From Actinomycetota bacterium (GTDB taxonomy: Bacteria > Actinomycetota > Acidimicrobiia > IMCC26256 > PALSA-610), in contig PLBO01000121.1 of NCBI GenBank assembly GCA_003134555.1, forward strand, positions 1 to 64,000: 64,000 nucleotides of DNA, written 5' to 3'. Positions 1 through 64,000 of this stretch are shown here, piece by piece. Position numbers and translations under genes: made by a program. The notes below the pieces were generated by a model. That model was not told where the DNA came from and ran no database searches. It was given only the letters and a program-made list of their open reading frames with translations. Numbering within the stretch: position 1 is the first letter of the stretch; every line of letters starts with the position of its first letter.

Positions 1-738
1 TACCGCGACAACTGCAAGGTCGGCCAGCCGCTGTCGACCCAGAAGAAGGCGACCGATTCGCTCACGCAGGAGGTCGAACGGATCGTCGAGACGGTCATCG
101 TGCAAAAGCCCGTGCGCCAGAAGCTCCCGCGTACGCGCACGAGCAAGACCTTCTCGTTCCGGGTCGCCGACTGCCAGGGCTACGTGACCGTCGGCGAGTA
201 CGACGACGGCCACCCGGGTGAGGTGTTCCTCAAGGTCGCCAAGCAGGGCTCGACCCTCGCCGGCATCATGGACGCGTTCGCCATCGGCCTCTCGATGGGG
301 TTGCAGTACGGCGTCCCGCTCGAGGCATACATCGAGAAGTTCACGAATGTGCGCTTCGAGCCCGCGGGCATGACCGACGACCCCGACATCCGGTTCGCGA
401 CGAGCCTCGTCGACTACATCTTCCGGCGTCTGGCGGTCGAGTACGTCGACAAGGACAAGCGTGAGGCGATGGGCATCATGACGGTGGGCGAGCGGCTGCA
501 GCCGACGTTGCCCGGTGTGGAGGAAGCGACGACGCCGAGCGCGACGTCGATGGACCTCCCCATGGAAGACCGCGCGCCGTCCGATGCGCTCCGCGTCCGC
601 AACGAGCACCCGTCATCGGCGGGACGCGCCACTCCGACCCGCGAGATGGTGTTGTGCCACGTCTGCGGCGACATGATGCAGCGCGCCGGCAGTTGCTACG
701 CCTGCCCCAGCTGCGGCAGCACCAGCGGCTGCTCGTAA
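1..738 (+). CDS. nrdJ: Adenosylcobalamin-dependent ribonucleotide reductase, C-terminal part (5' end outside window)
   Basis: The frame is open from base 1, beginning YRDNCKVGQPLS and ending at TAA 736-738, so 245 codons of a longer gene are present. Class II ribonucleotide reductase makes deoxyribonucleotides with B12 as radical source. The tail shows the family layout: the block around VADCQGYVTVGEYDDGHPGE, then KVAKQGSTLAGIMDAFAIG, FTNVRFEPAGMTDDPDIR and FRRLAVEYVD. It finishes with a Cys-rich end (CHVCGDMM, CYACPSCG, final GCS) of the kind that binds metal or re-reduces the active site. The catalytic barrel lies outside the window. Family assignment is firm. Confidence 0.93.
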   Translation, partial: YRDNCKVGQPLSTQKKATDSLTQEVERIVETVIVQKPVRQKLPRTRTSKTFSFRVADCQGYVTVGEYDDGHPGEVFLKVAKQGSTLAGIMDAFAIGLSMGLQYGVPLEAYIEKFTNVRFEPAGMTDDPDIRFATSLVDYIFRRLAVEYVDKDKREAMGIMTVGERLQPTLPGVEEATTPSATSMDLPMEDRAPSDALRVRNEHPSSAGRATPTREMVLCHVCGDMMQRAGSCYACPSCGSTSGCS

Positions 739-1125
739 TGAGTCGTTTCGTTGCACGGCGACAGTTCGGCGGCGGTGCGGAGGCATTTCGCGAGCGAGCG
801 CGACGTCTCCGCCTCGATTTCGATCTATAGCTGTACGACCCAACGCGCTGGCGCATCGAGACCAACGCGCGGCGTCGGTGATTCTTCAACAGCGCAGATC
901 GCGCAATCCCGACAGCTCTATGCGAACCACTACGCGTTCGGGGCGACCGGTGAGGAGCTGGTGTCGACCGTGCAGCTGCGATTCCGAACCGTCGAGGAAC
1001 TGGCCCGGTCGCTCGCCGACGCAGGCTTCGCGATCGAGCGCGTGTACGGCGACTGGGACCGCCGCGCCGCCGGCCCGGCGACCCGGGAGCTGATCGTCGT
1101 GGCCGCGTCGCGTCTCACTCCTTGA
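739..1125 (+). pseudogene. Decayed SAM-dependent methyltransferase (C-terminal remnant)
   Basis: The last 75 or so codons (about 895-1125) read YANHYAFGATGEELVSTVQLRF, then EELARSLADAGFAIERVYGDWDR and a closing ELIVVAA. This is the usual end of class I SAM methyltransferases (beta-strands 5-7). No glycine-rich SAM-binding motif is found upstream. A short open stretch starting ATG 738 (MSRFVARRQFGGG) hits a TAG after about 30 codons in another frame. Its 3' end overlaps the end of the opposite-strand permease by 11 nt. I read it as a 5'-deleted, frameshifted remnant. The alternative, a short real gene of unknown function, is less likely. Confidence 0.5.
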
Positions 1126-2431
1126 CGGGTTGTCCGGCGAATCGCGACGGGTCGGCGTCGAAGCGCTCTCGGCAGTGATCGGAGCAGAAATAGTAGGTGT
1201 GGTGGTCGTGCCGGCTACGCGCCGGAGCGGTCGCCGTTCGGACCTGCATGCCGCACACGGGATCGAACGCGTAGCCCACGCCCCCGCCGAGCCGCTTCCG
1301 GTTGTGGTGCAACCAGTAGAGGACGCCGAACACTGCGAGGAAGATGATGTTGAGGAACGTGGTGTAGTTCCACTCGAAGTGCGTCGCGGCGATGGTGCCC
1401 GGCCGAGTCGAGGGAATGAGACCCGTCCAGCTGAACAATCCTTCGACGATGAGCCCGGCGGCCGACATCAGCGCGTAGAACCACACGAAGAGGCGGAGCG
1501 TGAGCCGCGTGCCGTAGTACTTCCGGTAGATCAGCACGAGCGGCAGCGCGATGAGGTCGGCGAAGATGAAGCTGATGACGCCGCCGAAGCTGATACCGCC
1601 GTGCCACAACGCCGCTGCCATCGGCACGTTGCCGATCGAGCAGACGAAGCTGATGAACGCGATGAACGGGCCGACGACCACGTTCTCGAGGCTCGTCCAG
1701 AATCCGTGACCGCTCAGGAAGACGTCGTTCCATACGTTCATCGGGACGAGCACCGCAAACAAGCCGGCGACGACGTAGCCGATGACCAGCTCCCTGCGAA
1801 CCATGGTGATGTCGGCCATCGTGTAGCCCGCGGCGTCGGCCCAGGCGGCCTTGCTCGTGAGCTTCTCGCCCCACGGCGTGTGCTCGAGCTCTTCCTGTCG
1901 TTCGTCGCTGACGCCGACCATCGCCTGATGGTCGTGACCGCCGACGTTGCCCTCCTGCAGCCGTTTCCTGGCGCGTTCGACGATGCCGCCGCGCACGACG
2001 AAGCCGGCCGTGAGCGCGAGGAGCCCGATCATGATCGACCCACCGACGAACTCGGCGGCCGCGAACTGCCAGCCCATCAACACGACCAACACGACGCCCA
2101 GCTCGATGACGAGGTTCGTCGACGCGAACATGAACACCATCGCGGAGACGAAATCGGCGCCCTTTTGGAACAGCGACTTCGCCATCGCGGACGCGGCGTA
2201 CGAACAACTCGACGACACCATGCCAAAGCCTGAGGCGCGCGCCACGGCCGCCGGCCGATGATCGCCGAGCGCACGCTGCATCTGGTCTTTCGACACGAAG
2301 GCCTGCACCGCGCCGGACAGACCGAAGCCCAGGATCAGCGCCCAGAGCGTCTCCCAGAACATGAAGAAGCTCTCGCGCAGGCTGTCACCGATGTCGGCGA
2401 CGGAAACGAGTCCGAGCAGGTGCGGCATCAC
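1115..2431 (-). CDS. ArsP/DUF318-type permease with C-terminal YHS metal-binding domain
   Basis: A membrane protein of about 438 residues with several hydrophobic segments (roughly 18-40, 85-140, 215-235, 250-300, 320-375). It has the permease-family serine/cysteine block FGMVSSSCSYAASAMAKSLF near residues 70-90. The last 50 residues form a YHS domain (FDPVCGMQV ... YYFCSDHCRERFDADPSRF) of the type fused to copper and other metal transporters. Related permeases export arsenicals or other metal species. The start is GTG 2431 (GTGA overlap with the csoR stop) or ATG 2428; either way it is translationally coupled to csoR. Metal or thiol-metal efflux controlled by CsoR is the natural inference; the substrate is unknown. 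Confidence 0.85.
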   Translation of the reverse strand: MMPHLLGLVSVADIGDSLRESFFMFWETLWALILGFGLSGAVQAFVSKDQMQRALGDHRPAAVARASGFGMVSSSCSYAASAMAKSLFQKGADFVSAMVFMFASTNLVIELGVVLVVLMGWQFAAAEFVGGSIMIGLLALTAGFVVRGGIVERARKRLQEGNVGGHDHQAMVGVSDERQEELEHTPWGEKLTSKAAWADAAGYTMADITMVRRELVIGYVVAGLFAVLVPMNVWNDVFLSGHGFWTSLENVVVGPFIAFISFVCSIGNVPMAAALWHGGISFGGVISFIFADLIALPLVLIYRKYYGTRLTLRLFVWFYALMSAAGLIVEGLFSWTGLIPSTRPGTIAATHFEWNYTTFLNIIFLAVFGVLYWLHHNRKRLGGGVGYAFDPVCGMQVRTATAPARSRHDHHTYYFCSDHCRERFDADPSRFAGQPVKE

Positions 2432-2709
2432 GATCGCACGATGCGCGCGATCGCTTGCGACGCCTCGCGCACCTTTTCGTTCGCATCGGCGCCACCGGAA
2501 GCGAGCGCGTCGGCGACGCAGTGCCCGAGATGATCGTCGAGGAGCGCGATCGCGACGGCCTGCAGTGCGCGCGTTGCCGCGGCGACCTGATCGAGGATGT
2601 CGATGCAGTATCGATCCTCGTCGACCATGTTCTGGAGCCCGCGCACCTGTCCTTCGATGCGTCGCAGCCGCTTCTGAATGTCAGCCTTGTTCGAGCTGTA
2701 GCCGGTCAT
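2428..2709 (-). CDS. csoR: CsoR-family copper/metal-sensing repressor
   Basis: A 93-residue all-helical DUF156 repressor. The family core is present: KRLRRIEGQVRGLQNMVDEDRYC, then DILDQVAAATRALQAVAIALLDDHLGHC. Cys35, His60 and Cys64 match the Cys-His-Cys Cu(I) set of CsoR, rather than the all-His/Cys RcnR set or the His-less CstR set. ATG 2709 follows a very good ribosome site (aaggaggt), so longer upstream readings of the frame are excluded. Metal binding should release DNA and switch on this gene and the coupled permease. A matching operator lies 27 bp upstream. Confidence 0.9.
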   Translation of the reverse strand: MTGYSSNKADIQKRLRRIEGQVRGLQNMVDEDRYCIDILDQVAAATRALQAVAIALLDDHLGHCVADALASGGADANEKVREASQAIARIVRS

Positions 2710-2735
2710 TCGCGACCTCCTTCGCCGGAGGTCAG

Positions 2736-2756
2736 TATACCCAGGGGGGGTAGGGT
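2736..2756 (-). promoter_or_regulatory. CsoR-type operator
   Basis: The top strand reads TATACCCAGGGGGGGTAGGGT. This has the form of known CsoR sites: a G/C tract flanked by TA-containing arms (TACCC...GGGTA). It lies between the csoR start and the divergent peptidase gene, where a repressor would block the csoR promoter. Binding is inferred from pattern only. Confidence 0.7.
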
Positions 2757-2877
2757 GACAAGGGCGGGTTCGGGCCGACTTGCCGGAAGAACTCGGACGC
2801 GCCGTACCCGTGCCGATGCAGGGGAGTAATACGACGTTTTCCCCTATCGGGGCTACGGAGAGTGTTGGTAAAGTCAC

Positions 2878-4218
2878 ATGATGCGGGTTGGGATTTCTCC
2901 GAAATTGTCTAGCGCTGCTATCGCGCTCGTTCTCGTCGTCGGCGGTGGCGTCGTTGCCGCCGAGGCCGGCGGCGCGGCACCGGGTCACGTGTCGACGGGC
3001 CGGGGCAGGGCTGCAGTCCGGACGCGCGCGGTCTGCGGGGCCGTTGCGGGCCCGCGTGCGCGTTGCGCCGCGTTCGAGGTGCTCAATCCCAGCGCAGTCG
3101 TGCGCCGCGCGAGGAAGCCGCCGCCTCGATCGACCACGACGACGGCGAGCACGTCGACGACCAAGGCGACCACCACAACGGTCTCGACCACGACGACGAC
3201 AACTTTCCCGGGGAGCACCACCACGGTCCCGTCGGCATCGTGCACTACCGCGCACTCGGGCTACACGCCGTGTGATCTGCAGAGCGCGTACGCGCTGCCG
3301 TCGTCGAGCGCGGGCGGCGGCCAGACCGTTGCGATCGTCGATGCCTTCGACGACCCGAAGGCCGAGTCCGACCTCGCGGTCTACCGCGCGGCGTACGGCT
3401 TGCCGCCGTGCACCACCGCGAACGGCTGCTTCCGCAAGGTCGACCAGACCGGCGGCACCGTGTATCCCGCCCCGAACACCGGCTGGGCCGAGGAGATCTC
3501 GCTCGACCTCGACATGGTGTCGGCGGTATGTCCGAACTGCCACATCCTCCTCGTCGAGGCGACCTCGAACACCATCGGCAACCTGCTCGCCGCCGAGAAC
3601 ACCGCGGCGGCGCTCGGTGCCACCGTCATCTCGAACAGTTGGGGCGCGAGCGAGTTCAGCTCCCAGTCGCTGTACGACAGCTATTTCCAGCACGGGATCC
3701 CGATCACGGCGAGTACGGGCGACTCCGGCTACGGCGCGTCCTGGCCCGCGGCGTCGCCGTACGTCACCGCCGTCGGTGGCACGAGCCTGTACGGCGCCAC
3801 CAATGCGCGCGGCTGGGCCGAGACCGCATGGAGCGGCGCCGGTAGTGGCTGCTCGGCCTTCGTTTCCAAGCCCTCGTGGCAGACCGATTCGGGGTGCGCC
3901 CGCCGCGCCGTGGCCGATGTCTCGGCCGTCGCCGATCCGAGTACGGGAGTCGCTACCTACGACTCGTACAACGAGCCCGGTTGGATGGTCTTCGGTGGCA
4001 CCAGCGTGGCTGCGCCGGTCATCGCATCCACGTACGCGCTGGCCGGCAACGCGGCAAGCGTCGCGACTCCGGGCTACGCGTATGCCCACGCCGGAGCCGT
4101 CTTCGACGTGACCTCGGGAAGCAACGGCAGCTGTGGCGGCACGTATCTCTGCACGGCCGTCCCCGGCTACGACGGACCGACTGGGCTCGGCACTCCGAAC
4201 GGAACCGGAGCCTTCTGA
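2878..4218 (+). CDS. Secreted S53 (sedolisin/kumamolisin-like) serine peptidase
   Basis: 446 residues. The N-terminus carries a hydrophobic signal segment (about 11-33), then a Thr/Ser linker (85-117) and a peptidase domain. Sedolisin catalytic residues are recognisable: Glu206 and Asp210 in AEEISLD, Asp282 in STGDSGYG, and Ser376 in GGTSVAAP. Such enzymes are acid-acting endopeptidases outside the cell. A normal S53 enzyme has a pro-domain of about 180 residues; here only about 120 low-complexity residues precede the catalytic part, so folding or activation may differ. Two adjacent ATGs (2878, 2881) are possible starts. It diverges from csoR. Confidence 0.85.
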   Translation: MMRVGISPKLSSAAIALVLVVGGGVVAAEAGGAAPGHVSTGRGRAAVRTRAVCGAVAGPRARCAAFEVLNPSAVVRRARKPPPRSTTTTASTSTTKATTTTVSTTTTTTFPGSTTTVPSASCTTAHSGYTPCDLQSAYALPSSSAGGGQTVAIVDAFDDPKAESDLAVYRAAYGLPPCTTANGCFRKVDQTGGTVYPAPNTGWAEEISLDLDMVSAVCPNCHILLVEATSNTIGNLLAAENTAAALGATVISNSWGASEFSSQSLYDSYFQHGIPITASTGDSGYGASWPAASPYVTAVGGTSLYGATNARGWAETAWSGAGSGCSAFVSKPSWQTDSGCARRAVADVSAVADPSTGVATYDSYNEPGWMVFGGTSVAAPVIASTYALAGNAASVATPGYAYAHAGAVFDVTSGSNGSCGGTYLCTAVPGYDGPTGLGTPNGTGAF

Positions 4219-4226
4219 GCCGCCGG

Positions 4227-4232
4227 TACCGT
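4227..4232 (+). promoter_or_regulatory. -10 element TACCGT (leaderless start)
   Basis: TACCGT ends 7 nt before ATG 4240, so transcription would begin at or next to the A of the start codon. No Shine-Dalgarno sequence is present. Confidence 0.55.
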
Positions 4233-4239
4233 GCGCGCC

Positions 4240-4686
4240 ATGACGATTGATGGCGAATACGAGCCCAGCCCTTGGGACTGGGTGCGCGAACAGGTCGAGA
4301 CGTACGAGCGCACCGGCGGTCGTGAGGCCAACACACTGCGCGACACCGGTCTGCCGGTGATCGTCGTCACGACCCGGGGCAACAAGTCCGGCAAGCTGCG
4401 CAAGACACCGCTGATGCGGGTGGAACACGACGGTGAGTACGCGCTCGTGGCGTCGATGGGTGGCGCGCCGAAGAACCCCGTCTGGTACTACAACCTCAAA
4501 GCGCATCCGGATGCGGTGGTGATCCAAGACGGGGCGGAGCCGTTCGAGGCCGAACTGCACGAGCTCAGCGGAGACGAGCGCGACGTGTGGTGGAAGCGCG
4601 CCGTAGCCGCGTTTCCCCCGTACGCCGAGTACCAGGAGAAGACGGAGCGCGTCATCCCCGTCTTCGTCGCCCGCCCCCGCGCCTGA
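4240..4686 (+). CDS. F420-dependent nitroreductase/quinone reductase (Ddn family)
   Basis: 148 residues of the deazaflavin (F420)-binding split beta-barrel family. Typical blocks are [56 protein letters not shown] (shown here as one stretch in pieces: [33 protein letters not shown]). Relatives use F420H2 to reduce quinones or nitro compounds at the membrane. A GTG at 4231 is in frame, but the -10 element at 4227-4232 and its 7-nt spacing favour ATG 4240. The physiological substrate cannot be read from the sequence. Confidence 0.85.
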
Positions 4687-4700
4687 ACCTCGAACCTGGG

Positions 4701-7700
4701 TCAGGACGCGAGCGGGCTCGAGCTGTGCTCGAGTCCGAGGAACACGAGCGCCTCCGCGAACGGCATCGGCTTCGAGAACAGGAACCCCTGTCCGTAGCGG
4801 CATCCCACCGCGCGCACCGCCGTGAGCTTCGCCTCGGTGTCTATGCCCTCGGCAACGACCGCGAGATCGTAGGTGGTGCCGAGGTTGACGATCGCGCGCA
4901 GCATGGCGTCGTCGCGCGCCGCCGACCCGAACGACCGCAGGAACGAGCGGTCGATCTTGAGCGAGTCGATCGGGAGCAGCCGCAGGTAGGTGAGGGAGCT
5001 GTAGCCACTGCCGAAATCGTCGAGGGAGATGTGCACGCCGAGCTCGCGGACCCGGCGCATGATGGCGGCATTGCGCTCGGTGTGGTCGAGCATCACCGAC
5101 TCGGTGATCTCGAGGGTGAGCAGGTCCGGTTCCAACCCGCTACTCGTGAGTGCGTCTTCAACGGTCCACACGAGATCGCCCGAGTCGAACTGCCGCACCG
5201 AGACGTTCACGGAAACGCCGACGCCCGGCGCGACGCTCTGCCAACCCATGCAGTCGGAGGCGGCGCGGCCGAGCACCCAAGGCCCGATCTCGGTGATGAT
5301 GCCCGCTTCTTCTGCCACCGGAATGAAGTCGTCTGGTCGGATGAGCCCGACGCCGGGCCGGTCCCAACGGACCAGTGCTTCGAAATACGACGGCTGTCCG
5401 CTGTGTAGATCGACGATCGGCTGGTAGTACGCGAGCAACTCGTCGCGCCCGACCGCTTGCCGGAGCGCAGACTCGAGATCGAGCCGGTGTGCGGCGCGCT
5501 GCCCCATCTGCGCGTCGAACACCTCGATACCGGTGCTCCTTTCTGCTTTCGCGCGATACATCGCGGTGTCGGCGGAGCGCAGGAGCTCCAGCGGTGTTTC
5601 CGACCCAGTGCCGACGGATACGCCGATCGACGCGCCGACGACGACCTCATTTCCCGCGATCGCGAACGGCAGTGCGAGCACCTCGAGGATCCGGAGGGCG
5701 ACCACCTTGATCGCGTCGAGGTCGGAGGCGCTCGGGCACAGGACGACGAACTCGTCGCTTCCCAGACGGGCGACGACATCCTGGGCGCGAATCGCGGCGG
5801 CGATCCGATCGGCGACGAGCACGAGGAGCTGATCGCCGGCGTCGTGACCGAGCCCGTCGTTCACGAGCTTGAACCGATCGAGGTCTATGAACACCATCCC
5901 GACGACCTCGTTCGTCCGGCGCGCCTGCACGCACGCAGTCTCGGCGCGATCGAGCAAGGTGCGACGATTCGCGAGACCGGTGAGCTCGTCGCACGTCGCG
6001 GCCATTCGCAACGCCTGCTCCATCGCCCGCTGGTCGCTGATGTCGCGCACCACCGCCGTGTAGAGGATGTTCTCGCCAACCTGCACCTCCGACACGGCTA
6101 CCTGCGCGGCGAATCGCTCACCCGACGCTCGAACGGCGATGGTGTCGATCTGCTGGCCGACGCGTCCGCTCTGTCGCGCGCGCCGAACGATGTGGCGCGA
6201 GTCGGCCGGGAGGAAGCGGGTGTAATACAAGCCGATCGTGTCGGCGGCGCGGGTTCCGAATATGTGCTCGGCCGCCCGGTTGAAGCTTTGGATGATCCCC
6301 TCATGGTCGACCGAGATGATGGCGTCGGCGGCCGCTTCGACGATGCTCCGATTGCGTTCCTCCGACAGGCGCAGGGCGGTCTCGGCCGCGCGCCGATCCG
6401 TGCTGTCCCGGAGACTCATCACGAGCCCGCGAATCGCCGGATTGGCGAGCTGGTTGCTCCCGCTGCCCTCGAACCAGCGATACGTGCCGTCGGCTCGACG
6501 CAGTCGCAGATCGATCGGCGGAGCTTCGGTCTTCGTCTGGGCCACGAAGTTGAGGAGCCGCGCCGCGACATTGGCGTGGTCGTCAGGATGGACGAGGTCG
6601 AAGGCGGAAACATCGACGAGGTCGTCCGGCTCGATGCCGAGCCCTTCGCGCACTGCGCCCGAGACCCACATGACGCGCCCGTCCGCATCGCAGATGACGA
6701 TGACGTCGGCGATCGCGTCGGCGACCGCGGCCAGCCGGGCCTCGGCTGCGACCACGGCGGAGACGTCGTGCATGTTCAGCACGATCCCGCCGATCGAGGA
6801 GTCGCCGGACCAGTTCGTCGCGGTGACGTCGCACGAGTGCACCACGCCGTCAGGTGCGACGAACCTCAGTGCCAGCGATCGTGCCTCGGTGCCGGAAGGC
6901 AGCGCTCGCACCTCGTCGAACCAGGCTGCGGCCTCGTCGCGATCGCCGGGTGCCACCCTCGACAGCGGCGGACCGAGCTCCTCGCTGGTGTAGCCGAGGA
7001 ACGCCGTTCCCCACGACGGGGCATAGACGACCGTGCCGGCTGCGTCCACGACGCAAGCGAGATCGCTCGAACGAGCAATAAGTCTCGCGAAACGCACTCG
7101 GCGTTCCAACGACTCACGCGCGTCTACTTCCGCCGTTATGTCGTGCGCGACGACGGCGATGGTGTCGAGGTCGACGGCGACGATGTTCATGTTGCGCCAC
7201 ATGCGTCGACCGCCGGGCACGGCGAGGTGGAGCTCCGCCGTCAGGCACGCGCCCGTCGACAGCGCCTGCTCGTAGAGAGGAAGAACGGCCGTGTTGTCCG
7301 CGGCGGCATTGAGCTTCGAGAGGAGCGCGCCGACGACCTCTCCGCACGCGGGCGCGAACGCCTTGCGCACCAGCGAGTTCGCCTCGACGATCTCGAAGTC
7401 GACGATCTCGCCACCTTGGCGAACCGCGTGGAGCACTACGAAGCTCCCGTGCATCCGGTCCATGGCCAGGCGGTGGTGTGCGAGTGCGCGAGAGGTCATG
7501 GCGGTCATGGATCCGGTCGAGCTGAGACCTTGCTTGCGCGCGTACATCGCCTTGTCGGCCTGGCTCAGAAGATCGTCGGGGGAACGGGTTCCGTCGTGAT
7601 CGTCGACGACGCCGACACTCGCCGTGATCATGTTCGGCGCGATCATCGGCCACGGCTCCGCGAGGACGTCCCAGATCCGCTCGACGATCCGGCCCGCGTC

Positions 7701-8579
7701 CGGCGCGTCGCGCGACGACTTCACGAGGAGGACGAACTCGTCTCCGCCGAACCGGGCGATCATGTCGTCGGCGCGTACGACCTGCCGAAGCCGCGACGCG
7801 ACCTCGACGAGAACGTCGTCGCCGGTGCGATGCCCGAAGGTGTCGTTGATGTCCTTGAAGTTGTCGAGATCGACGAAGGCGAGGATCGCGGGTTGGCGCT
7901 CGGCGCACGAACGCTCCAGCGTATCGGTGAAGGCCGCGCGGTTGGGCAGCTGCGTCAGCGAGTCGGTCGCGGCCTCGTGCGCAAGCCGCTTCCCGCGTTC
8001 GCGCACCTCGTGCTCGACCGCGTCGCGCGCGGCGAGGATGCCGCTCACGACCCACAACACGACCGCGAGGAGGAGGAGTTGCGACGCAGCCATCGCGTGG
8101 GAACGGGCGCTGCTCACCATGGACGGAGCGACGCCGGTTGCGATTGCTACCTCGCCCGCGGTGACCCCGGCGACGCACCAGCCGAACACCATCCGCCAGT
8201 CGGCCTTGCGCAGCTGGGCGAGCAGCTGGACCGCGCAGAGCGCGTAGCCGATGCCGAGCAGCGAGCCCCAGCCCGTCGCGTACAGGATCACCGTCGTCGC
8301 GCCGGCGGGGACGGCGACGCGCACCTGTTCCCGGACGCGGGATTCGGGTCGGCGCCGGTACCAGTACCCGCTCGCGACGTCACTCGCGATCGCCGCCGGG
8401 ATGAGGAGCAGGAACGCCCAGAAGGGGGGTCCCGCGATGAAATCGTGCTCGTCGAGCCACCAGAGCGCGAACACCGCAACCACGCCGCAGAGGTTCCCTC
8501 CGGCCACGACCGCCAGGACGGCGGAGCGCGACGTTTTGGCCCGCGCGCGGTGGGCGTCCTCCTGCATCGCGATTGCCAC
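4701..8579 (-). CDS. Membrane-bound GGDEF-PAS-GGDEF-EAL cyclic-di-GMP protein
   Basis: About 1290 residues. Order: hydrophobic membrane region (about 20-190), first GGDEF domain (about 205-360, intact RFGGDEF), a divergent PAS-like stretch, three or more PAS segments (about 500-860), second GGDEF (about 870-1020, motif changed to LGSDEF) and an EAL domain (about 1040-1285). The EAL part keeps its catalytic signatures (EALVRW, ITESVML, DDFGSGYSSL, KIDRSF, AEGID). So it could both make and degrade cyclic-di-GMP. The first cyclase looks active; the second is questionable because the second glycine is Ser. Start is GTG 8579 or ATG 8567; neither has a clear ribosome site. Confidence 0.9.
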   Translation of the reverse strand: MAIAMQEDAHRARAKTSRSAVLAVVAGGNLCGVVAVFALWWLDEHDFIAGPPFWAFLLLIPAAIASDVASGYWYRRRPESRVREQVRVAVPAGATTVILYATGWGSLLGIGYALCAVQLLAQLRKADWRMVFGWCVAGVTAGEVAIATGVAPSMVSSARSHAMAASQLLLLAVVLWVVSGILAARDAVEHEVRERGKRLAHEAATDSLTQLPNRAAFTDTLERSCAERQPAILAFVDLDNFKDINDTFGHRTGDDVLVEVASRLRQVVRADDMIARFGGDEFVLLVKSSRDAPDAGRIVERIWDVLAEPWPMIAPNMITASVGVVDDHDGTRSPDDLLSQADKAMYARKQGLSSTGSMTAMTSRALAHHRLAMDRMHGSFVVLHAVRQGGEIVDFEIVEANSLVRKAFAPACGEVVGALLSKLNAAADNTAVLPLYEQALSTGACLTAELHLAVPGGRRMWRNMNIVAVDLDTIAVVAHDITAEVDARESLERRVRFARLIARSSDLACVVDAAGTVVYAPSWGTAFLGYTSEELGPPLSRVAPGDRDEAAAWFDEVRALPSGTEARSLALRFVAPDGVVHSCDVTATNWSGDSSIGGIVLNMHDVSAVVAAEARLAAVADAIADVIVICDADGRVMWVSGAVREGLGIEPDDLVDVSAFDLVHPDDHANVAARLLNFVAQTKTEAPPIDLRLRRADGTYRWFEGSGSNQLANPAIRGLVMSLRDSTDRRAAETALRLSEERNRSIVEAAADAIISVDHEGIIQSFNRAAEHIFGTRAADTIGLYYTRFLPADSRHIVRRARQSGRVGQQIDTIAVRASGERFAAQVAVSEVQVGENILYTAVVRDISDQRAMEQALRMAATCDELTGLANRRTLLDRAETACVQARRTNEVVGMVFIDLDRFKLVNDGLGHDAGDQLLVLVADRIAAAIRAQDVVARLGSDEFVVLCPSASDLDAIKVVALRILEVLALPFAIAGNEVVVGASIGVSVGTGSETPLELLRSADTAMYRAKAERSTGIEVFDAQMGQRAAHRLDLESALRQAVGRDELLAYYQPIVDLHSGQPSYFEALVRWDRPGVGLIRPDDFIPVAEEAGIITEIGPWVLGRAASDCMGWQSVAPGVGVSVNVSVRQFDSGDLVWTVEDALTSSGLEPDLLTLEITESVMLDHTERNAAIMRRVRELGVHISLDDFGSGYSSLTYLRLLPIDSLKIDRSFLRSFGSAARDDAMLRAIVNLGTTYDLAVVAEGIDTEAKLTAVRAVGCRYGQGFLFSKPMPFAEALVFLGLEHSSSPLAS

Positions 8580-8642
8580 GTCACACGTTCGTCACGCCGA
8601 CGGGCCCGATCCAGCGGGGGACCGAGTTTCTGACCTTTGGGC

Positions 8643-10601
8643 TCAGTCGATCAGCTGGTAGTCGTCGGGATCGGGTGCGAGCGTGCGCTGCCAGTACTCC
8701 AGCAGCGTGAACGGCCAGTTCTGGGCGACGTGGCCGTGCTCGTTCTTGTACCAGCTGTTGACGTCGGACCGGCCCCAGGCCATGAGGGCGTTCTCGGCGT
8801 CGACGCGCTGGTTGAACTCGTCGTGCACGTCCTTGCGGACGTCGAGGGCGCGGTGTCCGCCGGCGAGCAGGAGTCCGAGACAGCCGAGGACGTACCGCAC
8901 TCCGCATTCGGAGAAGTAGACGATGCTTCCGTTGATCACGATGTTCGTGTTCGGACCGTAGAGGCAGAAGAGGTTCGGGAACCCGGGCACCGTCACACCG
9001 AGATACGCGCGGGCGTCGCCTTTCCAATGCTCGTGCAGGTCGACGCCGTCGCGGCCCGTGACCGTCATCGGGGTGAGGAATTTCGAGGCTTGGAACCCGG
9101 TCCCGTAGATGATGACGTCGACGTCGTGCGCGACGCCGTCGGCGGTGACAACGCCCGTCGGCGTGATCTCGCGTATCGCGTCGGTGATCAGCTCGACGTT
9201 CTCGCGCTTCAAGGCATCCGCCCATACGCCGTTGTCGCGCAACAGGCGTTTCGCGCCCGGGGGATAGGTCGGCAGCACCTTCTCGCGGAGATCGGGCCGG
9301 TCGGCGAACTCTGCGTCCAGATATGCGGTGAGCAGCTGGCGGAGCATGTCGTTGAACAAGCCGACCGCGTGATCCTTGGGTTCCCAGTCGGGATCGACGC
9401 GCACACCGGCGAGCACGCCGTCGCCCATCTTCCAGAAGATGTAGAAACGGTTCCATTCGCTGTACGACGGCACGTGCGCGTACAGCCAGCGCAGTCCGGG
9501 CTCGACCGCGGCGTGGTAGTTGTCGGTCGGCCCGAACCAGGGCGGCGTGCGTTGGAAGACGAGGAGCTCCCCGACGTTCGGCGCGATCTCGGGAATGAAC
9601 TGCACCGCGCTCGCGCCGGTGCCGATGACTGCGACGCGCTTGTCGCGCAGATCGATCGTGTGGTCCCAACGCGCGGAATGGAAGCTCGGACCTTCGAACG
9701 ACTCGCGGCCTTCGATGTCGGGGAAGAGCGGGCGATTGAGTTGCCCGACCGCGCTGACGACCGCGTTCGCCTCGATCGCCTCGTCGCGGCCGTCGGCATG
9801 CTGCACCTGGACCGTCCAGCGCCGATCCACCTCCGACCAGGTGGCGGAGCGCACCACCGATTCGAACCGGATGTGCTCACGGAGGTCGAACGTGTCGGCG
9901 CAGCGGCGGAAGTAGTCGAGCAGCACGTTCTGCGTGGAGAAATGCAACGGCCAATCGTGTCGCTGCGCGAACGAGTAGCTGTAGTTGTGGTTGGGATTGT
10001 CGACGCGACAACCCGGATAGCTGTTCTCGAGCCAGGTGCCACCGACGTCGTCGTTCTTCTCGTAGATCACGAACCGGACGCCCGCTTGTTTCAGGCGGTG
10101 CGCCGCCAAGAGGCCCGACATCCCGGCGCCGATGATGACTACTTCGAAATCGACGTCGGGGGCCACGTCGGCCTTGCGCCAGCTCGGCGCCCGACGGTCC
10201 TCACCTCGTACTGCCAGCTCCTCTTCGAGGAGCGGCAGGTACGGCGCCATGTCGGATCCGCCGCCGACGGCGAACTCCATGATCTTCAAGATGTCGGCAT
10301 CGGAAGGCGTCGTCGCGGCGCGACAGCCGCCGTCGCGGAACCGGATCAGAACCTCCAGCGCCAGCGCGCGGGCCTCGTCGAGCTGGTCTTCGGTGAGGCC
10401 ACCCTGCGGCATGCCGAGCAGGAGCGGGTCGGGGCGCAGTCCTTCGCGCAGAAGGGAGAGATCGCCGGTCAGGTAGGCGAGCGCGGGCAGCAGCGGAGGG
10501 ACCTCTGCCTCGGCGAGGGCCGCGCGGATCTCGGCGTCGGACTCGACGATCGGCTCGACTTCGCCGACGAACGGGCTGGACGTGAAGGGGCTCTCGCGCA
10601 C
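8643..10601 (-). CDS. FAD-dependent Baeyer-Villiger-type monooxygenase (HAPMO-like)
   Basis: 652 residues from GTG 10601. Two Rossmann motifs are present (GAGMSGL for FAD, GTGASAVQ for NADPH). Between them is FEGPSFHSARWDH, which fits the type I Baeyer-Villiger fingerprint FxGxxxHxxxW. An N-terminal extension of about 135 residues precedes the FAD motif, as in 4-hydroxyacetophenone monooxygenase. These enzymes insert oxygen into ketones to form esters or lactones. The frame stays open further upstream, but that would overlap the divergent dehydrogenase, so the GTG next to RESPFTSS is preferred. The 64-bp gap to the dehydrogenase suggests a shared control region. Confidence 0.85.
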   Translation of the reverse strand: MRESPFTSSPFVGEVEPIVESDAEIRAALAEAEVPPLLPALAYLTGDLSLLREGLRPDPLLLGMPQGGLTEDQLDEARALALEVLIRFRDGGCRAATTPSDADILKIMEFAVGGGSDMAPYLPLLEEELAVRGEDRRAPSWRKADVAPDVDFEVVIIGAGMSGLLAAHRLKQAGVRFVIYEKNDDVGGTWLENSYPGCRVDNPNHNYSYSFAQRHDWPLHFSTQNVLLDYFRRCADTFDLREHIRFESVVRSATWSEVDRRWTVQVQHADGRDEAIEANAVVSAVGQLNRPLFPDIEGRESFEGPSFHSARWDHTIDLRDKRVAVIGTGASAVQFIPEIAPNVGELLVFQRTPPWFGPTDNYHAAVEPGLRWLYAHVPSYSEWNRFYIFWKMGDGVLAGVRVDPDWEPKDHAVGLFNDMLRQLLTAYLDAEFADRPDLREKVLPTYPPGAKRLLRDNGVWADALKRENVELITDAIREITPTGVVTADGVAHDVDVIIYGTGFQASKFLTPMTVTGRDGVDLHEHWKGDARAYLGVTVPGFPNLFCLYGPNTNIVINGSIVYFSECGVRYVLGCLGLLLAGGHRALDVRKDVHDEFNQRVDAENALMAWGRSDVNSWYKNEHGHVAQNWPFTLLEYWQRTLAPDPDDYQLID

Positions 10602-10665
10602 CCGTCCATCTTGGCACCGGAGCACCCGCCGAGCATGCGGACCTCCCGCGGTGGTACAAGGTCTC

Positions 10666-12039
10666 ATGGCAATTACGACGACGAATCCGGCGACCGGCGA
10701 GATCGAGAAGACCTTCGAGGCGCTGTCCGATGCCGAGGTCGACGAACACATCGCCCGGGCCGCGGCGACGGCCGTCGAGTACCGGCGCACCACCTTCGAG
10801 GAGCGAGCCGGGTGGATGAACGCCGCCGCCGGTGCACTCGAGGCGGCGTGCGACGAAATCGCGCGCGTGATGACGACCGAGATGGGCAAGACCATCGTCG
10901 CCGCGCGCGCCGAAGTGATGAAATGCGCCAAGGGCTGTCGCTTCTATGCCGAACACGCCGCTTCGATGCTCGCCGACGAACCGGCCGACGCCGCCGCCGT
11001 GGGCGCGACGAGGGCCTACGTGCGTTACGAGCCGCTCGGTCCGGTCCTCGCAGTGATGCCGTGGAACTTCCCGCTCTGGCAGGTCATCCGTTTCGCCGCA
11101 CCGGCGTTGATGGCCGGCAACGTCGGACTGCTCAAGCACGCGTCGAACGTTCCGCAGACTGCGCTGCTCATCGAGGACACCTTTCGCCGCGCCGGGTTCC
11201 CCGATGGCGCTTTCCAGACGCTGCTCATCGGCGCGTCGTCGGTCGAGCGGATCCTGCGCGATCCGCGCGTGCGTGCGGCCACGCTCACCGGCAGCACACC
11301 CGCGGGTCGGTCGATCGGAAGTATCGCGGGCGAGGAGATCAAGCCGGTCGTCCTCGAGCTCGGAGGCAGCGACCCGTTCGTGGTGATGCCGTCGGCCGAC
11401 CTCGAGAAGGCCGCCCACACAGCCGTGACTGCGCGCGTACAGAACAACGGGCAGAGTTGCATCGCGGCGAAACGGTTCATCGTGCACGTCGATGTAGCCG
11501 ACGCATTCGAAGAGCTCTTCGTGGCGCGGATGAAGGCGCTGCGCGTCGGCGACCCGATGGACGAGAAAACCGACATCGGTCCGCTGGCGAACGAGCAGGG
11601 TCTGCTCGATGTCGAGAACTACATGGCCGACGCGCTCGCCCACGGCGCGCGCGTGCTCTGCGGCGGGCAGCGGATCGATCGGGCGGGGTGGTTCTATCCG
11701 CCGACCGTCGTGACCGATCTCACGCCCGACATGCGCATGTATCACGAGGAGGTCTTCGGACCCGTTGCGCAATTGTTCCGCGTTCGTGACGCCGACGACG
11801 CAATCGAGGTCGCCAACGCGACTGTCTTCGGACTCGGATCCAATGTCTGGTCACGCGACGCCGAGGAACAGGCGCTCTTCGTGCGCGCCCTCGATGCGGG
11901 AGCCGTGTTCGTCAACGGTATGACCACGTCGTATCCGGAACTTCCGTTCGGTGGGGTGAAGGAGTCCGGGTTCGGCCGGGAGCTCTCGGCCCAGGGAATC
12001 CGGGCCTTTTGCAACGTCAAGACCGTCTGGATCGGCTGA
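10666..12039 (+). CDS. Succinate-semialdehyde dehydrogenase-like aldehyde dehydrogenase
   Basis: 457 residues, the usual length of the short GabD-type actinobacterial enzymes. The catalytic Cys265 (NNGQSCIAAKRF) and general base Glu231 (LELGGSDPF) are intact, as are MPWNFPLWQ and the closing PFGGVKESGFGRE. The enzyme oxidises an aldehyde to a carboxylic acid with NAD(P)+. It is divergent from the Baeyer-Villiger-type monooxygenase, so the pair might oxidise successive intermediates, but that link is inference. The exact substrate (succinate semialdehyde or another aldehyde) is not fixed by sequence. Confidence 0.88.
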   Translation: MAITTTNPATGEIEKTFEALSDAEVDEHIARAAATAVEYRRTTFEERAGWMNAAAGALEAACDEIARVMTTEMGKTIVAARAEVMKCAKGCRFYAEHAASMLADEPADAAAVGATRAYVRYEPLGPVLAVMPWNFPLWQVIRFAAPALMAGNVGLLKHASNVPQTALLIEDTFRRAGFPDGAFQTLLIGASSVERILRDPRVRAATLTGSTPAGRSIGSIAGEEIKPVVLELGGSDPFVVMPSADLEKAAHTAVTARVQNNGQSCIAAKRFIVHVDVADAFEELFVARMKALRVGDPMDEKTDIGPLANEQGLLDVENYMADALAHGARVLCGGQRIDRAGWFYPPTVVTDLTPDMRMYHEEVFGPVAQLFRVRDADDAIEVANATVFGLGSNVWSRDAEEQALFVRALDAGAVFVNGMTTSYPELPFGGVKESGFGRELSAQGIRAFCNVKTVWIG

Positions 12040-12133
12040 CCGGGAATGAAATCGGCACCTCGAGCGTCGAATAGTCAAATACCCTCGAAGTTCGTTCCCG
12101 AGTTGTCATGGAGACGCGCGCGTGCGATCGGAA

Positions 12134-13774
12134 ATGAAAGATCCCGAAATTGCGTATCGCCGCCGCTGGCTGACGCTCACCGTCTTGTGCATCAGCCTGA
12201 TGGTGATCGGGCTCGACAACACGATTCTGAACGTCGCGCTTCCGACGCTCTCGCACGCGAAGGACCTCGGCGGCCTCGGCGCGTCGGGTAGCGCGCTGCA
12301 GTGGATCGTCGATGCCTACACGCTGGTGTTCGCCGGCCTGCTGCTCACGATGGGAAGCCTGGGTGACCGCTTCGGCCGCTACAAGTTCCTGACCTTCGGC
12401 CTCGTGGTGTTCGGTATCGGCTCGGTTCTGTCGGCGTTCGCGCCTTCGGCCGGCGTGCTCATCGCGACGCGGTCGTTGATGGGTATCGGTGGCGCGTGCA
12501 TCATGCCGGGCACGCTCTCCATTCTCTCGAACGTGTTCCGTTCGCCGGGTGAACGAGCGCGCGCCATCGGTATCTGGGCCGGCGTTTCCGCGCTCGGCGT
12601 CGGCATCGGCCCCGTGGCCGGCGGCGCGTTGCTGACCCACTTCTGGTGGGGTTCGGTCTTCCTCGTGAACGTGCCGATCGTCGTGACCGCGCTCGTCCTC
12701 GGCTACTTCTTCGTGCCCGATTCGTGGGACAAGACCACACCGCGGCTCGATCCCGTCGGCGCCGCGCTGTCGATCGTCTCGCTGGGCGCGCTCCTGTGGG
12801 CGATCATCGAGGCGCCGAGCCACGGTTGGACGTCGTCCGGGATCCTCGCGGGGTTCGGGGTCGGCGCGGTGCTCCTCGTGGGATTCTTCGTGTGGGAGCT
12901 GAGATCGTCGAGCCCGATGCTCGATCTTCACTTCTTCCAGAACCCGCGCTTTTCGGCCGCCAGCGCCGCGATCATGCTCGTCTTCCTCGCGCTCTTCGGA
13001 ACCATCTTCCTGCTCACGCAGTACCTCCAGTCGGTGCTCGGCTACTCGACGCTGAAGGCCGGCGCGATCCTCATCCCGCAGTCGGCCGCGCTGATGATCT
13101 TCGCGTTCCTCAGCCCGCGGTGGGTCGTGCGCTTCGGGAACAAGGCAGTGGTCGCGTTCGGGCTGACGATGGTCGCGCTGTCGCTGGTCAGCTTCGTGAC
13201 GCTCGACGTCGGATCGAGCGCGTTGCACGTCATCCTCGTGTCCGTGCTCATGGGAATCGGCATGGGCAACGTCATGGCGCCGGCCACCGAGTCGATCATG
13301 GGCTCGTTGCCTCGAGCGAAGGCGGGCGTCGGTTCCGCGATGAACGACACCACCCGTCAGGTCGGCGGCGCGGTCGGGGTCGCGGTTCTCGGGTCGGTCC
13401 TGTCGTCCCACTACGGTCCGGCCGTCGCCTCGAGACTTGCCGGCAAGGTTCCTGTGCCGCTCATCACCGCGGCGCGGGACTCGGTCGGCAGGGCGGTCGG
13501 TATCGTCAACGACCCCGCCCACCCGGTCGCCGCGAGCATTCGCGCCGAGGTCGTCTCCGCCGCGCATCAGAGCTTCATCGGCGGCCTCCACCTGGCATCG
13601 CTGATCGCCGCGGCGATCGTGCTGGTCGCGGTCGTCGGAGTCATCACCTGGCTGCCCGCCCGAGCTGTCGACGAGCAGGACGAGGCCGACCTGCAGTCGC
13701 GGCAGCCGGAGCCCGTCGGCGCCGCGGCCGCGACGAACGTGGGCAATCTCGCAGTCGCACTCGAGCGCGAGTGA
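12134..13774 (+). CDS. MFS drug exporter, DHA2 (14-TM) family
   Basis: About 546 residues with some 14 hydrophobic segments. DHA2 signatures are visible: GLDNTILNVALPTL in the first helix, GSLGDRFGRYK in the loop between helices 2 and 3, and ALGVGIGPVAGGAL in the fifth helix. The family exports drugs or toxic metabolites with proton antiport. The C-terminus ends in a polar Glu/Gln/Ala-rich tail. GTG 12122 is an alternative in-frame start. The preceding 94 bp hold no recognisable regulator gene. Substrate unknown. Confidence 0.88.
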   Translation: MKDPEIAYRRRWLTLTVLCISLMVIGLDNTILNVALPTLSHAKDLGGLGASGSALQWIVDAYTLVFAGLLLTMGSLGDRFGRYKFLTFGLVVFGIGSVLSAFAPSAGVLIATRSLMGIGGACIMPGTLSILSNVFRSPGERARAIGIWAGVSALGVGIGPVAGGALLTHFWWGSVFLVNVPIVVTALVLGYFFVPDSWDKTTPRLDPVGAALSIVSLGALLWAIIEAPSHGWTSSGILAGFGVGAVLLVGFFVWELRSSSPMLDLHFFQNPRFSAASAAIMLVFLALFGTIFLLTQYLQSVLGYSTLKAGAILIPQSAALMIFAFLSPRWVVRFGNKAVVAFGLTMVALSLVSFVTLDVGSSALHVILVSVLMGIGMGNVMAPATESIMGSLPRAKAGVGSAMNDTTRQVGGAVGVAVLGSVLSSHYGPAVASRLAGKVPVPLITAARDSVGRAVGIVNDPAHPVAASIRAEVVSAAHQSFIGGLHLASLIAAAIVLVAVVGVITWLPARAVDEQDEADLQSRQPEPVGAAAATNVGNLAVALERE

Positions 13775-13799
13775 CATTCCTTTGACCGAAACCGGCACG

Positions 13800-14207
13800 A
13801 TGACGGTCGCGGAGCGGGAGTCGTTCCTCGCAGCGGTGCACGTGGGTGTGCTCGCGATCGACGAGCCGGCGCGCGGACCGCACGCGCTCCCGGTCTGGTA
13901 TCTCTACGAAGACGGTGAGGTGCTGATCGGCATCGAGGGTTCGTCGCGCAAGGCGGCGCTGTTGCGTGCCGCCGGCCGCGCGTCGCTGACGGTGCAAACC
14001 GAGACCGCGCCCTATCAGTACGTGAGTGTCGAAGGTTCGGTGGTGCTCGAGGCGGCGACACACGACGAGCTCGCGCTCGCGACCCGCTACCTCGGCGTCG
14101 AGTTGGGCCCTTGGTACGTAGAACACAATCCGCGCACGGCGGACTCGCTCACCGTGCGCGTTCGGCCCGAACACTGGCGCACGTTCGATTTCGCCAAGCT
14201 CTTCTGA
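13800..14207 (+). CDS. Pyridoxamine-phosphate-oxidase-fold (probable F420-dependent) protein
   Basis: About 135 residues. The start MTVAERESFLAAVHVGVLAID, the LPVWYLYEDGEVLI strand and the SSRKAALLRAAGRASLTVQ region fit the PPOX-class proteins that use F420 or flavin in actinobacteria. A TTG at 13782 would add six residues; the ATG fits family starts better. It follows the exporter by 25 bp and may be co-transcribed. The reaction catalysed is unknown. Confidence 0.75.
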   Translation: MTVAERESFLAAVHVGVLAIDEPARGPHALPVWYLYEDGEVLIGIEGSSRKAALLRAAGRASLTVQTETAPYQYVSVEGSVVLEAATHDELALATRYLGVELGPWYVEHNPRTADSLTVRVRPEHWRTFDFAKLF

Positions 14208-14260
14208 CTCCCGGTACAGGGGTGCGTGACCTGTCGGCGCAACCCTGCTTGAATGCGCGC

Positions 14261-15589
14261 GTGCGCATCTTTTCTCGCCGCTCGTCGGCGTTCTGTCTTG
14301 CAGTGGTGCTGGTGATGGCGTTCGCCGCAGGCGCGTCCGCCGACGAGGTCAGCCCGATCAACCCGAACAACCGACCGACGGCGCTGGCCGGCGCCGTCAA
14401 CGGTGTCGTACCGATGTCGCGACTCGTGAACGTCGCGCCCAACTGCATCGCGGCGCGCGAGGCCGGGCCGAGTCTAGCGCGCATCTTCGCGATGGCCCGC
14501 GAGATCAACCTCGCGCTCGGTGCCGACCAGTGCTATCGACCGCTCTCGCAACAGGTCGACTTCGCGAACCAGGCCGCGCAGCCGGGGAACAATCCCGCGT
14601 GCGTCGCATCGGTCTCAGCGACGCCGAGTGGCGCGCCGGTCGGCCACTCGTACCACGGCTGGGGAAAGGCCGCCGATCTCCTCGACGCCGGCCGGTCGTT
14701 GACATTCGCGAGTCCGGGCTACGCGTTCATGAAGCAGGTCGCGGGGTCTCTCGGTTGGAACCATCCGGCGTTCGCCGAGCCCGGCGGGAGCTCGTGTCCC
14801 GAGCCGTGGCACTGGGAGTGGGTCGGCGACGGCGGCAATCTCGGTGCATCACCGCGCCGCGGTGACGCGGTCGCGTTGCTGCCGAGCGCCGACGACGGTG
14901 GTTTCGCAACGGTCAACGGTCTCGGCGGGCTCAATGTGCACGGCGACTTCGTCAACCGCGGCTCGGCCGGTTCGATCCCGATCGCCTGGGTGATGGTGGG
15001 CGCGACGGGGACGCGCGACCGCGGCGGCTACTGGATGGTCGGCGCCGACGGCGGTGTGTTCAGCTTCGGGAACGCGCGCTTCTTCGGATCGACCGCGGGG
15101 TTCCGACTCGCACAGCCCGTCAACGCGATCGCATCGACGAGGTCGGGGCGCGGATACTGGCTCCTGGCGTGGGACGGCGGAGTGTTCAGCTTCGGCGACG
15201 CGCACTTCTTCGGCTCGACGGGCGGCATGCGTCTGAACCGACCGGTCGTCGGCATCGCGACGACGCCCAGCGGCAACGGCTACCGGCTCGTCGCCAGCGA
15301 CGGCGGCGTGTTCAGCTTCGGCGACGCGCGCTTCTTCGGCTCGATGGGCGGTCAGAGGATCGTCTCACCGGTCGTGGGCATCGCCCCGACGCCGAGCGGC
15401 AAGGGTTATTGGATGGTCGCGTCGGACGGCGGGGTGTTCAGCTTCGGCGACGCGCACTTCTACGGCTCGCTCGCGTCGACCGGTCCGCCGGCGCCGATCA
15501 TCGGCATGGTGCCGACTCGCACCGGACACGGATATTGGATCGAGCTTGCCGACGGGGAAGTGCTCGGGTTCGGCGACGCGCACACCTGA
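14261..15589 (+). CDS. Secreted VanY/M15-type D,D-carboxypeptidase with C-terminal propeller-like repeats
   Basis: 442 residues with a signal peptide (about 1-28, ending GASADEV). The M15 peptidase zinc site is seen as SYHGWGKAADL and PEPWHWEW (His/Asp/His ligands). From about residue 245 there are five tandem repeats of some 45 residues, each with GYWMV..DGGVFSFG[ND]A.F[FY]GS. This repeat is common in Acidimicrobiia and probably forms a beta-propeller or wall-binding module. The enzyme should trim peptidoglycan stem peptides. GTG 14261 is the only in-frame start that leaves a signal peptide. Its TGA directly abuts the stop of the convergent P450 gene (TGATCA). Confidence 0.85.
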   Translation: MRIFSRRSSAFCLAVVLVMAFAAGASADEVSPINPNNRPTALAGAVNGVVPMSRLVNVAPNCIAAREAGPSLARIFAMAREINLALGADQCYRPLSQQVDFANQAAQPGNNPACVASVSATPSGAPVGHSYHGWGKAADLLDAGRSLTFASPGYAFMKQVAGSLGWNHPAFAEPGGSSCPEPWHWEWVGDGGNLGASPRRGDAVALLPSADDGGFATVNGLGGLNVHGDFVNRGSAGSIPIAWVMVGATGTRDRGGYWMVGADGGVFSFGNARFFGSTAGFRLAQPVNAIASTRSGRGYWLLAWDGGVFSFGDAHFFGSTGGMRLNRPVVGIATTPSGNGYRLVASDGGVFSFGDARFFGSMGGQRIVSPVVGIAPTPSGKGYWMVASDGGVFSFGDAHFYGSLASTGPPAPIIGMVPTRTGHGYWIELADGEVLGFGDAHT

Positions 15590-16786
15590 TCAGGGTCGAG
15601 CGCGCACGACCGGTAGCCGCCGGGGGCCGTGTTCGAAGTACGTCGGAACCTGCTCGAACACGAAACCGCGCTCGAGTTGCAACTCCCCGCTCGCGAAGTG
15701 ATCGATGAACGCGCCGACACCGATGCGCGCGACCGCCCGAGCCAGCGTTGCCCCCGGGCACACGTGCGTGCCGTAGCCGAAGGTGAGGTGCTGATCGGCG
15801 TTGGCGCGATCGGCGTCGAACTCGTCGGCGCGATCGAAGACGCGTTCGTCACGATTTGCCGAAGCCGCGCCGATGGCGACGCGCTCACCGGCCTGAACCG
15901 GGCAACCGCCGATCTCGGTGTCGCGTACGCAACCGCGAGCCATGAACAGCACTGGGGGCGCGAGCCGCAGACTTTCCTCGATCGCGGTGGACAGGAGCGC
16001 ACGATCGGCCCGCAGCGCCGCGTCGAGCTCGGGCGTCGTGAGGAGCTCGAAGAGGAGGTTGCCGAGGAGTTGACTCGTGGTGGTGAGCCCGCCGGTGATG
16101 AGGTTGCGCACGAGAGCGCGGAGCTGTTGCGGCGGTAGTGGCTCGTCGTCGACCTCGAGCCGGATCAGACGCGCGAGCACGTCGTCGCGGTCGTCACCCG
16201 CGGCGAGTTGCGCGTTCCGCTCGGCGATTCGAGTGTCGATGTATCCCGCGAAGTCGGGGAACGCGGCCGCGAAGCCGACGCCCCGCTCGGTGCGATTGAG
16301 CGCGGGGAAGGTGCTCTCCATCAACTCCTTGGCCCAGCGCGCCAGCTGGTCGGAGTCGGCGGGGTCGAAGCCGAGCAAGTACATGGTGACCCGGTTCGGG
16401 AGCACTCCGGTGTACGACGTGACGAGGTCGAACTGGTCGCGCGCAAGCGCGTCGAGCAATGCGGCCGCGGTCGACGCGATGAACGGTTCGGCCGCGTGCA
16501 CGACCTTCGGGGTCATGGCAGTGACCATCACGCGCCGCACGGCGGTGTGCCGGGGCGGGTCGAGCTCGCCGAGGAGACGGTCCTCGAGCGGGATCTCGAC
16601 CCCCGGCGCCTTCAATCCGGACGCGTTGGAGAAGGTCTCGGTGTCGCGCAGCACGGCCCGCGCCTCCGCGTAGCGCGTGATATACCGCAACCCCCCTGCG
16701 ACCGTAGCGACGGGGCCCTCGTCCCGCAGCTGCCGGAGTGCGGTCCAGGCGTCGCGGGATCGGGCGGCGTCGAAGGGGTCGAACAC
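15590..16786 (-). CDS. Cytochrome P450
   Basis: 398 residues, soluble bacterial P450 length. The heme-binding loop is FGYGTHVCPGATLARA with ligand Cys343, and the ExxR motif is EESLR. The I-helix reads LITGGLTTTSQ; the usual acidic residue before the conserved Thr is replaced by Thr, which may alter proton delivery to the oxygen intermediate. GTG 16786 is supported by TAGCAT six nt upstream. No ferredoxin or ferredoxin reductase gene is adjacent. Substrate unknown. Confidence 0.9.
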   Translation of the reverse strand: MFDPFDAARSRDAWTALRQLRDEGPVATVAGGLRYITRYAEARAVLRDTETFSNASGLKAPGVEIPLEDRLLGELDPPRHTAVRRVMVTAMTPKVVHAAEPFIASTAAALLDALARDQFDLVTSYTGVLPNRVTMYLLGFDPADSDQLARWAKELMESTFPALNRTERGVGFAAAFPDFAGYIDTRIAERNAQLAAGDDRDDVLARLIRLEVDDEPLPPQQLRALVRNLITGGLTTTSQLLGNLLFELLTTPELDAALRADRALLSTAIEESLRLAPPVLFMARGCVRDTEIGGCPVQAGERVAIGAASANRDERVFDRADEFDADRANADQHLTFGYGTHVCPGATLARAVARIGVGAFIDHFASGELQLERGFVFEQVPTYFEHGPRRLPVVRARP

Positions 16787-16792
16787 GGCGGC

Positions 16793-16798
16793 ATGCTA
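16793..16798 (-). promoter_or_regulatory. -10 element TAGCAT (leaderless start of P450)
   Basis: On the minus strand TAGCAT is followed by six nt and then GTG 16786, leaving no room for a leader. Confidence 0.55.
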
Positions 16799-16974
16799 CC
16801 GAGCGGGTCCCGCGGCGCCGCGGTGGACTCGACGTACGACCTGCTCATGAGACCCCGATCGCCTGTCGATGACAAGCGAATGTACGGAGACGCGTTCGCG
16901 GGTCATGTGCGCGAGCGGCGCGACCCATTCCGATCGGTGGGCTGGCCGCGTTCGCCGCCCTGCTCTCGGTCTCG

Positions 16975-18351
16975 GTGGGCATTGTGTTCGTCGCCTCGGG
17001 CTCGGCGCGGTCGTGGTTCCCGAGCCGCTGGGATCCACGTGTCGCTCCGATCGCCGCCGAGGTCGCTCGTCTGCGGGGCCTCGACTTCGAACACCCCGTT
17101 CCCATCCGGTATCTCTCGCCGAAGGATTTCGAGAAGCAGCTCGGCGAAGGCGAGCTGAGCCCGGCCGACCGCAAGAAGGTGACGCAAGAGGAGGCCGTGT
17201 TCCGCGCCCTCGGCTTCATCGGCGGCAAGGTCGACCTGTTGCGCGCGTTCGCCACCCAGCATTCGTCGGGAACGCTCGCCTACTACGACCCCGACCGTCA
17301 GGAGATCATCGTCCGCGGCACCACACTCGACGTCGCACATCGCGTCACGGTCGCGCACGAGTTGACCCACGTGCTCCAGGATCAGCACTTCCACCTCCGC
17401 AAGCTGCAGAAGGCCGCGGCAGCTTCGGAGACGGGTGATGCGTCGGCGTTGCAGGCGCTCGTCGAAGGCGACGCGGTGCGGATCGAGGACGACTATCTGA
17501 AGCGGCTCTCACCTGCGGAGCAGAAGGAGAACGCGCGCGAGAACGACGCGGAGGGCGCGCGTGTCGGCAAGGAGACCGCGTCGGTGCCCGACATCGTCGA
17601 GCTGCTGACCGGCGCGCCGTACGAGTTCGGACCCTCGACGGTCCGAGTGTTGCTGTCGGCGGGCGGCAACGCCGCGGTCGACGCTGCGCTCACCGGTCCG
17701 ACACCGTCGACGGGGGTTCTCGTCGAAACCGGGGACGTCACGCCGCCGGTGCCCGTGGAGAATCCGTTGCTTCCGGCCGGCGGCGTGTCCGCGGCGCCGG
17801 CGGAATCGTTCGGTCCGTTCGAGACCTTCGTGACGCTCGCGATGCGGCTCGAACCGGCGCGTGCACTGCTCGCGGCCGACGTCGTCGCCGGTGGCAGAGC
17901 TGTGACGTTCCAGAGTCGGGGCTCGACCTGCTATCGCGTCGTCGTCGCCCCGACGTCCGAGCGCAGCCGCACCTTCCTTCTCGGGGCAGTCCGGGACTGG
18001 GCCCGAGGCCGACCGAGCTCGTCCGTCGATGCCGTCGGCGACCGCGTCGGGTTCACCACGTGCGACCCGGGCCGCACCGCACGGGATCCATCTTCGCAAC
18101 GGTTCCACGCCGCGGTCGTGCTGTTGAGCCTTCGCACCGGCCTCACCGTCGGCGCGGCGAAGGAGGGTCACGTCGCCGGTGCCCTGGCACGCTGCTTCGC
18201 CCGCGTGTTCATCCAGACGCCGGGCGCCGAGAAGCTCATGCTCGCGATCGGGAACGGGACGCCGACGAGCGCACAGGGAACGCAATTGCGCATGCTGACA
18301 GGGGAGAGCGGCGCGGCATGCCGCGCCGACGTCGATTCCGGTTTGCCGTAG
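16975..18351 (+). CDS. Putative membrane-anchored zinc metallopeptidase (HELTH motif)
   Basis: 458 residues from GTG 16975. The motif VAHELTHVLQDQHF (HExxH) near residue 125 and a downstream Glu in ALVEGDAVR are like zinc-dependent peptidases; the rest is not recognised. The frame is open back to 16873 and encodes an Arg-rich stretch followed by a hydrophobic helix (IGGLAAFAALLSVSVGIVFV) that looks like a real membrane anchor. That stretch contains no ATG, GTG or TTG; only CTG 16942 or ATT codons occur. So either a rare start codon is used or there is a small frameshift upstream. Function otherwise unknown. Confidence 0.65.
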   Translation: MGIVFVASGSARSWFPSRWDPRVAPIAAEVARLRGLDFEHPVPIRYLSPKDFEKQLGEGELSPADRKKVTQEEAVFRALGFIGGKVDLLRAFATQHSSGTLAYYDPDRQEIIVRGTTLDVAHRVTVAHELTHVLQDQHFHLRKLQKAAAASETGDASALQALVEGDAVRIEDDYLKRLSPAEQKENARENDAEGARVGKETASVPDIVELLTGAPYEFGPSTVRVLLSAGGNAAVDAALTGPTPSTGVLVETGDVTPPVPVENPLLPAGGVSAAPAESFGPFETFVTLAMRLEPARALLAADVVAGGRAVTFQSRGSTCYRVVVAPTSERSRTFLLGAVRDWARGRPSSSVDAVGDRVGFTTCDPGRTARDPSSQRFHAAVVLLSLRTGLTVGAAKEGHVAGALARCFARVFIQTPGAEKLMLAIGNGTPTSAQGTQLRMLTGESGAACRADVDSGLP

Positions 18352-18384
18352 CGCCGCCGCAACCAAATTCGGCGCACGAGCCGT

Positions 18385-18390
18385 TAGGGT
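18385..18390 (+). promoter_or_regulatory. -10 element TAGGGT (leaderless start)
   Basis: TAGGGT lies 8 nt before GTG 18399, in the gap after the peptidase gene. Confidence 0.5.
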
Positions 18391-18398
18391 CAGCGGTC

Positions 18399-19442
18399 GT
18401 GCCCAGACTCCATCCGCGCCGTGCACGGCGTTCCGTTCTCGCGGCCGCAGCCGTGCTCGCGGGAGCGGCGCTGACCGCGTGCTCGAGTGGCTCGAGCACG
18501 AAAATCGGGTCGCCCACGGCATCGCCGGCGGTCGGTTCGACCACCTCCACGGCCCCGGCTGCCCGAGCGACGGTTCCTTCGACGGTCGCGCCCGCGTCGG
18601 CGACGCTCGACATCGCGGTCGCGCCGTGGCAGTTGCCGGAGGCACGCGCGCGCGAGGTGGTGCTCGCCGGCGACCGCGCGTTGCTGGTGATCGGCGGACT
18701 CGACCCGGGCGGCGCTTCGACCGCACGCGTCTGGAACGTCGCGCTACCCGGTGGTGTCACGACGCGCCTCGCCGTGCTGCCGCAGACGATCCACGACTCG
18801 GCCGGCGCGGTGATCGGCCGGGACGCGTTTGTGTTCGGCGGCGGCAGCGCCACGGAGCTCGCGACGGTGCAGCGGTATCGCTCCGGTGTGGGAAGTGTCG
18901 TCGGCAAGCTGCCACAGGCACGCTCCGACCTGGTCGCGGTCGAGGTCAACGGTACTGCGTACGTGTTGGGAGGCTTCGACGGCTCGAGCAGCATCGCGAG
19001 CGTGCTCGCCACGACCGACGGTGCGAACTTCCACACAGTGGCGCAACTTCCGCAGACCGTGCGGTACCCGGCGGTCGCGGTTCTCGGTGGTCGCATCTGG
19101 CTCTTCGGCGGGACACACAACGGCAGCGCCGTCACGACGATCCAACGCATCGATCCCGCTACGGGTGACGCGGCGATCGCCGGACAACTGCCCGCGCCAC
19201 TCGCCGACGCGAGTGCGGTCGCGATCGGTGGTCGCATTCTGGTCCTGGGTGGGCGCAGTCGAGGGCAGATCCTCGATTCCGTCGTGCGATTCGATCCCGG
19301 GTCGGCAAAGACGAGTGTGGTCGGGACGCTGCCGTATCCCGTGGCCGATGCCGGCGCCGCGGTGGTCGACGGCGTCGGCTATCTCGTCGGCGGTGAGAAC
19401 CCGGCCAAGACCGCGTCGACCGTCATCCTTCGCTACCGGTAG
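18399..19442 (+). CDS. Lipoprotein with Kelch-like beta-propeller
   Basis: 347 residues. The signal peptide ends in a lipobox (LAGAALTAC), so Cys would be lipidated and the protein held on the outside of the membrane. A Ser/Thr/Ala-rich linker follows. Then come about five repeats with the Kelch pattern of hydrophobic strands and double Gly (LVIGGLDPGG, AFVFGGGSAT, AYVLGGFDGSS, IWLFGGTHNGS, ILVLGGRSRG, GYLVGGENP). Propellers of this kind bind ligands or proteins. GTG 18399 is chosen because it gives a proper signal peptide and sits 8 nt after TAGGGT. Role unknown. Confidence 0.78.
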   Translation: MPRLHPRRARRSVLAAAAVLAGAALTACSSGSSTKIGSPTASPAVGSTTSTAPAARATVPSTVAPASATLDIAVAPWQLPEARAREVVLAGDRALLVIGGLDPGGASTARVWNVALPGGVTTRLAVLPQTIHDSAGAVIGRDAFVFGGGSATELATVQRYRSGVGSVVGKLPQARSDLVAVEVNGTAYVLGGFDGSSSIASVLATTDGANFHTVAQLPQTVRYPAVAVLGGRIWLFGGTHNGSAVTTIQRIDPATGDAAIAGQLPAPLADASAVAIGGRILVLGGRSRGQILDSVVRFDPGSAKTSVVGTLPYPVADAGAAVVDGVGYLVGGENPAKTASTVILRYR

Positions 19443-19496
19443 AGATCCGGCGTCGGCGTTCGCGTTACGGTGCGCCCTACATCGGAAGGAGACGAG

Positions 19497-20201
19497 ATGA
19501 TCGACGATCAGGATCTCACCGGGCTCGACCCGTACGAGCTGATGGGCACCGAAGCCTCCCGGCTGGACAAATTCTTCGCGGGCGCGAGCGCCGGCGATTG
19601 GAAGAAACCGACCCGGTGCGAAGGCTGGAGCGTGCGCGACCTGCTCGCGCACCTCGCGGCGACCGAGGACTACAACAAAGCGTGTCTCGACGGCACCGTG
19701 CAGCAGTTCCTCGCCGACGTGGGCGCGAAGGGCGCCGTCGACCTCGCGTCCGCGAACGACATCGGCATCCACGAGTTCGACGACCGGACGCCCGAGCAGA
19801 TCCTCGAAACGTGGCAGACCCGCGGCGCGCAGAATCGAGCCGCCTTCCAAGCCCGCGACGGGGGTGACGTCGACAGCAGCGTCGGCGCGTATCCCGCGCG
19901 CTGGCAGGCCTTCCACCTCGCGTTCGAGCTCGCGACCCATGCCGACGACGTCGGCGTTCCCGTCTCGAAGAGCGAGGGCGCCGCCCGGGGAGAATGGCAG
20001 GCGCGCTTCGGCCGCTTCGCGATCAAGGAGTTGAAGCCGGACCTCACGATCGAGGCGAACGCCGGACGCACGCACGTGAAGGGAGAGGGTGTCGACGTCG
20101 ACCTCTCCGACGAGCAGTTCGTCCAGGCGGTCGCGGCGCGGCTGCCGGAGGGTTCCGGCATCGACGACGAGACCGCGGCGGCGCTCTCGGCGACGCCTTG
20201 A
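19497..20201 (+). CDS. Maleylpyruvate-isomerase-like (mycothiol/DinB superfamily) protein
   Basis: 234 residues. The N-terminal four-helix bundle shows the family pattern: CEGWSVRDLLAHLAATEDY with its metal-binding His, and AFHLAFELATHADDVG. Many actinobacterial members are mycothiol-dependent or of unknown enzymatic role. ATG 19497 follows a good ribosome site (aaggag, spacing 5). The stop overlaps the TTG start of the following epimerase gene (TTGA), so the two are probably translated from one mRNA. Confidence 0.75.
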   Translation: MIDDQDLTGLDPYELMGTEASRLDKFFAGASAGDWKKPTRCEGWSVRDLLAHLAATEDYNKACLDGTVQQFLADVGAKGAVDLASANDIGIHEFDDRTPEQILETWQTRGAQNRAAFQARDGGDVDSSVGAYPARWQAFHLAFELATHADDVGVPVSKSEGAARGEWQARFGRFAIKELKPDLTIEANAGRTHVKGEGVDVDLSDEQFVQAVAARLPEGSGIDDETAAALSATP

Positions 20202-21121
20202 CGCTGCACGGCGCTCGCATCCTCGTGACCGGAGCGACCGGGCAGGTGGCGCTGCCCGTCGCGCTTGCGCTCGCCGCCGAGAACGACGTGATCGCAGTGG
20301 CGCGCTTCAAGGACGCGGCGTTGCGCGAGCAGCTGGAATCGGCCGGAGTGCAGTGCGTAGTGGTCGACCTCGCGCAAGGTTCGCTCGCGGGTGTGCCGAA
20401 CAACGTCGACTACGTGTGCAACTTCGCCGTCGTCAAGAGCAACAAATGGGAAGTCGACCTCGCGGGCAACGCGGAGGCGGCAGGTCTGCTCATGGCGCAC
20501 TGTCGCGACGCGCGCGCGTTCCTGCACTGTTCGTCGACGGGCGTCTACGAGGCGGCCGGCGGAACACCGCAACGCGAAACCGATCCGCTCGGCGACAACC
20601 ATCGTGTGATGATGCCCACGTACAGCATCTCGAAGATCGCGGCGGAGGCGGTGGTGCGCACGACGTGCCGTCTCTTCGAAGTGCCGACGACGATCGCGCG
20701 TCTCAACGTGCCCTACGGCGACGGCGGCGGATGGCCCGCGTTCCATCTCGCGCTGATGCTCGCAGGCCGTCCGGTTCCGGTGCGGCCCGACGGGCCGAGT
20801 CGTTTCAATCCGATCCACGAGGACGACATCGTGGCGACATTGCCCGCGATGCTCGAGGCCGCGGCGGTCCCGGCGACGATCGTGAACTGGGGCGGCGACG
20901 AACAGACGAGCATCGAAGCGTGGTGCGAGTACATGGGCGAGCTCGTGGGTATCGAGCCGCAGTTCGAGCGCACCACGAACACGATCGGTGGTATCCCCAC
21001 CGACAACACGAAACGGCTGGCGCTGGTCGGGCCCACGTCGGTCGGCTGGAAGGACGGCCTGCGACGGATGGTCGAGGCTCAGACCTCTTCGTCTTCGTCG
21101 CGGTCGGCGTCGACGAGGTAG
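20198..21121 (+). CDS. NAD(P)-dependent epimerase/dehydratase (extended SDR)
   Basis: 307 residues from TTG 20198. The Rossmann motif is GATGQVA. The catalytic Ser is in HCSSTGVY and the Tyr-Lys pair is in YSISK. A longer reading frame upstream would overlap the preceding gene; TTG fits the conserved start (ARILVTGATG) and the TTGA coupling. Extended SDRs act on nucleotide sugars or similar substrates. The end is Ser-rich (SSSSRSAS). Substrate unknown. Confidence 0.8.
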   Translation: MTLHGARILVTGATGQVALPVALALAAENDVIAVARFKDAALREQLESAGVQCVVVDLAQGSLAGVPNNVDYVCNFAVVKSNKWEVDLAGNAEAAGLLMAHCRDARAFLHCSSTGVYEAAGGTPQRETDPLGDNHRVMMPTYSISKIAAEAVVRTTCRLFEVPTTIARLNVPYGDGGGWPAFHLALMLAGRPVPVRPDGPSRFNPIHEDDIVATLPAMLEAAAVPATIVNWGGDEQTSIEAWCEYMGELVGIEPQFERTTNTIGGIPTDNTKRLALVGPTSVGWKDGLRRMVEAQTSSSSSRSASTR

Positions 21122-21232
21122 CGCCTCACTGCCGCGGTGTCGGCGAGGAGGCCGACCAGCTCCCGCGCAGAGAACGGCTACGTCGTCACGCCAACTAGCG
21201 TCGCGCACCAGGCGGCGACGCGAGGGAGCCAT

Positions 21233-21958
21233 ATGGAAGAGCTCGATCTGACCGGAGTCGAACGGGTCCTCGTTGTGATGGCGCACCCCGACGACGTCGA
21301 CTTCGGGTTCGCGGGCTCGGTTGCGGTGATGACCGACGCGGGCATCGAGGTCGTGTACTGCCTCGTCACCGACGGCGACGCCGGCGGATCGGAAACCGGG
21401 ATCCTGCGCGGAGACATGGCGCCCATGCGCCGCGACGAGCAGCGGGCCGCCGCCGCGATCGTGGGGGTGCACGACGTGCACTTCCTCGGCTACCCCGACG
21501 GCCGTCTCGAAGCGACGATCGAGCTGCGCAAGGACCTCACGCGGGTCATTCGCAAGGTGCGCCCCAACCGGGTGCTGACGCAGTCGCCCGATCGCAACTG
21601 GGATCGCATCTACGCGAGCCACCCCGATCATCTCGCGGCCGGCGAGGCGGCGGTCTGCGCCGTCTACCCCGACGCTCGTAATCGGTGGGCGCATCCGGAG
21701 CTCGCCGACGAGGGACTCGAACCCTGGACGGTCGACGCGCTGTGGCTCGGCATCGGACACGACGGTGCGACGCACTACGTCGACATCACGACCGCGGTCG
21801 ATCGGAAGATCGACGCGCTGCTGAGCCACAAGAGTCAGTTGCCCGATCCGGGCGCGACCGAGACGATGGTGCGAAGTTGGACGGGCGCGATCGCGCAAGC
21901 GGCCGGGCTTCCCGAAGGACGGGTCGCGGAGGCGATGAGAGTGGTGAACACACGATGA
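21233..21958 (+). CDS. PIG-L/LmbE-family deacetylase
   Basis: 241 residues. The zinc site is AHPDDVDFG at the N-terminus and SHPDHLAAGEA in the middle. The family includes the mycothiol-pathway deacetylase MshB, the amidase Mca and sugar-amide deacetylases. ATG 21233 follows gaggga. An in-frame start 96 nt earlier is possible but lacks a ribosome site. The stop overlaps the start of the copper amine oxidase gene (ATGA). A second, different PIG-L gene lies at 37832-38632. Confidence 0.85.
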   Translation: MEELDLTGVERVLVVMAHPDDVDFGFAGSVAVMTDAGIEVVYCLVTDGDAGGSETGILRGDMAPMRRDEQRAAAAIVGVHDVHFLGYPDGRLEATIELRKDLTRVIRKVRPNRVLTQSPDRNWDRIYASHPDHLAAGEAAVCAVYPDARNRWAHPELADEGLEPWTVDALWLGIGHDGATHYVDITTAVDRKIDALLSHKSQLPDPGATETMVRSWTGAIAQAAGLPEGRVAEAMRVVNTR

Positions 21959-23889
21959 CGCAACACGAGATGACCAAGGCCGAGGTGGCGCACCCGCTGG
22001 AAATGCTCACGGCGGAAGAGGTGAAGCGCGCGGTCGCGATCCTGGGTGACAGTGGTCGCCTGCCCGACGGCGCGCTGTTCGCGAGCGTCGTGCTGCACGA
22101 GCCGGCCAAGGACGTGCTCGCGCAATGGAAGCCGGGCGATCCGGTGGAGCGTCGCGTGCGCGCGGTCATCGTGCCGGGCCCGGAGTGTGGCGTGATCGAA
22201 GCCGTCGTCGACGTCGGCGCCGGAGTGATCGAGGCGTGGGAGGAGATCGAGCACGTCCGTCCCACGTTGCTGATGCACGAAGCAGCACAGGCCATCGGCA
22301 CGATCCGCGCCAATCCGGAGTACCTCGCCGCGCTGGCCCGCCGCGGCATAACCGCCGACATGATCAACCGCGTGCAGATCGATCCGTGGCCGGCCGGCGT
22401 GTTCGGCTACGAGTGCGAGGAGGGTCGCCGGATCTCCCGGTGCATCTCCTTCCTGCGCGACGACCAAACCGACAACGGTTACGCACGTCCGATCGAAGGG
22501 CTGATCGTCCACTTCGACAACGGGCGCAATGTCGTGCTGGAGGTGCACGATCACGGCATCACGCCGCTGCCTCCGAACCGCGCGAGCTACCTCGCCGAGG
22601 ATCAGCCTCGGATGCGCACCGACCTCAAGCCGATCTCGATCACGCAGCCCGAAGGGCCGAGCTTCACGGTCGACGGAAACCTGGTGCGGTGGCAGAAGTG
22701 GCAGTTCCGCATCACCTTCGATCCCTTCGAGGGCCTCGTCCTGCACCAGGTCGCATACAACGACGACGACGGGCGCCTTCGGCCGATCCTGCACCGGGCC
22801 TCCATCAGCGAGATGGTGGTGCCCTACGGCGACCCCGAGCCGCTGCACGGTTGGAAGAACGCGTTCGACGCGGGGGAGTGGGGCCTCGGCCGCATGACGC
22901 AATCGCTCATGCTCGGGTGCGACTGTCTCGGTGAGATCCACTATTTCGACGCCACGCTCGCAACCGAGCACGGGAAGCCGTGGGTGATCGAGAACGCGAT
23001 CTGCATGCACGAAGAGGACTACGGGATCCTCTGGAAGCACGTCGACCTTTGGGCCGGACGCGGGGAGGTGCGGCGCAGTCGTCGCCTCGTCGTGAGTTTC
23101 ATTTCAACCGTCGGCAACTACGAGTACGGCTTCTTTTGGTACTTCTATCTCGATGGCAACATCCAGCTCGAGGTCAAGCTCACGGGCATCGTGTCGCCGA
23201 TGGCCATTGAGCCGGGCACGACACCGGCGTTCGCGAACGTGATCGGCGAGGGCGTTGCCGCGCCGCACCACCAGCACATGTTCAACGCACGGCTCGACTT
23301 CGATGTCGACGGCGAGAGCAACGAGATCTACGAGGTCGACGCGGAGCGGATGCCGCCCGGCCCGGAGAACCCGTGGCTGAACGCGTTCCGCGCCAAGTCG
23401 ACGCGGCTCGAGACGGAGCTCACCGCGCAGCGAGAGGTCGATCCGGCCGCCTCGCGCACGTGGCGCATCGTGAACCCCAACGTCCGCAACGGGCTCGGGC
23501 AGCCGACCAGTTACAAGCTGGTGCCCACGATGTCGACGCCGACGATGCTCGCCCACCCCGAATCGTCCGTCGGCCGGCGCGCCGCGTTCGCGCAGCACAA
23601 TCTCTGGGTCACTCCCTACTCACCCGACGAACGCCGCGCGGCGGGCGAGTACCCGAACCAGCATCCCGGTGACGACGGCCTGCCGCGCTGGACCGCTCGC
23701 GACCGGTCGATCGTCGACACCGATCTCGTCGTCTGGTACTCCTTCGGGGTCACGCATTTCGTGCGTCCGGAAGACTGGCCCGTGATGCCGGTCGAGTACA
23801 CCGGGTTCACGCTGATGCCGTTCGGATTCTTCGATCGCAATCCGGCCCTCGATGTGCCGCCCGGCGAAGGTGAGCACTGCCACACGTGA
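21955..23889 (+). CDS. Copper-containing primary-amine oxidase
   Basis: 644 residues, the length of bacterial copper amine oxidases. The self-processing topaquinone site is VGNYEY, with Tyr389 the predicted TPQ. The catalytic base is Asp305 (NAFDAGEWG). The copper ligands are His439 and His441 (PHHQH) and His601 (VTHFVRPEDW). The enzyme oxidises primary amines to aldehyde, ammonia and hydrogen peroxide. No signal peptide is seen, so it is probably cytoplasmic. The start overlaps the PIG-L stop (ATGA) and its stop overlaps the surE start (GTGA), a tightly coupled three-gene unit. Confidence 0.93.
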   Translation: MTQHEMTKAEVAHPLEMLTAEEVKRAVAILGDSGRLPDGALFASVVLHEPAKDVLAQWKPGDPVERRVRAVIVPGPECGVIEAVVDVGAGVIEAWEEIEHVRPTLLMHEAAQAIGTIRANPEYLAALARRGITADMINRVQIDPWPAGVFGYECEEGRRISRCISFLRDDQTDNGYARPIEGLIVHFDNGRNVVLEVHDHGITPLPPNRASYLAEDQPRMRTDLKPISITQPEGPSFTVDGNLVRWQKWQFRITFDPFEGLVLHQVAYNDDDGRLRPILHRASISEMVVPYGDPEPLHGWKNAFDAGEWGLGRMTQSLMLGCDCLGEIHYFDATLATEHGKPWVIENAICMHEEDYGILWKHVDLWAGRGEVRRSRRLVVSFISTVGNYEYGFFWYFYLDGNIQLEVKLTGIVSPMAIEPGTTPAFANVIGEGVAAPHHQHMFNARLDFDVDGESNEIYEVDAERMPPGPENPWLNAFRAKSTRLETELTAQREVDPAASRTWRIVNPNVRNGLGQPTSYKLVPTMSTPTMLAHPESSVGRRAAFAQHNLWVTPYSPDERRAAGEYPNQHPGDDGLPRWTARDRSIVDTDLVVWYSFGVTHFVRPEDWPVMPVEYTGFTLMPFGFFDRNPALDVPPGEGEHCHT

Positions 23890-24752
23890 CGAGAGTTCTC
23901 GTAACCAACGACGACGGGATCAAGTCGGCGGGGCTGCACGTGCTCGCGGCCGCGTTGGACGAGGCCGGTTACGACATCACGGTGGTCGCGCCCAACCGTG
24001 ACTGCAGCGGCATCGGCGCCGCGATCGGTCTCGTGCACGCCGACCAGCACCTCGACGTCGAGAAGGTGGAGATGCCGGGCTGCGACGGCATCGCGGCGTA
24101 CGCCATCGACGGGCCGCCGGGATTGTGTGTCTGTGCCGGTCGTCTCGGCGCGTTCGGGGATCCGCCGGACTTCGTCGTGTCGGGGATCAATCCCGGCTGC
24201 AACACGGGTCGCGCGATATTGCATTCGGGCACCGTGGGGGCCGCGCTCACCGCGCAGAGCTTCGGGTGCTCGGCGCTGGCAGTGAGCGTCGACGTCTCCG
24301 ATCCGTGGCGCTTCGACACCGCGTCACTCATTGCAATCGATGTGCTGTCGATGTTGCTCGAGGCGCCACCGCGCAGTGTGTTGAACCTCAACGTGCCGGC
24401 CCTCGACTACGACGACGTGATCGGCGTCCGCTGGGCGCGGCTTGCCGCGTTCGGCTCGGTGCGCGCCGCGATCGCCGAGTCGGGTGACGGCGGCCTCCAG
24501 TTCGAGTTGCGTGCAACTGGTGTCGCCGCGCCGGCCGATTCCGACCAGGGACTCGTCGACGCGGGATTCGCGTCGCTCACGACGCTGGTCGGCGTCGCCG
24601 AGGCGTGGCCGTCGGAGACGGCGGGCGCGAGCGACGTCTCGTCGCAGGTCGTCCCCGGCGCAATCGTCGAGGCCGTCCACGCCGTGCCCGACGCATCCGC
24701 GCCGCGATCCCTGCACCGCCCGCTGCACTCGGGCGCGGTCCCGACCGAGTAG
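23886..24752 (+). CDS. surE: SurE-family 5'(3')-nucleotidase/phosphatase
   Basis: 288 residues. The metal-binding start VLVTNDDGI (Asp9, Asp10) and the SGINPGCNTG loop are diagnostic of SurE, which removes phosphate from nucleoside monophosphates. The C-terminus is longer than in Escherichia coli SurE and rich in Ala, Ser and Val. GTG 23886 overlaps the amine oxidase stop. Why a SurE should be coupled to an amine oxidase is not obvious. Confidence 0.9.
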   Translation: MTRVLVTNDDGIKSAGLHVLAAALDEAGYDITVVAPNRDCSGIGAAIGLVHADQHLDVEKVEMPGCDGIAAYAIDGPPGLCVCAGRLGAFGDPPDFVVSGINPGCNTGRAILHSGTVGAALTAQSFGCSALAVSVDVSDPWRFDTASLIAIDVLSMLLEAPPRSVLNLNVPALDYDDVIGVRWARLAAFGSVRAAIAESGDGGLQFELRATGVAAPADSDQGLVDAGFASLTTLVGVAEAWPSETAGASDVSSQVVPGAIVEAVHAVPDASAPRSLHRPLHSGAVPTE

Positions 24753-24783
24753 AAAATCAGCGGACCCGCAACGGGCGGCGTCG

Positions 24784-24789
24784 TAACTT
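24784..24789 (+). promoter_or_regulatory. -10 element TAACTT (leaderless start)
   Basis: TAACTT lies six nt before GTG 24796; no ribosome-binding sequence is present. Confidence 0.55.
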
Positions 24790-24795
24790 TGCGAC

Positions 24796-25329
24796 GTGCC
24801 GATCACGCCGGACGCGAAGAACTGGACCTGGGTACTCGACCGGCCCTGTCCCGAATGCCGCTTCGAAGCCGCCGCGTTTCCTCGAGAGAACGTCGGACAG
24901 ATGATTCGCGACAACGCCGCCGCCTGGCGGCTCGTCCTTGCGCGCCCCGACGTCGCGCGCCGAGCGAACGAGAACATCTGGTCGCCGCTCGAGTACGCGT
25001 GTCACGTCCGCGACGTCTTTCGGATCTGCGACGCACGGCTCGCGCTGATGCTCGCCGAAGACGACCCGACGTTCGCGAACTGGGATCAGGACGCGACGGC
25101 CGTCGACGACGCGTACGGCGAGCAGGATCCGGCTCGTGTCGGCGCGGAGTTCGACGAAGCTGCCGGTCTCTTCGCGGATCGGTTCGACGGCGTCGAACGC
25201 GGCCAGTGGTCACGACCCGGTACCCGAAGCGACGGCTCGATCTTCACGGTCGAGTCGTTCGCCCGCTACGTGATCCACGATCCGATCCATCATCTCTTCG
25301 ACACCGGCGCCGTCCTCCCCGGTAAATGA
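24796..25329 (+). CDS. DinB-superfamily protein
   Basis: 177 residues. Helical segments with WSPLEYACHVRDVF near residue 65 and a late HDPIHHLFD give the three-His metal site of the DinB/YfiT fold. Such proteins include thiol transferases that use mycothiol or bacillithiol, but many have no known reaction. GTG 24796 is supported by the upstream -10 element and fits the start of homologous proteins (TPDAKNWTWVL). It stands alone, 43 bp after surE. Confidence 0.7.
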   Translation: MPITPDAKNWTWVLDRPCPECRFEAAAFPRENVGQMIRDNAAAWRLVLARPDVARRANENIWSPLEYACHVRDVFRICDARLALMLAEDDPTFANWDQDATAVDDAYGEQDPARVGAEFDEAAGLFADRFDGVERGQWSRPGTRSDGSIFTVESFARYVIHDPIHHLFDTGAVLPGK

Positions 25330-25361
25330 CAGCGCCCCGCGCGATGCGGGATGCTGTGCCC

Positions 25362-25817
25362 ATGGCGAAATGGACACGGAAAGAGCTGCAGCGAGCGCAC
25401 GACAACTACCGCGCGGTGGCGCAGGAAGCCGGGCGCACCAACGACTGGCGAGCCTGGGCCGATACCTTCACCGAGGACGCGACCTACGTCGAGCACCACT
25501 ACGGCACGATGCAGGGTCGCGAGGCGATCTACGAATGGATCTCGAAGACGATGGCCGAGTGGCCGAACTCCGAGATGAAGGAGTTCCCGCACGACTGGTG
25601 CGTGTGCGACGAGGAGCGTGGCTGGTGGATCTGCCAGATCGAGAACCGCTTCCGCGACCCCGGTGACGGCGAGATCTACCAGGCGCACAACCTCACCGTG
25701 CTCAAGTATGCAGGCGACATGCAGTTCTCGTCCGAGGAGGACGCGTACAACCCTGCGAACTTCGCGCCGGTTGTGAAGGCGTGGATCGAGGCCGAGCGCA
25801 GCGCCCGCAAGGACTGA
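25362..25817 (+). CDS. SnoaL/NTF2-like fold protein
   Basis: 151 residues. WADTFTEDATYVEHHYGTMQGREAIYEWI (residues about 30-60, given here as the start WADTFTEDATY and the end GREAIYEWI) is the standard first half of the NTF2-like cone fold; strands with GWWICQIENRFRDPGDGEIY follow. Members include ketosteroid isomerase-like enzymes, hydroxylases and simple binding proteins, so function is open. The ATG 25362 is preferred over an upstream ACG-rich stretch. It sits between a DinB gene and carD and is probably monocistronic. Confidence 0.7.
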   Translation: MAKWTRKELQRAHDNYRAVAQEAGRTNDWRAWADTFTEDATYVEHHYGTMQGREAIYEWISKTMAEWPNSEMKEFPHDWCVCDEERGWWICQIENRFRDPGDGEIYQAHNLTVLKYAGDMQFSSEEDAYNPANFAPVVKAWIEAERSARKD

Positions 25818-25846
25818 CCACGGTCAGGGGCGCTCCGAACGCCTGG

Positions 25847-25852
25847 TATCAT
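25847..25852 (+). promoter_or_regulatory. Possible carD promoter, -10 TATCAT
   Basis: TATCAT lies 63 nt upstream of the carD ATG. No convincing -35 box is visible at 17 bp, as is often the case in actinobacteria. Confidence 0.35.
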
Positions 25853-25915
25853 GACAGGTCGCTCGGTGCCCGATTCGCGGGCTTCCGACGCCGGAATTCT
25901 CGATCATGGAGTGGC

Positions 25916-26395
25916 ATGGCGTTCAAAGTCGGTGACCGGGTCGTGTACCCCCATCACGGGGCCGCCGTGATCGAACGCAAGGAGATGCGGGAGGCGTTCG
26001 GCGAGAAGACCGAATACCTCGTCCTCCGCGTCGCCAATGGCGACCTGACGCTCGCGGTGCCTTCGAACAAGGCCGAGGACGTCGGCATGCGGCCGCCGAT
26101 CTCGGTGGAGGACATCGACGACCTCTTCCAGCTCCTCTCCAAGAAGGACGTGCGCGAGCCCACGAACTGGAGCCGTCGCTTCAAGAACCACCAGGAGAAG
26201 CTGAAGAGCGGCGACGTGTATCAGGTCGCCGAGGTCGTCCGGAACCTGGCGTTGCGCGAGGTCACCAAGGGCCTGTCGGCGGGCGAGAAGGCGATGCTCG
26301 TACGGGCCCGCGGGATTCTCGTGTCGGAGCTGAGCTTCGCGTTGAACGTCTCCGAAGAAGAGGCGCTCGCGAAGCTCGAACAGCAACTCGCCTAG
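25916..26395 (+). CDS. carD: CarD-family RNA-polymerase-binding transcription regulator
   Basis: 159 residues. The N-terminal Tudor-like RNA-polymerase interaction domain begins MAFKVGDRVVYPHHGAAVIE. The C-terminal helical DNA-binding part holds WSRRFKNHQEKLKSGD and NLALREVTKGLSAGEK. CarD stabilises open promoter complexes, particularly for rRNA, and is essential in mycobacteria. ATG 25916 follows a ggag ribosome site. In many actinobacteria carD precedes ispD/ispF; here the next gene is convergent and unrelated. Confidence 0.92.
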   Translation: MAFKVGDRVVYPHHGAAVIERKEMREAFGEKTEYLVLRVANGDLTLAVPSNKAEDVGMRPPISVEDIDDLFQLLSKKDVREPTNWSRRFKNHQEKLKSGDVYQVAEVVRNLALREVTKGLSAGEKAMLVRARGILVSELSFALNVSEEEALAKLEQQLA

Positions 26396-26407
26396 CTCGC
26401 CCTCGCG

Positions 26408-27550
26408 TTACCGGTCGAGAATCGTGACGCACTCGATGTGCGGCGTGTGCGCGAAGAGATCGACGAGCGTCACCGACGTGAGCTTGTAGTCGGCGCCCAC
26501 CAGAAGGCCGACGTCGCGCGCGAGCGCCGCCGCGTCGCAGGAGACGAGCACTACCCGTTCGGGATCGCACGCGAGGACCGTGCGCGCACCGTCTTTGCCG
26601 AGGCCGGCCCGGCTCGGATCGGCGACGACGACGTCGACCTTGTTGCCTTTCCATTTGCCGACGTCGGCGCGCACGATGCGCGCGTCGCGGCCCTTGAGAT
26701 TGTGCTTCGCGTCGGCCACTGCAGCTCGTCCGCGTTCGACTGCGACGACGCGACGCGGGGTGTCGGCGGTGACCGCGAAGAGGCCGACCCCGCAATAGAG
26801 ATCGGCGATCACGCGGTCGGGTCCGGTCGCTTCTCTCACGAGGCGCGCCAGCGTCTCGGCGCCGTCGGTGCGGCTCTGGAAGAACGAGTTGATCGACACG
26901 CGCAGGGTGTGTCCGTCGATGACCTCGTGCACGTGTGCCGACTTGCCGCGCATGACGTCGGGCGGCAGGTCGAGAATGGTTTCCGCGGGGTCGGCGAGCG
27001 CAGCGCGTTCGCCGGTTCCCGCACCGACTCGCAAGGTCACTTCGGTCGCGCGCCCGAAGTTGCCTTCGCGCAGGAGCTCGTCGATCGCCGGATGCGCGAC
27101 GAGGCAGGAGTCGATGAGCACCGGATCGTGCGACTGGTGGCGCCGGAACGCGGGCTTGCCGTCGACGACGAGCGCGCGCACGGTCGTGCGGAAGCCCTCC
27201 ATCGGCAGCACGACGGGTTCCTCGAGCCGCGGTTCGTCAATGCGCGCAATCCGGGTCAGCGCGTCGCGGAGGATGTCGAGCTTGAGTTGCGGCTGCGTCT
27301 CGGTCGCGACGTGTTGCCACCCGCAGCCTCCACAGCCTTCGCGCGCATGGACGCACGGCGGGACGACGCGTGCGGGTGACGCGTCGAGCACTTCGAGCAC
27401 GCGGCCCCGGAGATGATCGGCCCGGTCGGCGGTCACCTCGATCCGCACGCGCTCACCGGGGAGCGCGCCGTCGATCAGCGCCACTCGGCCGTCGTCGGCG
27501 CGTCCGAGCGCATCGCCGCCGGCAACCATGCGAGTCGCCGTCAGCTCCAC
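26408..27550 (-). CDS. TrmA/RlmD-type RNA 5-methyluridine methyltransferase
   Basis: 380 residues from GTG 27550. Cys66, Cys73, Cys76 and Cys149 fit the iron-sulfur cluster set of this family (CVHAREGCGGCGWQH plus LIDSCLV). The SAM fold is shown by DLYCGVGLFA, and the catalytic region by DPSRAGLGKDG. The nucleophile Cys338 is in VLVSCDAAALARD and the base Glu373 in HIEC. It methylates uridine C5 in tRNA or rRNA; which RNA is not decidable here. An N-terminal TRAM domain is short or absent. Longer upstream readings of the frame run antisense through the divergent oxidoreductase and are rejected. Confidence 0.85.
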   Translation of the reverse strand: MELTATRMVAGGDALGRADDGRVALIDGALPGERVRIEVTADRADHLRGRVLEVLDASPARVVPPCVHAREGCGGCGWQHVATETQPQLKLDILRDALTRIARIDEPRLEEPVVLPMEGFRTTVRALVVDGKPAFRRHQSHDPVLIDSCLVAHPAIDELLREGNFGRATEVTLRVGAGTGERAALADPAETILDLPPDVMRGKSAHVHEVIDGHTLRVSINSFFQSRTDGAETLARLVREATGPDRVIADLYCGVGLFAVTADTPRRVVAVERGRAAVADAKHNLKGRDARIVRADVGKWKGNKVDVVVADPSRAGLGKDGARTVLACDPERVVLVSCDAAALARDVGLLVGADYKLTSVTLVDLFAHTPHIECVTILDR

Positions 27551-27589
27551 CAGACCAGTGAAGCGCGAAGTCTGCGAGACTGACGCATC

Positions 27590-28576
27590 GTGCAGGCATT
27601 GCGGGTCCATGAGCTCGGTGAGCCGGAGCAGGTCATGGCCCTCGAGGACGGCCCCGAGCCGGTGGTCGGGCCCGGTGAGGTACGCCTGCGGGTGCACGCC
27701 GCGGCCCTGAATTTCCCCGACGTGCTGATGTGCCGGGGTGAGTACCAGGTCAAGCCGCCGCTCCCGTTCACGCCGGGAGCCGAGGTCGCGGGCGTCGTGG
27801 ACGAGATCGGTGTCGGCGTCGAAAGGTTCCGGGTCGGCGACCGGGTGCTGGCAATCCCCAACTTCGGACCGGGCGGCTTTGCGGAATCGACGACTGCGAA
27901 CGCGTCGGGGGGCGTGTTCCCGATCCCGGATTCGATGTCGTTCGCGGCCGGGTCGGCCCTGCACGTCGTCTACCAGACCGGGCACCTCGCCCTGCACCGG
28001 CGTGCGCACCTGCAGCCGGGCGAGACGTTGCTCGTGCACGCGGGAGCGGGTGGCGTCGGCAGCGCGGCGATCCAGCTCGGGCTCGCGGCCGGCGCGCGCG
28101 TGGTCGCGACCGCGGGAGGACCGGAAAAGGTGGAGGTCTGCCGGAAGCTGGGCGCGCACCTCGCGCTCGACTACCGCGAGCACGACTTCGTCGACGCGGT
28201 GAAGGAGTTCACCGAGGGTCGCGGCGCCGACGTGGTCTACGACCCGGTCGGCGGCGATACCTACGACCGTTCCACGAAGTGCATCGCGTTCGAAGGCCGC
28301 ATCCTCATCATCGGTTTCACGGGCGGGCGATTCGCGGAGGCGCGGACGAATCACGTGCTGATCAAGAACTACGCGGTCGTCGGCGTGCACTGGGGTCTGT
28401 ACAACGTCATGAATCCGCGACTCGTGCGCGAGACCCACGACGAGCTCATACGACTGTTCGAGGCGGGAAAGATCGATCCGCTGATCTCCGAGCGCGTCTC
28501 CCTGGCCGAGGTCCCGGCGGCCCTTGCCCGGCTCGGATCGCGCGGCACCTACGGCAAAGTCGTCTGCGAGCTGTGA
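27590..28576 (+). CDS. Zinc-free NADPH:quinone oxidoreductase-like (MDR family)
   Basis: 328 residues. The start MQALRVHELGEPEQV, the GAEVAGVV block and the nucleotide-binding HAGAGGVGSAAIQL are typical of quinone oxidoreductases of the medium-chain family. The structural and catalytic zinc cysteines of alcohol dehydrogenases are lacking. It would reduce quinones or enones with NADPH. GTG 27590 lies only 39 bp from the divergent methyltransferase start. Its stop overlaps the following methyltransferase gene (GTGA), so the two are co-translated. Confidence 0.85.
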   Translation: MQALRVHELGEPEQVMALEDGPEPVVGPGEVRLRVHAAALNFPDVLMCRGEYQVKPPLPFTPGAEVAGVVDEIGVGVERFRVGDRVLAIPNFGPGGFAESTTANASGGVFPIPDSMSFAAGSALHVVYQTGHLALHRRAHLQPGETLLVHAGAGGVGSAAIQLGLAAGARVVATAGGPEKVEVCRKLGAHLALDYREHDFVDAVKEFTEGRGADVVYDPVGGDTYDRSTKCIAFEGRILIIGFTGGRFAEARTNHVLIKNYAVVGVHWGLYNVMNPRLVRETHDELIRLFEAGKIDPLISERVSLAEVPAALARLGSRGTYGKVVCEL

Positions 28577-29367
28577 CCGATCGGTTCGTCGACCGGCGAT
28601 ACCTCACCGGAGTTCAATACGCCTCGGACGCGAACCTCTCCTCCCGTCAGGCGCTCTATCGCTTCCAGGACCCGCCCGTTCGCAACCCGGTTTGGACTCT
28701 TGACCTGGCGGAGCTGCGCGGCGACGAACGCGTGCTCGATGTCGGTTGCGGGAACGGAGTCCATCTGGCCGAGCTCGCCGGCCGTGCTCATCGCGGCCCC
28801 GTATTCGGCATGGATCTTTCACCAGGGATGTTGACGGCTGCAGGATCGCGCTCGCGCGCGTCGTTGCTCGTCGGCGACGCCGAGCAGTTGCCGTTCGCCG
28901 CAGGGTCGCTCGACCGTGTGCTCGCGATGCACATGCTGTATCACGTGCCCGATCGCGACCGTGCAATAGCGGAGATCCGTCGCGTGTTGCGGGCGAGCGG
29001 CACCGCGCTGTTCTTGACGAACTCGTGCCGACATCTCGAGGAGCTCAACGACATGGTCGCGGGGGCTCTCACCGAAGTCGGGGCCTCAACCGAGGCGAGT
29101 TCGGGACGGGCGTACCTCGGATTCTCGTCCGAGTCGGGTGATGCCGAGCTCCGGCGGCACTTCGCGTCGGTAGAGAGACACGACGTGCGTAGTGAGCTCG
29201 TCGTCACCGACGCGCGATCGATCGTCGAGTACGTAGCGACCATGAGCTGGATCGCCGAAGCGGCGCGACCCGTCCTCCGCGAGGTCGAGCGGCGGTCGAG
29301 TGCCGTCATCGAGGCCGAAGGCGCGTTCCGTATTCGCACCGATGTCGGCTGCTTCGTCTGTCGCTGA
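28573..29367 (+). CDS. Class I SAM-dependent methyltransferase (type 11)
   Basis: 264 residues. The SAM-binding motif is RVLDVGCGNGVH, followed by the acidic end of strand 2 (FGMDLSPGML), GDAEQLPFAAGSLD and HMLYHVPDRDRAI. Such enzymes methylate small molecules. The GTG overlaps the quinone oxidoreductase stop, suggesting a shared pathway, perhaps quinone modification, but this is inference. The stop codon abuts that of the convergent hydrolase (TGATCA). Confidence 0.8.
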   Translation: MTDRFVDRRYLTGVQYASDANLSSRQALYRFQDPPVRNPVWTLDLAELRGDERVLDVGCGNGVHLAELAGRAHRGPVFGMDLSPGMLTAAGSRSRASLLVGDAEQLPFAAGSLDRVLAMHMLYHVPDRDRAIAEIRRVLRASGTALFLTNSCRHLEELNDMVAGALTEVGASTEASSGRAYLGFSSESGDAELRRHFASVERHDVRSELVVTDARSIVEYVATMSWIAEAARPVLREVERRSSAVIEAEGAFRIRTDVGCFVCR

Positions 29368-30153
29368 TCAGCCCGCGAGACGTTCCTTGAAGAACGCGAG
29401 GACCCGATCGAGGGCGTCCTTGGTGGGGTGTCCGGGCTCGTCGACGAGATGCTCGGTCACGACCGAGTGCGCCAGCTTCGGGATCTCGTGCGAATTCCGG
29501 CCGGAGCGGTTCTCGATCTCGATCGCGATGAGGCGGTCGCCGAGCACCTCGCGCAGATGCGCGAAGCGTTCCGCGGGTACGAGCTTGTCGCCGGTGAAGC
29601 GCATCGCCAGCACGCACAGCTCTTCACGGTCGGCGACGAGGGCGAGGTCGGCATCCGAGAGACCGAGCGCGCGCTTGCGCGCCTTTCCCACCGCGAACGG
29701 CAGCGAGGGTTGGCTGAGCACCGGGGCGAGCATCGTGTCGTCGACCGACATCGCGAGTGCGAACCCTCCGGTGAAGCACATGCCGATGGCGCCGACTCCG
29801 GGTCCGCCGCATTGTTCGTGCAGATCGCGCGCGAGCGCTCGTAGCCAGTCGATGATCGGCGACGTGCGGTTGAGTGCCCAGGTGGTGAACTCGCGTGATA
29901 CGCAGCCTTGGCGCATCGAGTTGGCGGTGTAACCGGCCGAGACCGCGCGCCCGGGCGTGCCGAACAGTTGTGGCATCGCGACCGTGAATCCGGCGTCGAC
30001 GACCCGCTGCGCGAAAGCCGCGACGTTCGGCGTGATGCCGGGCATCTCGCTCATCACCACCACACCCGGCCCCGACCCGGCGCGGTATACCGTTCGCGTC
30101 TCGCCTTGGTCGGTGAATTGCGTCTCGGTGAAGGCGTCGAGCACGTCGGGCAT
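29368..30153 (-). CDS. Dienelactone hydrolase-family protein
   Basis: 261 residues, alpha/beta-hydrolase fold. The nucleophile is Cys in IGMCFTGG, as in carboxymethylenebutenolidase. A late NSHEIPKLAHS could carry the catalytic His, though this is not certain. An acidic residue is expected in the stretch before it. ATG 30153 is supported by TAGTCT at six nt. Dienelactone hydrolases open ring lactones in aromatic breakdown, but many homologues act on other esters. Confidence 0.8.
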   Translation of the reverse strand: MPDVLDAFTETQFTDQGETRTVYRAGSGPGVVVMSEMPGITPNVAAFAQRVVDAGFTVAMPQLFGTPGRAVSAGYTANSMRQGCVSREFTTWALNRTSPIIDWLRALARDLHEQCGGPGVGAIGMCFTGGFALAMSVDDTMLAPVLSQPSLPFAVGKARKRALGLSDADLALVADREELCVLAMRFTGDKLVPAERFAHLREVLGDRLIAIEIENRSGRNSHEIPKLAHSVVTEHLVDEPGHPTKDALDRVLAFFKERLAG

Positions 30154-30159
30154 GGCGGG

Positions 30160-30165
30160 AGACTA
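30160..30165 (-). promoter_or_regulatory. -10 element TAGTCT (leaderless start)
   Basis: On the minus strand TAGTCT is followed by CCCGCC and ATG 30153. The element overlaps the stop codon region of the upstream DUF885 gene, giving the hydrolase its own promoter. Confidence 0.55.
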
Positions 30166-31812
30166 GAACCGGGCGAGCTCGTCGCGCAGCTGACCGAGAC
30201 CCATGCTGCCGAGATCGAGCGCAAAGGTGTGGAATTCCTTGAGGTCGAACTTCGCCCCCTTGCGGCGTTGCGCGTCGGCGCGAGATTCCAGCCACACCCG
30301 CTCGCCCACCTTGTAGCTGATGGCCTGGCCCGGCCAACCGAGATAGCGGTCGACCTCGCTCCGCATGAACACCTCGGGGAAGCGGCTCCGCTCGATGATG
30401 AACGGCAGCGCGAGCTCGGGCGTCCATGTTTCGCCCGCGTGCGGCTCTCCGTCGATGATCGCCAGCTCGAGATGCATCCCGATGTCGACCACGACCCGGA
30501 CCGCGCGCATCGCCTGCGCCGCGAGCATCCCCATCTCGAACGCGGGGTCTTCGAGGTAGCCGAGCTCACCCATCAGACGTTCCGCGTAGAGCGCCCATCC
30601 TTCGCCGTGACCGGACACGAAGCCGAACAGTCTTTGAAAGCGAGAGAGCTTGTCGGCGAGATACACCACTTGCGCGACCTGGAGGTGATGCCCGGGAACC
30701 GCTTCGTGGTAGCAGGTGCTGACCTCCTTCCAGAGCGGGAAGCGGGTCTGGCCCATGGTGGGGTACCAGGTGCGCCCGGGCCGCGAGAAGTCCTCGGTGG
30801 GTCCCGTGTAGTACATCGCCGCCGCGCCGCCGGGCGGAGCGATCATCGCCTCGCAAATCCGCAACGGCGGCGCGATCTCGAAGTGAGTGCCCTCGAGATC
30901 GGAGATCGTCTGGTCGATGAGGTCCTGGTTCCAGCGCCGGAACTCTTCGACGCCCTCGATCGCCCGGGTGTCGTCGTTGTCGAGGTGCTGGATCACCTCC
31001 TCGATCGCCGCGCCCGGGAGGATGCGCTCGCCGACGCGGCGCATCGCGTCCTCGATTCGGTGCAGCTCTTCCCAACCCCAGGCGTACGTCTCCTCGAGGT
31101 CGAGCTCGATGCCGTTGAAATCGCGCGCGAACAACATGTAGCGGTCGCGGCCGACGGGGTCGCGCGGGTCGGCCGCGGGCGCATACTCGTCGCGCAGGTA
31201 CGCGGCGAGGTGCGCGTATCCGGAGGTCGCGAGCTCGGCCGCGGCCGCGAGCTTGGTGTCGTCCGGACGGCGGGACGCGAGGGCGCGGAAGAACGGTTCG
31301 GCTTCGCCCTCGCCGCCCCACGTCGCCGCCTGCTCCGCGCACGCCAACGCTTGACGCCGGGCCGCGACGACACCCTGGTCGACGCCGGCCCGTAGAGATT
31401 CCTCGATGCTCTCGAGCGAGTCGGGAACGCGGGTCATGCGCTCGGTGGCGACGGCCCAGTCGTCGTCGGTGTCGAGGCGCATGAGGTCGAAGCACTGGCG
31501 CGCCGACTGGATCGGGCTGCCGATGATCCGGACGTCGCGCAGCCGCTCGCGGGCTTCGTACTGTTCGACGTCGAGCGTGCAGCGCTCGGTCATGACGCTC
31601 GCGGCGAGCCGGTCGTCGTCGGTTTCCTGCGGTGCGGCGGCCAGCGCCACGAGCGTGTCGCGCACGAGGTCGACCCGCCGGGCGGCGCCGGCGGGTGAGT
31701 AGTCGGTCATCTCGTGGTCGTGGCCGGGTATGCCGGCGTACGTCGCGCTGCACGGGTCGAGCGCGCCGAGCTGTACGCAGTAGCGATCGGCGATGTCGAA
31801 GACTTCCGACAC
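30163..31812 (-). CDS. DUF885-family putative metallopeptidase
   Basis: 549 residues. The zinc motif is CYHEAVPGHHLQ (HExxxHH type) near residue 365, followed by HGEGWALYAERL, which carries the further Glu. The C-terminal half has PGQAISYKVG. Members are thought to be carboxypeptidases or aminopeptidases but few are characterised. GTG 31812 has an aggagg ribosome site at the right distance; longer readings run antisense into ettA and are rejected. It is divergent from ettA with 36 bp between start codons. Confidence 0.8.
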   Translation of the reverse strand: MSEVFDIADRYCVQLGALDPCSATYAGIPGHDHEMTDYSPAGAARRVDLVRDTLVALAAAPQETDDDRLAASVMTERCTLDVEQYEARERLRDVRIIGSPIQSARQCFDLMRLDTDDDWAVATERMTRVPDSLESIEESLRAGVDQGVVAARRQALACAEQAATWGGEGEAEPFFRALASRRPDDTKLAAAAELATSGYAHLAAYLRDEYAPAADPRDPVGRDRYMLFARDFNGIELDLEETYAWGWEELHRIEDAMRRVGERILPGAAIEEVIQHLDNDDTRAIEGVEEFRRWNQDLIDQTISDLEGTHFEIAPPLRICEAMIAPPGGAAAMYYTGPTEDFSRPGRTWYPTMGQTRFPLWKEVSTCYHEAVPGHHLQVAQVVYLADKLSRFQRLFGFVSGHGEGWALYAERLMGELGYLEDPAFEMGMLAAQAMRAVRVVVDIGMHLELAIIDGEPHAGETWTPELALPFIIERSRFPEVFMRSEVDRYLGWPGQAISYKVGERVWLESRADAQRRKGAKFDLKEFHTFALDLGSMGLGQLRDELARF

Positions 31813-31848
31813 TGGTCCTCCTCGTAGTGGCCGGTACGGTGGAGGAGT

Positions 31849-33525
31849 ATGGCTCACCAATTCATCCTGACGATGCGCGATCTGCGCCGGGTGCACCCGC
31901 CCGACAAGGAAGTGCTGCGCGGCGTCAACATCTCGATGTTCCCCGGGGCCAAGATCGGGGTGCTCGGGTTGAACGGCGCGGGCAAGTCCACGCTCCTGCG
32001 CATCATCGCTGGCGAGGACGACGGCTACCAGGGCGAATGCCGGGTGACGCCCGGATTCTCGGTCGGCTTCCTGCCGCAAGAGCCGCGGCTCGACGCCGCC
32101 AAGGACGTTCTCGGAAACGTCATCGAGGGTGTCGCGAGCACGAAGTCGCTCCTCGACCGGTTCGAGCAGGTCTGCAACGCGATGGGCGAGCCCGATGCAG
32201 ATTTCGACAAGCTCCTCGCCGAGCAGTCCGACCTCCAGGACAAGATCGACCACGTGAGTGGCTGGGATCTCGACCGCCAACTCGAGATCGCGATGGACGC
32301 GTTGCGACTGCCCGCCGCCGACGCCGACGTCACCACGCTGAGCGGCGGCGAGCGACGCCGCGTCGCCCTCTGTCGCCTGCTGCTCGGCAAGCCCGACCTC
32401 CTGCTGCTCGACGAGCCCACGAACCATCTCGACGCGGAGTCGGTCGCGTGGCTCGAACGGCACTTGCAGGAGTACCACGGCACCGTCGTCGCGGTCACCC
32501 ACGACCGCTACTTCCTCGACAACGTCGCGGGCTGGATCCTCGAGCTCGACCGCGGCGCGGGCATCCCGTGGGAGGGCAACTACACGAGCTGGCTCGAGCA
32601 GAAGGAGCAGCGGCTCGCGCAGGAGGAGAAGGTCGACGAGACGCGGCGCCGTTCGCTGCAGCGGGAGCTCGAGTGGGTCCGCATGGCGCCGCGGGCGCGT
32701 CAAGCCAAGGGCAAGGCGCGCATCACCGCGTACGACAAGCTCGTGGCGGAGGCCGAGTCAGCCGAGAAGCGTCAGGACAAGGTCCAGATAACGATCCCGC
32801 CCGGTCCGCGCCTCGGCGACCTCGTGATCGAGGCCGAGCAGCTCAGCAAGGGCTACGGCGACCGGCTGCTGATCGAGAACTTCTCGTTTTCGTTGCCGCC
32901 CGGCGGGATCGTGGGCGTCATCGGTGCGAACGGCGCGGGCAAGACCACGCTGTTCCGCATGCTCGTCGGGCAGGAAGAGCCCGACGGCGGTTCACTCAAG
33001 GTCGGTCCGACGGTGCAGATCGCGTACGTCGACCAGTCGCGCGAGTCGCTCGACGCCGACAAGACCGTCTACGAGGAGATCACCGGTGGCGTCGACCTCG
33101 TGAAGGTCGGCGACCGTGAGGTCCACGGTCGCGCGTACGTCGCCGGCCTCAACTTCAAGGGATCCGACCAGCAGAAGCGGGTCGGCGACCTCTCCGGAGG
33201 CGAGCGCAACCGGCTGCACCTGGCGAAGGCGTTGTTGATGGGCGGCAATGTGTTGCTGCTCGACGAACCGACGAACGACCTCGACGTCGACACGTTGCGC
33301 GCGCTCGAAGAGGCGCTGCTCGAGTTTCCGGGCTGCGCGGTGGTCATCTCCCACGATCGCTGGTTCCTCGACCGCATCGCTACCCACGTGCTCGCCTTCG
33401 AGGGCGACAGCCAGGTGACGTGGTTCGAGGGCAACTTCTCCGACTACGAGAAGGACCGCCACCGCCGCCTCGGCGGCGAGGCCGATCAGCCGCACCGCTT
33501 GAAGTACAAGCCCCTGACCCGTTAG
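31849..33525 (+). CDS. ettA: ABC-F translation factor EttA (energy-dependent translational throttle)
   Basis: 558 residues, the normal EttA length. There are two ABC domains: Walker A GLNGAGKST and GANGAGKTT, signatures LSGGERRRV and LSGGERNRL, Walker B LLLLDEPTNHLD and LLLDEPTNDLD. The charged linker between the domains (about 240-320) contains the ABC-F P-site tRNA motif region. EttA binds the ribosomal E site and gates entry into elongation according to ATP level. There are no membrane segments. ATG 31849 has ggaggag five nt upstream. Confidence 0.95.
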   Translation: MAHQFILTMRDLRRVHPPDKEVLRGVNISMFPGAKIGVLGLNGAGKSTLLRIIAGEDDGYQGECRVTPGFSVGFLPQEPRLDAAKDVLGNVIEGVASTKSLLDRFEQVCNAMGEPDADFDKLLAEQSDLQDKIDHVSGWDLDRQLEIAMDALRLPAADADVTTLSGGERRRVALCRLLLGKPDLLLLDEPTNHLDAESVAWLERHLQEYHGTVVAVTHDRYFLDNVAGWILELDRGAGIPWEGNYTSWLEQKEQRLAQEEKVDETRRRSLQRELEWVRMAPRARQAKGKARITAYDKLVAEAESAEKRQDKVQITIPPGPRLGDLVIEAEQLSKGYGDRLLIENFSFSLPPGGIVGVIGANGAGKTTLFRMLVGQEEPDGGSLKVGPTVQIAYVDQSRESLDADKTVYEEITGGVDLVKVGDREVHGRAYVAGLNFKGSDQQKRVGDLSGGERNRLHLAKALLMGGNVLLLDEPTNDLDVDTLRALEEALLEFPGCAVVISHDRWFLDRIATHVLAFEGDSQVTWFEGNFSDYEKDRHRRLGGEADQPHRLKYKPLTR

Positions 33526-33536
33526 CCCGCATTGCC

Positions 33537-33542
33537 TAGTGT
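33537..33542 (+). promoter_or_regulatory. Promoter of arfB: -10 TAGTGT with CTGACC at -35 (leaderless)
   Basis: TAGTGT sits 7 nt before GTG 33550. CTGACC at 33514-33519, spaced 17 bp, is a fair -35 match. It lies in the 24-bp gap after ettA and the end of that gene. Confidence 0.55.
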
Positions 33543-33549
33543 CCCGGGT

Positions 33550-33969
33550 GTGGACCCGGACGGCGTGCTGCGGATCACGCGGTCGTGCGCGATCGCGCGC
33601 GACGAGCTCGAATGGCGCTTCACGGCCTCGGGCGGACCGGGTGGCCAGCACGCGAACACGTCCAACACCAAGGTCGAGGTGCGCTTCGACGTGGAGTCGT
33701 CGCCCTCGCTCGGGCCGCGACAACGGGCCCGGCTGCTGGAACGGCTCGGTCCGGTCGTGCGCGTGACCGCTTCGGAGCGTCGGTCGCAGCACCAGAACCG
33801 TGAGCTCGCGCTCGAACGGTTGCAAGCGCGGCTCGCCGTCGCCCTGCACATCGACCCGAAGCGCTATTCGACGAAGCCGTCGCGAGCCGCGAAGAAGCGT
33901 CGGGTCGACGACAAGCGACGTCACAGCGACATCAAGCGCCACCGGCGACGACCGTCGGGCGAGGAGTAG
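33550..33969 (+). CDS. arfB: ArfB-type peptidyl-tRNA hydrolase (ribosome rescue)
   Basis: 139 residues. The RF-1-like GGQ motif is SGGPGGQHANTSNTKVE (Gly31-Gly32-Gln33). The basic C-terminal tail (KRYSTKPSRAAKKRR and following) would enter the empty mRNA channel. The protein hydrolyses peptidyl-tRNA on ribosomes stalled without a stop codon. A TTG at 33532 would add six residues, but the promoter spacing favours GTG 33550. It follows ettA directly, another ribosome-acting factor. Confidence 0.9.
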   Translation: MDPDGVLRITRSCAIARDELEWRFTASGGPGGQHANTSNTKVEVRFDVESSPSLGPRQRARLLERLGPVVRVTASERRSQHQNRELALERLQARLAVALHIDPKRYSTKPSRAAKKRRVDDKRRHSDIKRHRRRPSGEE

Positions 33970-33972
33970 CCG

Positions 33973-35085
33973 GTGTACGCACTCGTCGACGTCCTGCTCG
34001 TTGTCGCCGGGATCACCGCGACGGTGGTGGTGCTCGATGCGGCCGTCCGCACGTTCGTCGTGCCCCGCGGCACCGTCGTGTTGTTCACGGTCGTCGTGTT
34101 CCTGGCGATTCGGCGCGCGTTCAATGTGTTCGCGTCACCACGTCGCACGTACGAGGCGCGCGACCGGGTGATGGCGTTCTACGCGCCGATCGCGCTCCTG
34201 GCCTTGCCGTTCGTGTCGATGCTCGTCGTGTTCGGCGCTTTCGCTTGCATCTTCGAAGGGATCGAGGACTTCGGTTGGCGGAGCGCGGTCATGACGAGCG
34301 GTTCGTCACTGCTCACGCTCGGCTTCGAGCGCCCTCCCGACTTGCCGGGCGCCTTCGCGGCGTTCAGCGAGGCGACTATCGGGCTGGCAATCCTCGCACT
34401 GCTGATCGCGTACCTCCCGACCATCTACAACACCTTCTCGCGGCGCGAGGTCGCGGTGACCGATCTCGCGATCCGGGCCGGTACCCCGCCCACGCCTCGT
34501 GAGTTGTTGGTGCGCGCGCACCAGACCGGCTTCTTGTACGAGATGGACACCTTCTGGAGCGCGTGGATGACCTGGTTCACGGAGGTTCAGGAGACCCACA
34601 CTTCGTACGGCTCGCTTTCGTTCTTCCGATCGCCGAACCCGCATCGCTCGTGGGTTACGGCCGCGGGCGCGGTGCTCGACACCGCATCGATTCGTCTCGC
34701 CGTGCTCGACATGCCCGTCTCGCCACCCGCGCAACTGTGCATCCGATCCGGCTACCTCGCACTGCGCGAGGTTGCGGGTTTCTACGGCTTCGATTATGAC
34801 GATTCACCCGCGCCCGACGACCCGATCAGCGTGACGCGCGACGAGTTCGACGAGGTCTACGACAAGCTCGTCGAGGCGGGCGTCCCCGTACGCACCGATC
34901 GCGACCAGGCCTGGCGCGACTTCGCCGGCTGGCGAGTGAACTACGACCGAGTGCTCATCACGTTGGCGGGTTTCGTGATGGCTCCGTACGCGCCGTGGGT
35001 ATCCGATCGCTCTCCGATCGAGCCCCTTCCGCACTACACGTGGGGCCGGCGTCGCGTCGAGATGTCGCGTCGCGCGCAGCGTTGA
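33973..35085 (+). CDS. Membrane protein with ion-channel-like pore loop (TLGF)
   Basis: 370 residues from GTG 33973, three nt after arfB. There are hydrophobic segments at about 5-30, 34-54, 67-97 and 127-155. Between the last two lies SGSSLLTLGFERPPDLPG (about 108-126), resembling the pore loop of two-helix potassium channels with TLGF in place of TVGYG. The remaining 210 residues are soluble and unrecognised. An ion-channel role is plausible but unproven. Its last 128 nt overlap the 3' end of the convergent esterase gene. Confidence 0.6.
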   Translation: MYALVDVLLVVAGITATVVVLDAAVRTFVVPRGTVVLFTVVVFLAIRRAFNVFASPRRTYEARDRVMAFYAPIALLALPFVSMLVVFGAFACIFEGIEDFGWRSAVMTSGSSLLTLGFERPPDLPGAFAAFSEATIGLAILALLIAYLPTIYNTFSRREVAVTDLAIRAGTPPTPRELLVRAHQTGFLYEMDTFWSAWMTWFTEVQETHTSYGSLSFFRSPNPHRSWVTAAGAVLDTASIRLAVLDMPVSPPAQLCIRSGYLALREVAGFYGFDYDDSPAPDDPISVTRDEFDEVYDKLVEAGVPVRTDRDQAWRDFAGWRVNYDRVLITLAGFVMAPYAPWVSDRSPIEPLPHYTWGRRRVEMSRRAQR

Positions 35086-36301
35086 GGAGCCAGGCGAGGA
35101 ACAGGTCGAGACCCGCGATCGCGTGCAGCGTGCGGACCGAGTTGAACACTTCGAACGCGTGGTGCGCGCCCCGCAGCTCGACGTACACGACCGGCTCCCG
35201 ACTCGTGGCGCGGAGCGCGGCGACGAACGCCCGCGCCTGCTCGACCGGCGCGAGCGTGTCGAGGTCGCCGTGTACGACGAGGGCCGGCGGCGCGTCGGGC
35301 CGGACGCGGAAGAGCGGCGACGCGCTCCGGAACACGTCGGGCGCCGCCGCGAGCTTCCGCTTCACGACCCGGCGTTCGAGGAGGTCGCGCAGGCCGTCGT
35401 TGCGCGCCACGGTCCCCGTCCAGTCGAAGACGCCATAGAAAGGGATCATCGCCCGGACCGACGTGTCGACGTCCTCGAACCCGGGCTGGAACTCCGGATC
35501 GTTCGCCGTCAGTCCCATGAGCGCAGTCAGATGACCGCCGGCGGAGCCACCGGTGACGACCACGAAGCCGGGATCGCCGCCGTATTGCGCGATGTTGGCG
35601 CGGATCCACGCCAGTGCGCGTTTGCAGTCGATCAGGTGGTCGGGCCAGGTCGCGCGCGGCGAGAGGCGATAGTTGATCGCGACGCAGATCCAGCCCCGCG
35701 ACGCGAGGTGGTACATCAGCGGCAGCCCTTGCTGATCCTTGCGGCCCACGACCCACGCGCCGCCGTGGATCTGCAGCAGCACGGGCGCGCCGGCCTCGAC
35801 GTCGTCGCGGCTATAGACGTCGAGGCGGTGGCGACGGTCGCCGTCGTCGACGTACTGCAGGTTGCTGATGCGCCGTACTCCGCGCCGCTCGAAACCGAAC
35901 GGTCGGAGCATGCGGCTCCATCTGATGCGACGACCCGCGAGTTCGGGTGTCGAGTCGAGGTCGGCGTCCCAATCGGGACCCAATGCTCCTTCCAACGCGG
36001 CGACGAACACCCGCTCGGTCTGAAGCGCGCCTTTGACGCTCGCCGCGAGCCCGAACGATGACGCGAGCGTGATTCCGAGCGCGACCCATCCGGGCCAGGC
36101 GTCCAGCGCGCCGAAGGCGATGAACACGACCGCCGCCGCTCCCTGCCACAGCATGTGGATCGGAGCGAGTTCCGTGGTGGTCCAGGCCGCGAAGAAACCG
36201 ACGACGGTCAGCCACGGCGGTCGATGCGGTGGCCGGAACGAGACGAACGTCCACAGTCCGCCCCAGACGGCGACCGCGAGGAAAGTCCAGGACAGGACCA
36301 C
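34958..36301 (-). CDS. Membrane-anchored alpha/beta-hydrolase esterase (HSL family)
   Basis: 447 residues. The N-terminal 90 or so residues contain three hydrophobic stretches. The hydrolase domain has LLQIHGGAWVVG (oxyanion HGG), GGSAGGHL (nucleophile Ser), and a late HGDLDTLAPVEQ Asp and GAHHAFE His. It resembles lipid or steryl esterases of actinobacteria. The last 40 or so residues are polar, lie beyond the expected domain end and run antisense to the channel-like gene; the natural stop may have been lost. It is divergent from the wax-ester synthase, separated by a repeat-bearing region. Confidence 0.8.
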   Translation of the reverse strand: MVLSWTFLAVAVWGGLWTFVSFRPPHRPPWLTVVGFFAAWTTTELAPIHMLWQGAAAVVFIAFGALDAWPGWVALGITLASSFGLAASVKGALQTERVFVAALEGALGPDWDADLDSTPELAGRRIRWSRMLRPFGFERRGVRRISNLQYVDDGDRRHRLDVYSRDDVEAGAPVLLQIHGGAWVVGRKDQQGLPLMYHLASRGWICVAINYRLSPRATWPDHLIDCKRALAWIRANIAQYGGDPGFVVVTGGSAGGHLTALMGLTANDPEFQPGFEDVDTSVRAMIPFYGVFDWTGTVARNDGLRDLLERRVVKRKLAAAPDVFRSASPLFRVRPDAPPALVVHGDLDTLAPVEQARAFVAALRATSREPVVYVELRGAHHAFEVFNSVRTLHAIAGLDLFLAWLLNAARDATSRRDAGPTCSAEGARSESDRIPTARTEPSRNPPT

Positions 36302-36336
36302 GTCTCAGTGTCGCGCGTCGGGAATGAGGTCCTTCC

Positions 36337-36390
36337 ACCCTGGGTACACAAACTGGCAACCCTGGGTACGCGACCGGGGACCCTCGGTAC
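36337..36390. repeat. Three tandem ACCCTGGGTAC operator-like repeats
   Basis: Copies lie at 36337-36347 and 36359-36369 (both ACCCTGGGTAC) and 36380-36390 (ACCCTCGGTAC). Spacings are 22 and 21 bp, about two helical turns, so all three face one side of the DNA. The core ACCC-T-GGGT is itself palindromic. The array lies in the 128-bp divergent gap between the esterase and the wax-ester synthase, just upstream of a possible -10 (CACAAT, 36402-36407). Confidence 0.65.
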
Positions 36391-36429
36391 AGGCGCGCGC
36401 TCACAATGCGGGTGTCGGAAAGGTGAAGC

Positions 36430-37827
36430 ATGCAGCGCCTCACGGGCCTCGACGCGGCATTCCTCGCTCTGGAGACGCCATCCGCGCACATGCACGTGCT
36501 CGGCGTCGCGATCGTCGATCCGACGACCGGTCCGCCGGGGCCGTTCCACGAGCGGGTGCACGAGTTGCTCGAGGCGCGGCTACATCTCGTGCAACCGCTG
36601 CGGCGCCGTCTCGTCGAAGTTCCATTCCGCTTGCACATCCCCGTTTGGATCGAGGATCCGAACTTCGACCTCGACTACCACCTGCACCGCGCCGCGCTCC
36701 CCGCACCGGGTGGTCCCGCCGAGCTCGCGGCGTTCGTCGGCGACATCGCCGGGCGTCCCCTCGATCGTGATCACCCGTTGTGGGAGGCGTACGTCGTCGA
36801 GGGACTCGAGCACGGCCATCAGGCCTTCGTCACGAAGGTGCACCACTCGCTGATCGACGGCGCGGCGGGTGTGGAGATGATCGCCGCTCTCTTTGATCTG
36901 GAGTCCGACGCTCCGCTCCAGCCGTCCGAGCCGTCGGAGGAGTGGCGACCGGAGATGATGCCGAGTGAGATCGAGATGCTCGGACGCGCGGTCGTCGCGA
37001 TCGCGCAGCGACCTGCGAAGGCGGTGCGCGCGGTGTCGAATCTGCTTCCCGGCGTCGTCCGTTTCGCGCGCCGGGCCCGGAACGAAGCGTTGGAGGTCGC
37101 GCTCCCGCTGACTGCTCCGCGGCTGTCGATGAACCGCACGATCACGCCCGCGCGGATTGTTGCGTTCTCATCGGTGTCGTTGGCCGACGTGAAGGCGGTG
37201 AAGAGCGCGTTGGACGTGAGCTTCAACGATGTGGTCCTCGCCGCGACGACGGGCACCTTGCGTCGGTACCTCGACCGGCGAGGCGAGCTGCCGGAACGTC
37301 CGCTCGTCGCGTCGATTCCAACGTCGGTGCGAGTCGACGGCGACCCGCGTTTCGGCAACCGCGTGTCGTCGATGTTCGCGGCGCTGCCCGTCGAGATCGA
37401 CGACCCGATCGAGCGCGTCCGTGCGATCGCGCGATCGATGAGCGGCGCCAAGAACCTCCACGAGGAGGTGGGCGGCTCGACCCTCCAGGACTGGGCCGAG
37501 GTCGCGGCGCCCGCACTGTTCTCGCGCGCCATGCGTTTCTACAGTCGACTGCGGGTTGGCGAGCGACTCCGGCCCGTGATCAACCTCGTCATGTCGAACG
37601 TGCCCGGACCGCCCTGGCCGCTTTATCTGGCGGGCGCGCGGCTCGTGGCGATGTACCCGCTCGGACCGATCTTCGACGACTGCGGGCTCAACGTCACCGT
37701 GATCTCGTATCTCGACCACGTCGACTTCGGCTTCCTCGCGTCGCGCGAGCTGATGCCCGACGTCGACGACCTGGCCGCCGGGGTTCCCCAGGCGCTCGCC
37801 GAGCTCACGAAGGCGACCGGCGTCTGA
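36430..37827 (+). CDS. Wax-ester synthase/diacylglycerol acyltransferase (WS/DGAT)
   Basis: 465 residues. The catalytic HHxxxDG motif is KVHHSLIDG (His138, His139, Asp143). The start MQRLTGLDAAFLALETPSAHMHV, PLWEAYVVEGL and the C-terminal NVPGPPWPLYLAGARL are typical. The enzyme joins acyl-CoA to diacylglycerol or fatty alcohol to make storage lipid. ATG 36430 follows a modest ribosome site (gaaagg). The esterase divergent from it could mobilise such lipids; the shared control region supports that, by inference. Confidence 0.92.
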   Translation: MQRLTGLDAAFLALETPSAHMHVLGVAIVDPTTGPPGPFHERVHELLEARLHLVQPLRRRLVEVPFRLHIPVWIEDPNFDLDYHLHRAALPAPGGPAELAAFVGDIAGRPLDRDHPLWEAYVVEGLEHGHQAFVTKVHHSLIDGAAGVEMIAALFDLESDAPLQPSEPSEEWRPEMMPSEIEMLGRAVVAIAQRPAKAVRAVSNLLPGVVRFARRARNEALEVALPLTAPRLSMNRTITPARIVAFSSVSLADVKAVKSALDVSFNDVVLAATTGTLRRYLDRRGELPERPLVASIPTSVRVDGDPRFGNRVSSMFAALPVEIDDPIERVRAIARSMSGAKNLHEEVGGSTLQDWAEVAAPALFSRAMRFYSRLRVGERLRPVINLVMSNVPGPPWPLYLAGARLVAMYPLGPIFDDCGLNVTVISYLDHVDFGFLASRELMPDVDDLAAGVPQALAELTKATGV

Positions 37828-37831
37828 CGCA

Positions 37832-38632
37832 CTAGAGGTCGTCGAAGAGCCACTTCTCTCGGATGCCCGGCGCGTCGCGCCGGATGAACCACTCCTGGCC
37901 GAAGGCCTGGCGAAAGGCCTCGATCGGCATCGCCAGGAAGAACGAGTCGGCCGGGATCTGGCTGGCGTGGGCAACCATCGCCTCGCGTTTGCGATCGACG
38001 TAGTCGCCGACATCGACGGTCGTGGTGATGATCGCCTCGGGCGAACCGAAGTCGTCCATCTCCGCGGCATCGGGTGCGTCGGGGGTGTCGGGCATCTCCT
38101 CAGCGCGCCGTTTCATGAGGCTCTGGATGTAGTCGCGGTTCATCGTCGACTCGTAGACGCGCTTCGTGCCTGCGAGTTCCGCCGCGCGCACGCCGACCCG
38201 ATGTACTTGCACATGGTCGGGATGTCCGTAGCCGCCGTGATCGTCGTACACGGTGAGCACGTCGGCGCGCTCTTCCCGCAGAACCTCGGCGAGCCGGGTC
38301 GCGGCTGCTTCGACGTCGGCGCGCGCAAACGCTCCGTCGTCGGCGTTCGTGGACTCGCCCGCCATCCCCGAGTCGCGGTAGCCGAGGAATTCGACCCGGT
38401 CGACGCCCAGAACCTTGGCCGCGGCATGCAGTTCGGCGACGCGGCGCTCCGTGAGCGACTCGCCCGGGCCCAGCGCTTCCGGCGCGTATTCGCCCAACTC
38501 GCCGCGGGTCGCGAGCACCAGGACGACCCGATGCCCCTCTGCCTTGGCGCGCGCCATCGTGCCCGCGGTCGCGATCGCCTCGTCGTCGGGGTGAGCATGG
38601 AAGGTCACGAGCGTGTAGCTCAATGCGATCAC
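37832..38632 (-). CDS. PIG-L/LmbE-family deacetylase (MshB/Mca-like)
   Basis: 266 residues. The zinc site is FHAHPDDEAI near the N-terminus and GGYGHPDHVQVHRVG in the middle. Other blocks (ATRGELGEY, GVDRVEFLGYRDSGM) resemble mycothiol S-conjugate amidase or MshB more than the PIG-L protein at 21233. Mca cleaves mycothiol conjugates for detoxification. Starts at GTG 38632 or TTG 38623 are possible. It converges on the wax-ester synthase with a 4-bp gap. Confidence 0.85.
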   Translation of the reverse strand: MIALSYTLVTFHAHPDDEAIATAGTMARAKAEGHRVVLVLATRGELGEYAPEALGPGESLTERRVAELHAAAKVLGVDRVEFLGYRDSGMAGESTNADDGAFARADVEAAATRLAEVLREERADVLTVYDDHGGYGHPDHVQVHRVGVRAAELAGTKRVYESTMNRDYIQSLMKRRAEEMPDTPDAPDAAEMDDFGSPEAIITTTVDVGDYVDRKREAMVAHASQIPADSFFLAMPIEAFRQAFGQEWFIRRDAPGIREKWLFDDL

Positions 38633-38682
38633 CTCACGTACGAGTGGGATGGGCGACGGGGATAGTTGTCATTCGTGGTGTA

Positions 38683-38696
38683 TGACGTTAGCGTCA
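38683..38696. promoter_or_regulatory. TGAC-N6-GTCA palindrome upstream of ABC importer
   Basis: TGACGTTAGCGTCA is a perfect TGACG/CGTCA inverted repeat, 41 bp before the binding-protein ATG. It belongs to the same set as the sites at 44374, 44437 and 61301, with a shared right flank (GTCAG...TTCG or similar). Confidence 0.65.
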
Positions 38697-38736
38697 GTCT
38701 TTCGCCGACGAGGTAGACGTACACCCCGGGGGACTC

Positions 38737-40095
38737 ATGCAGACTCGCACCAAGGCAGCTGGTTTGACGGCGCTGTGTGTCGCCATCGTGGTCGTGGCGA
38801 GTGCCTGTGGCAACTCCGGATCGACGAGCAAGACGTCGTCGACGATCGCCAAGGGTGGGTCGACGCCGTCGGTCAGCATCGACCCGAACAGCTTCAAGCA
38901 GCACCTGCCGGTCACGGCGCCCGGCGTCACCGATACCGAAATCCGGGTCGCGGCCGTCGTGACCAAGACCAACCCCGCGACGGGCGGCGACTACTCGGTC
39001 CTCGCCGACGGCATCAATGCGTACTTCAAGATGATGAACGACGGCGGGGGACTGTACGGCCGTCAGCTCAAGCTCACGAGTGTCCGCGACGACCAGCTTG
39101 GGCAGAACGCGCAGGCGGTGCAGGCGAGCCTCTCCAGCGACAAGGCGTTCGCGACCTTCATCGCGACGATCCTGTTCACCGGGTCCAAGGCGTTGGCTCG
39201 CGCGAACCAGCCGACGTTCATCTGGAACATCAACCCGGAGTTCACCGGCAACAACAACATGTTCGCCGACAAGGGCGCGCTGTGTTTCAAGTGCCCGGGC
39301 CACATCCTGCCCTGGATCGCCAAGCAGCTCGGGGCCACCAAGGTCGGAATCATCGCCTACGGCGTCTCGGCCGAATCGACTGACTGCGCCGACGGCATCC
39401 GAGCATCGTTCGCGAAGTACCCCACCGCGACGATCGCGTACGAGGACAAGTCGCTTCCGTTCGCGGCGGGACTCGCCGCTCAGGTCACCGCGATGAAGAA
39501 CGCCGGCGTTCAGCTCGTCGGCACATGTATCGACGGGAACGAGTCCTTCACGCTGGGCAAGGAGATGAAGCGCCAGGGCATGACCGCGGTCCAGGAGCTT
39601 CCCAACGGGTACGACCCCAACTTCATTGCCAAGAACGCCGACGTCTTCGAGAACGGGATCGTGAGTCCCCAGTTCGTGGCCTTCGAGCAGCAGCCGCGGA
39701 TTCCCGAGATCCAGAAGCTCTTCGAGTGGGCGCAGAAGATCGGGAAGCCGGTCGGGGAGGTCACCGCGGCCGGATGGGTTCTCGCCGACGAATTCGTCAC
39801 CGGATTGAAGATGGCGGGCCCGAGCTTCTCGCAGCAGAAGGTGATCGACGCGCTCAACACGCTCACCTCGTACACCGACAACGGGTTCATCCAACCGATC
39901 GACTGGACGAAGCAACACCAGAACCCGCTCGGCCACCCCGAACTTCAGTCCAAGCTGGACTGCGGGAACTTCGTGAAGGTCACGGCCGGGAAGTTCGTGC
40001 CGGTGTACGCCGAGCCCGACAAGCCGTGGGTGTGCTTCAACCGCACCGATCTGACCGTCGACACACCGCAGCACCTGAGCTTCGTGACCCCGTAG
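38737..40095 (+). CDS. ABC transporter substrate-binding lipoprotein, branched-chain amino acid (LivJ) type
   Basis: 452 residues. The signal peptide ends in a lipobox (VVVASAC), so it is membrane-anchored on the outside. It has the periplasmic-binding type 1 fold: TDTEIRVAAVVTKTNPATGG, DGGGLYGRQLKL, a hinge in VGIIAYGVS, and AGWVLADEFV. Actinobacteria have many copies of this family for amino acids, amides, aromatics and urea, so the ligand cannot be called. It heads an operon with the permease and both ATPases; gggggactc before ATG 38737 is the ribosome site. Confidence 0.88.
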   Translation: MQTRTKAAGLTALCVAIVVVASACGNSGSTSKTSSTIAKGGSTPSVSIDPNSFKQHLPVTAPGVTDTEIRVAAVVTKTNPATGGDYSVLADGINAYFKMMNDGGGLYGRQLKLTSVRDDQLGQNAQAVQASLSSDKAFATFIATILFTGSKALARANQPTFIWNINPEFTGNNNMFADKGALCFKCPGHILPWIAKQLGATKVGIIAYGVSAESTDCADGIRASFAKYPTATIAYEDKSLPFAAGLAAQVTAMKNAGVQLVGTCIDGNESFTLGKEMKRQGMTAVQELPNGYDPNFIAKNADVFENGIVSPQFVAFEQQPRIPEIQKLFEWAQKIGKPVGEVTAAGWVLADEFVTGLKMAGPSFSQQKVIDALNTLTSYTDNGFIQPIDWTKQHQNPLGHPELQSKLDCGNFVKVTAGKFVPVYAEPDKPWVCFNRTDLTVDTPQHLSFVTP

Positions 40096-40146
40096 CGCCG
40101 CCGGCTATGCGCAACCGGCCACCATCGACGCTGGAGCATTGAACCC

Positions 40147-42216
40147 GTGGAGGAGCTGATCAGCCGGATCGTCGTGGGGATGAGCTACGGCAGCGTTTAC
40201 GCGCTGCTCGCCGTCGGGCTCGTACTGACCTACAAGACATCCGGAGTCTTCAACCTCGCGTACGGCGCCCAGGCGTTCGTCTCGGGTGCGATCTACTACG
40301 ACCTGCGCGTTCGACACGACCTGCCGATCCCAGTGGCGTTGTTGGTCGCGGTGTTCATCGTGGCACCACTGCTCGGGCTCGTGCTCGATCGCGGCCTGTT
40401 TCGCTATCTGCGCAACGCAACCGCGATCGCCAAGCTCGTCACCTCCCTGGCTCTGCTCGTGGCGATCCCCCAGATCCTGAAGCTGTGGTTCGGTCAGAAC
40501 CCGGCCGCCGGGACTCAGGGCATCGTCCCGCGGGGCGATACGTCGTACAACCCCTTCGGTGACGTCTTCGTCAGCCGCAACGACCTCGCCACGATTCTCG
40601 TGACGCTCCTCGTGGTGATCGCGCTGACGGTGCTGTTCCGTTACTCCGCGCTCGGGCTCCAGATGCGCGCGGTAGTCGAGAGCGCGCGCCTCACGGAGCT
40701 GGCCGGCATCAACGCCGATCGCGTCAGCACGGCGTCGTGGGTGTTGTGCAGTTTCCTTGCCGGTCTCGCGGGTGTGCTGCTCGCGCCGCTGTTCGCGGCC
40801 GTCTCCGACCTCAACTACACGACGCTCGTCGTCGTGGCGATCTCGGCCGCGGCTGTCGCTTCGTTGTCGAGCATTCCGATCGCGCTAGCCGGCGGCCTCG
40901 GGCTGGGGGTCCTGCAGCAGATCCTCGACCGCTACCTCCCGACCGGCAGCGTTCTCGCCAGCAACATTCGCCCGGCGCTCCCGTTCATTGCGCTTTTTCT
41001 CGTGTTGATCTTCTCGCCCGCCCTGCGGGGCCGGCGCGAACTGGCCGATCCACTGGCCGGGGTCGACCCTCCGCCGCCCGCGCTCGCGTCGACGGTGCGC
41101 AGTGCCGCGCTCACCAACGCGACCCGCATCTTCGGGGTGGTTGTCGGTCTCTTGGCCGCGTATTACATCTTCTTTCACGCGAGCGGACAATGGCTCGACA
41201 TCGCGATTCGCGCCACGATCCTGTCCGTCATCTTCCTGTCGATCACAGTGATCACCGGCATGGCGGGGCAGATCTCGCTGTGTCAGGCGACGTTCGCCGG
41301 CATCGGCGGATGCGCGACCGCGCAGCTCGCGACCCGGTTCGGCATGTCGGTGCTCGTCGCGATGTTGATTGCGGCGGCGTTGAGCGCGCTGATCGGCGCG
41401 CTGCTCGCCGTTCCCGCCTTGCGCCTGGGTGGCATCTTCCTCTCCCTCGCGACGTTCGCGTTCGCGCTGTTCTTCGACAACGTGATGGCAAGGTTCGACT
41501 GGGTCGGCGGCGGCGTCGTGCCCGAGGACGCGCCTCGGCCGACGATCGGCTTCATCAATTTCGACCAGAGCGACAAGGCATTTCTAGTCTTGTGCCTCCT
41601 CATCCTGCTCGTCGTCGCGGTGTTGGTGCTTGCAGTCCGGAGCGGCACGACCGGCCGGTACCTCGACGCGCTGCGCGGGAGCGAGACGGCCGCGGCTTCG
41701 ATCGGCATCAATGCCGCGCGCGCGCGGATCACGTCGTTCGCGCTCGCCGCCGCCATTGCCGGCGTCGGCGGCGCCATGCTCACGATTTACGAGCGGGCCG
41801 CGAATTACGATCCGAACTTCGTGTACTTCCAGGGTCTCATCTGGGTCGTGCTCGTCGTCTCGCTCGGATCGCGCAGCGTCGAAGGAGCGATCCAGGCCGC
41901 GGCCGGCCTCTTCGTTTTCCAGGCGGTGATCCTCAACCAGGTGGTGCCGTGGCTCGCCGACCACGTGCAGCCCTGGTACCACATGGGTCAGCCGCCGCAG
42001 ACGCTCGCGATCATCTTGTTGAGTCTCGGCGCGTTCACCTACGCCAAGCATCCCGAGGGCATTCTCGAGTTCAACAAACGCAAGTCGCTCGAAGCCATTC
42101 AGCGCCTCATCGACCGGCGGTCGTCCAAGGGTGGAGCAACGAGTGCGGGAGGCGGCACGCTCGACGGGAGCGAGACGGTCGGTCTCCCGGCCGCCGCCGG
42201 AGGCCCGGCATCGTGA
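40147..42216 (+). CDS. Fused LivH-LivM-type ABC permease
   Basis: 689 residues. The first half (about 1-300) is LivH-like (GMSYGSVYALLAVGLVLTYK, AGINADRVS). A linker rich in Pro and Ala follows, and then a LivM-like half (about 330-640; GMAGQISLCQATFAGIGGCA, RLGGIFLSLATFAFAL, GINAARARITSFALAAAIAGVGG). The two permeases are normally separate proteins. The tail is Gly/Ala/Ser-rich. GTG 40147 follows the binding-protein gene by 51 bp. Its stop overlaps livG (GTGA). Confidence 0.88.
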   Translation: MEELISRIVVGMSYGSVYALLAVGLVLTYKTSGVFNLAYGAQAFVSGAIYYDLRVRHDLPIPVALLVAVFIVAPLLGLVLDRGLFRYLRNATAIAKLVTSLALLVAIPQILKLWFGQNPAAGTQGIVPRGDTSYNPFGDVFVSRNDLATILVTLLVVIALTVLFRYSALGLQMRAVVESARLTELAGINADRVSTASWVLCSFLAGLAGVLLAPLFAAVSDLNYTTLVVVAISAAAVASLSSIPIALAGGLGLGVLQQILDRYLPTGSVLASNIRPALPFIALFLVLIFSPALRGRRELADPLAGVDPPPPALASTVRSAALTNATRIFGVVVGLLAAYYIFFHASGQWLDIAIRATILSVIFLSITVITGMAGQISLCQATFAGIGGCATAQLATRFGMSVLVAMLIAAALSALIGALLAVPALRLGGIFLSLATFAFALFFDNVMARFDWVGGGVVPEDAPRPTIGFINFDQSDKAFLVLCLLILLVVAVLVLAVRSGTTGRYLDALRGSETAAASIGINAARARITSFALAAAIAGVGGAMLTIYERAANYDPNFVYFQGLIWVVLVVSLGSRSVEGAIQAAAGLFVFQAVILNQVVPWLADHVQPWYHMGQPPQTLAIILLSLGAFTYAKHPEGILEFNKRKSLEAIQRLIDRRSSKGGATSAGGGTLDGSETVGLPAAAGGPAS

Positions 42217-42974
42217 GCGGGCTCCTTTCCGCGCAGAGCGTGACGAAGAAGTTCGCGGGCATCACCGCGCTCGACAGCGTCAGTCTCGATGTCGGCGACG
42301 GCGAGGTCGTCGGGCTCATCGGGCCCAACGGAGCAGGAAAGACGACGTTCTTCAACTGCCTGCTCGGTCTGTTGAAGCTCGATGGGGGATCGGTCACGTT
42401 CGACGGACGTGACCTCGCCGGCGTTCCGACCCACAAGCGGGCGCGCCTCGGCATCGGGCGCACGTTCCAACGCATCGAGCTCTTCAGCGGTATGTCGCCC
42501 CGCGATCATTTCCTGGTCGCGGAGCGCGTGCGGAACGGGCGCGGCGCGCTGTGGAAGGACTTGCTCTTCTTGGGCCGGCCGTCGTCCGACGAGAACGCGC
42601 GCGCCGACGCGATGCTCGAGCTGCTTGGTTTGCAACCGGCCGCCGACCGGCCCATCGAATCCCTAAGTCTCGGCGTCGGCCGGCTCGTCGAGATAGGACG
42701 GGCGCTCATGACCGAGCCGAAGCTGGTGTTGCTCGACGAGCCGTCCTCGGGTCTCGACCGGCACGAGACCGAGGTGCTGACGGAGCAACTTCGGACCGTG
42801 CAACGAGAGCGGGGATTCGCCGTCTTGCTGGTCGAGCACGACGTCGAGTTCGTACGCAGCTTGGTCGAGCGGGTCTTCGTTCTCGACTTCGGTACCTTGA
42901 TCGCGTCGGGAACGACGGCTGAGGTGTTTGCCGACAGCGCGGTCCGAAAGGCTTACCTCGGGGACATGGTCTGA
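42213..42974 (+). CDS. livG: ABC transporter ATPase, LivG type
   Basis: 253 residues. Walker A is GPNGAGKTT and Walker B is LVLLDEPSSGLD, followed by the H-loop LVEHDVEFV. The ABC signature reads LSLGVGRLVEIGRAL instead of the usual LSxGQQR type, a modest deviation. LivG family insertions are visible (GRTFQRIELFSGMSPRDH). It hydrolyses ATP with LivF to drive uptake. The start overlaps the permease stop and its own stop overlaps the livF ATG (TGATG). Confidence 0.9.
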   Translation: MSGLLSAQSVTKKFAGITALDSVSLDVGDGEVVGLIGPNGAGKTTFFNCLLGLLKLDGGSVTFDGRDLAGVPTHKRARLGIGRTFQRIELFSGMSPRDHFLVAERVRNGRGALWKDLLFLGRPSSDENARADAMLELLGLQPAADRPIESLSLGVGRLVEIGRALMTEPKLVLLDEPSSGLDRHETEVLTEQLRTVQRERGFAVLLVEHDVEFVRSLVERVFVLDFGTLIASGTTAEVFADSAVRKAYLGDMV

Positions 42975-43720
42975 TGGCCGCGGTTCCCGAGGCCGAGACC
43001 GTCCCGATCCTCGAGCTGCGCGCGGTCGACGCCGCGTACGGGCCGTTTCGAGCGATCTTCGGTGTGTCGTTCGCGTTGGAGCCCGGGCGCGTTCTCGCGT
43101 TGCTCGGCTCGAATGGCGCGGGGAAGACCACCATCGCCCGGGTGTGCTCGGGGCTGATCGTGCCGACCTCGGGCAAGGTCATGTTCGCGGGCCGCGACGT
43201 CACCGGCCAGCCGGCATACCGTTACGCACGACTCGGCATCGTGCATGCGCCCGAAGGTCGTTCGGTGTTCGCGTCGCTCAGCGTCGAGGAGAACCTCGAT
43301 CTGACGTTCCGCCGGAGTCGCGGACGTGCGGGTGTCCGCGGCGCGCTCGACCAGGCCTTCACGCTCTTCCCCCGCCTCGGCGAGCGTCGCCGTCAGAGTG
43401 CGGGCACGTTGTCCGGCGGTGAGCAGCGCATGCTTTCACTGGCACGCGTTCTGGTGGAACAACCCCGGCTGCTCATTGCCGACGAGTTGTCGCTCGGTCT
43501 CGCACCGATCATCGTCGACGAGGTCTACCGCACGCTGGAACGCATTCGTGACGCAGGTACCACCTTGCTGCTCGTCGAGCAGCACGTGCACCACGCGCTC
43601 GCGATTGCCGACGACGCGATCGTGCTCGTGAAGGGCGAGGTCGCGTACTCGGGGCCGGTGTCGGAGCTCGGTGACCTGCAGGCACGCGTTCTCGGCGGCA
43701 ACGCCGGCGCTGACAGCTAA
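42974..43720 (+). CDS. livF: ABC transporter ATPase, LivF type
   Basis: 248 residues. Walker A GSNGAGKTT, signature TLSGGEQRMLSLARVL, Walker B LLIADELSLGLAP and H-loop LVEQHVHHAL are all intact. The GLAP extension is typical of LivF. It is the last gene of the importer operon; its TAA (43718-43720) overlaps the stop of the convergent tetR gene, so the two stop codons share four bases (CTAA). Confidence 0.92.
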   Translation: MAAVPEAETVPILELRAVDAAYGPFRAIFGVSFALEPGRVLALLGSNGAGKTTIARVCSGLIVPTSGKVMFAGRDVTGQPAYRYARLGIVHAPEGRSVFASLSVEENLDLTFRRSRGRAGVRGALDQAFTLFPRLGERRRQSAGTLSGGEQRMLSLARVLVEQPRLLIADELSLGLAPIIVDEVYRTLERIRDAGTTLLLVEQHVHHALAIADDAIVLVKGEVAYSGPVSELGDLQARVLGGNAGADS

Positions 43721-44310
43721 CCGCCGAAAAGCGACGCGTGCGCGACACGCGCAAGAGTCTCGGCGATCGCGTCGGGCTCGACACGCACTTGATTCGTCAG
43801 CGCGTAATAGTTGAGCCGTTCGAACATCGCGACGAGCACGAGGCTCGCGATGGTCGGGTCGAGGTCGGGGGGCGCCACCTCGTCGACCCGGGTGACGATG
43901 ACGCTGGTGAACTGGGTCAGCATGTCGGTGCCGAGCCGGCCGAACTCGCTGCCGCCGATCTCGGCTTCGGTCCAGGCGCGGATGACCGGGCCGTGGCGCC
44001 GGTAGAGCTCGACGAACTGCCGGATCCATCGCTGCAGCCGGGCCCGGCCGGTCGCGCCGGCTCGGAGGGGTTCCATCTTCTCCGCGAGCGCCTGCATCTC
44101 CTGCGCGACCTCGGCCGCGAGGGCGCGGAACAGCTCCTCCTTGTTGGAGAAGTAGAGGTAGAAGGTGCCGTGGGAGGTCTGGGCGACCTTGACGACGTCG
44201 TCGACGCGGGTCGCGTGGTAGCCCTTCGAGGCGAGAACCGTCGCGCCCGCGTCGAGCAGGCGGCGTCGCGTATCCCGGCCGCGGGCGCGCAGCTCACGCG
44301 GTTCGCTCAT
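43717..44310 (-). CDS. TetR-family transcriptional repressor
   Basis: 197 residues from ATG 44310. The N-terminal helix-turn-helix is RRLLDAGATVLASKGYHATRVDDVVKVAQTS followed by HGTFYLYFSNKEELF (given in two pieces; residues about 15-60). The C-terminal ligand domain is helical (EIGGSEFGRLG, ASLVLVAMFERLNYYALT). The region upstream, shared with maoC, contains two TGAC-N6-GTCA-like sites, which predicts autoregulation. The importer operon and the acyl-CoA dehydrogenase carry the same site. Ligand probably an acyl-CoA, by inference from the genes. Confidence 0.88.
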   Translation of the reverse strand: MSEPRELRARGRDTRRRLLDAGATVLASKGYHATRVDDVVKVAQTSHGTFYLYFSNKEELFRALAAEVAQEMQALAEKMEPLRAGATGRARLQRWIRQFVELYRRHGPVIRAWTEAEIGGSEFGRLGTDMLTQFTSVIVTRVDEVAPPDLDPTIASLVLVAMFERLNYYALTNQVRVEPDAIAETLARVAHASLFGG

Positions 44311-44373
44311 TGCCCGCCGGCGCGCAGCGGGTTGTCCACCGGCCCGGGGCACTGGGGCAGGCTAGGTCGGAGC

Positions 44374-44387
44374 CGACGTTCGTGTCA
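44374..44387. promoter_or_regulatory. TGAC-N6-GTCA-like site near tetR
   Basis: CGACGTTCGTGTCA, with one arm CGAC instead of TGAC. It is 64 bp upstream of the tetR start and could mediate autorepression. Confidence 0.5.
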
Positions 44388-44436
44388 TGTTTTAGGGCTC
44401 TCGCCCTGACTGGACGCGGCCTGCACCGCTACGCTC

Positions 44437-44450
44437 CGACGCCGACGTCA
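44437..44450. promoter_or_regulatory. TGAC-N6-GTCA-like site near maoC
   Basis: CGACGCCGACGTCA, followed by GCTTCG exactly as at 61301-61320. It is 15 bp before the maoC start codon, positioned to block transcription or initiation. Confidence 0.6.
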
Positions 44451-44465
44451 GCTTCGGAGGGCCCA

Positions 44466-44882
44466 GTGAGCGTGACCACATACGACACGGTTTCGGTCGG
44501 CGAGGAACGGACGCAGGAATTCCCGGCGCTCACTCGCACGATGTTCGTGAAGTACGCCGGCGCCAGCGGCGACTTCAACCCGATGCACCACGACGACACG
44601 ATCGCGACCCAGGTCGGGAACCCGTCCGTGTTCGGCCACGGCATGCTCTCGATGGGCCTCGCCGCTCGAGTCCTCAAGGACTGGTTCGGCGCCGAGTCGC
44701 TCCGGCGACTCCAGGTTCGATTCGCGAAGCAGGTTTGGCCCGGCGATGTGCTCACGTGCACGGCAGTGGTCACCGGTAAGCGCGACGACGGGGGCGAACA
44801 CCTCGTCGATCTCGACCTGACCGTCGCGAACCAGGACGGCGTCACCGCGATCACGGGTTCGGCCACCGCGGCGGTTGCGTAG
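44466..44882 (+). CDS. MaoC-like (R)-specific enoyl-CoA hydratase/dehydratase
   Basis: 138 residues, single hot-dog domain. The hydratase motif YAGASGDFNPMHHDD carries the catalytic Asp and His. VFGHGMLSMGL follows. It adds water to enoyl-CoA or removes it. GTG 44466 follows a ggaggg ribosome site; GTG 44472 is an alternative. The stop directly precedes the start of the SDR gene. Divergent from tetR, with two palindromic sites between them. Confidence 0.85.
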   Translation: MSVTTYDTVSVGEERTQEFPALTRTMFVKYAGASGDFNPMHHDDTIATQVGNPSVFGHGMLSMGLAARVLKDWFGAESLRRLQVRFAKQVWPGDVLTCTAVVTGKRDDGGEHLVDLDLTVANQDGVTAITGSATAAVA

Positions 44883-45773
44883 ATGGGATTGCTCGACGGT
44901 CGCGTCGCGATCGTCACCGGTTCCGGCCGTGGTATCGGGCGCGAGTTCGCGTTGTGCTTCGCGCGTGAAGGCGCTTCGGTCGTCGTGAACGACGTCGGCG
45001 TCTCGCTCGACGGCCGCGGGACCCAAGAAGATCCTGCGGCGCAGGTGTGCGACGAGATCGAGGCGCTGGGGTCGAAGGCCGTGCCCAACTACGACTCGGT
45101 CACCGATTTCGACGCGGCCCGCAACATCGTGCGTACGGCGGTCGAAGCGTTCGGCACGGTCGACATCCTCGTCAACAACGCCGGCATCGTGCGCGACAAG
45201 ACGTTGCTGAAGATGGACGAGACGGATTTCGATTCGGTCGTCGCAGTGCACCTGAAGGGCACGTTCAACTGCACGCGGCACGCGGCCGAGGTGATGAAGG
45301 AGAAGGGCTACGGGCGGGTCGTCAACATCACGTCGTCGGCCGGGTTGCGCGGCAACTTCGGGCAGACGAACTACGGCGCCGCCAAGGCCGGCATCATGGG
45401 TATGACGTTCGTCTGGTCGATGGAGCTCGGTCGCTACGGCATCACGGTCAACGCGGTTGCACCGGCCGGCGCGACGCGCATGACCGCGGGACTCTACGAG
45501 CGCTCGGGCAAGGAACCACCGCCCGAGGAGAATCCGGCGCTCAATGCGCCGCTCGTCGCCTTCCTCGCGTCCGAATCAGCCGCGCACGTGAACGGACAGA
45601 TCCTCGGCCGAACCGAATACGCCTACACGTTGTTCCAGCACCCGAAGCAGATCGCATGGATGTGGAAGGACGGAGGCTGGAACGCGTCGGAGGTCGCCGA
45701 GAAGTTCGACGTGACACTCGGCCAGCACGTCCAGCCGGTCGGCATGGTGATGCCCAAGTCGATGGAGAAGTGA
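44883..45773 (+). CDS. SDR 3-hydroxyacyl-CoA dehydrogenase-like (multifunctional-enzyme-2 type)
   Basis: 296 residues. The Rossmann motif GSGRGIGRE, the NNAG motif, Ser in ITSSAGLRGNFGQ and the YGAAK catalytic pair are all present. The insertion NDVGVSLDGRGTQEDPA after strand 2 is typical of the dehydrogenase unit of peroxisomal-type multifunctional enzyme 2, which oxidises 3-hydroxyacyl-CoA. It follows the maoC hydratase without a gap, matching the fused hydratase-dehydrogenase of eukaryotes in two separate genes. Confidence 0.88.
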   Translation: MGLLDGRVAIVTGSGRGIGREFALCFAREGASVVVNDVGVSLDGRGTQEDPAAQVCDEIEALGSKAVPNYDSVTDFDAARNIVRTAVEAFGTVDILVNNAGIVRDKTLLKMDETDFDSVVAVHLKGTFNCTRHAAEVMKEKGYGRVVNITSSAGLRGNFGQTNYGAAKAGIMGMTFVWSMELGRYGITVNAVAPAGATRMTAGLYERSGKEPPPEENPALNAPLVAFLASESAAHVNGQILGRTEYAYTLFQHPKQIAWMWKDGGWNASEVAEKFDVTLGQHVQPVGMVMPKSMEK

Positions 45774-45803
45774 GCGACCGCGAGTGATGCGCCGGCGCGT
45801 GTG

Positions 45804-46448
45804 ATGCGGTGGCCGTTGGGGGTCGTCGATGTCACGTACGCGCGGCGTGGCGACATCGTCGAGCGTGCCCGCGCCGCCCGGGCCGACGGGTTCGCGCACA
45901 TCGACCCGCTCGTCGACACCGATCCCACCCTTCTTGCGCTGCCGATCGGGTGTCCGACCGCGTTCCCGAAACCGGTCGACACGTGGTGCTCGACCCCCGC
46001 TCCGAGCGCACAGCTCGACGGGGCGTGGGAGCGGGCGGTCCGCTGGTGGCGCGCGGCTCCCCACGCGCTGATGGAACCCTGGGCGGGCGCGGTAGTGAAC
46101 TCGTTCGACGCCGTGCACGCGTTCCGGGCCGAGGCCGGTGACGTTCGGCTGCTCGTCGACACGGGTCACGTGGTCGACTGGGGCGGTGATCCCTGCGAGT
46201 TGCTCGAGCTCGCCGATCATGTGCAGCTCCGGCAGGGGAAGCCGGGGAGCACCCAACTACACGTCGACGACCCGACCGGCGTCGTCGACTTCGACGCGGT
46301 GTTCCGCACGCTGGAGCGGCTCGACTATCGCGGCAAGATCAGCGTCGAGTACTTCGACCTGCCCCACAACGGCTGGCCGCTCGCGGACCCGGAGCAATGG
46401 GCGCGCGATCTCGCGGCCCGGCTACGCGGGTCCGGGCCAGACCGGTAG
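45804..46448 (+). CDS. Sugar-phosphate isomerase/epimerase-like (xylose isomerase TIM-barrel fold)
   Basis: About 214 residues from ATG 45804 (GTG 45801 is next to it). The pattern RARAARADGFAHID, VNSFDAVHAFRAEAGDVRLLVDTGHV, ADHVQLRQGKPG and GKISVEYFDLP (metal-binding Asp/His/Glu at strand ends) is that of the xylose isomerase-like family. It is shorter than usual (about 270). Its 3' end overlaps the convergent SMP-30 gene by 27 nt. Substrate unknown; neighbours suggest sugar-acid metabolism. Confidence 0.65.
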   Translation: MRWPLGVVDVTYARRGDIVERARAARADGFAHIDPLVDTDPTLLALPIGCPTAFPKPVDTWCSTPAPSAQLDGAWERAVRWWRAAPHALMEPWAGAVVNSFDAVHAFRAEAGDVRLLVDTGHVVDWGGDPCELLELADHVQLRQGKPGSTQLHVDDPTGVVDFDAVFRTLERLDYRGKISVEYFDLPHNGWPLADPEQWARDLAARLRGSGPDR

Positions 46449-47288
46449 CGGAAGCCCGGGCGTCGGCATTCCCTCGAACGCGACGAGGTTGCCGGGGAGC
46501 GCGTCGGTGACGAAAAGCGTGCGGAGGTCGTCACCGCCGAAGCAGCAGTTGGTCGTGAGCCCTTCGCCTTCGATCGGCAGGAAATCGAGGATCGTTCCGT
46601 CGCGGTCGACGATGCGGATGCCGTGCTCGATCGTCGACGCGACGTAGAAGCGACCGTCGACGTCGAGGCAGAACCCGTCGCCGCCGCCTTGGCCGAGCTT
46701 GGGGACGATCCAGTCGCGCGACCCGTCGGCGTACACCCGTTGCAATCCTCGCCGTTCGACCACGACGACGGTGCCGTCGGCTTCGAACGCGATTCCGTTG
46801 CAGTAGTAGAAGTCGTCGGCGAAGGTGGTGACGCGGCCGTCCCGCCCGAACACCATGACCCGGCCGAACCCGTCCTCGGTCGGCGGGAAGTGGCCGGGGT
46901 CGGTGAAGTACACGGTGCCGTCGGGGGTGATCGCGAGATCGTTGGGTCCCCGGAAGCCTGCGTCGGCCAGATAGGTCACGGTTCCGTCGGGCGCCGCGAG
47001 CTGCAATCCCGGAACCGCCGGGACGCACGCGGGCAGCGTGGCGAACACGCCGGGCAGCTTCGAAAAGTCGATGCCGCCGTTCTGGGTCACCAGGATCGAG
47101 CCGTCGGCCGCGAGCGCGGCTCCGTTCGCGCCGCCGCTCGTGACCGCGATCCGCTCGACCGTCCCGGAGTCGGGCCACACGCGGAACAGCGCGCCCGCGG
47201 CGACGCTCGTCGCGACGACGGTTCCGTCGGCACACCAAACCGGACCTTCCGCGAACGGGATGCCTTTGCCGACGACGACCGACTGCAC
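46422..47288 (-). CDS. SMP-30/gluconolactonase-family lactonase
   Basis: 288 residues forming a six-bladed propeller. The metal ligands are Glu in FAEGPVW, Asn in RGPNDLAITPDG, and Asn and Asp around YYCNGIAF and GGDGFCLDVDG. The family hydrolyses sugar lactones with calcium or zinc. GTG 47288 is supported by TACGGT six nt upstream. It is divergent from the 2-hydroxyacid dehydrogenase gene with 48 bp between the start codons. Confidence 0.85.
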   Translation of the reverse strand: MQSVVVGKGIPFAEGPVWCADGTVVATSVAAGALFRVWPDSGTVERIAVTSGGANGAALAADGSILVTQNGGIDFSKLPGVFATLPACVPAVPGLQLAAPDGTVTYLADAGFRGPNDLAITPDGTVYFTDPGHFPPTEDGFGRVMVFGRDGRVTTFADDFYYCNGIAFEADGTVVVVERRGLQRVYADGSRDWIVPKLGQGGGDGFCLDVDGRFYVASTIEHGIRIVDRDGTILDFLPIEGEGLTTNCCFGGDDLRTLFVTDALPGNLVAFEGMPTPGLPLPVWPGPA

Positions 47289-47294
47289 GGCCGC

Positions 47295-47300
47295 ACCGTA
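47295..47300 (-). promoter_or_regulatory. -10 element TACGGT (leaderless SMP-30 start)
   Basis: TACGGT on the minus strand, then six nt, then GTG 47288. The element falls where the -35 region of the opposite promoter should be. Confidence 0.55.
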
Positions 47301-47322
47301 CGACGAACGCGGCGACGCGAGC

Positions 47323-47328
47323 TAGCTT
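47323..47328 (+). promoter_or_regulatory. -10 element TAGCTT (leaderless dehydrogenase start)
   Basis: TAGCTT lies 8 nt before GTG 47337. Its -35 region (about 47300-47305) overlaps the minus-strand -10, so only one promoter of the pair could be occupied at a time. Confidence 0.55.
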
Positions 47329-47336
47329 CTCCCGTC

Positions 47337-48278
47337 GTGCGCATCATCGCCCAGCTCGGCGCGGGTTCGGCCGAAGCCGTTCGGATCCAGGATTCGTTTC
47401 CCGATGTCGAGCTCGTGGAGTTCGCCGGCGGCGACCCGCCGGCCGGACTGAAAGCTGACGCCTTCTTCGGCGGCTATCTCGGTTGGGACGCGATTCTCGC
47501 CTGGCTCGACGCCGCGGAGGTTCGGTGGGTCCAGCTCTCGGGCACCGGCATCGACAACGTGGCGCGTGCGGTGTTCGATCACGATCGAATCGTTACCTGC
47601 GCGCGCGGCGCCGGCGCGGTGCCGATCTCGGAATGGGTGATGGCGGCGATCCTGGCGTGGGCCAAACGATTTCCCGAGACGTTCCTCTCGGAGCCGCCGA
47701 AGTACTGGAACTTTCCGATCCCCACCCTCGATCGCGTCGAGGGGTCGACCGTCGCCCTCGTCGGACTCGGTGGTATCGGCGCCGCTGTCGCCTCCCGCGC
47801 GCTGGCGTTCGGAATGGAAGTACGTGCCCTCCGGCGTACGGATGCGCCGAGCCCTGTTGAAGGCGTGCAGGTCGTGCGTTCGCTCGACGAGCTCTTACCG
47901 GGAGCCGCGCACGTGGTGCTCGCCGCGCCCGCGACCGCGCGTACGCGTCATCTGATCGACGCCGACGCGTTCGCGAAGATGACGCCGGGCGTGCATCTCG
48001 TCAACATCGCTCGAGGCGCGCTCGTCGATCAGGATGCGTTGCGGGCCGCGCTCGACGACGGCTCGGTCGCGATGGCGACGCTCGACACCGTCGAACCGGA
48101 GCCGCTTCCCGCCGGGCACTGGCTCTACTCGCATCCGAAGGTCCGGATGACTGCGCACATCTCCTGGTACACGCCCCAACTCCAAGCGGCGGCGGTCGAC
48201 ATCTTGATCGAGAACATCGGGCGATATCTCGGCGGTGAGCCGCTCCTGCACGTCGTCGATCGCGACGAGGGTTACTAG
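47337..48278 (+). CDS. D-2-hydroxyacid dehydrogenase
   Basis: 313 residues. The NAD motif is GLGGIGAAV. The catalytic Arg lies in NIARGALVD, the Glu in DTVEPEPL and the His in TAHIS. These enzymes interconvert 2-oxo acids and D-2-hydroxy acids (glyoxylate, hydroxypyruvate or others). GTG 47337 is fixed by the promoter spacing; upstream readings of the frame are antisense to the SMP-30 gene. Stop and next start overlap (TAGTG). Confidence 0.88.
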   Translation: MRIIAQLGAGSAEAVRIQDSFPDVELVEFAGGDPPAGLKADAFFGGYLGWDAILAWLDAAEVRWVQLSGTGIDNVARAVFDHDRIVTCARGAGAVPISEWVMAAILAWAKRFPETFLSEPPKYWNFPIPTLDRVEGSTVALVGLGGIGAAVASRALAFGMEVRALRRTDAPSPVEGVQVVRSLDELLPGAAHVVLAAPATARTRHLIDADAFAKMTPGVHLVNIARGALVDQDALRAALDDGSVAMATLDTVEPEPLPAGHWLYSHPKVRMTAHISWYTPQLQAAAVDILIENIGRYLGGEPLLHVVDRDEGY

Positions 48279-49342
48279 TGGCGGGTGCGGTCGTCGTCGG
48301 TACCGGGTTCGGGTGCCGGGTGCACGTCCCCGCGCTGCGCAATGCGGGGTTCACCGTTCAGGCGCTCGTCGGGCGCGACGGGGCGCGCACGCAGCGCCGC
48401 GCCGATCGACTCGGGATACCCCGGGCGTGCACGACGCTCGCCGATGCGCTCGCGCTCGAAGGGGTCGACGCGGTCACCATCGCAACCCCGCCCGACACGC
48501 ACGCGGCGCTCGCAATCGAAGCGTGTGAGGCGGGCCGGCATGTTGTGTGCGAGAAACCGTTCGCCCTCGACGCCGCGGAGGCCGAGCGCATGCTCACCGC
48601 GGCGCAGCGCGCCGGTGTGACCCATCTCGTCGGGCACGAGTTCCGGTGGGCGCCCGACCGTGCGCTGGTCGCGCGCGCGATCGCGGCCGGCACGATCGGC
48701 GAGCCGCGGACGTTCTCGCTGGTGCAGTACGTGCCTCTTGTTGCCGATCCCACCGCGCCGGTGCCGGATTGGTGGTTCGACGGCCGGCGCGGCGGAGGTT
48801 GGCTCGGCGCTTCGGGCTCGCACGTCGTCGATCAGGTGCGGACGTGGCTCGGCGAGATCGCTTCGGTCAGCGCCGCGCTCCCGATCGTGAGCGCGCGCGC
48901 CGGCGGCGCCGAAGACAGCTTCGTAGTGCGGCTCACGACGCGCAGTGGTGCACAAGGTGTGCTCCAGCAAACGGCCGCGTCGTGGACGCCGCACGTCGTA
49001 GGAGTGTCGATCGTCGCAGGTACGAAAGGAACGATCGAGGTCACCGGCGAAGGAGTGTTCTGTTCGGATCGCGGCGGGCGGCACGCGCTGCCCGTGCCGC
49101 CCGACCTTGCGTTACCCGTGCCGCCGACACTCTCGGAAGATCCCCGCGAGCGGTACACCCATCTCGAGCTCGGACCGTATACGCGCCTGGCCGAGGCGTT
49201 GCGGGCGGGTATTGATGGGCTCGCGGCCGACTCCGCAGTCGTGGCGCCGACATTCGTCGACGGTGTGGCCGAGATGCGAGTGCTCGATGCGATCCGGGCG
49301 TCGGCGGCCGCGGGAGGCGCGGTCGTCGCCGTAGCCGGGTAG
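48278..49342 (+). CDS. Gfo/Idh/MocA-family oxidoreductase
   Basis: 354 residues. The N-terminal Rossmann domain has GTGFGCRVHVPAL and the family signature CEKPF. The C-terminal alpha/beta domain has GGGWLGASGSHVVDQ with the likely catalytic His. It oxidises or isomerises sugars or inositols with NAD(P). GTG 48278 overlaps the preceding stop by one base, so it is coupled to the hydroxyacid dehydrogenase. Confidence 0.85.
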   Translation: MAGAVVVGTGFGCRVHVPALRNAGFTVQALVGRDGARTQRRADRLGIPRACTTLADALALEGVDAVTIATPPDTHAALAIEACEAGRHVVCEKPFALDAAEAERMLTAAQRAGVTHLVGHEFRWAPDRALVARAIAAGTIGEPRTFSLVQYVPLVADPTAPVPDWWFDGRRGGGWLGASGSHVVDQVRTWLGEIASVSAALPIVSARAGGAEDSFVVRLTTRSGAQGVLQQTAASWTPHVVGVSIVAGTKGTIEVTGEGVFCSDRGGRHALPVPPDLALPVPPTLSEDPRERYTHLELGPYTRLAEALRAGIDGLAADSAVVAPTFVDGVAEMRVLDAIRASAAAGGAVVAVAG

Positions 49343-49351
49343 AAAGGGCAC

Positions 49352-49801
49352 ATGCACGTTCTCATTGCAACCGACGGTTCACCCGCGTCGATCGAAGCGG
49401 CGCGCCGCGCCGGTGAGCTCCTGAGGTCGGCCGACCAGATCACACTGCTCAGTGTGCTCACGGAAGTTCCCGGCGACGATGCCGGCGGCTTCGAGGGATC
49501 GGTGTATTCACCGGGGGAGCAGGAGCAACTCTGGAAGCAGGAGATGGCGGAGGCAGGTGAAGAGCTCGAGCGCACGGCCGCCGCGCTCTCCACCGCAAAG
49601 GTCGACAAGCGCATCGAGGTCGGCGACGTCGGCGGGATGGTTTGCCGCGTCGCCGCCGATCTGCATGTCGACGTGATCGTCGTCGGTTCGCACGGCCACG
49701 GCGCGATCGCTCGGATCCTGCTCGGCTCCGTGAGCGAAAAGGTCGTTCGACACGCACCCTGTCCAGTGCTCGTGGTCCGACCGGCCGCGGAACCGAAGTA
49801 G
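49352..49801 (+). CDS. Universal stress protein (UspA family)
   Basis: 149 residues. The start MHVLIATDGSPAS and the ATP-binding motif GSHGHGAIARILLGSVSEKVV (G-x2-G-x9-G-S, positions about 120-140) are standard. ATP-binding Usp proteins help cells survive stress or stasis. TAGAAA six nt upstream of ATG 49352 is an imperfect leaderless promoter. Nine bp follow the Gfo/Idh gene, so transcriptional read-through is also possible. Confidence 0.85.
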   Translation: MHVLIATDGSPASIEAARRAGELLRSADQITLLSVLTEVPGDDAGGFEGSVYSPGEQEQLWKQEMAEAGEELERTAAALSTAKVDKRIEVGDVGGMVCRVAADLHVDVIVVGSHGHGAIARILLGSVSEKVVRHAPCPVLVVRPAAEPK

Positions 49802-49815
49802 CGCTCGTGGCGTTC

Positions 49816-50217
49816 ATGGGTGTTCATATCGCGGTTGCGGACATGGCGCGCGCGATGGACTTCTATCGCCGGGCCGGGATTTCCGTGCCTGATGGGTCCG
49901 AGGAAGATGTTCACGTCGAGATTGCTGTCAGCGACGGCGTTCACCTTGCCTTCAGCACTCCCGTAGTAATCGCGATGTACGACGCAGCATGGCGAGGACC
50001 GAGCCCGTCGACTGCAACTGTGTTGCAACTCCTACTCCCGACTCGTGCCGCGGTCGACGAGATGTACGCGTCGCTGACGAACGCCGGATACCAAGGGCAT
50101 CTCGTACCGCTGGACGCCTTCTTTGGTGACCGCTACTGCGAGGTCGACGACGCCGACGGTCACACCGTCGGGTTTCACAGCCCCACCGACGACTCAATGC
50201 GAGGTGGTCCGGGCTGA
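49816..50217 (+). CDS. Glyoxalase/VOC-superfamily protein
   Basis: 133 residues. GVHIAVADMARAMDFYRRAG, VHVEIAVSDGVHLAF and FFGDRYCEVDDADGHTVGFH give the paired beta-alpha-beta VOC modules. The metal-site residues are a His at the N-terminus and a late Glu/His set. GTG 49807 would add three residues. Members include bleomycin-resistance-like and dioxygenase-like proteins, so function is open. Confidence 0.75.
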   Translation: MGVHIAVADMARAMDFYRRAGISVPDGSEEDVHVEIAVSDGVHLAFSTPVVIAMYDAAWRGPSPSTATVLQLLLPTRAAVDEMYASLTNAGYQGHLVPLDAFFGDRYCEVDDADGHTVGFHSPTDDSMRGGPG

Positions 50218-50225
50218 GTTTGCGG

Positions 50226-50336
50226 TTAGCGGAACCCGGCGTAGGCCAGCGTGATGACGCCGATCCCGGCGAGTACACCCGGAAGCACGAATATCAGCGC
50301 AAACGCGATGGCAGTGCGACGGCGCCGAGCGCACAA
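50226..50336 (-). CDS. Possible 36-residue single-span membrane peptide
   Basis: From TTG 50336 the frame reads a basic start (CARRRRTA), then one hydrophobic helix of about 20 residues (IAFALIFVLPGVLAGIGVIT) and stop TAA. TACCGA seven nt upstream is only a weak promoter match. The charge-then-helix pattern is suggestive, but the frame is short and no homologue is recognised. Confidence 0.3.
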   Translation of the reverse strand: MCARRRRTAIAFALIFVLPGVLAGIGVITLAYAGFR

Positions 50337-50386
50337 CTGTCGCTCGGTACTGGCCGCGGAACGCGGGATCGGGCATCATTTGCGCC

Positions 50387-50611
50387 GTGGGGACTCGGCC
50401 TGGGTCGGTAGTGCGAACCTTCTTCACACTGCTTGCCTTGGTGGTCGTGTGCCTCCCGATCGTGGGTTGGCTCGCGTCCAGCCACAGCGTGCGGTGGGGC
50501 ACGGTGCCGGAATGGATTGGCGCTTTGTCTCTCGTGGTGATCGCCGCGAGCGTGAGGAGACTCGCGCTCGACCGCGAACACGCGGGACGCGGCAGCGAAT
50601 TGCGCCGGTAG
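50387..50611 (+). CDS. Small two-span membrane protein, unknown function
   Basis: 74 residues from GTG 50387 (66 from GTG 50411). Two hydrophobic stretches (FFTLLALVVVCLPIVGWLA and WIGALSLVVIAAS) are separated by a short polar loop, and the end is basic. The upstream element GATCGGGCATCATTTGCGCC recurs, slightly changed, before the membrane protein at 52717. With CATCAT read as a -10, the GTG would be leaderless. No homologue recognised. Confidence 0.5.
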   Translation: MGTRPGSVVRTFFTLLALVVVCLPIVGWLASSHSVRWGTVPEWIGALSLVVIAASVRRLALDREHAGRGSELRR

Positions 50612-50774
50612 GGCGGACCCATAACCGCCACGCTGCGCTCGGCGACCGGGGCCGACGGCCGCGTGAGCGCCGATGTGCCGATCTGTCGGCGGCGAGTGAG
50701 CCGTCAACTACGCGATCTTGGGCGCGCGTTCTGGCGCGTCCCTGACCGGCACTTTGAGGGCGGGCCTGGGCCGG

Positions 50775-50780
50775 TAGCGT
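50775..50780 (+). promoter_or_regulatory. -10 element TAGCGT (leaderless start)
   Basis: TAGCGT lies 8 nt before GTG 50789 and decides the start of the phosphatase gene. Confidence 0.55.
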
Positions 50781-50788
50781 CGTCGGTC

Positions 50789-51553
50789 GTGGACAGCGCT
50801 GATGACTTACAACTCGCGTTCGACACTTCGGACCTGGCGGCGGACCTCGCGCTCGCTTACTTCGAGTCTGGCGTTTCGGCAACGCTGAAGGCCGACGGCA
50901 CACCGGTCACGGAAGCCGACCGGGCAGTCGAGCGATTGATTCGCGAGACGTTGTCTGCGGCGAGGCCAGAAGATGCGCTCCTCGGCGAAGAACTTGGTCA
51001 ACTCGGTGAGTCCGATCGGGTCTGGATCATCGACCCGGTTGACGGCACGTCGTTCTTCAGCCGGCGTGACCCGAACTGGCGAGTTCACATTGCGCTGGAG
51101 GTTGCCGGGAGCACTGAGATCGCGGTCGTCACCGCTCCTGCGCTGCGACGCTGCTGGTGGGCGACCCGAGGCGGCGGTTCTTTCGAGTCGTCCTGGCCAC
51201 GCGAGGAGGCCGAATCGAAGCGCCTCGAAGTCAGCACCACTTCGATGTTGGCTGATGCTCGGCTCGATGCTCTGGACGACGCGTCCAGAGCCCGTCTCCC
51301 ACCCAGTGGGGCCCGCGCACCCGCAAGCCCCCTCGCGCTCGTCGAGCTTGTCCGTGGCGAAATCGATGCCTTCTTGGTCGAGTGCTGCCACATCTGGGAT
51401 CACGCGCCATGGATTCTTCTCGTCGAGGAAGCGGGCGGCCGTTTCACCGATCGAACCGGAGGACATGCGGGCGATCAAGGCGGTGGCCTGTACTCCAACG
51501 CCAACTTGCACAGTCAGTTGCTCGCCGCGCTTCAATACCCGGCGCGCCCCTGA
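50789..51553 (+). CDS. Inositol-monophosphatase-family phosphatase (histidinol-phosphatase-like)
   Basis: 254 residues. Metal-binding motifs are in order: LLGEELGQLG (Glu), WIIDPVDGTSFF (Asp-x-x-Asp-Gly-Thr), and IWDHAPWILLVEEAGG (Asp). The family dephosphorylates inositol monophosphate, histidinol phosphate, fructose-1,6-bisphosphate or adenosine bisphosphate. Longer in-frame readings exist (ATG-type start near 50663) but have no similarity; the -10 element supports GTG 50789. Third-position GC looks a little lower than in flanking genes. Confidence 0.82.
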   Translation: MDSADDLQLAFDTSDLAADLALAYFESGVSATLKADGTPVTEADRAVERLIRETLSAARPEDALLGEELGQLGESDRVWIIDPVDGTSFFSRRDPNWRVHIALEVAGSTEIAVVTAPALRRCWWATRGGGSFESSWPREEAESKRLEVSTTSMLADARLDALDDASRARLPPSGARAPASPLALVELVRGEIDAFLVECCHIWDHAPWILLVEEAGGRFTDRTGGHAGDQGGGLYSNANLHSQLLAALQYPARP

Positions 51554-51717
51554 CCGCCGGGTCGGGGCGTACAGATTGCCGGTCGAATGGAGCAGGGGAA
51601 CGTCCGAGAGTGCGCACCGATCCGGCGATCTGTCTCCTGCGAAGAGACGAAGACTCGGTGCCATCCGCCGCGTCAGATCTGGCGATCGGGTCGTCCTGAT
51701 CGGCCATCAGCTTCCGA

Positions 51718-52035
51718 CTACGCATCGGAATGGGCGGAGGCCGAGATCTTGGGAACAACGTGAAACTCGATGCGATACACGAGCGTGTCGTCGTCGATCG
51801 GACCCGCGTGTGCAGCGCGCTGGCGTAGCGATTCGCGATCATTCTCACCCGCTCGACGCACGTCTGCTGCTGTCACGCTGGAGAACGGAACTATCTCAAT
51901 GGAGTCGATCTCGATGCGTACCGCGCCCGTTGCGTATTGACCTCCAATCTTGACCTTCGGGCGACTCCAGAGTCTGAACGACAGCGTGATGCGTCCCGTG
52001 GCCACCCGGTCGCGCAACGCGGGACTGAACTGCAT
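51718..52035 (-). CDS. Small conserved-looking protein, possibly ASCH/PUA-like
   Basis: 105 residues from ATG 52035. The sequence (RITLSFRLWSRPKVKIGGQYATG, RIEIDSIEIVPFSSVTAADVRRAGE, VYRIEFHVV) resembles small ASCH-domain proteins, which bind RNA or nucleotides. I am not certain of the family. The start is supported by TAGCGT seven nt upstream. Its 3' neighbour is the convergent phosphatase, 164 bp away; that gap holds only a weak five-bp stem-loop (51632-51648). Confidence 0.6.
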   Translation of the reverse strand: MQFSPALRDRVATGRITLSFRLWSRPKVKIGGQYATGAVRIEIDSIEIVPFSSVTAADVRRAGENDRESLRQRAAHAGPIDDDTLVYRIEFHVVPKISASAHSDA

Positions 52036-52042
52036 CGGCCCA

Positions 52043-52048
52043 ACGCTA
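52043..52048 (-). promoter_or_regulatory. -10 element TAGCGT (leaderless start)
   Basis: On the minus strand TAGCGT is followed by seven nt and ATG 52035. It overlaps the stop region of the upstream globin gene. Confidence 0.55.
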
Positions 52049-52639
52049 CGACCGCGACGGCACAGATCTGTCGATCGGCACTCGCCGTGACGATCGTGAT
52101 CGGAGATGAAGGCTATTTCGTCCGCTGGACGAGCACGCCCATACCTGCTGATCGGTGGTGGCCGTAGGTGAGTCGGTGTCTCGGTGCTCCTGAGGTCCGT
52201 CCCAGGACCACCGCGCGAGAGGCAGTCCCATGGGGACATCGTCAGGAGAGTCGGGGTAGCCGGCCATGCGGCGCGTGGCCCAGCGAAAGTAAGCCTCGAG
52301 CATGGATCGCAGACGTTGGTCGTCCGGAAGTCGGGCGTCGTCGATGGCCTGCGCGAAGCAGACTTGCGCGCGTTCATCCATCTCGACGTGCTCGCCGTTG
52401 CCCGAGTGCATCTTCGTGACCATCGTCTCGTCACCCATCGACGCGCTGTGGGCGGGTGGCCCGCCGAGCGATTCCGCCCAATACGCGGCGAGTCGCTCAG
52501 AGTGCTGAGGGTGATAGCCGTGCGAGAACGCGTGGCTCACGACCGGGTCGGCGAGGCAGCGTGTGTGCCATGCGTGCGCAAGTCTCAGGAAGGCTTCCTC
52601 GCCGCCCACCGCGTCGAAGATCGTTTGCGACACAGACAT
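52046..52639 (-). CDS. Truncated (2/2) haemoglobin, group II-like, with C-terminal extension
   Basis: 197 residues from ATG 52639 (GTG 52633 also possible). The globin part covers about 1-145: TIFDAVGGEEAFLRLAHAWH, HSERLAAYWAESLGGP, VTKMHSGNGEHVEM and the end VPMGLPLARWSWDGP. Such globins bind oxygen or nitric oxide. Globins of this type usually end a few residues after the RWSWDGP block; here about 45 more residues follow that look like read-through (SSSGRNSLHLRSRSSRR). The gene stops on the promoter of the next gene. Confidence 0.8.
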   Translation of the reverse strand: MSVSQTIFDAVGGEEAFLRLAHAWHTRCLADPVVSHAFSHGYHPQHSERLAAYWAESLGGPPAHSASMGDETMVTKMHSGNGEHVEMDERAQVCFAQAIDDARLPDDQRLRSMLEAYFRWATRRMAGYPDSPDDVPMGLPLARWSWDGPQEHRDTDSPTATTDQQVWACSSSGRNSLHLRSRSSRRVPIDRSVPSRS

Positions 52640-52716
52640 CAGTATCGCAGCGTCTGCGCGCCAGGACTGCCGATCGGTGCTCGCCCTAACGGCGCGCGAT
52701 CGGGCACTATTCGTGC

Positions 52717-53052
52717 GTGTCTGCTCGCGCCAAAGCGCGCCCGATGGTGTGGCGTTGCGCCGCCTCCGTGTCGATGCTCTTGGTACTCGGGCTTTTGTTC
52801 GGCGCCGGCAAGGTTGCGGTTCGTTCGGTTTACCGCGACCACCTGAACTGCGGCAGTGTGGTGAAGCCGCTCGACGTCGAGGCCTTCGGTCCACCAGGTA
52901 CCAACCCGAGACCGTGCGAGGGCTCTCATAATCGCGACGCCGGCATCGCACTCGCCGGTCTTGTGGCTTCCGGCCTCGTGATCGTGGCCGTCGTTCGCTC
53001 ACGCCCTGGGAAACGGGGCGAACGCAGGACCGACGCGATCACGGCCGCTTGA
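52717..53052 (+). CDS. Small two-span membrane protein with extracytoplasmic cysteines
   Basis: 111 residues from GTG 52717. Hydrophobic spans at about 11-32 (WRCAASVSMLLVLGLLFGAG) and 76-92 (GIALAGLVASGLVIVAVV) flank a loop with two Cys (LNCGSVV, PRPCEGS) that could form a disulfide outside. The upstream element GATCGGGCACTATTCGTGC is shared with the membrane protein at 50387. No known family is recognised. Confidence 0.55.
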   Translation: MSARAKARPMVWRCAASVSMLLVLGLLFGAGKVAVRSVYRDHLNCGSVVKPLDVEAFGPPGTNPRPCEGSHNRDAGIALAGLVASGLVIVAVVRSRPGKRGERRTDAITAA

Positions 53053-53108
53053 CCTCCGGTAGTCGCCCGGCAATACGCAGCCGGCTCCCGTCATGCGAGC
53101 GGCGATCG

Positions 53109-54257
53109 TTACGGCGATGAGACGCGGCACGGGTCCGCGAGCGGGTTTCCGGTGGCGCCGGATGGCTGCGGGAAGAGGTACTGCACGTCGGGGAGCTGGC
53201 TCGCGTTCAAGTGCGCGTCGACTGTGTACAAGATCAGCGGTCGGACGTCGACGCGGGAGCCGTCGGGGCATACGGATGTTGGTGTCACGCTCGTGCTGGT
53301 GGACCTGAACTCGCACAGCGCCAACAACTGCTGTCCGTCGATGGTCGCGAGAACGGCGGGGATGGCGTTGCTCGCGCGTTTCAGCGCCGCCCGAGCGTCC
53401 GCGGCACGGATATCCGAGGTCCCCGTGACGAGCGAGCCGAAACCGAGACGGGGAGCAACCTTCGCGCATCGGGCCGAGAACGTTTCGAGCAAAGCCCGTC
53501 TGGGATCCAGGGTGGTCGTGTCCGAACTATGAGCACTCGGAGGTGCGAGGCTCGACGCGATGCGTTTCGCGGTTGCCTCGTCGTATTGTCCGGAGATCGT
53601 TACGTCCTGGCCGGTGATGCCCTGGTTGATGGTCGGCGCAGACTCGACCACACCGTTCAACACGATCGCAATCTGACGACCGACGTACGGGCCGGCGACC
53701 TTGGCGACGAAGTCGTCGTTCGCGAAGTGGAGGTTGACGATCCACTCGGCGGTCGTCGGGTCTATGACTGCATCCGCGGTGATGATGTTGTGTCCGGTCA
53801 GCAGCGTCGGGCCGAGCAAATAGCAGGCCGACTTGGAGCGATCGGGCACGACGACCTGCTCGCGCGCCGTCTGTTTCGCTTGCGGTGTTACAAGAGCACC
53901 CCCTTCGCAAGTGGTCGGCGCGGACGCTGTCACCCCTGGTTTCGATGATGATGTCGTCCGGCGGCCGTACGGCACGGTTCTGAGGACGAGGCGAAAGGCG
54001 AGCGCATCGCCGGGAGCTGTCGTCGTTGTCGGGACTTGGATGATTTGCACTCGTGTTGTCCGGTGTTGATCAGCGATCAGGACGAGCACGGTCGCGCCGA
54101 GTACGACCGCGGTGACAATGGCAAACACGAGGCGTCGTCGTCTCGGACCGGGTCGCCGCACGGACTCGGGGGTGACACCCGGAAACGGTGGCGCGATTGG
54201 CGAGGAGTCCAGCAGCTCGCCGACAAATGCACGGATCCGGGCGTCAAGGTCGTTCAT
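53109..54257 (-). CDS. Membrane partner of ECF sigma factor with SecD-head-like domain
   Basis: 382 residues from ATG 54257. A cytoplasmic N-terminus of about 45 residues (MNDLDARIRAFVGELLDSSP) precedes one membrane span (LVFAIVTAVVLGATVLVLIA, about 46-66) and a short Thr-rich linker. The extracytoplasmic part has a block strikingly like the SecD P1 head: YLLGPTLLTGHNIITADAV, then QIAIVLNGVVESAPTINQGI, then ISGQYDEATAKRIASSL. No other SecD parts (six membrane spans) exist, so it is not a translocase. Its start overlaps the sigma-factor gene by 14 nt; an anti-sigma or sensor role is inferred. Cys-bearing C-terminal domain unrecognised. Confidence 0.7.
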   Translation of the reverse strand: MNDLDARIRAFVGELLDSSPIAPPFPGVTPESVRRPGPRRRRLVFAIVTAVVLGATVLVLIADQHRTTRVQIIQVPTTTTAPGDALAFRLVLRTVPYGRRTTSSSKPGVTASAPTTCEGGALVTPQAKQTAREQVVVPDRSKSACYLLGPTLLTGHNIITADAVIDPTTAEWIVNLHFANDDFVAKVAGPYVGRQIAIVLNGVVESAPTINQGITGQDVTISGQYDEATAKRIASSLAPPSAHSSDTTTLDPRRALLETFSARCAKVAPRLGFGSLVTGTSDIRAADARAALKRASNAIPAVLATIDGQQLLALCEFRSTSTSVTPTSVCPDGSRVDVRPLILYTVDAHLNASQLPDVQYLFPQPSGATGNPLADPCRVSSP

Positions 54258-54723
54258 CAAGCACCGTCCGAAGTTGTCTGCGGGCACGCGCCAGATGGCG
54301 GCGCACACTGCCCTCTGTGATTCCCAGCCGTGATGCGACCGTGGCCGGTGCGAGATCGTCCCAATACGTGAGAACGATCACAGCACGCTGGCGGACACTC
54401 AGGAGCGCCAGAGCCGCGAGGATCTCTGGTCGCACGTCGGGACCGTGGGCAACGCTTGGCATGGCGGCGCGTGCTTCTCGTGCTCGACGACGTAGGTCTG
54501 ATCGGCGCGTTTGTCGGGCCTCGTTCAACACGCAACGAAACATGTAGCTACGCGGTTCTCGGACCGAATCCCACGCTTGCGACCCGATACAACTCGCCAT
54601 GGCACTCGAAACGATGTCGCCTGCATCCGAAGGTCCGACGAGTCCTGTCGCGAACCGGATCAGCTCGTCGGCGTACTTGCGATAGGCACCCTCTAAGTCG
54701 AGGGAAACCGAGTCCAGGTCCAC
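54244..54723 (-). CDS. ECF (SigE-like) RNA polymerase sigma factor
   Basis: 159 residues from GTG 54723. Region 2: AYRKYADELIRFATGLVG and DIVSSAMASCIGSQAW ending in REPRSYMFRCVLNEARQ. Region 4: LSVRQRAVIVLTYWDDLAPATVASRLGITEGSVRRHLARARRQL (given as its beginning LSVRQRAVIVLTYWDDLAP and end GSVRRHLARARRQL). It would direct polymerase to a special promoter set. It overlaps the downstream membrane partner and faces another sigma-factor gene across 233 bp. Confidence 0.85.
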   Translation of the reverse strand: MDLDSVSLDLEGAYRKYADELIRFATGLVGPSDAGDIVSSAMASCIGSQAWDSVREPRSYMFRCVLNEARQTRRSDLRRRAREARAAMPSVAHGPDVRPEILAALALLSVRQRAVIVLTYWDDLAPATVASRLGITEGSVRRHLARARRQLRTVLDERP

Positions 54724-54875
54724 TGCCTCACGATGCCACCAAGGACCTCTATGGGTGACATCGCCGCCAAGTTGACCCGACCTGATGGCGCATCGTTGAC
54801 GAATCCCTGAAGCCGGGTTGCGCGCCATGTGTCTGCTGATCAGTACTGGCTACGACGATCGAGGTCGAGCATTCT

Positions 54876-54889
54876 GGGCGGGTTCGCCC
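54876..54889. other. GGGCG-GGTT-CGCCC hairpin in divergent sigma-factor region
   Basis: A perfect five-bp inverted repeat with a GGTT loop lies in the 233-bp gap between the two sigma-factor genes. There is no T-tract, so it is not a standard terminator; it could be an operator or an mRNA structure. CTGATCAG at about 54835 is a second short palindrome in the same gap. Confidence 0.35.
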
Positions 54890-54956
54890 GTTGAGCCGCT
54901 CGCTATTTCCTGGTGGTCGACTCAACGTTTCGTCGCTGTCGTGACTTGATGAGGGA

Positions 54957-55454
54957 GTGGATGGCGTGGACCTGTCGGGCGACTTTGCTCAGTGGTACGC
55001 GGGTCAGCACGCTGGCTTGTTCGCGTCGCTGCTCGTGCTGTCGGGCGATCGGGAGCTCGCCGCGGAGGCGACCGATGAGGCCATGTCACGGGCGCTGCAG
55101 CACTGGGACCGGGTGTACAAGATGGGTTCACCCGAAGCTTGGACCTACCAGGTCGCGGTCAATGTGGTCCGCCGCGTCGCTCGAAGGCGGACCCTCGAGC
55201 GCCGCCTGCTGAGGCGTCTCGCGCCGGGTCAGGTCGCGGCGGCGCCGGCCGGTGAAGTCTGGGATGTGGTGCGGGGCCTGCCCGAGCGGCAGCGAATGGC
55301 GGTGGTGTTGCGCTATGTCGCGGACCTCGCCGAGGACGACATCGCGACAGCCATGGGTGTCACCCGTGGAACCGTCGCGTCGACACTCGCGGCCGCCCGC
55401 CGTTCGCTCGCCGGGTTACTGGCCGAACCCGATGTTGCCCAGGAGCCGTCATGA
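54957..55454 (+). CDS. ECF (SigE-like) RNA polymerase sigma factor
   Basis: 165 residues from GTG 54957 (GTG 54966 possible), with gaggga in front. Region 2: QHAGLFASLLVLSGDRELAAEATDEAMSRAL and SPEAWTYQVAVNVVRR (given in two pieces, residues about 17-80). Region 4: LPERQRMAVVLRYVADLAED, then TRGTVASTLAAARRSL. It is distinct in sequence from the divergent sigma factor at 54244. The stop overlaps the next gene (ATGA), which encodes its membrane partner. Confidence 0.85.
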   Translation: MDGVDLSGDFAQWYAGQHAGLFASLLVLSGDRELAAEATDEAMSRALQHWDRVYKMGSPEAWTYQVAVNVVRRVARRRTLERRLLRRLAPGQVAAAPAGEVWDVVRGLPERQRMAVVLRYVADLAEDDIATAMGVTRGTVASTLAAARRSLAGLLAEPDVAQEPS

Positions 55455-56386
55455 ATCGTTTTGACGACGCGGTACTCGATCTCTTGTCGAGCGCGCCGCG
55501 CGCGACCACCGTGGATGGTCTGCGTGACCGCATTCGTCGACGTCGTCGACGGCGCGCGATCACGATCGTCGCGATCACAACGGTGATCTCGGTCGGTTCG
55601 GTTGGCGTCGCGGCATCGCTCGGACACGACACCGGTAGGCCACAGATCGCGGTGTCGCCGACAACACCGTCGACCGCTTCCATAGGCAACCGATGGTGCG
55701 TGACAATCTCCCGCAACGACGCCATCGTTCGCGGCGTCGCGTACGGCACTGTGATCGTGGCGGAACCGAGCGCGCATGCGAAGCTCGTGAACTGGTCAGA
55801 GCTCGAGGTCAAGGGCAACCCCTTCACTGGAGGCCAAGACGACGCGCGCATCAGAGCTCACGACAAATTCTGGGTTGTCGACCTCCGGGCGACGAGCAGA
55901 TCGCAGGGCCCGTACACGTGGGGAATCGTTGCCCTCGACGCGGATACCGGTGACGTCGTCACCGCGAACGAGGGACCGAGCACGGGACCGGGAGGTGTCG
56001 GCTCGGAACCGGCGAACGAGCCGGCGTATTGGGACGCGCTACCGGACCACGGTTCCGAATGCACGTCCGGCACCCCCGCGACCACCTCGTCAAGCGGTTC
56101 CGCCACCTCGTCAACGGGTTCCGCGAACCTGCTGGCCGCGTGCACGGCAGGTGCCCGTGCATACGACGGAGTCGCGATTGCCGCATTCAAGGATCCATCC
56201 TCTCCGGGGCAGGTGGTCTGCTGGGCGGACGGCCATGTCCCCAAGTCACCGCCGCCGCTTCCGAACCATTCACAGCCGAAGGACTATGACCGCGTCGTCT
56301 TCAAGGCAACTCTCGACGGAAGGAACCGGGTGCTCGTCGAAGCCGGCTACCGCACCTCGCTTCCGGTGACCGCGCCGACCGGGTAG
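55451..56386 (+). CDS. Single-span membrane partner of ECF sigma factor, unknown sensor domain
   Basis: 311 residues. The cytoplasmic start MNRFDDAVLDLLSSAPR resembles that of the partner at 53109 (MN..D..(I/V)...LL.S.P). Seven Arg precede a membrane span (AITIVAITTVISVGSVGVAA, about 37-56) and a Thr/Pro linker. The outside domain has no recognised motif; a Ser/Thr tract (TPATTSSSGSATSSTGS) splits it near residue 215, and several Cys could form disulfides. ATGA overlap with the sigma factor makes an anti-sigma role likely. Confidence 0.6.
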   Translation: MNRFDDAVLDLLSSAPRATTVDGLRDRIRRRRRRRAITIVAITTVISVGSVGVAASLGHDTGRPQIAVSPTTPSTASIGNRWCVTISRNDAIVRGVAYGTVIVAEPSAHAKLVNWSELEVKGNPFTGGQDDARIRAHDKFWVVDLRATSRSQGPYTWGIVALDADTGDVVTANEGPSTGPGGVGSEPANEPAYWDALPDHGSECTSGTPATTSSSGSATSSTGSANLLAACTAGARAYDGVAIAAFKDPSSPGQVVCWADGHVPKSPPPLPNHSQPKDYDRVVFKATLDGRNRVLVEAGYRTSLPVTAPTG

Positions 56387-56422
56387 TCGCCGCAACGATC
56401 GACATCGGCGAGGCGGCGGCAC

Positions 56423-56839
56423 CTACGGCGCTGCGATCTCGACGAGTGGCAACAAGCGAGTGTCTTCGACTGCAGCGGTGCGGTGTCCGATGCCGGCGAG
56501 ATAGTCGGAGTTGCTTGCGAACGAGAAGAAGTCGGCGAGGCTGTTCTGCCGGACCAAGAGGGCGAGATCCCATCGCTCTTCGGTCGGTCCCACGAAGAAG
56601 TTCCCGCCTTCGCCGATCATGACTACAGACCCGCCGGTTGCTTCGAGGAAAGGGCGCGTATGGCGGATGTATAGGTCGTACGCCGTTCGTCCGGATATGG
56701 GACGCAAAGGTTCGAGCTCGGGGAAGTCGCTGTAGTCGGCGATTTCGCGAAGGCGAAGCAGGTTCAGCATCACGATCGGGCCTTCGACAGCGCGATTGAT
56801 GAGTGCCTGAATGTTGTCGGGTGAAGGATCCAGATACAC
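56423..56839 (-). CDS. DUF1330-like small protein
   Basis: 138 residues from GTG 56839. The pattern YLDPSPDNIQALINRAVEGP, VVMLNLLRLREIADYS and YDLYIRHTRPFLEATGGSVV, then WDLALLVRQNSLADFFSFAS, is that of DUF1330/dimeric alpha-beta-barrel proteins. TTG 56857 would add six residues, but TACCGT eight nt before the GTG and the usual family start support 56839. Function unknown. Confidence 0.72.
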   Translation of the reverse strand: MYLDPSPDNIQALINRAVEGPIVMLNLLRLREIADYSDFPELEPLRPISGRTAYDLYIRHTRPFLEATGGSVVMIGEGGNFFVGPTEERWDLALLVRQNSLADFFSFASNSDYLAGIGHRTAAVEDTRLLPLVEIAAP

Positions 56840-56847
56840 GACGTAGG

Positions 56848-56853
56848 ACGGTA
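56848..56853 (-). promoter_or_regulatory. -10 element TACCGT (leaderless start)
   Basis: TACCGT on the minus strand, then eight nt, then GTG 56839. It lies at one end of the 207-bp gap to the next gene, which otherwise shows nothing I recognise. Confidence 0.5.
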
Positions 56854-57046
56854 GCAATCCGTCGATCGACTGCGTCTTGGCGTCAGCGCCGACAACGCGC
56901 CGGCCCAGGCGCTATACCGTCGATGCGGGCATGGCTCCAAAGACACGATCCTGATCTGGGAGAAACGCTTCGCGCACCGATGAGTTTCGGCGCAGGCAGC
57001 GGTCTTAGCTACGGAGCGACCAGCAGGCCACGGAGTTGGAGAGACG

Positions 57047-57343
57047 ATGAAGACGATTGTGGTGCGCTATCAGGCCAAGCCGGAGCGGGCTGACGAGAAC
57101 CAGCGGCTGATCGAGGCGGTGTTCGCGGAGCTGAACGACCGCGAGCCGGAAGGCTTCACCTACAAGGTCTTTCGGCTCGTAGACGGCGTGAGCTTCATTC
57201 ACGTCGTGATCGAGCACGACGTCGACGAACCCGAATCGCTGCAGGACGTTGCGGCCTTTCAAGCGTTCGTGGCCGACATCGCCGACCGCTGTGAGATCCC
57301 GCCGGTGGCGATGGGTGCAACCATCGTCGGGGGTTACCGCTGA
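57047..57343 (+). CDS. Small dimeric alpha/beta-barrel-like protein
   Basis: 98 residues. The sequence MKTIVVRYQAKPERADENQRL, FRLVDGVSFIHVVIEHD and LQDVAAFQAFVADIADRCE looks like the ABM/ferredoxin-like barrel of antibiotic-biosynthesis monooxygenases, but no catalytic residue marks it as an enzyme. ATG 57047 has a ggagag ribosome site six nt upstream. It probably stands alone or is co-transcribed with the VOC gene 50 bp further on. Confidence 0.65.
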   Translation: MKTIVVRYQAKPERADENQRLIEAVFAELNDREPEGFTYKVFRLVDGVSFIHVVIEHDVDEPESLQDVAAFQAFVADIADRCEIPPVAMGATIVGGYR

Positions 57344-57393
57344 CCCCGAGTCTCGATAGCCTGACCGGTCGTATCGACGGTTGGAGGATCGCC

Positions 57394-57822
57394 ATGGTTG
57401 ACAACCCACCTGAAGGTTTTCCCCGCATCACGCCGTACCTGCTGTACGAGGACGTCGATGCCACTCTCGATTGGCTCGTCGGCGCGTTCGGCTTCACCGA
57501 GACGGTCCGTATGAAGGGACCCGATGGCAAGGCCAATCACGCCGAGATGAGCTTTGCCGACGGCGTCGTGATGATGGGCCACCCCGGGCCCGACTACCAG
57601 AACCCGAAACACAGGGGCGGCGCCACCCAGACGGTCTACGTGTACGTCGACGACGTCGACAAGCACTTCGCCGTTGCCAAGGCTGCGGGCGCCAACATCC
57701 TCCAGGAGCCTGCCGATCAGTTCTACGGCGACCGCACCTACGCCGCCGAAGACCCCGAAGGCCATCAGTGGTCGTTCGCCCAGCACACGCGCGACGTCGC
57801 ACCGGAAGACATGCATCCGTAG
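57394..57822 (+). CDS. PhnB-like glyoxalase/VOC protein
   Basis: 142 residues. ITPYLLYEDVDATLDWLVGAFGF at the start, MSFADGVVMMGHPGP, TQTVYVYVDDVDKHF and FYGDRTYAAEDPEGHQWSFAQHT at the end are typical of PhnB/3-demethylubiquinone-methyltransferase-like VOC proteins. The enzyme function of this group is mostly unknown. ATG 57394 follows ttggagga. Confidence 0.82.
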   Translation: MVDNPPEGFPRITPYLLYEDVDATLDWLVGAFGFTETVRMKGPDGKANHAEMSFADGVVMMGHPGPDYQNPKHRGGATQTVYVYVDDVDKHFAVAKAAGANILQEPADQFYGDRTYAAEDPEGHQWSFAQHTRDVAPEDMHP

Positions 57823-57844
57823 CCGAGAGGCAAGCCGAAATCAC

Positions 57845-58444
57845 TCACCAGGTCCGGCCGTAGCGCTCCCGGTGCGTGTGCTCCGTGAATGGTGCGCGCC
57901 GCGGCGGCCCGAGCGGCCGGGCCGGATGGCCGATGGGCACCAGCGCGATCGGCCAGACGGATTCCGGCAGAGCGAGAAGCGCTTGCATCTCACTCCGAAA
58001 GCCGGTGGTTATGGTCGTGAGCGCGCTGCCGAGCCCGAGCGCCGTCGCGGCGAGCAACAGGTTCTGGACCGCGGGGAAGATCGACGACGGGATGGTCGCG
58101 TCCAGCCCGCGCTGCACGTCGGCGCAGACCACGATGTTGACCGGCGCGTTGGCGACGCCGCCGGTGGCGCCCTGATCGACGTCGGCGAGCATCTTGGGCG
58201 TCAGTCGACCCTCCGAGAACGCGCGTCCACGAGCTTCCCATGCGCGCAACGACAGATCGCCGATCGCGGCGCGCGTCGCGTCGTCGCGCACCACGATGAA
58301 CTCCCAGGGCTGCTTGTTCTCCGCGCTCGGCGCGTAGGTCGCGGCACTGAGTACGCGCGCGATCGAGTCGTCGTCGACCGTGTCGGTCGAGAACGACCGG
58401 CACGCGCGTTGGCGCATGACGACCTCGAAGAAGTCGTTGTTCAT
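57845..58444 (-). CDS. Nitroreductase-family FMN oxidoreductase
   Basis: 199 residues. The FMN-binding start MRQRACRSFS, then YAPSAENKQPWEFIVV, and NLLLAATALGLGSALTT with IPIGHPARPLGPPRR-like end are standard. It transfers electrons from NAD(P)H to nitro compounds, quinones or enones. ATG 58444 overlaps the stop of the upstream gene (ATGA), so longer readings are rejected. It is the last gene of the five-gene minus-strand operon 57845-61275. Confidence 0.85.
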   Translation of the reverse strand: MNNDFFEVVMRQRACRSFSTDTVDDDSIARVLSAATYAPSAENKQPWEFIVVRDDATRAAIGDLSLRAWEARGRAFSEGRLTPKMLADVDQGATGGVANAPVNIVVCADVQRGLDATIPSSIFPAVQNLLLAATALGLGSALTTITTGFRSEMQALLALPESVWPIALVPIGHPARPLGPPRRAPFTEHTHRERYGRTW

Positions 58445-59088
58445 GTGGAGTCGCTTGCGCCGACGCGAACGAACGAGTTGACGTACATGATGCGCAGGCT
58501 CGGCCCCCACGCCCACCGCTTGAACGCATCGGTCTGCTCGTCTCCGATGCGTTGCATCACGAGCGGAGTCATCGATGTGAACGCCGTCTCCGGATCGTCA
58601 GTGTCCATTTCGTAGAAATGCATGAAGCGGGGGTCGCCGCCGGCGACATTCTCGTAGGGCGTGATCATGCAATAGCCGGGGACTGCGGCCTCGGCGATGT
58701 GACGGATGTGCACGAAGTCGGCCCAGTCGCGCAACTCCTGTGCCCTCGACTCCTCCTTCGGCGAGATCAGCACCAGCGAGAGTCCGACGGTGGGCCGGCC
58801 GGAGACGATGCCCTGGCCGGGTCGGGGGTAGTGGCGGAAATGATGGCCGGTTATGCCGGCGGGTGTGTCGGGCGCGGCGAACGTGTCGTCGACCTCGTAG
58901 ACGCCGAGGTGGTCGAACTCGGGCAGGACGGGCGGCAGATCGGCACGGTTCCGCTTCACGTTGCGCCACCAGGTGGCGCGTTGAACGCCCGGATGAGCGA
59001 GCACGTCGGGAACGCGGTCGCGCGCGTACTCGTCGATCGCGCGATCGGTCATCTCGAGATAGAGGCCCGGAGTGATGCGGTCTTCCAT
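58441..59088 (-). CDS. Uncharacterised protein (possibly dimeric alpha/beta-barrel, EthD-like)
   Basis: 215 residues, no signal peptide or membrane span. Segments such as HPGVQRATWWRNVKRN, FDHLGVYEVDD, HFRHYPRPGQG and FMHFYEMDTDDPETAFTSM resemble two EthD/ferredoxin-like barrel repeats, which occur in dye-peroxidase-like and ring-modifying proteins. I cannot assign it further. ATG 59088 has TAGAGT seven nt upstream, giving it its own promoter inside the operon. Confidence 0.65.
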   Translation of the reverse strand: MEDRITPGLYLEMTDRAIDEYARDRVPDVLAHPGVQRATWWRNVKRNRADLPPVLPEFDHLGVYEVDDTFAAPDTPAGITGHHFRHYPRPGQGIVSGRPTVGLSLVLISPKEESRAQELRDWADFVHIRHIAEAAVPGYCMITPYENVAGGDPRFMHFYEMDTDDPETAFTSMTPLVMQRIGDEQTDAFKRWAWGPSLRIMYVNSFVRVGASDST

Positions 59089-59095
59089 CGCGCGG

Positions 59096-59101
59096 ACTCT
59101 A
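59096..59101 (-). promoter_or_regulatory. -10 element TAGAGT (internal, leaderless)
   Basis: TAGAGT overlaps the stop codon of the upstream thioesterase gene and lies seven nt before ATG 59088. It would allow separate expression of the last two operon genes. Confidence 0.5.
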
Positions 59102-59932
59102 CGGCGTCGGTATCGGGCGGCACAGGAGCTGGCTGGTGCCCATCGCGAGCAGCGCTCCGTCGCGCGACCAGACGCGTCCTTCGCATCCGACGACGCCCGC
59201 GTTCGCGCTCACCGACGTTGCCTGCGCGTAGAGCCAGGGCTCCTCGATCCGGGCGCGGTGGAACGTGCACGTGATGTCGATGCTCGGCGCGATGTATCCG
59301 CTGTCGATGTGCAGCGTCGAGACCGCGGGCCAGCCGAGCGTGTCGATGAGGATGAGCGACCGGCAGGCGTCGACCCAGAGGTCGTCGAACGTCGACGTCG
59401 GCAGGAATCGGTACCAGCGCTCGAACGAGGGATACTCGGGCGTGCGGTCGAGCCATTCGTCGGGCGAGAGCCACGATTCGGATCGCTCGTCGAAGTTCGA
59501 CCAGAACGGGTAGAGCAGCTCGATGCCCGCATCCGCGAGGCGCTGCGAGGTGGGCGGCACCGACTCGGGCTCGAAGGTCGCCGGACTGATCGCGAGCTCG
59601 TGTTCGAGGCCCTCCATCGGGGCGCACGTCCACACGAGCGCTTCGAAGATCGCGTCCTTTCCCTGTTTCATCGATACGCGCATCGACTCGGCCCGTTTCG
59701 TCAGCCGTAACGTCGTCACCTCGAGGATCACGTCGTCGAAGGTCGCGACGCCGAGGAAATTTCCGACGATGCTCACGGGCCGGCCGAACTGCGAGTGCTG
59801 ACCGGCCGCGCGCAACGCGATCGCCGCGATGTATCCGCCGTTCGGACCCCAGATCGCCCAATCACGAGACAAGGTCGCCGAGTAACGGCCGACGCTCCCC
59901 GTGACCTTGGTATCGGCAGCAAGATCGCCCAT
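59099..59932 (-). CDS. Acyl-CoA thioesterase, double hot-dog (TesB-like)
   Basis: 277 residues. The first hot-dog domain starts with the typical WAIWGPNGGYIAAIALRA and contains FGRPVSIVGNFLG. The second contains WVDACRSLILIDTLGWPAV, DSGYIAPSIDITCTFHRA and GVVGCEGRVWSRDGALLAMG. It hydrolyses acyl-CoA to free acid and CoA. It sits six nt after the AhpD-like gene in the minus-strand operon, in keeping with acyl-CoA metabolism. Confidence 0.82.
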   Translation of the reverse strand: MGDLAADTKVTGSVGRYSATLSRDWAIWGPNGGYIAAIALRAAGQHSQFGRPVSIVGNFLGVATFDDVILEVTTLRLTKRAESMRVSMKQGKDAIFEALVWTCAPMEGLEHELAISPATFEPESVPPTSQRLADAGIELLYPFWSNFDERSESWLSPDEWLDRTPEYPSFERWYRFLPTSTFDDLWVDACRSLILIDTLGWPAVSTLHIDSGYIAPSIDITCTFHRARIEEPWLYAQATSVSANAGVVGCEGRVWSRDGALLAMGTSQLLCRPIPTP

Positions 59933-59938
59933 TGACTG

Positions 59939-60424
59939 TTACGGCGCGAGTTGGCAGGCGTCGTCGAGGCCGAGCACGTGCAGCGTGCGACCGAGCGCGA
60001 GCCATCCTCCGATGCACACGGTCAGGTCGAGGATCTCCGCGTCGGTGAATGACGCTGAGCTCAGTCGTGCGTAGAACGCGCCGTCGATGCTGTGGTGGTC
60101 GAGTGCGAAGCGCTCGGCGTAGTCGATCGCGAGTCGCTCGCGCTCGGAGTAGCCGTCGTGGGTGCGCCATTCGAGGACGTGTGCGTAGTCGTCCTCGGTC
60201 ACCGCACCTTCCGCGCCGGGCGTCGAGCGCCACTGCTGACAGATCACGCATCCGTTGATCTGCGCTATGCGCATCCGTGCAAGCTCGCGTTCGCGCACGG
60301 GCACGATGCTCTGGTCGTAGATGGCGTGACTCAGCGCGCCCGCCCCGATGCCCATCTCGGGTCGGAGCGCCCACACCCGCACCTCGGGGTCGGCTTTGCC
60401 TTCCGGAACGTCGATGTGCGGCAC
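59939..60424 (-). CDS. Carboxymuconolactone decarboxylase/AhpD-like protein
   Basis: 161 residues from GTG 60424. The redox motif CVICQQWR, preceded by ARMRIAQINGC and followed later by ERLAIDYAERFAL and LTVCIGGWLALGRTLHVLGL, is that of the AhpD/CMD family. Members act as peroxidase partners or as aromatic-ring lactone decarboxylases; with the CxxC a thiol-redox role is likely. GTG overlaps the stop of the upstream gene by one base (TAGTG), which rejects a 12-residue longer reading. Confidence 0.82.
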   Translation of the reverse strand: MPHIDVPEGKADPEVRVWALRPEMGIGAGALSHAIYDQSIVPVRERELARMRIAQINGCVICQQWRSTPGAEGAVTEDDYAHVLEWRTHDGYSERERLAIDYAERFALDHHSIDGAFYARLSSASFTDAEILDLTVCIGGWLALGRTLHVLGLDDACQLAP

Positions 60425-61275
60425 TACTGCACTCCCAACAGCTCGCACGGGGTATTGCACGCCATGCGTCGGATCTCGCCCTCGGTCAGGCCCTCTGCGT
60501 ACAACGCGTCAGCGTAGGTCTGCAAACCTGCGGCCGGATGCGGGTTGATCTTCTGGCCGAAGTCGGTTCCCAGGGTCACGTGCTCTACACCAACTGCACG
60601 AATGGTCTCGACCATCTCGGACACGGTCCGGGTTGCGAGGCCGCCGATGCACGTCATGGCGCACAGCTCGATCCACGCGCCCAGACCGGCGAGCTCGCGG
60701 CATTGCGCGGCCGTGAGGTTCGGGCCCGCGAGATCTTCGGTCGCGTGTGTGACGAGCACCTTGCCGCTGCGGGCGAACTCCTTCACGACGGCGTAGTGCT
60801 CGGCGGCGCTGACGTGACCGGTTGCCAGGATCGCATCGTGTTGTTTCACCAGCGCGAGGATCTCGTGCGTCTCGGGCAGGAGTTGGTCGTCGAGATCGGT
60901 CACGACGATCCCGGGCCCGGGAATGCCGAGCTGCGCGGCCACTCCGTTGTCGAAGTCCTGGCGACTGCTCAAGGTGGGCAGCCACACAATGCGCGCGCCG
61001 AGGTCGAGCGCGACCTCGACGGCCGCCGGATTCACGCCCCCGATCTCGCGGTCGCAACAGATGCCGCCGAACACCGAGAGGCCGTTGCCGACCTCGCGCT
61101 GTACGGCCCACGCGAGCGAGGCGGTGGGGGAGTCGTGCGACTTCAGGACGATGGCGCGGTGGCCGGCCTCGGCCGCCTCGCCCGCGGCTTCGAACGCGTC
61201 GACCGAACGCTCGCGGTGCGGGTCGGGACCGAAATGACAGTGCAGGTCGGCCGCGCCGGTGAGGTCAACGCTCAT
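60424..61275 (-). CDS. Amidohydrolase-like metal-dependent hydrolase (DUF6282 type)
   Basis: 283 residues. A TIM-barrel hydrolase is suggested by the metal ligands DLHCHFGPD, LKSHDSPT, ILATGHVSAAEH, LVTHATED and a final Asp in LGTDFGQ. The family is related to dihydroorotase/TatD-like hydrolases; its reaction is unknown. ATG 61275 has TAAGCT eight nt upstream. It heads the five-gene operon and is divergent from the acyl-CoA dehydrogenase, with a TGAC-N6-GTCA site between them. Confidence 0.78.
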   Translation of the reverse strand: MSVDLTGAADLHCHFGPDPHRERSVDAFEAAGEAAEAGHRAIVLKSHDSPTASLAWAVQREVGNGLSVFGGICCDREIGGVNPAAVEVALDLGARIVWLPTLSSRQDFDNGVAAQLGIPGPGIVVTDLDDQLLPETHEILALVKQHDAILATGHVSAAEHYAVVKEFARSGKVLVTHATEDLAGPNLTAAQCRELAGLGAWIELCAMTCIGGLATRTVSEMVETIRAVGVEHVTLGTDFGQKINPHPAAGLQTYADALYAEGLTEGEIRRMACNTPCELLGVQ

Positions 61276-61283
61276 CGCGCTGG

Positions 61284-61289
61284 AGCTTA
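61284..61289 (-). promoter_or_regulatory. -10 element TAAGCT (leaderless operon start)
   Basis: TAAGCT on the minus strand, eight nt before ATG 61275. The palindrome at 61301-61314 covers the spacer/-35 region, as expected for a repressor site. Confidence 0.55.
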
Positions 61290-61300
61290 CGCGTAGTCTC

Positions 61301-61314
61301 TGACGCCGATGTCA
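61301..61314. promoter_or_regulatory. TGAC-N6-GTCA palindrome between divergent catabolic genes
   Basis: TGACGCCGATGTCA within CTGAC-GCCGAT-GTCAG. The sequence GACGCCGAyGTCAGCTTCG is shared, base for base apart from y, with the site at 44437. Bound repressor would cover the promoters of both the acyl-CoA dehydrogenase and the minus-strand operon. Confidence 0.65.
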
Positions 61315-61341
61315 GCTTCGCGGTTCCGGGACCTGTAGCGC

Positions 61342-62502
61342 ATGGATCTCGCCTTCACACCCGAAGAGCAAGCGTTCGCGCTCGACGTGCGGGCTTGGCT
61401 CGCCGAGAACGTGGAGATCCCCCCGCGGTTCGAGAACATCGCCGACGAGGTCGAGTTCGGCCGGCGTTGGCAGTCGCGCCTCGCGGACAGTCGATGGGTC
61501 GGTATCCATTGGCCACCGGAGTACGGCGGACGCGGCGCGTCGCCCGTCGAGGTCGCGATCTTCAACATGGAGTACGCGCGCTCGCGCGCGCTGCAGCCGA
61601 TCAACCGGGTCGGCATCAACCTCGCGGGACCGACGCTGCTCGCGCACGGCACCCACGACCAGAAGGCGCGCTGGCTTCCCGCGATCCTCACGGCCGACGA
61701 GATCTGGTGCCAGCTGTTCTCGGAACCCGATGCCGGCTCCGATCTTGCGTCACTGAAGACCCGGGCGCAACGCGTCGACGACGGCTGGCTGCTCTCGGGA
61801 CAGAAGGTCTGGACGTCGTATGCGCAGTTCGCCCGCTGGGGCATCTGTCTCGCGCGCACTGACGTCGACGTCCCCAAGCACAAGGGCATCTCGTATCTCG
61901 TCGTCGACATGTCGGCGCCCGGGATCGAGGTGCGGCCGCTCGTCCAGATCACGGGCGACGCGGAGTTCAACGAGGTGTTCCTCGACGAGGTGTTCGTACC
62001 CGACGACCAGCTCGTCGGCGCCTTGCACAACGGATGGGCAGTGGCGAACACGACGCTCGCGCACGAGCGGGGCACGGCCTTCCCGTTCAAGGAACAGGTC
62101 GTGCACGAGGTGTACCTCGACGAGCTGTGGCAACTCGCCTCGCAGCGCGGGATCCTCGACGATGTCGAGATCGCCGACGCGCTCGCGCAGTCGTTCGTCG
62201 AGCTGCGCGTTCTGCGTTTACACAATTGGCGGACGCTCTCGCGTTTGTCGAAGGGCATCGAACCCGGTCCGGAGTCGAGCGTCACCAAACTTGCGTGGAC
62301 CGACATGACGCAGGCGCTCTCTGCGCGCGCGCTCGAAGTGATCGGCGCGGCCGCCCCGCTGTGGTGGGCCGCGACCGACAATCCCGGCGGTGGCTTCTGG
62401 CAGCGTCAGTGGCTGTGGTCGAAGGCGGCCTCGATCGCCGGCGGCACCAGCGAGGTGCAGCGCACGATCATCGGCGAACGCATCCTCGGCCTACCGCGTT
62501 AG
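61342..62502 (+). CDS. Acyl-CoA dehydrogenase
   Basis: 386 residues. The start MDLAFTPEEQAFALDVRAWL, CQLFSEPDAGSDLASL (FAD/substrate loop), TSYAQFARWGICLART and the end AGGTSEVQRTIIGERILGLPR are characteristic. It introduces the alpha-beta double bond in acyl-CoA and passes electrons to ETF. A Glu base near the C-terminal third is expected but I could not fix it. It is divergent from the amidohydrolase operon and carries the same palindrome as the importer and maoC operons. Confidence 0.92.
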   Translation: MDLAFTPEEQAFALDVRAWLAENVEIPPRFENIADEVEFGRRWQSRLADSRWVGIHWPPEYGGRGASPVEVAIFNMEYARSRALQPINRVGINLAGPTLLAHGTHDQKARWLPAILTADEIWCQLFSEPDAGSDLASLKTRAQRVDDGWLLSGQKVWTSYAQFARWGICLARTDVDVPKHKGISYLVVDMSAPGIEVRPLVQITGDAEFNEVFLDEVFVPDDQLVGALHNGWAVANTTLAHERGTAFPFKEQVVHEVYLDELWQLASQRGILDDVEIADALAQSFVELRVLRLHNWRTLSRLSKGIEPGPESSVTKLAWTDMTQALSARALEVIGAAAPLWWAATDNPGGGFWQRQWLWSKAASIAGGTSEVQRTIIGERILGLPR

Positions 62503-62548
62503 TCCGGACCAGCGCCGGTCGTCATTCACAAACGCGGGCTTGCTGGCG

Positions 62549-62554
62549 TAGCCT
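62549..62554 (+). promoter_or_regulatory. Promoter: -10 TAGCCT with TTCACA at -35 (leaderless)
   Basis: TAGCCT lies six nt before GTG 62561. TTCACA at 62525-62530, spaced 18 bp, matches the -35 consensus at five of six positions. Confidence 0.6.
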
Positions 62555-62560
62555 GCAGGC

Positions 62561-62932
62561 GTGAAGGTCGTCGGATTCGATCACGTAGTCGTCAATACGT
62601 TGAACACCGAGGCGCTCCTTTCGTTTTACTGCGACGAGCTGGGTCTCGAACCGGTGCGGGTCGACGAATGGCGCAAGGGCGAGGTGCTGTTCCCTTCAGT
62701 GCGGGTGGCGCCCGAGACCCTCATCGATCTGCTCCCGGCCGAGCGGACCGGCGAGAACATGAGTCATTTCTGCTTGGTCATCGAACCGACTGATCTCGAC
62801 GCGCTGGCGGACCGTTTCCCCGACGCGCACCGCGCCGACGGCCTGTTCGGCGCACAGGGATACGCATCGAGCCTCTATGTTCAAGATCCCGACGGCAACA
62901 CGATCGAGCTCAGGTTCTACGAGGCGGGCTGA
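62561..62932 (+). CDS. Glyoxalase/VOC-superfamily protein
   Basis: 123 residues. KVVGFDHVVVNTLNTEALLSFY holds the first metal His. MSHFCLVIEP holds the second, and YVQDPDGNTIELRFYE at the end holds the Glu. The sequence is like fosfomycin-resistance, dioxygenase and methylmalonyl-CoA-epimerase-type VOC proteins; the exact reaction is unknown. GTG 62561 is supported by a good promoter. It is 58 bp after the dehydrogenase. Confidence 0.82.
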   Translation: MKVVGFDHVVVNTLNTEALLSFYCDELGLEPVRVDEWRKGEVLFPSVRVAPETLIDLLPAERTGENMSHFCLVIEPTDLDALADRFPDAHRADGLFGAQGYASSLYVQDPDGNTIELRFYEAG

Positions 62933-62951
62933 CGTTTCCACGAGGAGTGAG

Positions 62952-63584
62952 ATGAGCGCGACCGAGGTGCTGTTGAAGGAACGTGCGGCTTTGTGCGACA
63001 CCTTCGAGAAGTACGGGCCGGACGCGCCGACGCTGTGCGCCGGATGGCTGACGCTCGACCTCGCCGCGCATCTCGCCGCGCGCGAGGCGCGCTCCGACGC
63101 GGCGATCGGCTTGGTGTTGCCGGGCCCGTTTGCCAAGCACCTCCAGAACGTGATGCAGCGCTACAAGACCCGCGGTTACGACGCGCTCGTCGCAATGCTC
63201 CGAACCGGACCGCCGTGGATGCATCGCACCGGACCGCTCGCGACGGCCAACGTCAACGAGAACTTCACCCACCACGAGGATGTGCGGCGCGCGTCGGGCG
63301 AGGGACCCCGCGAGATCGACGACGAGATGGACGCGATTCTCTGGCGCATGCTCGGCCTCGCCGCCCGGATGTCGAAGAAGGCGGTGAAGGGCGCGGCGCT
63401 GACGCTGCGAACGCCCGACGGTCGCGAGCGCGTCGTGTCGATGACCGGCGCCGAGGTCACGATCACCGGCACGCCCGGTGAGCTCACGTTGTACTTGGCG
63501 GGTCGCAAGGAGGCGGCCGACGTCGCTATCGACGGTGAGCCCACGGCCATTGCGATCGTGCACGCGGCGAGCTTCGGCGTCTGA
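62952..63584 (+). CDS. TIGR03085-like metal-binding protein (MDMPI/DinB superfamily)
   Basis: 210 residues. DTFEKYGPDAPTLCAGWLTLDLAAHLAAREAR and NFTHHEDVRRASGEGPRE (given as DTFEKYGPDAPTLCAGW and following) carry the metal-site His residues at the helix ends. The C-terminal 60 residues form a small domain (RERVVSMTGAEVTITGTPGEL). Homologues are common in actinobacteria but their reaction is not known; a mycothiol link is possible. ATG 62952 follows gaggag. Confidence 0.78.
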   Translation: MSATEVLLKERAALCDTFEKYGPDAPTLCAGWLTLDLAAHLAAREARSDAAIGLVLPGPFAKHLQNVMQRYKTRGYDALVAMLRTGPPWMHRTGPLATANVNENFTHHEDVRRASGEGPREIDDEMDAILWRMLGLAARMSKKAVKGAALTLRTPDGRERVVSMTGAEVTITGTPGELTLYLAGRKEAADVAIDGEPTAIAIVHAASFGV

Positions 63585-63589
63585 GCGGT

Positions 63590-64000
63590 ATTGCTGCAGC
63601 GGCCGCGGCGGCCGTGAGCGCGAGGCCGTAGCCGCGACCGCGCGCCGACTGGAGCGTGGCGATGTTGTCGACGCGCACCAGCCGTCGCCGACGTAGCCCG
63701 AGCCGGACGCAATGGGCTCGTCGTCGACGTAACCGACGAGGTGGTGCCAACCCGGCGCGTCGAGCGCGTCGCGAGTGATCAGGTTGACGTCGGTCATCGG
63801 CTGTAGCTGTGGCGCCGGGTAGCCGTAGATCAGTGCGCGTTCGAAGTCGAAGGCGGTGCGGTCGTCGTCGACGGGAACGATGCGCAGCTCGGTGGGGGGC
63901 GGCGGGAACGGCTCGCCGGGCGGTCGGACCATGAGCGGTGGATGGCCCATGAGCGTGAAGCCCACGGGACTGAGGTCGGGAGTGGGCCACGCGCAATCGA
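63590..64000 (-). pseudogene. Frameshifted, truncated GNAT acetyltransferase (5' end beyond window)
   Basis: On the minus strand, entering from the window edge, one frame reads GFTLMGHPPLMVRPPGEPFP, ALIYGYPAPQLQPMTDVNL and HHLVGYVDDEPIASGSGYVGDG. The match then continues one frame over: LVRVDNIATLQSARGRGYGLALTAAA, which holds the acetyl-CoA loop RGRGYG. The shift lies near 63681, where one C seems to be missing in GGCTGG. The last strand and helix of the fold (the usual GF motif) are absent; the frame runs into the preceding gene. Either a real pseudogene or a base-call error plus short C-terminus. Confidence 0.65.

Follow-up and report, generated by a model that had tools for sequence, protein, structure and literature searches.

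Class II (CnrY-like) anti-sigma factors wrap the sigma2 and sigma4 regions of the sigma factor with a pair of helices. Short representatives of this class, such as CnrY, have a small cytoplasmic part (PMC8103513, PMC7406223), and strikingly conserved fused domains are described for the class I groups (PMC7406223). S. coelicolor SigE is controlled by the two-component system CseBC and not by an adjacent membrane anti-sigma factor (PMC8999054), and the promoter described for ECF41 is TGTCACA-n16-CGTC (PMC3426412). The locus analysed here resembles the CnrY type by its layout, in that a cytoplasmic part of fewer than 50 residues precedes one membrane span in proteins that adjoin, and are encoded with, a sigma factor; it departs from that type in that the outer domain changes between relatives and in one of the two proteins is a SecD P1-head. 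With class I anti-sigma factors carrying fused sensors it has in common a (putative) inhibitor domain inside and a sensor outside, whereas the fused domains are conserved there and the outer domain here mostly differs even between close sigma factors. In contrast to the two-component control of S. coelicolor SigE, each sigma factor here has its own putative adjacent membrane anti-sigma factor.

Within the window (the whole 64,000-nucleotide stretch of DNA that was analysed), the region 53109-56386 holds two units that face each other over 233 bp, each made of an ECF sigma gene and the gene of its partner (Table 1). The original prediction had the coordinates and strands of all four open reading frames right, as well as the gap and the two overlaps, which measure 14 nt in the minus unit (sigma stop at 54244, partner start at 54257) and 4 nt in the plus unit (ATGA). 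We read the locus as two complete, mutually insulated, self-amplifying ECF sigma/membrane anti-sigma cassettes of different clades, which belong to a sensor-shuffling family and stand back to back owing to the abundance and clustering of such cassettes in this probably acidimicrobial genome, a reading to which we give a probability of roughly three in four. Past the minus partner and on the same strand lies a bacterial globin gene (52046-53002, minus), and the space between the two has a plus-strand reading frame (52717-53052) whose product is predicted to be a small membrane protein.

Table 1. Features of the head-to-head locus, in positions of the window
Feature	Position	Strand	Basis
Putative membrane anti-sigma partner, minus unit; SecD P1-head outer domain	53109..54257	-	PF22599 59.3 bits
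ECF sigma, minus unit; clade M, GTG start	54244..54723	-	Sigma70_r4_2 52.9 bits; clade-M profile 203.7 bits
Predicted promoter of minus sigma, TGTCACCCATAGAGGTCCTTGGTGGCATC	54732..54760	-	Clade-M motif, leave-one-out score 28.2
Predicted promoter of plus sigma, CAACGTTTCGTCGCTGTCGTGACTT	54923..54947	+	sigP-subclade motif, leave-one-out score 23.2
ECF sigma, plus unit	54957..55454	+	Sigma70_r2 27.0, Sigma70_r4_2 48.9, TIGR02983 106.8 bits
Putative membrane anti-sigma partner, plus unit; outer domain without family	55451..56386	+	N-terminus of the plus-clade type

Two sigma factors and their membrane partners

Both sigma factors matched Sigma70_r4_2 well over its cut-off, while Sigma70_r2 was over its cut-off of 24 bits in the plus sigma and under it in the minus sigma (20.8 bits). 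Each consists of the sigma2 and sigma4 regions only, in proteins of 159-165 residues, as in ECF (group IV) sigma factors. The best NCBIfam match of both is the SigE family, TIGR02983, yet both stay under its cut-off of 141.55 bits (82.2 bits for the minus sigma; plus sigma in Table 1), and neither is thus counted as a member; the genome (4.63 Mb, 154 contigs) has 47 matches to this model at E 0.001 or better. The minus sigma, of 159 residues, ends after region 4 and lacks the large C-terminal extension of ECF41. As predicted, the two sigma factors are not close copies: they are 33% identical over 140 residues and belong to different clades, which rules out a recent local duplication of one unit, and the minus sigma scored far higher on the clade-M sigma profile than on that of the plus subclade (59.5 bits). 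Judging from homology and the position of the Shine-Dalgarno sequence, GTG 54966 rather than 54957 may be the start codon of the plus sigma.

Each partner has one predicted span with a positive inside (residues 43-61 in the minus and 36-54 in the plus partner), preceded by a run of Arg, followed by a Thr-rich linker and leaving cytoplasmic N-termini of 42 and 35 residues, respectively. To this extent the common plan proposed for the partners holds, but the shared start of the form MN..D....LL.S.P turned out to be superficial, as the N-termini are of two types. That of the minus partner scored 48.0 bits on the clade-M type versus 4.8 on the plus subclade (profiles built without the window), and that of the plus partner 29.9 bits (range 29.9-33.3) on the plus-clade type versus 10.7 on the clade-M type (leave-one-out profiles). 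The minus N-terminus also reached 21.9 bits on a profile of all non-M partners, indicating that the two types are related and not wholly separate. Residues 1-77 of the plus partner are 43% identical to the partner of the orthologous unit in G008.

No curated anti-sigma domain family in Pfam matched the partners, and HxxxCxxC was absent from both. With 35-42 cytoplasmic residues, compared with about 100 for the class I domain (ASDI/ZAS), and without that motif, the partners fall outside class I. The same features would suit partners that are positive co-factors or signal receptors needed for sigma activity rather than anti-sigma factors. We nevertheless regard this as unlikely, because the translational overlap, the short N-terminus with a single span and the co-variation of N-terminus and sigma factor fit the short class II factors such as CnrY (PMC8103513, PMC7406223). 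In the sampled loci, 116 of 133 sigma genes are followed, with an overlap or directly, by the gene of a partner that has a short N-terminus and a membrane span. Over 103 partners, N-terminal similarity tracks sigma similarity (Mantel r of 0.70 in clade M and 0.32 in the other set, with 0 of 2000 permutations in each), a correlation partly due to the shared descent of adjacent genes. Single-sequence AlphaFold models of the two partners, made without an alignment, were too poor for use (pLDDT of 38.2 and 34.7).

Promoter-like motifs at the two edges of the gap

Upstream of clade-M sigma genes we found the motif TGTCACCC-N12-GGTGGCGTC, whose version in the minus unit is TGTCACCC-N12-GGTGGC(G/A)TC. 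With at most 5 mismatches allowed, 47 of the 80 upstream regions of this clade contain it, versus about 5% of shuffles, and in the best members its spacing to the start of the domain is constant at about 49 nt. The TGTCAC and CGTC elements of the ECF41 promoter recur in it; unlike that promoter, it has a spacer of 18 and an additional GGTGG. Its partial palindromy would also allow it to be an operator, although its variants retain TGTCA and CGTC/TGTC rather than symmetry. The plus sigma is preceded by a different motif, CAAC-N12-TCGTGACTT, which is common to its sigP-subclade relatives and whose elements are identical in the G008 orthologue.

With the window left out of training, no control window scored as high as either site, and each motif has a single mismatch-free site in the 4.63-Mb genome, the one described here, which is also the sole match with fewer than 2 mismatches. 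A search for a regulon by promoter pattern accordingly yielded no second strong site in the genome for either motif, and the weaker matches were few and not far above a reversed-pattern control. Both predicted promoters lie within about 40 nt of the start of their own sigma gene and end near the start codons, so that the transcripts are likely leaderless or have very short leaders.

These sites bear directly on the original prediction, according to which the 233-bp region is a common control region that couples the two sigma factors of a co-evolved two-input module and lets them cross-regulate. The two predicted promoters differ, do not overlap and are about 160 bp apart, each being clade-specific and placed at its own edge of the gap, and we therefore reject a shared promoter. 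Neither motif occurs convincingly upstream of the other sigma gene: the plus-clade motif was not found in the minus direction of the gap (p about 0.14-0.22), and the minus-clade motif gave, in the plus direction, a single weak match, which falls at the minus promoter, a near-palindrome. The recurrence of head-to-head pairs in other genomes speaks for such a module, as does the pair in G281, in which both sigma factors are of clade M and have clade-M-like promoters, each 3 mismatches from the consensus, so that cross-talk is possible there. Against it stand, besides the promoter evidence, the non-orthologous pairings and the solitary position of the plus orthologue from the same genus, and we consider a coupled module at this locus very unlikely.

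Under the preferred reading of two insulated cassettes, the short cytoplasmic N-terminus of each partner would hold its own sigma factor in the manner of class II factors such as CnrY, the span would cross the membrane and the exchangeable outer domain would receive a signal, upon which the sigma factor would be released, read its own promoter just upstream and amplify its own operon. If so, the family would also provide a set of natural sigma/promoter pairs seemingly insulated from one another.

Head-to-head pairs in this and other genomes

A search of genomes for the mirrored four-gene arrangement showed that homologous loci mostly have a single unit, an outcome that the original prediction had itself named as refuting it and on which we reject a mirrored module conserved as such. 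Close homologues of the plus unit in the same order stand alone, including the G008 orthologue (71% sigma identity). Relatives of the minus sigma are numerous in the class, nearly all of them in lone units with the same plan of an overlapping partner, and a scan of genome contigs found one close Acidimicrobiales relative (a MAG), which makes that class the most likely origin of the window.

Nor is the arrangement without parallel, as had been supposed. Six head-to-head pairs with domain starts less than 1 kb apart were present in the loci examined (the window, G000:C8 of the same genome, G281, G303, G175 and G176), in a sample that was not random, the G281, G303 and G175 regions having been chosen since both sigma factors appeared in the clade-M hit list. 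Adjacent cassettes within 4.5 kb of each other in this genome comprise 5 tandem, 2 tail-to-tail and 2 head-to-head cases, i.e., a near random orientation. Compared with scattered genes, head-to-head pairs are in excess (2 found versus 0.12 expected in this genome, and 5 versus about 0.7 among 125 clade-M hits, expectations that are rough and rest on estimated gene counts), which makes a selective reason for pairing possible. Regardless, since cassettes cluster in all orientations, clustering explains the head-to-head layout without a shared function. The second pair of this genome (L040:639-3139) has a longer gap than the pair described here, and the G281:C66 pair (L174:440-4599), with its two clade-M sigma factors and similar promoters, is a better candidate for cross-talk.

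Captured and exchanged outer domains

The locus thus has the ordinary layout of two independent units, and the noteworthy part is the capture of SecD and FtsX domains. The outer domains of the two partners differ, as predicted; the original prediction missed that one of them derives from SecD and that sensors are swapped across the family. Residues 138-237 of the minus partner are a SecDF_P1_head domain (PF22599, cut-off 27 bits), its C-terminal part has no assignment, and SecD chains in the PDB match residues 137-238 (E 2.5e-7). Over 122 residues (116-237) the partner is 63% identical to the SecD of its own genome, which is encoded separately (C16), and in a tree the domain is sister to the SecD of its genus with moderate support (84/73). 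These comparisons identify the outer domain as a copy of the resident SecD's P1-head; the partner, with one span and 382 residues, lacks the six-span channel part. Among the papers searched, none links the SecDF P1-head to sigma factors. A far more divergent SecD P1-head partner was found in G003 (C83, L129:4823-5854), and its divergence makes it probably an independent case. In addition, a sister cassette of the present genome (G000:C122, L036:2063-2932) has an FtsX_ECD outer domain that shares 49% identity with the resident FtsX (C46) over residues 170-271. Together with the second P1-head partner, this suggests that domains of envelope machines have been picked repeatedly.

The SecD-like domain might be a passive scaffold with no Sec-linked sensing, as the quite different outer folds of other partners and the lack of any convincing clade-M promoter at the secD locus would allow. 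The repeated use of SecD and FtsX domains argues against this, and we hold a mere scaffold to be a real possibility, if on balance not the probable one. If the domain does sense, the P1-head copy of the minus unit would report on something handled by the Sec motor. We tentatively suggest that the minus unit may be a decoy sensor, in which the displayed copy lets Sec-motor clients or partners act on the inhibitor and thereby frees the sigma factor. On the same doubtful footing, the family could be a set of plug-in sensors that have repeatedly captured resident envelope-machine domains (SecD at least twice, and FtsX) behind a short sigma-holding module.

Across the 103 partners, sequence comparison indicates that the N-terminus stays with the sigma factor while the outer domain is exchanged. 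Of 725 clade-M pairs whose sigma factors are at least 50% identical, only 80 show detectable similarity between their outer domains. The outer folds assigned by Pfam behind the same inner module include SecDF_P1_head, FtsX_ECD, serpin, Kelch, WD40-like and BNR as well as copper-binding, Germane/Gmad2, SH3, PASTA, LysM and thioredoxin-like domains; the outer domain of the plus partner had no Pfam match. If the preferred reading is true, new envelope signals would be gained by exchange of the outer domain, even for a copy of a domain of an essential machine, with the sigma factor, the promoter private to it and the N-terminus that holds it all retained, and whether a SecD or FtsX copy serves as a stress sensor would become a directly testable question.

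The serpin, present as a whole (356 bits), is the outer domain of a partner in the present genome that has the same kind of short N-terminus and span and is encoded beside an ECF sigma gene (G000:C19, L038:1270-2712). Among clade-M partners (alignment A3, L111-L213), spore-germination-type outer domains are present, with Germane in ten and Gmad2 in nine.
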